From positions 1-21,064 of IMG/VR virus record IMGVR_UViG_3300025759_000868: DNA of 21,064 nt. One strand, written 5' to 3'. Below, piece by piece: positions 1 through 21,064 of the stretch. Every line of letters begins with the position of its first letter. Within the stretch, counting starts at the first letter, position 1. The translations under genes were made by a program, and so were the position numbers. Source of the stretch: a virus. The notes beneath the pieces are model-generated. The model made no database searches. It was not told the origin of the DNA and saw only the letters and a list, made by a program, of their open reading frames with translations.

Positions 1-10
1 TTTCAAAGTT

Positions 11-427
11 TTATATAAACTTAATCCACGAAAATATATGTCCTGGTAAATTTTCTTGTAAATATGGTTTTGTAAACTCTAGTGCCGTAATATCCACTAT
101 AATATCTTCGATATTCATTATATCTCCGGCCTCTGAAACCCATTCTTGTTCATGTTCAAATGTTTCGCCTGGTGCACCTTGATATATATAGGGCGATAAT
201 GGAGGTAAATCATCACTACCAAATTCTAATCTAACTCCAATTTCATCGCCGGATTCAAATTCTTGAAAGGCCCATAAATTTTCATCGTCTGTAAAAGATA
301 TGTATTTACCCATTGCAGATTTTAATTTATTAGAATTTATGATGCCTACTAGGCCAGGAGCCGTTGTGAAATGATATACTAGGCTCGGATAATAATTATT
401 TTCGAGTAATGGTTTTAATCGTATCAT
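11..427 (-). CDS. ART-like small phage protein with N-terminal L-L-E tag
   Basis: A 138-residue protein, possibly an ADP-ribosyltransferase-fold enzyme. Seen: after a short basic/hydrophobic leader (MIRLKPLLE) comes V-Y-H19-F-T, then a helix with N-x-L, then I-S44-F-T-D-D, and an acidic patch near residues 88-95 (E88, E91, E93, E95). This order (H-[FY]-T, then a S-F-T strand, then a late Glu) matches the next gene, 482-1114, and resembles the NAD-binding layout of DarT/DUF4433-type and other ART folds; that assignment is inference. It is the last gene of the minus-strand run in this window. The start codon follows an AAAGGA site by about 11 bases. The 26 bases around the start are identical to those at the start of 482-1114, so the 5' end looks copied. 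L7-L8-E9 could be a prohead-protease cleavage site. It could also be a phage family of unknown function unrelated to ARTs. Confidence 0.6.
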   Translation of the reverse strand: MIRLKPLLENNYYPSLVYHFTTAPGLVGIINSNKLKSAMGKYISFTDDENLWAFQEFESGDEIGVRLEFGSDDLPPLSPYIYQGAPGETFEHEQEWVSEAGDIMNIEDIIVDITALEFTKPYLQENLPGHIFSWIKFI

Positions 428-440
428 ATTAATAAATATC
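415..440 (-). repeat. 26-bp repeat at start of ART-like gene 1
   Basis: These 26 bases are identical to 1102-1127. They span the Shine-Dalgarno-proximal region, the ATG and codons 2-4 of the ART-like gene. In the other copy the same bases include the last codons of the DUF5522-like gene. Confidence 0.9.
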
Positions 441-481
441 CTTTATTATAAGATATTTTATTGTAATTTCAAAGTTAACTT

Positions 482-1114
482 TTACATGGTTGGATCGCCT
501 GGAGTATCTATACCGGTCCAATCGAATTTTGTGGTTGATATATCTTTTTTAAACCAATTAAGTATTTTTTGTATAATAGATTGTTTTTCTTCATACGGTA
601 TCGGACTGCCATTTTTATCAACCATATTAATTGGAACTTTTTTCTCAATACAAAGCTTAATTGCATCTACTTGATTTTCATAACGAAACCACCATTCGGA
701 CTGATCTTTGTAATCTACTACCATATCAAAACTTATTAAGTAATTGTTTAATGGTATTGTAAAAGGCTTATCTGAAGTTATTCGTTCCTCTGCTTCAAAT
801 CCTTTCTTTGATTTAGCAAATGGGTCAACATCGCCTACTGCTCCCTGCACATATGGAGAAATCTTATACTTATTACTCAATTTATCTCCGTCAAATGTAA
901 AACGGCATTGAGGTTCCATAAACTTGCTTAAAGTTCTATGTTGTTTATGAAAGTTTTTATCTCTTGTAAATGAAACACTTGATAAATTATCATCTGACAT
1001 ACCACTTTTTAAGTTAGAGTCTTTAAGTATGTCGACAGCATTTTCATATATAGTGTAGTGATATAGTATACCTACTTGTTTAGCTTCTCTCAGTAAATCT
1101 ATTAATCGTATCAT
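482..1114 (-). CDS. ART-like phage protein with N-terminal L-R-E tag
   Basis: A 210-residue protein related to the neighbour at 11-427. Seen: leader MIRLIDLLRE ending L8-R9-E10, then L-Y-H19-Y-T, V-S48-F-T-R51-D, and E107-A-E109-E110-R-I. These blocks resemble the catalytic layout of ADP-ribosyltransferase-fold proteins (His and Arg/Ser for NAD, late Glu for catalysis); the function is inferred, not shown. A longer frame reaches 1192, but I chose the ATG at 1114. It gives the same MIRL start as the neighbouring paralogue, lies one base after the stop of the DUF5522-like gene, and avoids a long overlap with it. The C-terminal part (residues 140-210) is extra compared with the neighbour and carries a WWFRYENQ stretch. 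T4 Alt is a known ART that is packaged in the head and cleaved at L-x-E, which would fit the leader here. A non-ART family remains possible. Confidence 0.65.
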   Translation of the reverse strand: MIRLIDLLREAKQVGILYHYTIYENAVDILKDSNLKSGMSDDNLSSVSFTRDKNFHKQHRTLSKFMEPQCRFTFDGDKLSNKYKISPYVQGAVGDVDPFAKSKKGFEAEERITSDKPFTIPLNNYLISFDMVVDYKDQSEWWFRYENQVDAIKLCIEKKVPINMVDKNGSPIPYEEKQSIIQKILNWFKKDISTTKFDWTGIDTPGDPTM

Positions 1115-1127
1115 ATTAATAAATATC
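1102..1127 (-). repeat. 26-bp repeat at start of ART-like gene 2
   Basis: Identical to 415-440. Here it covers the D-I-Y-stop end of the DUF5522-like gene, the one-base gap, and the M-I-R-L start of the second ART-like gene. This shows that the junction itself, not just the reading frame, was copied. Confidence 0.9.
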
Positions 1128-1337
1128 ACCCAGGTTGGTATTGCCTTTTTTATGTTTGGGTTCATATGGACAATGCAGACACCCATTTCCACAACAAGAT
1201 CCTCTTCTTCGGTGATATGATTCGGTCATTACTTTATAACCAAGTTCATTATAATAAAAGTCAGTAGGAAGGAGCTTGTTTCCAAACTCCTTCACATACT
1301 GTTGATAAATCCAATCTTTCGATAGATTGATAATCAT
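1116..1337 (-). CDS. DUF5522-like cysteine-cluster protein
   Basis: A 73-residue protein. Residues 26-58 have a Y-Y-N-E-x-G-Y-x-V-M-T-E-x-Y-H core followed by R-G-S-C48-C49-G-N-G-C53-L-H55-C56-P-Y. This closely fits my memory of the DUF5522 family, small proteins common in Bacteroidota, with a clustered four-Cys motif that could bind a metal or an Fe-S centre. The biochemical function is unknown to me. The start ATG comes one base after the stop of the histone-like gene, and its own stop is one base before the ATG of the ART-like gene, so the three are probably translated from one message. The last codons (G-D-I-Y-stop) are part of a 26-base sequence that recurs at the start of 11-427. It is probably a host-derived gene. 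Confidence 0.75.
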   Translation of the reverse strand: MIINLSKDWIYQQYVKEFGNKLLPTDFYYNELGYKVMTESYHRRRGSCCGNGCLHCPYEPKHKKGNTNLGDIY

Positions 1338-1338
1338 G

Positions 1339-1506
1339 TTACTTGCTTTCCGCTACAGATGCTTTTCTGTAATCAGTAACTAATTTTTTTAAAGCCCCAA
1401 TTGCTTTTCTTGCTTCTTGTTGCGATTTTTTTGTTGTACCATTGTGATGTGATTCAAACTCATTCCACAAATTTGACATCTCATCAAATAATTCTTGTTT
1501 ACTCAT
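1339..1506 (-). CDS. Small histone-H1-like basic protein
   Basis: A 55-residue gene. The translation begins MSKQELFDEM, continues with a W-N-E-F-E-S-H-H segment (residues 14-21), and ends in a basic helix rich in K, R and A: E-A-R-K-A-I-G-A-L-K-K-L-V-T-D-Y-R-K-A-S (31-50). The A-R-K-A-x-G-x-L-K-K-L-x-x-x-Y-R-K pattern resembles small histone-H1-like proteins of Bacteroidota and a recurrent small protein of marine T4-like phages. A DNA-binding or nucleoid role is inferred. It is the first gene after a 74-base gap below the ribonucleotide reductase. An exact T4 late-promoter octamer lies 15 bases upstream of the ATG. The Shine-Dalgarno sequence is weak (AAAAAGAAAAA). Confidence 0.75.
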   Translation of the reverse strand: MSKQELFDEMSNLWNEFESHHNGTTKKSQQEARKAIGALKKLVTDYRKASVAESK

Positions 1507-1521
1507 AATTGTTTTTCTTTT

Positions 1522-1529
1522 TATTTATA
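1522..1529 (-). promoter_or_regulatory. Possible T4-type late promoter octamer
   Basis: On the minus strand these bases read TATAAATA, the T4 late-promoter consensus recognised by gp55-type sigma. It sits in the 74-base gap between the ribonucleotide reductase and the 55-residue histone-like gene, pointing toward the latter. The genome is so AT-rich that the octamer also occurs by chance inside genes (for example near 4096 and 11970), so support is weak. Confidence 0.3.
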
Positions 1530-1580
1530 TTGATTTATGATATATATTATATTAAATATTAACATGATATCCAAATTATA

Positions 1581-3437
1581 CTATACAATTTCGCATGCGC
1601 CGCCAGCACACGCTAACTCACCGGATAAATCAGTATCATCATCTAATTCAATAACTTGAGTTAAATCAATTGATGTTAAACTTTTAAATAATCGCTCATA
1701 CTCTTCTTGGGTACAATCTTCAAATGGTGCTTGTTTATAAGTGTGATCTGAAAATGGGAGTACTGATAATCCATTATAATATTGTCGATTTTCCCACATC
1801 CACGTGCCTGCGGAATCCCATTCATGTTCTCGCAATGATATTGTAGCTGAAACATTATGAGTATTATTACCAGTTCGATGTCCTGGTTTAATCCATTCTG
1901 TCGCAACTCGTTTTACTCGTTCTAGTAGTTGGAACGGTGATTCGGTTCTTAAAATAGCATCCTTTGGAGCTCGCTGCGGAATTGATATTACTGCAGTGGT
2001 ATGCGGACTAAAATATTCATCTTCGATAAGTTCTGGATGATTTTCTTGTAAATATGAATAAATTGATTCATTTTTGCCTACTCTTATTCTTCTTATATAA
2101 TAATCATTATGCCATGCATGGATTCCCGAAGCAGTTCCCAATGTTAGTGATGTAGTACCAGCTGGTTTAACTGTCGTGCATCTTGCAGATTTATTAATTC
2201 CTAATATGTTTGCAACACGTTCGTTTTCTTCTTTAACTATTTTAGCAGCAGATTTCATATCATAGTTAAGAACTGTGCCTGATCCAATACCTGTCATCGA
2301 TACACCAATTAATGCATCTTTCTCAGTAGTTCGTTGCCAGACTGGTCTTAAATAATGAAAATCGGTATATGATGCTTGCAAGGTACCAATAAATGCAGCT
2401 GCTCGTACTCGGGCTTCATAATCTTCCTGCGATTCGATATCTGATGCATTGACTTCACATAAATTACAAAACTGAAATGGTCGTAATGCAATCTCACAAC
2501 AAGGATTAGTTCCCCAATCTTTATCGTTTGAAAAGTAAATACCAGGTTCGCCTGCGCCAGATAATTCAACACGTTTCCACAGATCCATAAAAAAGTCTTT
2601 ACTTATTTTATGCCGCATTAAAACTGCGGAATTGTTAGCTCGGCCTCTTTGTGGATTTTCTTCCCACCATGCACCTGATTTACATGCTATCATATCATCG
2701 TCATCTGCTGAGAATAGTGAAATTAGAGCCGCTCTACGAATACCACCCGCTAATACTGCGTCTGCAATATGGCATACTATATCATGCACTTCTAATGTAG
2801 ATAATTTAGTTCCATTTTCTTTTTCAGATAAAATTCCTTCAATTTTTACTAAACATTCTTTTAAAGGTTGAGGCCCTGGAGCTTTACCGCCCGATGTTAC
2901 AAGTCTTGCTCCTTTTGGTCGTATATCTGAATAATCAAATCTTAGTTTAGACGATCCTTGAAAATAAGTTTTCATCAGTGCCTTCACTGCATCAGCCCAT
3001 CCTTCAATCGAATCTGCTATAACAAAACGACGTGTTCTGCTATTATTTGGTTTTCGTATTTCTGGTAATTCATCTACGTGATGCTTTTGTACAGAATATC
3101 CAACCCCTGTTCCACCTAAAAGCAAAAACATTGTTTCACTAAATGCTCGTAAATCGTTAATTGGCAAATAAGCACAATTATAAACACGATTTGGTGAAAT
3201 TTCAATTGGTTTGCCTCCAAATTGTAAAGACCGCATTGACGGTAAAACTTTTTTGTCGTATACAAATTGGTATGCATTTTCAATCTCTTCCCGTAAGTCA
3301 GGATATTTTTTGATATGCATATTAAGATTGCGGGTAACTAATTCTTCCCATGTTTCTCTTCGGTTTTCATTTGGCAAATATTTTGCATATTTCATGAAAA
3401 CTGTAATGTCTGATAAAATTTTGTTTGAAATTTCCAT
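1581..3437 (-). CDS. nrdJ: Adenosylcobalamin-dependent class II ribonucleotide reductase
   Basis: A 618-residue monomeric-type (RTPR-like) class II ribonucleotide reductase, converting ribonucleotides to deoxyribonucleotides with a B12-generated radical. Seen: the N-C88-A-Y-L-P-I-N start of the active-site barrel; the G-G-T-G-V-G-Y loop (108-114); N-P-C313-C-E315-I followed by F-C324-N-L, giving the thiyl-radical Cys, the catalytic Glu and the redox partner Cys; K-P-A-G-T-T-S (424-430); the G-I-H-x4-D-Y-Y-I-R-R-I-R segment (438-452); and a C-terminal C610-x4-C615 pair of the kind that re-reduces the active site. It is shorter than the roughly 740 residues of the Lactobacillus enzyme, as is usual in phages. 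An AAAAAGG site precedes the ATG. The gene follows the helicase after a terminator, so it may have its own promoter. It depends on host or environmental cobalamin. Confidence 0.95.
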   Translation of the reverse strand: MEISNKILSDITVFMKYAKYLPNENRRETWEELVTRNLNMHIKKYPDLREEIENAYQFVYDKKVLPSMRSLQFGGKPIEISPNRVYNCAYLPINDLRAFSETMFLLLGGTGVGYSVQKHHVDELPEIRKPNNSRTRRFVIADSIEGWADAVKALMKTYFQGSSKLRFDYSDIRPKGARLVTSGGKAPGPQPLKECLVKIEGILSEKENGTKLSTLEVHDIVCHIADAVLAGGIRRAALISLFSADDDDMIACKSGAWWEENPQRGRANNSAVLMRHKISKDFFMDLWKRVELSGAGEPGIYFSNDKDWGTNPCCEIALRPFQFCNLCEVNASDIESQEDYEARVRAAAFIGTLQASYTDFHYLRPVWQRTTEKDALIGVSMTGIGSGTVLNYDMKSAAKIVKEENERVANILGINKSARCTTVKPAGTTSLTLGTASGIHAWHNDYYIRRIRVGKNESIYSYLQENHPELIEDEYFSPHTTAVISIPQRAPKDAILRTESPFQLLERVKRVATEWIKPGHRTGNNTHNVSATISLREHEWDSAGTWMWENRQYYNGLSVLPFSDHTYKQAPFEDCTQEEYERLFKSLTSIDLTQVIELDDDTDLSGELACAGGACEIV

Positions 3438-3471
3438 TAATGTTTTAACCTTTTTAAAAATGTATATAGAT

Positions 3472-3498
3472 AAAAAATGGTCGAGCGTTTACCCGACC
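3472..3498 (-). terminator. Rho-independent terminator after helicase gene
   Basis: On the minus strand a 7-bp stem (GGTCGGG with CTCGACC, one G-T pair) with the 6-base loop TAAACG is followed by A and six T. It lies 25 bases after the helicase stop and before the ribonucleotide reductase start, so it separates these two genes or attenuates read-through. Confidence 0.8.
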
Positions 3499-3522
3499 TT
3501 TGATTTATTAATAAATATAAGT

Positions 3523-4884
3523 CTATCCCAATGTTCCACCGAGATCTTTAAACTTTTGTGCTAAATTTTTCTTAACTAATGTTTCACCTGTTTTCATTGT
3601 TTGTGTTGTTTGCTTACCTTGCGTAGTCTGCGGTTCAAAAAACTGAAATTGTCCGTTATTTGTATTAATTTTACTAGGCAATGTAATACCATCCGGCCCA
3701 AATCTATTTTTTATAACATGTCCTCTACCAGTACCAGACAATTTATCTTCTACCTTTCTAGAAAGAGACATTAAAAAATCAGCTACCATTACTTTACCAT
3801 AAGAAGACGCAATTTTATCTGCTTCAATAATATCTTCTTCTAGTGCAGATCTGCCGGCCTGTGATGCCGTCCAAACGGGAATATCATATTCGCCAGCCAT
3901 ACCACGTAAGTCTTCATATAACTCTTCTAGTGCCTCGTGTTTATCTTTTTTACTATTTATTTTTAAAAGATCTCCATAATCCACAATAACTAGATCCGGC
4001 TTAGTGCCAAGCATTATCGTTTTTTCTAAATGTGCTTTTAATCCCATAACCCCAACTGACTTCGTCGGAAAGTATTTTATAATTAAGTCACCCGATGTAT
4101 TATTTATAGTCTGTTCGATATCATCAATGTGGTGTTTTAAATCTTGAGCTCCAATGCCTGTTAATACAGAATCATATCTCTGCCCTACATAATCTTGATT
4201 TAATTCTAATGTATAATGTATTACAGTTTTTCCATTTTTTAAAGCATTTTTACCAATATTAATCAATAACCACGATTTACCAATACCAGCTGGTGCCATT
4301 ACTACGCCTAGCTCGCCTTTAGCTAATCCACCGTCCATTAAATCATCAATTACATCCCAGCCCGTAGAAATAGTATCCCTAGCAGATTCTGTATATCGAT
4401 TAATGACATCTTTTTTATAGTCTAATCCAACGTCAGTATCTGCGCCGGCTTTCATCGCAGTATCAATTGTTGACTTAATTGCATCAAAGTTACCAACTGA
4501 CAATAATTGGACTGATTCAGTGATAGCCTTTTTGATCTCTTGGTTTTTACAGAATGTTAAAATCTCATCTTTAACAAAGGTTAGATCATCTGATTCCATA
4601 TAACGGAAAATTTCTTTAAGTTGTTCTAATATAGCAACTTTTAATACTTCATCCGTTATATCAGTTATTTTAACCTTTATAACATCCTTTGTTGGAGGTG
4701 ATTTATATTCCCTAAAATGATCTAATATTATTTCTAATAACCATATATTAGCATCTGATTCAAAATATTCTGGTTGTATAATATCAGCTATCTGTTGTAA
4801 GAATCCTCTATCCGTAAACATTGCCGCAATTGCTTTAACTTGAAAGCTCCAGCCATATTCTGTTAACTTATCGTTTGATGTCAT
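3523..4884 (-). CDS. DnaB/gp41-like replicative DNA helicase
   Basis: A 453-residue hexameric RecA-fold helicase that unwinds the replication fork, the counterpart of T4 gp41 and bacterial DnaB. Residues 1-150 form a helical N-terminal domain (F-Q-V-K-A-I-A near 14-20, typical of DnaB-type starts). Then come the linker motif S-T-G-W-x-x-I-D-D-L-M-D-G-G-L (173-187), Walker A A-P-A-G-I-G-K203-S204, Walker B L-V-I-V-D302-Y-G-D, motif H3 T-A-S-Q-A-G-R (339-345), and the arginine-finger region K-N-R394-F-G-P-D-G. The C-terminal 35 residues are Q/T/K-rich and may contact a primase or polymerase. The start is two bases after the exonuclease stop, so the two genes are probably co-translated. A terminator follows its stop. 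Confidence 0.93.
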   Translation of the reverse strand: MTSNDKLTEYGWSFQVKAIAAMFTDRGFLQQIADIIQPEYFESDANIWLLEIILDHFREYKSPPTKDVIKVKITDITDEVLKVAILEQLKEIFRYMESDDLTFVKDEILTFCKNQEIKKAITESVQLLSVGNFDAIKSTIDTAMKAGADTDVGLDYKKDVINRYTESARDTISTGWDVIDDLMDGGLAKGELGVVMAPAGIGKSWLLINIGKNALKNGKTVIHYTLELNQDYVGQRYDSVLTGIGAQDLKHHIDDIEQTINNTSGDLIIKYFPTKSVGVMGLKAHLEKTIMLGTKPDLVIVDYGDLLKINSKKDKHEALEELYEDLRGMAGEYDIPVWTASQAGRSALEEDIIEADKIASSYGKVMVADFLMSLSRKVEDKLSGTGRGHVIKNRFGPDGITLPSKINTNNGQFQFFEPQTTQGKQTTQTMKTGETLVKKNLAQKFKDLGGTLG

Positions 4885-4886
4885 AT

Positions 4887-5951
4887 TTAATTATCCACAT
4901 TATGTGTTTCTAGTGCAAATGCATTTAATGGTAGCCATGTTGTATTCATCCATTTTGGTAAATCTTTCATTGTCGACCACATCTTATCTTCCATAAATAA
5001 TCTACGAAATTCATTTTTATCTAATATAGGAATTGGGGCTTGTACGATATTTCGTATATTGGATTTGTGGTGAGCTGAAATATCTAGTTGTTTGAGATCC
5101 ATTAACTTGAAATTTTTATGTAATGTCTCATCATGACTAACAATCTTTTTATATTTATTTGATTCTGTTATTAAACTCTTTGATTTTTCTATAACATCAT
5201 CAACTGTAAATACGTCTGGTTTTGCTAGTTCTGGTAATAATTTACTTATAGTTTTAGGACCAATTCCACTAACCCCATCGATATTATCAGATTTATCTCC
5301 AGTAAACGATCTATATACTACATAGTTATTTGGATGTACATTAAATTCCTCCATAATAGTGTCTGTAGTATACATACGTTTTTTAATTGGGCTCCATATT
5401 CGTACCGTATCGTCTACTAATTGATAAAAGTCTCGATCTGTACTCACAATTGTGATACATTTACTTATATCTTTATACATTTCCGAAATATACGTAATGG
5501 TGTCATCAGCTTCAATACCATCAATTGATAAAAATGTAACTGGTAAACAATCTAAGTATGAAATTAGCCTACTAAATTGGTGTCGCATGGCTTCTTGCTC
5601 TTCTTCAATTGTTGGGAATCGTTGATGATCGTGCCTACGCAACCTTGTTTTATTTGCCCTGTTTGCTTTATAATTAGGATCAATCTTTTTTCTGCGTCTA
5701 GATCCTCCAACTCCGTCAAAGACAATAATACACCTAGACGGCTTAAAATCTCGAACTGCTTTGCCAATAGAAAATAAAAATCCAGTCATTCCGCCGATGT
5801 GATCACCATCCTCATTAGTAGACGGAGTTGCACCGAATGCTCGTATAAATGTATTCAAACCATCAAATATTAAAATATTATCATTAACATCCGACTGAGC
5901 ATTTTCTTTTTCTTTGCTTAATTCTTGAAATAGTTTCTGATATTTGTTCAT
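4887..5951 (-). CDS. 5'-3' exonuclease / FEN-type RNase H
   Basis: A 354-residue structure-specific 5' nuclease of the Pol I N-terminal/T4 RNase H family, expected to remove RNA primers and flaps during lagging-strand synthesis. Metal ligands seen in order: D30 (I-F-D-G), D79 (V-F-D-G), E147-A-D149-D150, D172-x-D174 (S-T-D-R-D), and D219-K-S-D222. The helical-arch basic motif Y-K-A-N-R is at 94-98. A helix-3-turn-helix DNA-binding segment G-V-S-G-I-G-P-K-T-I-S-K-L-L (226-239) follows. Residues 1-24 are a charged extension before the first catalytic strand. It starts a gene pair with the helicase. The gap upstream holds a terminator and an inverted repeat, so it may have its own promoter or control site. 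No clear Shine-Dalgarno sequence precedes this ATG. Confidence 0.93.
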   Translation of the reverse strand: MNKYQKLFQELSKEKENAQSDVNDNILIFDGLNTFIRAFGATPSTNEDGDHIGGMTGFLFSIGKAVRDFKPSRCIIVFDGVGGSRRRKKIDPNYKANRANKTRLRRHDHQRFPTIEEEQEAMRHQFSRLISYLDCLPVTFLSIDGIEADDTITYISEMYKDISKCITIVSTDRDFYQLVDDTVRIWSPIKKRMYTTDTIMEEFNVHPNNYVVYRSFTGDKSDNIDGVSGIGPKTISKLLPELAKPDVFTVDDVIEKSKSLITESNKYKKIVSHDETLHKNFKLMDLKQLDISAHHKSNIRNIVQAPIPILDKNEFRRLFMEDKMWSTMKDLPKWMNTTWLPLNAFALETHNVDN

Positions 5952-5973
5952 ATAATTTATATTATATATTATT

Positions 5974-5996
5974 TATCATAATACCAAATTATGATA
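5974..5996. repeat. 9-bp perfect inverted repeat upstream of exonuclease gene
   Basis: TATCATAAT at 5974-5982 is matched by its exact reverse complement ATTATGATA at 5988-5996, with a 5-base spacer (5983-5987). It lies between the terminator after recA/uvsX and the exonuclease start, 23 bases upstream of the ATG. It could be an operator for a dimeric regulator or a 5' hairpin in the message. Confidence 0.6.
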
Positions 5997-6000
5997 CAGT

Positions 6001-6034
6001 AAAAATGCCCCTATACATAATTGCATAGAGACAT
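6001..6034 (-). terminator. Terminator after recA/uvsX-like gene
   Basis: On the minus strand a 12-bp stem (ATGTCTCTATGC with GTATAGGGGCAT, including wobble pairs) with a 6-base loop is followed by TTTTACTG. It begins 23 bases after the RecA/UvsX stop. The opposite strand also ends in a T run, so it could work in both directions. Confidence 0.85.
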
Positions 6035-6056
6035 TTTTTATTTGAGATATGAAAAA

Positions 6057-7226
6057 TTAACCTTCCTCGTTGATGACCTCATCGTCGACAGAAACATCGT
6101 CAATACCACCATCAACATTTGCTCGATACTTAAATATATATTCATTACAAATACGCATATATAACCTATCTCGCATTTCCTTGTTATTAATCACTTTTTC
6201 AGCAAAATCCTTTGAAAGGAATTTAACTTCGGATAATACTTCCCCGGTGTCTAGATCAATATCTTGATATGTATACCAAGCGCCGCCTTGAGTAACTATT
6301 TTGAAATCTTTCATTGTAGTTAACCAGCCTCCGTAATTATCAATACCACTATCAAAATAGATATCATAATCAACCGATCTAAGGGGAGGTCCCATTCGAT
6401 TCTTAATAACTAAGCATCTAGTTTTAATTCCAACCGGTACATCCTTCCCATTTACTTTTGCTTTTATCTGACCGACAGACTTTAAACGCAATCGAACCGA
6501 TGAGTGAAATGGCAATGCTTTACCCCCAGACGTTGTCCACGGATCACCAAATGATACACCTAATTTTGTTCGCAGTTGATTAGTAAAGACTAAACATATA
6601 CGTTCTCGGGCTATCCAATTTGTAACTTTCCGCATTGCCTTCGACAATATAATGGACTTCGATGTTGCATAACCATCTTTGTCATATTCAGCATCCATTT
6701 CTATTTTAGTCGACGCACCCATTACTGAATCTACAATTATTGTAACTAACCGATCCTTATCTGATTTTCGTACATTTTCTACAATCGTTTCAATAGTTTC
6801 AAATATCTCCTCAATCGTTTCTAATGGAACATAAAGCATACTTTTTAGATCTACGCCAATTGCTTGTAAAAACTCAGGCGATGTTGCTGCCTCAGTATCT
6901 ATATAAACAGCCAAACCACCCTTTTTCTGCGTTTCTGCTAATGAATGTGCTGCTAATAAAGACTTACCAGAAGCTTCTAATCCAGTTACTTCCGTAATAC
7001 GCCCAACTGGAAAGCCCCCATTTGGTCGGTTTGATATTGCTAAATCTAATATTGAAGATCCCGTTGATACCCATTCGTGTACATTGGTTGGAGCATCGTC
7101 ATCGCCTTCTAAAAAAAATGCAGTTTTATAATTTTGACCTTTGAATTGCTTATTAATATTTTCTGCTAATTCTCCAGCTAATGCATCCGTTAGTTCAGAT
7201 TTAGATTTTGACTTTTTCTTAGCCAT
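6057..7226 (-). CDS. uvsX: RecA/UvsX-like recombinase
   Basis: A 389-residue strand-exchange recombinase that forms filaments on ssDNA for recombination-dependent replication and repair. Seen: a basic N-terminus (K/S-rich, residues 2-10), S-T-G-S-S-I-L-D-L-A (54-63), Walker A G-L-E-A-S-G-K88-S89, the catalytic Glu in Y-I-D-T-E112-A-A, Walker B T-I-I-V-D166-S-V, and an L2-region block T-N-Q-L-R-T-K-L-G-V-S-F-G (215-227) followed by T-T-S-G-G-K-A-L-P-F (231-240). This last block looks closer to bacterial RecA than to T4 UvsX. The C-terminus is acidic (D/E-rich from about 374), as in RecA. It starts 19 bases after the gp32 stop with a TAAGG site, so gp32 and the recombinase are probably co-expressed. 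The symbol uvsX is by position and role; recA would also be defensible. Confidence 0.93.
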   Translation of the reverse strand: MAKKKSKSKSELTDALAGELAENINKQFKGQNYKTAFFLEGDDDAPTNVHEWVSTGSSILDLAISNRPNGGFPVGRITEVTGLEASGKSLLAAHSLAETQKKGGLAVYIDTEAATSPEFLQAIGVDLKSMLYVPLETIEEIFETIETIVENVRKSDKDRLVTIIVDSVMGASTKIEMDAEYDKDGYATSKSIILSKAMRKVTNWIARERICLVFTNQLRTKLGVSFGDPWTTSGGKALPFHSSVRLRLKSVGQIKAKVNGKDVPVGIKTRCLVIKNRMGPPLRSVDYDIYFDSGIDNYGGWLTTMKDFKIVTQGGAWYTYQDIDLDTGEVLSEVKFLSKDFAEKVINNKEMRDRLYMRICNEYIFKYRANVDGGIDDVSVDDEVINEEG

Positions 7227-7245
7227 ACTATAACCTTACTTTATT

Positions 7246-8028
7246 TTAGTCATTAAATAGTTTGTCAAATGCATCAGCAACATTTGTTTTCACTTCATCA
7301 GATGGTGCATTTGGCTCATCAGTGGAATTAGTATCAGCTGTTGGTGCTGCTACACTTTCGGGTGCATCTGCATCTGCATTCTCTGGGTTCAGCCAGGTTT
7401 GCAATAACTCCTTTAATTCGTCATAAGACGGCTCAGGATAGATATCTTCAATTTTTGGCTGATTCATGATTTTTTCAGCAATTGCTTTATCTTCAGTTGC
7501 CGGCGTTACATTTGGTTTAACACGAATTGATGTTTTTGGATATTCGCCTTGCATAGTCGGCTTAATAAATTCAATATCAATATCGCGACCCGATGTTAAA
7601 TCGGTGATATCACCATAATCAGGATCCGAAATAATTGATAATAGTTCTGAATAGATAGTTTTACCAAACCCCCAAAATTTAACACCTTCCGATTCTTTAC
7701 CTCGAACGATAACTGGAACAAACGTTCTCATTTTAGGTTCAATTTTTCTTCCTTGCAACCAATCGTCTTTATCTCCAGTATTTTTTAATTTCTCTGCAAA
7801 TTCTGCAATTGGATCTGGATTGCCGTTTGTAACTGGAGATAGCAAACTTCTTTTTGCTACTTCGTAGTTAAAATACAATTCTAAAAATGGATTTTCTTTT
7901 CGGTACACATATGGAACTATACGTACTCTTGTTTTCCCTGGCTCGGGTTTGAACAACATTTGTTTTTTGTTGTCAGTGTTGTTCAATTGGTTAAGTTTGT
8001 TTTTAATCGCGCTTAAATCTAATGCCAT
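7246..8028 (-). CDS. gp32-like single-stranded DNA-binding protein
   Basis: A 260-residue T4 gp32-type ssDNA-binding protein, which coats exposed ssDNA and coordinates replication and recombination enzymes. Evidence: a basic N-terminal segment with K-N-K-L-N-Q-L (9-15) for cooperative binding; an OB-fold core with F-K-P-x-P-G-K-T-R-V-R-I-V-P-Y (26-40) and V-K-F-W-G-F-G-K (116-123); a P/A/D/E-rich linker (about 217-245); and an acidic/aromatic tail ending D-A-F-D-K-L-F-N-D. The gene lies directly upstream of the recombinase. The protein has no cysteine at all, so the zinc site of T4 gp32 is absent; the equivalent stretch reads S-L-L-S-P-V-T-N-G. An AAAGGA site precedes the ATG, and a sigma70-like promoter lies about 45 bases upstream. 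Confidence 0.9.
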   Translation of the reverse strand: MALDLSAIKNKLNQLNNTDNKKQMLFKPEPGKTRVRIVPYVYRKENPFLELYFNYEVAKRSLLSPVTNGNPDPIAEFAEKLKNTGDKDDWLQGRKIEPKMRTFVPVIVRGKESEGVKFWGFGKTIYSELLSIISDPDYGDITDLTSGRDIDIEFIKPTMQGEYPKTSIRVKPNVTPATEDKAIAEKIMNQPKIEDIYPEPSYDELKELLQTWLNPENADADAPESVAAPTADTNSTDEPNAPSDEVKTNVADAFDKLFND

Positions 8029-8070
8029 GATTTTTTCCTTTAAGTTATTAATTTATTTTATTTATTAATT

Positions 8071-8118
8071 ATATTGTAGATAATTAATTCGTTAATTCCA
8101 AGTAAGTTGTTAATTTTT
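8071..8118 (-). repeat. Direct repeat copy 1 (promoter region of gp32 gene)
   Basis: About 48 bases that recur at 8370-8418 with roughly seven differences and one indel. It contains a promoter-like pair plus a shared TTAACGA-T-TTAATTATC spacer and an A-rich tract upstream. Both copies point the same way and each precedes a gene start. Confidence 0.85.
8073..8101 (-). promoter_or_regulatory. Sigma70-like promoter for gp32 gene
   Basis: On the minus strand: -35 TTGGAA (8101-8096), a 17-base spacer, and -10 TACAAT (8078-8073). An A-tract rich region upstream resembles an UP element. It lies 44 bases before the gp32 ATG. The same arrangement, with the same spacing, occurs in the second repeat copy, which supports a functional site. 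Confidence 0.65.
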
Positions 8119-8153
8119 TTTAATTATTTAATTTTTTAATTGTAAGTTTATTC

Positions 8154-8354
8154 TCAAGTCCATCTAGGATCTCGCAATACATTCGATTCAATTTCTGGAT
8201 CTGTAAATTTGCCGGTTTCTCGGTATGCCATTAATTGATCTTCGGCTAGATCAGGATCATCGGTATAAGATAATATAATATCTAATATATCGTCATCTGA
8301 TAATGTACTGGTCTTTATATTATTTTGTTCTAAAAGTCCCTTTAACTTTATCAG
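8154..8354 (-). CDS. Small tagged phage protein with apparent CTG start
   Basis: A 66-residue open frame that no ATG/GTG/TTG start covers in full. Read from CTG at 8354 it begins (M)IKLKGLLE, which matches the MIRLKPLLE leader of 11-427, and an AAAGGA site lies 5 bases upstream. The body has S-D-D-D-I-L-D-I-I-L-S-Y, A-E-D-Q-L-M-A-Y and ends V-L-R-D-P-R-W-T. No family recognised; it is acidic and helical-looking. The alternative ATG at codon 42 would leave only 25 residues. A strong promoter-like repeat lies just upstream and points into it. Either CTG is a genuine start, or an ATG has mutated (or been miscalled) in this copy. L7-L8-E9 is a possible prohead-protease site. Confidence 0.65.
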   Translation of the reverse strand: MIKLKGLLEQNNIKTSTLSDDDILDIILSYTDDPDLAEDQLMAYRETGKFTDPEIESNVLRDPRWT

Positions 8355-8369
8355 TTTTTCCTTTATTAT

Positions 8370-8418
8370 ATATAATAGATAATTAAATCGTTAAGTCCAA
8401 GTAATTGTTTAAGTTTTT
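8370..8418 (-). repeat. Direct repeat copy 2 (promoter region of CTG-start gene)
   Basis: Second copy of the repeat at 8071-8118. It lies between the stop of 8426-8761 and the CTG-start gene. The differences fall mostly outside the TTACTTGGA and TTAATTATCTA blocks. Confidence 0.85.
8372..8400 (-). promoter_or_regulatory. Sigma70-like promoter for CTG-start gene
   Basis: On the minus strand: -35 TTGGAC (8400-8395), a 17-base spacer, and -10 TATTAT (8377-8372), with an A-tract upstream. Initiation about 7 bases after the -10 would give a very short leader carrying AATAAAGGA just before the CTG at 8354. It belongs to the same duplicated element as the gp32 promoter. Confidence 0.65.
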
Positions 8419-8425
8419 TATTGTA

Positions 8426-8761
8426 TTATACTTTATTTTCTATAGTATCCCAATCTACATCCCATTCATAATCTCCGCCGCCCATAACAACAGCTTCTGC
8501 CTGAACTGTCCATTTACCGCCATTTTGATCTGTACCCATTAAATCACCATGCCAAGTATAATTGTCTACCTGATCCTCTAACTCATAGTCATCAAAATCA
8601 ATGTTAACTGTTTGGCCTTTGTGATTGTATATAACATTAACATAAGGCAAGGATCCTTTAATGTCAATTACTTTGTCGAGTGGTGGTTGAGTTTGTTCAG
8701 GTAGATTCTTGGTTGCGAATCTCCTCATATTTTCTGCTAGTATTCCTGATACGTGTTTCAT
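8426..8761 (-). CDS. Tagged small phage protein (ENMRRF-TKNL leader)
   Basis: A 111-residue protein of unknown function. I chose ATG 8761 rather than 8782. It lies one base after the stop of the upstream gene, has GGA five bases ahead, and aligns the leader MKHVSGILAENMRRFATKNLP with the leader of 8763-9392. The leader contains L8-A9-E10, a possible prohead-protease site, followed by the E-N-M-R-R-F-x-T-K-N-L-P block. The body is acidic with many Asp and Trp (Y-T-W-H-G-D-L-M, G-G-K-W-T-V-Q-A, D-Y-E-W-D-V-D-W-D) and looks like a small beta-rich domain. It is likely translationally coupled to the gene before it. Confidence 0.75.
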   Translation of the reverse strand: MKHVSGILAENMRRFATKNLPEQTQPPLDKVIDIKGSLPYVNVIYNHKGQTVNIDFDDYELEDQVDNYTWHGDLMGTDQNGGKWTVQAEAVVMGGGDYEWDVDWDTIENKV

Positions 8762-8762
8762 A

Positions 8763-9392
8763 TTATCCATATTTAAGTTCATCTTTTAATTCTTTAACTA
8801 TTACCAAGAATTGTTTAGCTAGTTTCTTATCTTCTTCAGGTGTTAAATAATCATTATCATCAAAAAATTTGTCTGCTGTATGATTCAATTCTTGCGGTAA
8901 ATTGTCGTCTAAATAATTTAGTGGATAATCTCCGCCAAATTCGCTAGTTAGATCATATAGTTGGTCATATGCTTTTTGAGCTAATCCTTTATTATTATAT
9001 TTCTTTTGATTTTGATTAGGAGATGAACTTGATTCGATATCTGGTGCATAGTGAATTGCTCCAGTTTCTTGATCTCCAATACCTGTAGGTCCTGTCATTA
9101 CATTGAATCGAGTACCTGGTATTATATTGCTCAAAGCATCTCGTATATCAAAATAGACATCATCAATTTCTGTTTTAGCCGGGTCAATAAAAATTGTTAA
9201 TGGAGCTTTAGTACTACCATATGCTATTTCAGTATCTGCTGTAGCATCAATCATTCCCAACTTTTTCAATGACGGTGCTTTTTTAATAGTATTTAAAATA
9301 TCTGTTGAAATATTTTCTTGTAAACTAACTACATCTGCAGGCAGATTCTTAGTACGAAATCTACGCATGTTTTCTTTTAAAATATTTTTCAT
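8763..9392 (-). CDS. Tagged phage protein (ENMRRF-TKNL leader)
   Basis: A 209-residue protein of unknown function. It starts MKNILKE-N-M-R-R-F-R-T-K-N-L-P, the same leader block as the downstream gene 8426-8761 and one that I recall from other marine phage proteins. L5-K6-E7 may be a cleavage site. Residues 40-125 look like an alpha/beta domain (I-D-A-T-A-D-T-E-I-A-Y, L-T-I-F-I-D-P, F-D-I-R-D-A-L). There follows a polar S/N/Q linker (126-141) and a helical, acidic C-terminal half with K-K-L-A-K-Q-F-L-V-I-V-K-E-L. The Shine-Dalgarno sequence is weak (AAAAGAATAATT). It sits among other small tagged genes between the replication and tail modules. Confidence 0.75.
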   Translation of the reverse strand: MKNILKENMRRFRTKNLPADVVSLQENISTDILNTIKKAPSLKKLGMIDATADTEIAYGSTKAPLTIFIDPAKTEIDDVYFDIRDALSNIIPGTRFNVMTGPTGIGDQETGAIHYAPDIESSSSPNQNQKKYNNKGLAQKAYDQLYDLTSEFGGDYPLNYLDDNLPQELNHTADKFFDDNDYLTPEEDKKLAKQFLVIVKELKDELKYG

Positions 9393-9431
9393 AATTATTC
9401 TTTTATATTAAAAAATATTATTTTTTCTATT

Positions 9432-9638
9432 TCAATATTGAATGTTTAATTTCTTTTCAATTTCTTTAACTCTGAACTCTAAATCAATAATGCTCTCCCA
9501 ATATGGGTCATCTGATGATTCAACGCCTTGCATCTTTAAAGATTCTTTCTCTTGTTCTTTCAATGTGAAAGCTTTCACAATTCTTTTTAAATCAGATTCC
9601 GTCAGATTAATCACTTTACCGTTTTTTTTAATTTTCAT
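9432..9638 (-). CDS. Small tagged protein with NLTESDLKRIVK leader
   Basis: A 68-residue protein. Its N-terminus I-N-L-T-E-S-D-L-K-R-I-V-K (10-22) is a short amphipathic motif I recognise as recurring at the start of many small proteins of uncultured marine phages. L12-T13-E14 and L26-K27-E28 are both L-x-E tripeptides. The rest is charged, with a probable coiled-coil end (E-F-R-V-K-E-I-E-K-K-L, 54-64). It follows the 129-residue gene after a GC-rich hairpin and uses an AAAGAAAT Shine-Dalgarno-like sequence. Function unknown; a head-packaged or scaffold-associated role is inference only. Confidence 0.7.
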   Translation of the reverse strand: MKIKKNGKVINLTESDLKRIVKAFTLKEQEKESLKMQGVESSDDPYWESIIDLEFRVKEIEKKLNIQY

Positions 9639-9663
9639 AATTATTTCTTTATTATTATATTAA

Positions 9664-9685
9664 TGGGGAGAAATTAATCTCCCTA
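9664..9685 (-). other. GC-rich hairpin without T run
   Basis: A perfect 6-bp stem GGGAGA/TCTCCC (9666-9671 with 9678-9683) with a 6-base loop. On the minus strand it is followed by CCATTAATATAAT rather than a T run. It lies between the 129-residue gene and the 68-residue tagged gene. It could be a weak terminator, an mRNA-end stabiliser or a processing site. Confidence 0.5.
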
Positions 9686-9709
9686 TAGGTTATTTTAAAT
9701 ATAAATATA

Positions 9710-10099
9710 TCAATTCCACGAAATTTTTTTAAAGAATCCTAAGTCAACTATATGGTAACCTACGTTGTTATCTGATAATATAAAAGAATTCTGGTAATTC
9801 ATCCAGTCTAAATTAAATGTTTTATCTAAAACTCCATTATTCACCGTACGGATTACCTGGTTTAATGCGTTTACTGTATATAATGTATTTGTTTCTTTTT
9901 TTCGGTGTATACTAATAGTATTTTTTGTGCGGTTTATAGTTTCTGATATATTATAGGTGCAATATAGCATATCCGGATCATCTTCATTATAAAATATGAA
10001 TATACGCTTTTCTGGTATTATATAATTTATTTGTATATAATCTGTAACTATATTTAAATCTAATTTATGTGCAAATGTGCAAAGTAGTTGAGTTTTCAC
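9710..10099 (-). CDS. Conserved phage protein of unknown function, GTG start
   Basis: A 129-residue protein. It starts at GTG (10099), supported by GAGG nine bases upstream and by the stop of the nuclease candidate only three bases before. Motifs: M-K-T-Q-L-L-C-T-F at the start, K-R-I-F-I-F-Y-N-E-D-D-P (31-42), L-Y-C-T-Y-N-I, then I-H-R-K-K-E-T-N-T-L-Y-T-V-N-A-L-N (84-100). I recognise the last block as a strongly conserved feature of a small protein found in cyanophages and other T4-like marine phages, often near tail genes, but know no function for it. It may be a structural or assembly accessory. It ends the long tail-side run of tightly packed genes. Confidence 0.75.
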   Translation of the reverse strand: MKTQLLCTFAHKLDLNIVTDYIQINYIIPEKRIFIFYNEDDPDMLYCTYNISETINRTKNTISIHRKKETNTLYTVNALNQVIRTVNNGVLDKTFNLDWMNYQNSFILSDNNVGYHIVDLGFFKKISWN

Positions 10100-10102
10100 T
10101 AA

Positions 10103-11332
10103 TTAGTCCTCAATTAATTCTGTTTCAGAATCGTCTTCAATTTGTTCAGGCAGAATACTTTTTTCTACTATACGAACTCGGCCGGCGTCTACTACGTAAT
10201 ACCGAAAGTCATTAGTAACATTTACACGATTATTTCTAAATACTATAAACAATAAATCATTACCAACTATTTCATCAACCGCAACTTGTAAATCGCTATC
10301 TAATAATTCAGGATTTCTAACATACCGAATTCTTCGTAATTCAGTATTAATATATGTTATGTTTTGACTATTATCTAGAATAGGCGTTAATACTATTTTT
10401 TCTCCCGGTGTTTTCACTGGCTCAATAGACATTTCAATTGGAGTTGCATTTGGCCCTCTTAAAATAACATTGGTATATCCTTCGATATCAGAATTTAATT
10501 TATTTGCATGTAAATAAAATTGTTCTAAGTATCGTTTATCTGTTAAATTTAAATTTCCTGCTAATATAAATGAACGTCGGTCATTTAAATAATTAATAGA
10601 ATCTAAAAACGGCTGTTCGAAATATTCATTAAAGTCAAATTTTGGAGAATCAATTCCCTGTAACTGTGATATACGTTTAAGTGTACTAGTTATTTCATCC
10701 CAAAATTTAAATCTAGTAACGCTACCTTTTGTACCTAAACGAATTGATGCATTTGCTCTTTTTGTATAATCTTTTATTTCATATTGTTGTCCAGCAAGTA
10801 CTAAATCATATGATGTTGTACCTCCCTGTATTTGTGCCCCCCGAAATAACGATGCTAATAATATTTCTCCCTTTCCTAATCCTTTATCATCTAAATTAAA
10901 TAATTCGAAATTAATACCAGATTTATAATTTATTTTATTTAATGACTCTTCTGATATTTTTTGTTGCGAATATAATAAAGATGCAAATTGATTAGCAAAT
11001 TCTTCGGATATATTATTTAAGTATTTAATTGTTAGATTATTCGCTTCGGTTGGTAGTAACTTTAAAAATGTTTTAAATTCTGCAGTTTTACCAACTTCTT
11101 CAATTCGATCTAATAATACCTGATTATCAATTGAGTCGATATCAATCTCCTCCGTTACAATAGTTGTTGGTAATCCTTTAGCAGCTTGGACAATTTGATT
11201 GATTCCCATATCGGACAAATCTGTCATTTCTAAAAGAACATCCCGTAAAACTTCATAATCTTGTTCATTCTTAGGATAACCAGATTCTAATCGATATGTC
11301 CATTCAGTAAGTATAGAGTTGATAGTTGTCAT
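10103..11332 (-). CDS. Putative PD-(D/E)XK nuclease with ILTEW-YR leader
   Basis: A 409-residue protein. A central block fits a PD-(D/E)XK nuclease core: G-L-G-K-G-E156 at the start, S-Y-D176-L-V-L, then Y-E185-I-K187-D-Y, followed by R-L-G-T-K-G (198-203), the usual metal-ligand spacing of E...D...E-x-K. The N-terminus I-L-T-E-W-T-Y-R-L-E-S-G-Y-P resembles the E-W-x-Y-R-x-x-x-G-x-P opening that I recall from a group of marine phage proteins. L8-T9-E10 also fits the L-x-E tag seen in nearby small proteins. The gene overlaps the polymerase-like gene by 4 bases (ATGA), so the two are translationally coupled. Its role could be DNA processing during packaging or repair, or degradation of competitor DNA. 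The assignment is motif-based. Confidence 0.65.
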   Translation of the reverse strand: MTTINSILTEWTYRLESGYPKNEQDYEVLRDVLLEMTDLSDMGINQIVQAAKGLPTTIVTEEIDIDSIDNQVLLDRIEEVGKTAEFKTFLKLLPTEANNLTIKYLNNISEEFANQFASLLYSQQKISEESLNKINYKSGINFELFNLDDKGLGKGEILLASLFRGAQIQGGTTSYDLVLAGQQYEIKDYTKRANASIRLGTKGSVTRFKFWDEITSTLKRISQLQGIDSPKFDFNEYFEQPFLDSINYLNDRRSFILAGNLNLTDKRYLEQFYLHANKLNSDIEGYTNVILRGPNATPIEMSIEPVKTPGEKIVLTPILDNSQNITYINTELRRIRYVRNPELLDSDLQVAVDEIVGNDLLFIVFRNNRVNVTNDFRYYVVDAGRVRIVEKSILPEQIEDDSETELIED

Positions 11333-12651
11333 AACACAATGTCATTCATTTTACTATAAATATCTCCTATCTTACATTTTACCGGCAAATTGCCCTTTGT
11401 TAAAACTTCCCGTATTTTCGGTATTAACTCTTTAGCTTCAGATAATGTTATATCAAATAAAACCGAATCATATGTATATAAAATAATACATGAATTATAA
11501 TCTTGCATTATATTATTTAATTCTGCTAACTTCCGTACGCCAACTTCTGTTTCTAGTGACTGTAAAAAGTAGTTAAATAATTTATACTTAGTCATCTCCG
11601 GAAATTGTTCTTTTGATATTACTCGTTTGTCTAATTGCGTTGTAATAAATCCTTTAGATTTCCAAGTATTCCATAAATTACTAATAAAGTCATTTACTTG
11701 TTTAAAAAATGGTATTGTTAAAAACTCATCATCGATATATCCATATAATAGACGAAATGTAATTTGTTTACTCTGCTCGTATTCTTCATCAGATAACTCA
11801 GATTTACCAAAATAAAACTTCCCAAAGTATGTATGTATACTAACATCTGGAAATGTATATCCGATTAGTAGTGCTATTAACCGTACGTGATACGCGTCAA
11901 AATCCATTTCTACTAATGCGCCGTCACTAAATCTGCTACAGAATGCATCCCTCGTTCCATCTGTTTTATTTATAGCGGCAAAATTAAATCCTCTAAATGC
12001 GTTACTAGGACGTCCCGTACTTGTATGATAATGATAATTTGTATAAACTCGTTTATCTGTTATTAATAACTCATCTGGAAATTTTGAATTTACTTGTAGT
12101 CCATTTTTTTCAATAGCCGCAAAAGTTTTTGGATATAGCGAATTAAATGTTTTATATGATTTAGTTAACTTCACATTTTCAATCATTGGCCAAGCATATT
12201 GCCTGATTTTTTGACACATTGCCAAATGTTGCATTATCGGAATAATTGTATTTACATGTTGTAACCGTTTATGCCTGCGGTGATAAAACGTGTGTGCAGA
12301 TTGCCAATAATGAGATTCATCATATGCTTCGTGATAGGTAAAATACCATAATGATTTCACATCATATGTATTTTCATTACCGCCCAATTGTAACCATATC
12401 TTTTTATCATGGATAAATATATCGTCTAGATCTAGAAACTGTTGTACGTGTGATGAAAAGCCCCTTATTTGTTCAGTATGATTGATAGGAACGAGTCGTT
12501 CTACACCATCTTCGGTATAAACGTATATACAGCATAATTTATTTACTGATACATGTAGCTGATGATCTGTTAATATTGGGACTACTAAACATTTCTTTTG
12601 CTGCATGTATTGAAATAACGAATCCAGTTCTTCAATAATATCAATTATCAT
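11329..12651 (-). CDS. Compact divergent family A DNA polymerase
   Basis: A 440-residue protein whose C-terminal 240 residues match the Pol I polymerase fold. Seen: S-T-G-R214 (thumb/palm motif); R-D-A-F (234-237); motif A E-M-D250-F-D-A-Y-H-V-R, equivalent to D-Y-S-Q-I-E-L-R; the O-helix K295-x3-F299-x3-Y303-G304 with correct spacing; N360-x3-Q364, equivalent to E. coli N845/Q849; and motif C T-Y394-D395-S396 where H-D-E is usual. The catalytic Asp of motif C is kept. The arginine four residues before the O-helix Lys is replaced by Tyr (Y291). The first roughly 200 residues show no exonuclease motifs. It is much shorter than Pol I or T7 polymerase and lies inside the tail-gene run, 4 bases overlapping the nuclease candidate. 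It may be a repair or gap-filling enzyme, or the phage's main polymerase. Confidence 0.85.
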   Translation of the reverse strand: MIIDIIEELDSLFQYMQQKKCLVVPILTDHQLHVSVNKLCCIYVYTEDGVERLVPINHTEQIRGFSSHVQQFLDLDDIFIHDKKIWLQLGGNENTYDVKSLWYFTYHEAYDESHYWQSAHTFYHRRHKRLQHVNTIIPIMQHLAMCQKIRQYAWPMIENVKLTKSYKTFNSLYPKTFAAIEKNGLQVNSKFPDELLITDKRVYTNYHYHTSTGRPSNAFRGFNFAAINKTDGTRDAFCSRFSDGALVEMDFDAYHVRLIALLIGYTFPDVSIHTYFGKFYFGKSELSDEEYEQSKQITFRLLYGYIDDEFLTIPFFKQVNDFISNLWNTWKSKGFITTQLDKRVISKEQFPEMTKYKLFNYFLQSLETEVGVRKLAELNNIMQDYNSCIILYTYDSVLFDITLSEAKELIPKIREVLTKGNLPVKCKIGDIYSKMNDIVL

Positions 12652-12676
12652 ACATAAGTATAATAATAAATTTTAA

Positions 12677-13303
12677 TCAAGAATCCAACCCGTTAATATC
12701 TACTGCCACTTTAATGAGGGTATCTACATAATATTGGGTTGGGTTGTATAAATAATCTGCTACTGCCGGATAATCGGCTTGTAGTAATAATCGAACTCTA
12801 TTGTTTTTATCAATGACGCCTTCTTGCAACACACCATCAATGGTTTTAGACTCTAATGGTCCGGTAATATACCATTTAATTGTAATTGCACTATAAATAT
12901 TATTATCAATATCTCCAGCTTGCCATTGATCATATTGTGTTCGATCAACTTCTATTATTTGATTGTCATTTATTTTGCAAAATAAAAATCTTCTAACATA
13001 TCCAGCTTTTATATTATCATCTGTAATTGTAACTGGTATCGGTCGTACTAATTTATATTTAGTTTTTAAGCCAGGATTCAACTTATTATATAATATTACT
13101 TCCGGATCTATTTGGGGAGGTATAGGTACTAGTTTCTTGGAAGTTTTTTTATTCCAATTTGCACCACTATAATATTCGCCAGTAGTGTATCTATGATATT
13201 GTCCTCTAAATTCAACGCCAGTGTCATATTGAAGTTCGCCGCCGTTGGTATATAACCCAGTTTCTATTTCTGCTGCAGTATAATATAATTTTTGTCTAGA
13301 CAT
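12677..13303 (-). CDS. Virion structural (tail/baseplate-associated) protein
   Basis: A 208-residue protein. Its N-terminal block (L-Y-Y-T-A-A-E-I, G-L-Y-T-N-G-G-E-L, then F-R-G-Q-Y-H-R-Y, T-G-E-Y-Y-S-G-A-N-W, residues 6-50) is a Tyr/Gly-rich motif I recognise from structural genes next to baseplate genes in marine T4-like phages. The C-terminal half is a beta-rich domain without a clear family. Its start overlaps the hub-like gene stop by one base (TAATG), consistent with coupled translation and equal dosage of baseplate parts. The exact place in the virion is not known to me. Confidence 0.7.
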   Translation of the reverse strand: MSRQKLYYTAAEIETGLYTNGGELQYDTGVEFRGQYHRYTTGEYYSGANWNKKTSKKLVPIPPQIDPEVILYNKLNPGLKTKYKLVRPIPVTITDDNIKAGYVRRFLFCKINDNQIIEVDRTQYDQWQAGDIDNNIYSAITIKWYITGPLESKTIDGVLQEGVIDKNNRVRLLLQADYPAVADYLYNPTQYYVDTLIKVAVDINGLDS

Positions 13304-15543
13304 TATTGTTTACCTATTTTAGGACGCATAATACATCTAACATTAGTAGTCCATATGCCATTCGATCCTATAGTATGAGTAACATTGATTACGCTAAAAA
13401 CTGTGTTTATTCGATATCGGATTGGTAGTCCTTCAAACTGCAACACGTCCCCATACCGGAATCCGTTAATGCCATCTATCGTAAACGAAACATCAAACGG
13501 AAATATTGGCGCGGCAAGTTTATTTGATTGTTGTATTTTATCCGTTGGATACTGTATATATTTTCGCAATGCATTTCTCAATGCTGCTTTTTTATCGGTA
13601 CTCGTTGGATTTTTAGAAAAATCTACTTTTGCATCTTGTAATTGGTTTTGATATTTAATATATGTATCTTCATATTTATTAGCCAATGTTTGTGCAATAT
13701 TTTCTGCATCAGGATTGATAGTATTAGTAATGTTTCCTAAGTCATCAGTTGTTCGAGTAATTGAATTTGATAAATACATGAAATTCATATATGGTGCTAT
13801 ATCTTGTTCTGAAATTTTATCTGGGGCTTGATTTAGTACATATGAAAGAGTTTTTACCGAATCCGGTAATTTTGTTGAAAATTTAAAATCTCGAACTATA
13901 GTTCCTCGAGGATCATTAGCAAACATTGGTATTGAATATGGTTTAACATCAGCTGCAGTTTTTTCGTTTAAAACTTTGTTTGCATCATAAAACAACAATG
14001 CCTGTGATCCATCTGGTGGTGTTATTAATTTTAAATTAACAGCATCCCCAGTATCTGATTTTATTATACTACTTATTGCTTGAAAAAAGTTATTAACATT
14101 AAACTTATTATTGTTATTTTTTAATAGCGAATCTGTTATTTCTTCAATTGTTTCTAGATTAATAAATATTTTTGTTGGATATGATACTCGATTAGCAGTA
14201 TCTAGAAAACTTACTGCTTGTTCTCGTATAGTATCATAATAATAAATTCCTACATTTCGTACAACTGTGCCTTCTATTTCAAACTCCGACCCATAAAACG
14301 TTCTAGGATACTTCATTAGCAATGTTCGAGATGGATTAGCTGATACCAATTTTTCATAATATACACCAGTTGTTATAGAAGAATCGCATATAATAGTAGC
14401 CACAGTATCTAATTTAGATAGAACATTTTCATCTATAAACCGTACCAAATATCCTAATGTTACATATCTAGAATACTCTGCAGATCCGATTGCATATGGT
14501 TTTCCATATAATGCCCATTGATCGGTAATAGTTTCATCCCCTTCAGCTAAATCTTGTATTTGTTGTTTACCTTTTGATCGTATTTCTTCACTAGTGCTTA
14601 ACGATTGTCCCAAAACCGCGGTATCAACTAGTTGTTCTAATTGATTGAATACATAGTTTGGTGGTTGGTCAGTGTTTTCCGCAGATTCGTTAACACTCGT
14701 TCCATTTGTAGTATCTTCTGGATTAATATTTACTATAACATCACTAACACCTGGTTTATTTGTTGGTATCTGATTGCTAGGTGTTTTATCTGTATCTATT
14801 AACAATGACATATCAGGTAAAATGTTAGTAGTACCAGTTAGTTGCAATGATACTTGCACAGATCCATCTTGTTGGTAATCTAATGTAAAAGAAACAATTA
14901 ACCCATCAAATACTACTTGATTAATTCGCTTGAATTCTTCAAAATCTTGTTGTGTAAGCTTTGGATATCGCTCTTGTATTTTTTTATATGTTGGTAATAT
15001 GTTGTCAGTTAAATATGACTCGCCCGCAGCTAATGCAGAATCAGGATATCGAAATTTTATTCGGGCAGATCGGCCGGGGCGCATCCATGTTGATTCGAAA
15101 TACTCTAAATCTCGGCCAGGATTTGGAATAGTTATATTCACTGATGCCTTATTCAAAAATCCGTGAGAATGATCACCAATATTGATATCAGCAGATGTAA
15201 TTATTGGAGGTATTCGCTTTGATGTATCATTAAATGAACCCATCGTTTTTGCAACATATAGGGGGTGCGTAAAATCTATTTGATTGTTTATAGTTGATAT
15301 TGATCGTTCTTTTAAAAACCCACCTGGTAAAAATTGGTTGTATCTAGTTTCACTCCCGCCAAGTTTTTCCCCAATTGGAGTAGTATATGCAGATGATGAA
15401 TATGCTGTTATTTCTACATTGGCAATTTTACCTAACATAAAATTCAATGCACTGGTGTTTCTGTTTATTTTCCCAGCACCAGCTCGTGCATCGAGTTCTC
15501 GTTGTAAGTTTTCGTCTAGTTGTGAATAATATATTTCGCTCAT
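13303..15543 (-). CDS. Large baseplate hub-like structural protein
   Basis: A 746-residue protein, probably the central baseplate/hub component. It opens with Y-S-Q-L-D-E-N-L-Q-R-E-L-D-A-R-A-G-A-G (6-24), a start I associate with baseplate proteins of marine T4-like phages. Around residues 120-170 lies a beta segment with N-K-A-S-V-N-I-T-I-P-N-P-G-R-D-L and R-P-G-R-S-A-R-I-K-F-R-Y-P that looks like a hub/late-control-D-type beta-barrel strand pair. The C-terminal part (I-R-Y-R-I-N-T-V-F-S-V-I-N-V-T-H-T-I) is also typical of hub barrels. It overlaps the LysM-type gene by 4 bases, a neighbour pairing usual for hub genes in contractile systems. There is no cell-wall hydrolase motif. The gp27-type role is inferred from context. 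Confidence 0.75.
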   Translation of the reverse strand: MSEIYYSQLDENLQRELDARAGAGKINRNTSALNFMLGKIANVEITAYSSSAYTTPIGEKLGGSETRYNQFLPGGFLKERSISTINNQIDFTHPLYVAKTMGSFNDTSKRIPPIITSADINIGDHSHGFLNKASVNITIPNPGRDLEYFESTWMRPGRSARIKFRYPDSALAAGESYLTDNILPTYKKIQERYPKLTQQDFEEFKRINQVVFDGLIVSFTLDYQQDGSVQVSLQLTGTTNILPDMSLLIDTDKTPSNQIPTNKPGVSDVIVNINPEDTTNGTSVNESAENTDQPPNYVFNQLEQLVDTAVLGQSLSTSEEIRSKGKQQIQDLAEGDETITDQWALYGKPYAIGSAEYSRYVTLGYLVRFIDENVLSKLDTVATIICDSSITTGVYYEKLVSANPSRTLLMKYPRTFYGSEFEIEGTVVRNVGIYYYDTIREQAVSFLDTANRVSYPTKIFINLETIEEITDSLLKNNNNKFNVNNFFQAISSIIKSDTGDAVNLKLITPPDGSQALLFYDANKVLNEKTAADVKPYSIPMFANDPRGTIVRDFKFSTKLPDSVKTLSYVLNQAPDKISEQDIAPYMNFMYLSNSITRTTDDLGNITNTINPDAENIAQTLANKYEDTYIKYQNQLQDAKVDFSKNPTSTDKKAALRNALRKYIQYPTDKIQQSNKLAAPIFPFDVSFTIDGINGFRYGDVLQFEGLPIRYRINTVFSVINVTHTIGSNGIWTTNVRCIMRPKIGKQ

Positions 15544-15842
15544 CGTCGTGTATTTATTGAATTAATAAAACTAATTGTTTGTTCCGTAGATGGAATTCGT
15601 AAAACTGTGTTTGGTGAGACTACCAATGATCCTTTGCCTAAGCCATTTGCAGCGGCAATTATGTACCACAATGATTGATCACCATATAATTTAGATGCCA
15701 ATATGTCTAATCGATCGGCACTGGTTACTTGTATATACAAATCACTTGAATTGTATGGTGGTATTGATATGATCCATGTTCCATATCGACGTTTTCTGTT
15801 TTCGTCTCGACTGATTGGTGTATTGCTGTATCTATTTGCCAT
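15540..15842 (-). CDS. LysM-type baseplate protein (gp53/gpX-like)
   Basis: A 100-residue protein with one LysM-like fold. The core reads D43-R-L-D-I-L-A-S-K-L-Y-G-D55-x-S-L-W59-Y-I-I-A-A-A-N66-G, then a short P-N-T-V-L-R-I-P end. This is the pattern of phage and contractile-injection baseplate LysM proteins (T4 gp53, P2 gpX, Afp7-type), which join tube or hub subunits rather than bind peptidoglycan. It sits directly before the hub-like gene, overlapping it by 4 bases, as expected for these families. The N-terminus is basic and polar and has no signal peptide, so a cell-wall enzyme is unlikely. An AGAAAG Shine-Dalgarno-like sequence precedes the ATG. Confidence 0.85.
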   Translation of the reverse strand: MANRYSNTPISRDENRKRRYGTWIISIPPYNSSDLYIQVTSADRLDILASKLYGDQSLWYIIAAANGLGKGSLVVSPNTVLRIPSTEQTISFINSINTRR

Positions 15843-15878
15843 GTTATATTTCTTTCTATGTAGCCTTGATTATAGAGT

Positions 15879-17432
15879 TTACGTAAGAATCTTCGACAAC
15901 TTACTTAATCGATCGAGTAAGGCCTTTTGTTCCGCTGTCACTGGATTCTTTTCCATATCACTTAACCAATTATCGTTTCCATCTTTAGCTTGATCATCTG
16001 GATTAAATGTTTTAGCCAATGTATAAAATTTACCGCCGTTTTGAGGTAATTCATTTGTTACTATGTTTAATCCCATATTTACTGAAATTTTCTTCGGAGC
16101 TTGCATCATTTCTGGATCATCTTCTATGTTAATTTCCCAAGTTGTATTAGTATCATGTAATGTGTATGTTAAACTGCTAATAACAGCAGCTTGTTGAAAG
16201 AATAAATCTCCCAATGTAAATCGAATCCATGGGCCTTCCATGGAAATATCGTTTGCATTATATGCGGGAGCGGTATATCCTGCTAGTGCATTAAGCTTTC
16301 TCCATATGGGTTTCATTTCATCTCTATCCGTTGCATATACAATAAAATTAATATTTACATTTCTAGAATATGCAGTATAATGATAATTCGGATCTGCTCG
16401 ACCTATCATAGTAACAGGTGTCCACTGCGGTGAAAATGTATCGGATACACTATCAATGGTTGCTCGGAATACTATTGCATCATCTTCTAATGCTGTATTA
16501 TCGCCAGAATTTTTATTTTGACCGGGTGATAATTTTGGTCCAGTAAAAAAGAATTTTATAAAATCCTGTGTTATTCCTAGTTTATCTACATCCATTCCAA
16601 ACACCGTCGGTTTCCATTGATATATTTTATTGAGATCAACTTCCTTTCGATAATCAATAACTTGAACTCGGTCTCCACGGAATGGAGTTGCTTGTGCTAA
16701 TGGATTTAATATTGGCCTCCATTTATTACCCTTCCATCGAGTAGCTACGTGACTTGTTGCCGTGAAATCATTTCTTAATGCATATATATTTCCATGGTCT
16801 CCCCAACCATATCCAAATTTTCTGCCGGCATCCCGATTAAATACCGAATATGCACCCCCGGGAGCTGCGGATGCTGCTGCATATGCTCCGGCTCGCCAAT
16901 ATGATTTAGCAAGTCCTGAACCAATCGATCGGGCAATTGCGGCAGAACCATCCAATCGTATAGCAGTAGCTGTTCTTGTAGAATATCCTTTTCTAGAACG
17001 GAAATCTTGATATAGTATACCTGGTAATTTGTTTAAATTAGTAAAAGGAACTGAAGTGTAAATAAATCCTTGATTGTAATTTTCACTGCTTTGTATTAAT
17101 GATTGTCCGATTTGTGCTACTTGTGGTACACCTAATTGCGATGCAATCGCGGTTGATGCCAATCCAGTTGTTCGTTGAAATAATAATCCTCCGATATTAT
17201 CCATAGTAACATTTGTGTTGTTACGAACTGTACCGAATGCATATTGATATGAAAATCCGGGGGTGACTGTATTTGTTATATACTTTAAATTCGACGTAGA
17301 CACCAACCCTAGTGTGTTTAACTTTTGTACTGAAGATGGTGCCTGGCCAGGAACGATATTATATAATGATGTAGCCGTAGTATATACTGCAGATGGAGCA
17401 GTTGGATTTGTTATGTCTAAAATGTTACTCAT
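15879..17432 (-). CDS. Baseplate / tail-tube-junction-like structural protein
   Basis: A 517-residue structural protein. The C-terminal domain (about 315-460) contains I-G-R-A-D-P-N-Y-H-Y (343-352), R-N-V-N-I-N-F-I-V-Y (357-366), P-I-W-R-K-L-N-A-L-A-G-Y (375-386), G-P-W-I-R-F-T-L-G-D-L-F (400-411) and P-K-K-I-S-V-N (446-452). This pattern recurs in tail-tube-like and baseplate-initiator domains of T4-like phages and DNA-circularisation-type tail proteins. The middle (180-200) is Ala/Gly-rich, and the N-terminal 130 residues are low in charge. The gene follows the tape measure with a 4-base ATGA overlap and precedes the LysM protein, where T4-type phages carry gp48/gp54-like tube initiators. 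The exact T4 counterpart is uncertain. Confidence 0.75.
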   Translation of the reverse strand: MSNILDITNPTAPSAVYTTATSLYNIVPGQAPSSVQKLNTLGLVSTSNLKYITNTVTPGFSYQYAFGTVRNNTNVTMDNIGGLLFQRTTGLASTAIASQLGVPQVAQIGQSLIQSSENYNQGFIYTSVPFTNLNKLPGILYQDFRSRKGYSTRTATAIRLDGSAAIARSIGSGLAKSYWRAGAYAAASAAPGGAYSVFNRDAGRKFGYGWGDHGNIYALRNDFTATSHVATRWKGNKWRPILNPLAQATPFRGDRVQVIDYRKEVDLNKIYQWKPTVFGMDVDKLGITQDFIKFFFTGPKLSPGQNKNSGDNTALEDDAIVFRATIDSVSDTFSPQWTPVTMIGRADPNYHYTAYSRNVNINFIVYATDRDEMKPIWRKLNALAGYTAPAYNANDISMEGPWIRFTLGDLFFQQAAVISSLTYTLHDTNTTWEINIEDDPEMMQAPKKISVNMGLNIVTNELPQNGGKFYTLAKTFNPDDQAKDGNDNWLSDMEKNPVTAEQKALLDRLSKLSKILT

Positions 17433-19255
17433 GCGAATCTATCTCCGTTAACACTGTTTGCTTGGTATAATGGGTCTGTTGTAATAGTAACCCCTTTCAT
17501 GGCTACTGCCATTGCGTTTGCTAATTTATTTATCTGATCATCTGTTATGCCGCTATTACCGGCTAGTTGATTTGCTAATGCTTGATTGCCACCAGCACTT
17601 GTTCCAGCAATCATGGTATTTCCGCCTGCAATTGACATGAATTTGTCTTGTGGATTAAATTGAATTACGGCATCGTCTAGTTTCTCTGTTGACTGACCTG
17701 GTTTTGGTAATGTAGTCGGAAATTTCCCAATTCCAGCCATTGCCCCGGGGGAGTCAATCAAGCCACCTATAAAATCACCAATAGCACCAAGTGTGTCGCC
17801 AACTACCGGTAAACTTGTTACTATGTCAGCAATACCATCGGTAATTGCTTTAAATCCTGGTACTACATCTGCCAATTCACCTAATAATTTAGTTGTTTGA
17901 TTATATGCTACTCCAAATTGCTGCGCTGCCCCGATAAAAGATGCAAAATTTGGACCTGCAATTGCTTTTTGAAATTGCTCGATATTACCCATTGCTGATT
18001 GTAAATCCGATCGGGTACTGCCAACTGCTGCAGCAGATCCTGATGCGGATCCCAAGACTCCTTGTACAATATTACTATTCAATGATTTAATTTCATCATA
18101 TATTAGCTGATCGGTTGTACGTTGTTCTCGAATTGCTTCTTTTTCGTCATCGGTGAGTTTATCCTGCATCCGTTCTGATGCAGCAATTAATTCATCTGGA
18201 GTCATGGCAAACACGTCCTGACCCAATTCATCTTGCATTTTGTCTAATACATTTTTCTTTTGGATAGAACGAGATAATACGGATTCGTCCATACCAAAAA
18301 GTTTAGACATAGCCTGCCGTGCCATAAAATTGGTTTCTAGGTGTTCGCCTTCTTGTTCAAGAATTTGATTCATTATGTCTGCCATCTCATTTGCTTCACC
18401 GCGGAATTGTGCTTGTCGATACAAATTAGTTAAACTCTCGCCTTGATCATTAACTAATCGACGACCGGTTAATGCTTGGTATTCTAATTCATTCCCAACA
18501 CTCTGTTCGATGTTTAATAATGCTTCGCCAGTTTTATTTAAATCAGACATTGATAGCCCCAATGCTCTAGATTTTAAAACTGCTAATTCTAATGATCCTG
18601 GTATTCGGCCGAATTGCAATTGAAGATTAGCTGTTAACTTTCCAATATCTTCAACCAAATCACGATATGTCCCAGTTAGACCGGTTGAGTCTTCAATTGC
18701 AGCTGCAATATTTAATTGATTATCTAACTGAGCTTTTCCTGATTCAGCGATGGTTGATGCATATAATTCATATCCAGCCGCAGCTTCAGCTGTTACCCCT
18801 AATTGGGTAACCATGATTTTCTGAGCTTCAAATAAGTTTTTACGATATCCAGTTATTGCTTTATCTCCACCAACGAATCCGGTTGCTATAGTATTTAAAT
18901 TTTTAGCATACTCAGTAGTAGTTTCAATTCCAACCTTAAACTCAGCAGATATTGTTTCTAGTTGATACCCGAATTGGGCTGCACTTTTACTTGATACCCC
19001 AAATATTGTATTTAATGCAGAATATCGTTGTTCTAGAGCGGTAGCATTTTTAGCTACTTCCATTAATACAACGGATACACGTTCACTGATGCCGATAGTT
19101 GCTTGTATACCAGCCTGAAGCGAGTTGATACTAGCAGCGGCATCTAATATATTTTTACTAAATCCTTCAGCCGCGTCGCCTAAATCATCTAAGCCAGAAC
19201 CTAATTTTATGCGATTGGATTTTAATTTTAATATTTTATCGTGGTTAATATTCAT
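17429..19255 (-). CDS. Tail tape measure protein
   Basis: A 608-residue protein that sets tail length and fills the tail tube. Seen: long Ala/Leu/Glu-rich helical stretches with few aromatics (residues 30-450), for example E-V-A-K-N-A-T-A-L-E-Q-R-Y-S-A-L; helix-forming acidic blocks around 300-400 (E-L-G-Q-D-V-F, D-D-E-K-E-A-I-R-E-Q); and a hydrophobic Gly/Val/Ile-rich segment at about 455-505, as in tape measure membrane-insertion regions. It is encoded right after the chaperone pair and before baseplate genes, the standard position. At about 0.15 nm per residue, 608 residues predict a tail near 90 nm, close to T4. The start follows a TTTAGG site 6 bases upstream. Confidence 0.88.
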   Translation of the reverse strand: MNINHDKILKLKSNRIKLGSGLDDLGDAAEGFSKNILDAAASINSLQAGIQATIGISERVSVVLMEVAKNATALEQRYSALNTIFGVSSKSAAQFGYQLETISAEFKVGIETTTEYAKNLNTIATGFVGGDKAITGYRKNLFEAQKIMVTQLGVTAEAAAGYELYASTIAESGKAQLDNQLNIAAAIEDSTGLTGTYRDLVEDIGKLTANLQLQFGRIPGSLELAVLKSRALGLSMSDLNKTGEALLNIEQSVGNELEYQALTGRRLVNDQGESLTNLYRQAQFRGEANEMADIMNQILEQEGEHLETNFMARQAMSKLFGMDESVLSRSIQKKNVLDKMQDELGQDVFAMTPDELIAASERMQDKLTDDEKEAIREQRTTDQLIYDEIKSLNSNIVQGVLGSASGSAAAVGSTRSDLQSAMGNIEQFQKAIAGPNFASFIGAAQQFGVAYNQTTKLLGELADVVPGFKAITDGIADIVTSLPVVGDTLGAIGDFIGGLIDSPGAMAGIGKFPTTLPKPGQSTEKLDDAVIQFNPQDKFMSIAGGNTMIAGTSAGGNQALANQLAGNSGITDDQINKLANAMAVAMKGVTITTDPLYQANSVNGDRFA

Positions 19256-19284
19256 GTTTGCCTAAACATCTTTATTATAAATAT

Positions 19285-19557
19285 TTACTTAGGAGGTTTT
19301 GCGATGTTAGGTTGCGAAGCAGATTTACTTGAATTATTAGGTTGTAACTTTTCGTTTAGTTTATTGACCCACATTCGGCGCATTGGAATCGGCATATTGT
19401 ATATATCTGTAAATGTCCATCGGCCTTCTCCATACCATATTAAATCAAATAAATTTTCATGCAATATTACACGATCTGCTGGTTTAAATCCAAAAAAAGT
19501 CTGATCCAATTGGAAATGTAGATTGGAAGGCCTCCATATCGCCTTCCGTTGTCTCAT
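19285..19557 (-). CDS. Second frame of tail assembly chaperone, probably frameshift-expressed
   Basis: An open frame of 90 codons from ATG 19557, overlapping the upstream chaperone gene by 74 bases in the +1 frame. The conserved-looking part begins only after the overlap: G-F-K-P-A-D-R-V, then L-F-D-L-I-W-Y-G-E-G-R-W, and I-Y-N-M-P-I-P-M-R-R-M-W-V-N-K-L-N-E-K-L. The Y-N-M-P-x-x-x-R-R block is one I recognise from small baseplate-hub-assembly extensions in marine T4-like phages. No Shine-Dalgarno sequence precedes ATG 19557. A seven-T run sits inside the overlap, so expression as a C-terminal extension of 19484-20269 (about 327 residues in all) is more likely than separate initiation. It lies directly before the tape measure gene, where chaperone extensions are encoded in tailed phages. 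Confidence 0.8.
   Translation of the reverse strand: MRQRKAIWRPSNLHFQLDQTFFGFKPADRVILHENLFDLIWYGEGRWTFTDIYNMPIPMRRMWVNKLNEKLQPNNSSKSASQPNIAKPPK
19484..19501 (-). promoter_or_regulatory. Candidate +1/-2 ribosomal frameshift site (T7 run)
   Basis: Minus strand, 0 frame: GAC TTT TTT TGG ATT TAA. The T run is 19498-19492. Slipping the P-site Phe codon by +1 gives F-F-G-F-K and enters the downstream frame. A -2 slip gives F-F-F-G. A -1 slip does not reach it. The chaperone stop is two codons after the run. Confidence 0.7.
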
Positions 19558-20269
19558 AAAAGAATTCGTATGTTAAATTTAATGTAGGTTGAGTTTGTCT
19601 TATATGTGTTCTAAATTTTCTAGATTCAATCGGAGTTAGTTGCACTCGTATAAAATTTTGTATGAAATCAGGATTTCTGTTTTCATTTATAGATCGAATC
19701 GATTGGGTTAAAAAATAACTTATAGTAGAATCAGTTGGAATATTATTTAAAACAGACGCTGGAAGATATCGATATTTAATAGTATGAGTATCATCTATTT
19801 TATAATCAAATTCGCCATTTTCATCTGATTCCAATTCAAAAGCCACTGGTCTTAATTTATTTAAATTTACTGTTTCTGAAATAGATTTACCGTTTGGCGC
19901 TTTAACCGTAACCGGATAATCAGCTCCATATCCACTTATACGAGCTGAAATGATTAACCATTCTTTATCTGCCTCTATCAATGTGTCGACATTAAATCCA
20001 GGAGTAATAACCAATGATGTTATTAACTTATCAAAAACTATACCTTCTTTAATATACGACCCATTAGTTAAAATATCTTCATCATATGCAGTCATATGTC
20101 GCATTTCTACAATGCCTTCGCTACATGGATTTGATTTTGGATATACTTTACCGCCACTAGGTAAATGAACAATGACTCCAGGTATTTTCGAAGTTTGTGT
20201 TTTTTCGTAATTTTGTTTGGCTAATTCAATTAAATTGTTGTTTGAAACTCGCGTTGATACTTTTGACAT
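19484..20269 (-). CDS. gp26/gp51-like baseplate assembly protein / tail assembly chaperone
   Basis: A 261-residue protein of the T4 baseplate-assembly (gp26/gp51-like) type that acts as a tail assembly chaperone for the tape measure and hub. Seen: H-L-P-S-G-G-K-V-Y-P (35-44), M-R-H-M-T-A-Y-D-E-D-I-L-T-N (56-69), L-I-T-S-L-V (82-87), A-D-K-E-W-L-I-I-S-A-R-I-S-G-Y-G-A-D-Y (100-118), a cysteine-poor central domain and a C-terminus E-A-F-Q-S-T-F-P-I-G-S-D-F-F-W-I. The ATG has an AAGGAAAG Shine-Dalgarno sequence. The last codons include a seven-T run immediately before the stop, and a second frame continues for 68 codons beyond, the arrangement of frameshifted chaperones such as lambda G/GT. It lies between the tail tube and tape measure genes, as expected. 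Confidence 0.88.
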   Translation of the reverse strand: MSKVSTRVSNNNLIELAKQNYEKTQTSKIPGVIVHLPSGGKVYPKSNPCSEGIVEMRHMTAYDEDILTNGSYIKEGIVFDKLITSLVITPGFNVDTLIEADKEWLIISARISGYGADYPVTVKAPNGKSISETVNLNKLRPVAFELESDENGEFDYKIDDTHTIKYRYLPASVLNNIPTDSTISYFLTQSIRSINENRNPDFIQNFIRVQLTPIESRKFRTHIRQTQPTLNLTYEFFYETTEGDMEAFQSTFPIGSDFFWI

Positions 20270-20309
20270 ACTTTCCTTATTATAACTTTATTATAAATAT
20301 AAGATCAGT

Positions 20310-20333
20310 AAAAATGGGAGCCGAAACTCCCAT
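20310..20333 (-). terminator. Terminator after tail tube gene
   Basis: On the minus strand a 7-bp stem ATGGGAG/CTCCCAT with loop TTTCGG is followed by TTTTACTG. It begins 27 bases after the tail tube stop and precedes the chaperone gene. It would lower expression of chaperone and tape measure relative to the abundant tube protein. Confidence 0.9.
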
Positions 20334-20360
20334 TGTAATACTTATATAATTTGTATATTT

Positions 20361-20948
20361 TTAGAAATTCAAGAATGCCCAGTCATATCTTAATGTTGCC
20401 GAAATCATTACAGCATCAGTTGTACCCCAATCTAATGAACCAAAATTAACATCTGCTAAATATGTTCCTTTTAATGTCCATTCTTCAACCACTTCACCTA
20501 ATCCAGATAATTGCTGAAGTGTTACATCTTGTTTATACATTGATGAATATCCATCTCTACCTGTTGCTGATTCATGGTGCAAACGGAACCATTCCATAGC
20601 TTTTTGTGCTGCACTTGGAATAATAGCATCATAGATAGAAATACCTATATTATTCCAAACTGTTTTACCTTTTACATATCTTTGTACATTAATATGATCT
20701 AATGCTATTTCTCCATTTGCTGCAGATGGTTTTGCAGAAGCTTTAATTAAAAATGCAGGAATTAAATCTGTTCCGATACTCATGATGAAACGATTTGTAT
20801 ATTTTGGTTCCCATGAATATGCAGCATTATAAAATTCATTTTCTGTTCCAAAATCCTGTAATGATCCTGGAAATACTCCTTGACCGTCAGGTGAATCCGC
20901 GCCGTTAACAAAGCCTTCTAAATTAGATGAATTAATATCGTATGGCAT
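20361..20948 (-). CDS. Tail tube protein (gp19-like)
   Basis: A 195-residue major tail tube subunit, the inner tube of the contractile tail through which DNA passes. Seen: W-E-P-K-Y-T-N-R-F-I-M (46-56), I-P-A-F-L-I-K-A-S (63-71), G-E-I-A-L-D-H-I-N-V-Q-R-Y-V-K-G-K (79-95), A-M-E-W-F-R-L-H-H-E-S-A-T-G-R-D-G-Y (117-134), V-E-E-W-T-L-K-G (154-161), and F-G-S-L-D-W-G (169-175). These are strongly characteristic of the T4 gp19 tube family, and the length (195) is close to T4's 163 plus a small N-terminal extension. It has a good AAAAGGA site, its own terminators on both sides, and a position just upstream of the chaperone and tape measure, consistent with separate high-level expression. Confidence 0.95.
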   Translation of the reverse strand: MPYDINSSNLEGFVNGADSPDGQGVFPGSLQDFGTENEFYNAAYSWEPKYTNRFIMSIGTDLIPAFLIKASAKPSAANGEIALDHINVQRYVKGKTVWNNIGISIYDAIIPSAAQKAMEWFRLHHESATGRDGYSSMYKQDVTLQQLSGLGEVVEEWTLKGTYLADVNFGSLDWGTTDAVMISATLRYDWAFLNF

Positions 20949-20986
20949 TTATATCCTTTTCTTTTTATATAAATATTATATACAGT

Positions 20987-21011
20987 AAAAAAGGTAGACC
21001 AAAGCCTACCT
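20987..21011 (-). terminator. Bidirectional terminator upstream of tail tube gene
   Basis: A 6-bp stem (AGGTAG/CTACCT) with an 8-base loop, flanked by a T run on each strand, so it can act in both directions. On the minus strand it ends the structural gene at 21039 and isolates the tail tube gene. It is followed by TTTTTTACTGTAT. Confidence 0.85.
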
Positions 21012-21038
21012 CTTTTTTTTTATTTCGTATGAAATATA

Positions 21039-21064
21039 CTATTCAGGGAATTGTGCACCCGTTG
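21039..21064 (-). CDS. 3' end of an upstream gene, probably structural
   Basis: A partial gene running off the right edge. The last codons on the minus strand read T-G-A-Q-F-P-E followed by TAG at 21041-21039. A terminator follows 28 bases later. By position, just before the gp19-like tube, this is likely a sheath or tube-type structural gene, but eight codons are too few to identify it. Confidence 0.5.

What the first reader, a model, noticed from the sequence alone, without database searches (positions are those of the whole stretch)
8426..9392. ENMRRF-x-TKNLP leader conserved at protein level despite synonymous change
Adjacent genes 8426-8761 and 8763-9392 share E-N-M-R-R-F-x-T-K-N-L-P but unrelated bodies. 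In this block five codons differ synonymously (AAT/AAC, AGG/CGT, TTC/TTT, ACC/ACT, CTA/CTG) and only one changes the residue. The leader is therefore held by selection on the peptide and is not a fresh copy. This suggests a sorting or docking tag that continues past the possible L-x-E cut.
Basis: seen in the sequence. Interest (0 to 1): 0.65.

Follow-up and report, generated by a model that had tools for sequence, protein, structure and literature searches.

The report
Capsid-targeting leader of phage cargo proteins
Two neighbouring phage genes share a 22-residue N-terminal tag found on at least 62 otherwise unrelated protein families of uncultured T4-like water phages; it looks like a removable address label that loads proteins into the virus head for injection into the host, so it offers a sequence handle for finding injected phage proteins.

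Summary
Two adjacent minus-strand genes share ENMRRFxTKNLP at their N-termini, with five synonymous codon differences and one changed residue, in front of unrelated bodies. A viral-contig scan returned at least 120 loci (capped). In my sample the leader (consensus MKKNILAENMRRFGTKNLNE) precedes 62 unrelated body clusters, always near the N-terminus. Codons vary while the peptide stays (pN/pS 0.23).

Best explanation: a variant T4-type capsid-targeting sequence (CTS), cut off by the prohead protease after L-x-E.
- Of 20 larger records examined (19 leader contigs plus a short-leader relative), 17 encode peptidase S77 and 16 Gp23.
- The same genomes carry a 10-residue leader, MIKLKxLLxE, in the residue-4/7/8/10 register mapped experimentally in T4 IPIII.
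- About seven body families, including the window's first gene, occur with either leader, most junctions at or near the L-x-E glutamate.
- When the second L-x-E is lost (13 of 130 leaders), another lies within 15 residues in all 13 (background 7%).
- Tagged genes are enriched for an AT-rich upstream motif that also precedes virion genes.

Packaging and cleavage are inferred; no proteomics.

The parts
8426..8761 (-). Gene 1: long leader plus an acidic 89-aa body (pI 4.05, net charge -13)
   Evidence: ORF; body family fetched without the leader occurs with long or short leaders; charge
8696..8761 (-). Long leader of gene 1, MKHVSGILAE-NMRRFATKNLPE; first L-x-E ends at 8732, second L-x-E (inferred cut) ends at 8696
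8763..9392 (-). Gene 2: long leader plus an acidic 183-aa body (pI 4.52) in two segments; the body's C-terminal part resembles that of another leader protein (L040, seen by eye)
   Evidence: ORF; relatives (L040)
9315..9392 (-). Long leader of gene 2, MKNILKE-NMRRFRTKNLPADVVSLQE; the second L-x-E is displaced to SLQE (relative L243: FFLQE)
401..427 (-). Short leader MIRLKPLLE on ORF 11-427 (ADP-ribosyltransferase-like body, weak match below cut-off)
   Evidence: (Tox-ART-HYD1 E 0.015)
1085..1114 (-). Short leader MIRLIDLLRE on ORF 482-1114 (body begins AKQVGILYHYT)
   Evidence: Mel-JY01 protein MIKLKSLLQE|IISDRVWHLTT looks similar by eye
11303..11332 (-). Possible short leader MTTINSILTE on ORF 10103-11332, in the 4/7/8/10 register; conserved in relatives (MNKVNEILTE|WTYQL, MTIDSILTE|WSYRL)
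9700..9707 (-). TATTTATA upstream of the 9638 -> 8426 gene run; weak late-promoter candidate
   Evidence: the number in the window alone is not above chance

Best explanation
The leader is an extended, variant T4-type capsid-targeting sequence (CTS). As the prohead core assembles, the N-terminal peptide docks its protein onto the core. The phage's S77 prohead protease then cuts after L-x-E (the second one, NLxE| or a displaced equivalent; the first, LAE|N, may also be cut). This frees the unrelated body inside the head, to be injected with the DNA. The two window genes are thus predicted to be internal, injected accessory proteins. Shown here: modular N-terminal leader, peptide-level selection, L-x-E boundary, interchange with a T4-register 10-residue leader, co-occurrence with S77 protease and Gp23 in relatives. 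Inferred: docking, cleavage, packaging, injection and the effector role of the bodies.
For: (a) The long leader is N-terminal: the first E is residue 6-12 in 126 of 130 unique leaders, and 4 lack a nearby Met. It precedes 62 body clusters. (b) 17 of 20 large records encode peptidase S77 (16 at E 5e-31 to 6e-36, one truncated hit at 1e-16) and 16 of 20 encode Gp23 (best E below 1e-61); records without a match are 40-93 kb fragments. MCPs carry a T4-like propeptide with inferred cut ..[VI]xE|A/S. (c) Short leaders MIKLKxLLxE on the same genomes: among N-terminal windows with [LI]8-x-E10, residue 4 is hydrophobic in 70% against 28% of internal controls and residue 7 in 83% against 36% (p 8e-5, 4e-6). 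In T4 IPIII residues 4 and 7 direct packaging and 8 and 10 processing, within the first 10 residues (PMC9026906). (d) About seven body families occur with long or short leader, most junctions at or within 3 residues of the L-x-E glutamate, e.g. NLHE|NEESDKRFAEY and LLAE|NEESDKRFAEY. (e) All 13 leaders (9 clusters) lacking the second L-x-E have another [LI]xE within 15 residues, background 7.1%. (f) TATTTATA, found upstream of portal-, sheath- and tube-like genes, precedes 61% of long-leader, 38% of short-leader and 18% of other genes. (g) In T4, internal proteins share only this leader, are diverse and are injected anti-restriction factors (PMC3012670, PMC12373910).
Against: There is no virion proteomics or cleavage assay for any member. 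The window fragment itself lacks the head genes. The strict residue-10 register holds for short leaders but only about a third of long ones (E at residue 6-12), so the extension must do something T4's CTS does not. Some tagged bodies are peptidoglycan hydrolases, which might act in lysis rather than inside the head. The MCP site is V/I-x-E rather than L-x-E. The upstream motif is the reverse complement of the T4 late consensus (from own knowledge). The link to S77 may partly reflect shared ancestry of one T4-like clade.
Confidence: 0.85

Rival explanations
1. The leader is a docking tag for another phage-made structure or compartment (tail, nucleus-like shell, membrane complex) and is not a head CTS.
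For: The long leader has a conserved 12-residue extension (NMRRFxTKNLxE) with no counterpart in T4; tagged bodies include cell-wall hydrolases typical of tails.
Against: Interchange with the T4-register short leader, the compulsory L-x-E, and S77/Gp23 in the same genomes.
Confidence: 0.08
2. The leader is a conserved DNA or RNA element (recombination site for cassette shuffling, or translation signal) whose peptide is incidental.
For: Leaders sit at cassette boundaries and tagged genes share an upstream AT-rich motif.
Against: Arg, Leu, Thr, Phe and Gly codons vary freely at constant residues (AGA, CGT, CGC, CGA, CGG and AGG all used for Arg); pN/pS 0.23. Junctions track L-x-E, a protein feature.
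Confidence: 0.03
3. Ordinary homology: one large, fast-diverging protein family whose N-terminus is merely the slowest part.
For: Some bodies share spacer modules (DSDQNNNGYPDGTE, DLENKLGFDSGANRDPKTGNL), so not every body is independent.
Against: 62 clusters by BLAST, bodies with distinct domains by Pfam, and the same body with either of two leaders.
Confidence: 0.04

Closest known systems
Phage T4 capsid-targeting sequence of IPI, IPII, IPIII and Alt (propeptide removed by gp21)
   Same: N-terminal peptide shared by otherwise unrelated proteins, ends at [LI]-x-E, hydrophobic residues 4 and 7 in the short form, S77 protease and Gp23 in the same genomes, diverse accessory bodies
   Different: A strongly conserved 12-residue extension NMRRFxTKNLxE giving two L-x-E sites; no obvious sequence identity to the T4 peptide; far more body families; exact register relaxed in the long form
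Propeptides of giant Salmonella phage SPN3US cut by its prohead protease
   Same: Head-packaged, protease-trimmed ejection proteins (from the literature, PMC5694885, PMC7411985, PMC10052503, abstracts only)
   Different: A separate giant-phage group; no shared ENMRRF-type consensus leader is described for it in the abstracts read; not compared by sequence here
Short leaders of Microcystis phage Mel-JY01 (PP395634)
   Same: Nearest annotated relative found with the window's RecA-like protein (57% identity); S77 and Gp23 present; MIKLKSLLQE leader on a protein that resembles the window's ART-like ones by eye
   Different: No long ENMRRF leader found in its 190 kb with the DNA pattern

Membership tests
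T4-type capsid-targeting sequence (CTS) | At the extreme N-terminus | tested here: met
   first L-x-E glutamate at residue 6-12 in 126 of 130 unique long leaders; 4 have no Met within 25 residues
T4-type capsid-targeting sequence (CTS) | Ends at an [LI]-x-E processing site | tested here: met
   117 of 130 at the canonical place, the other 13 within 15 residues; background 7.1%
T4-type capsid-targeting sequence (CTS) | 10-residue register with targeting residues 4 and 7, processing residues 8 and 10 (PMC9026906) | tested here: inconclusive
   met for short leaders; long leaders have E at residue 10 in 41 of 126, otherwise 6-12
T4-type capsid-targeting sequence (CTS) | Shared by unrelated proteins, interchangeable between bodies | tested here: met
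   62 body clusters; about seven families with long/short swaps
T4-type capsid-targeting sequence (CTS) | Genome encodes an S77 prohead protease and a Gp23-type capsid | tested here: met
   17 of 20 and 16 of 20 large records, 19 of them with the long leader; not testable in the 21 kb window itself
T4-type capsid-targeting sequence (CTS) | Recognisable sequence similarity to the T4 peptide | not tested
   only the register was compared; the T4 peptide itself was not aligned here
T4-type capsid-targeting sequence (CTS) | Protein is inside the virion and cut by the prohead protease | not testable with these tools
   needs virion mass spectrometry or an in vitro cleavage assay

The most novel reading that the evidence does not exclude
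The 12-residue extension NMRRFxTKNLxE is a second, distinct signal unknown in T4 (for example a separate core-binding site, a dose or ejection-order signal, or a two-step cut), so these phages run a two-signal cargo-loading system with dozens of exchangeable injected proteins.
Probability: 0.25. Interest if true: 0.75.

Novelty: new variant of a known kind. Interest (0 to 1): 0.6.

Why it matters
Which proteins phages inject along with their DNA is mostly unknown outside T4, where such proteins block host restriction enzymes. A conserved, searchable leader in uncultured aquatic T4-like phages gives a way to list candidate injected proteins, mostly without known domains, straight from metagenomes and makes their testing direct. 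If the extension carries targeting information, it would also be a new cargo-loading signal. The leader was not found in 50,697 annotated phage records (tblastn of the consensus) nor its core string in any paper of the library.

Tried and rejected
The leader in annotated phages (tblastn, E up to 10): no match; the bodies likewise. The leader in one genome for each of 84,980 bacterial and archaeal species: no match, so no prophage or host lead. AlphaFold models of both window proteins were poor (mean pLDDT 44.5 and 49.6; leader a low-confidence helix), so no fold search was run. First clustering by single linkage was rejected because shared spacers chained unrelated bodies; redone with 50% coverage. 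Internal initiation at the conserved Met of ENMRRF was considered and dropped: Leu replaces it in 4 of 62 clusters. PADLOC and NCBIfam matches to tagged bodies were mostly weak or coiled-coil-like, except the peptidoglycan hydrolases. A third leader type (LTESDLKRIV, 9432-9638) was found once only and is not a shared module in the sequences held. The single DRAT (ADP-ribosyltransferase) match was not traced to its protein.

Full report
Observation. On the minus strand, gene 1 (8426-8761, possible earlier start at 8782) begins MKHVSGILAENMRRFATKNLPEQ and gene 2 (8763-9392) begins MKNILKENMRRFRTKNLPAD. The pattern occurs twice in the window and never in 100 shuffles. The codon differences are exactly as described.

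Distribution. These and the window hold about 140 leaders with consensus MKKNILAENMRRFGTKNLNE. From 211 unique tagged proteins (130 long leaders, 81 short ones of the form MIKLKxLLxE), bodies fell into 94 clusters, 62 of them with the long leader (BLAST, 50% coverage). A 104-member alignment shows the leader and then nothing in common. The genome collection gave no match, and neither did annotated phages.

Selection on the peptide. With one leader per body cluster, pN/pS is 0.23 over 16 codons. The search pattern fixed part of the peptide, so this is biased downward; on five codons outside the pattern it is 0.47. At constant residues codons vary freely.

Phage type. In 20 large records (19 leader contigs plus Mel-JY01, in which the long-leader pattern is absent), 17 hold peptidase S77 (T4 gp21 type) and 16 hold Gp23. 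The major capsid proteins have a T4-like N-terminal propeptide with an inferred V/I-x-E cut. The window's RecA-like protein is closest to that of Microcystis phage Mel-JY01 (57%).

The boundary is L-x-E. Relatives of the gene 1 body, fetched without the leader, carry either the long leader (..NLTE|QTQPP..) or a short one (MIRLKTLIE|QSQPP.., MIKLKPLLQE|SQPP..). Other families do the same: NLHE|NEESDKRFAEY and LLAE|NEESDKRFAEY; NLDE|AGKFYKG and LLGE|VGKFYKG; NLNE|DGDQNNNGYPDNTE and LINE|DGDQNNNGYPDNTE. Of 130 unique long leaders 117 end NLxE. The remaining 13, from 9 clusters and including gene 2, all have another [LI]xE within 15 residues, where 7.1% is expected from body sequence.

Match to T4. 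In T4 IPIII the first 10 residues suffice for packaging; residues 4 and 7 govern targeting, 8 and 10 processing (PMC9026906). In five genomes, N-terminal windows with [LI]8 and E10 are hydrophobic at 4 (70%) and 7 (83%), against 28% and 36% for internal methionines. The odds of such a window are 3.4 times those at internal methionines. The long form equals the short form plus NMRRFxTKNLxE, with a looser register.

Expression. TATTTATA lies 20-35 bases upstream of genes that look like portal, sheath and tube genes in G003 and G004 (identified by eye from size and start, not by a family search) and of several window virion-type genes. It precedes 61% of long-leader, 38% of short-leader and 18% of other genes. 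Relatedness among contigs inflates the p-values, and the function of the motif is inferred.

Cargo. Most bodies have no known domain. Exceptions are phage lysozyme, tail-type lysozyme, VanY plus SLT, DUF5872 and one ADP-ribosyltransferase-like protein. Tagged bodies are more acidic than other genes (median pI 5.04 against 5.92; both window bodies below 4.6). Injected anti-restriction or host-takeover roles are plausible by analogy with T4 Ip1-3 and Alt (PMC12373910, PMC3012670, PMC9026906) but not shown.

Limits. Gene calls are a greedy ORF selection. Short-leader counts depend on regular expressions. Loci include near-duplicates, and scans were capped. The window lacks the head genes. Packaging, cleavage and injection are inferred.

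Noticed in passing
window 11-427 and 482-1114 (-): Two further genes with short T4-register leaders (MIRLKPLLE, MIRLIDLLRE) on bodies beginning ..YHFTT / ..YHYT; the first weakly matches an ADP-ribosyltransferase profile (below cut-off), which would parallel T4 Alt.
   Followed up: partly
window 10103-11332 (-): 409-aa protein without known domain begins MTTINSILTE|WTYRL; the start is conserved in relatives (G003, G004, L077) and may itself be a targeting leader.
   Followed up: partly
G003, G004; window 19276-19283, 20292-20299, 20968-20975 (-): TATTTATA about 20-35 bases upstream of virion-type genes, probably a late-promoter element of this phage group, the reverse complement of the T4 late consensus.
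   Followed up: partly
L008, L013, L027, L040, L051, L069, L119 and others: Shared spacer modules (D.DQNNNGYPD.TE, resembling a calcium-binding loop, and DLENKLGFDSGANRDPKTGNL) directly after leaders, before unrelated bodies.
   Followed up: partly
window 9432-9638 (-): 68-aa ORF with INLTESDLKRIVKAFTLKEQ, a look-alike with two L-x-E sites; found only here.
   Followed up: partly
window 1116-1337 (-): Small DUF5522 protein (E 2.4e-17) next to the ribonucleotide-reductase-like gene.
   Followed up: no
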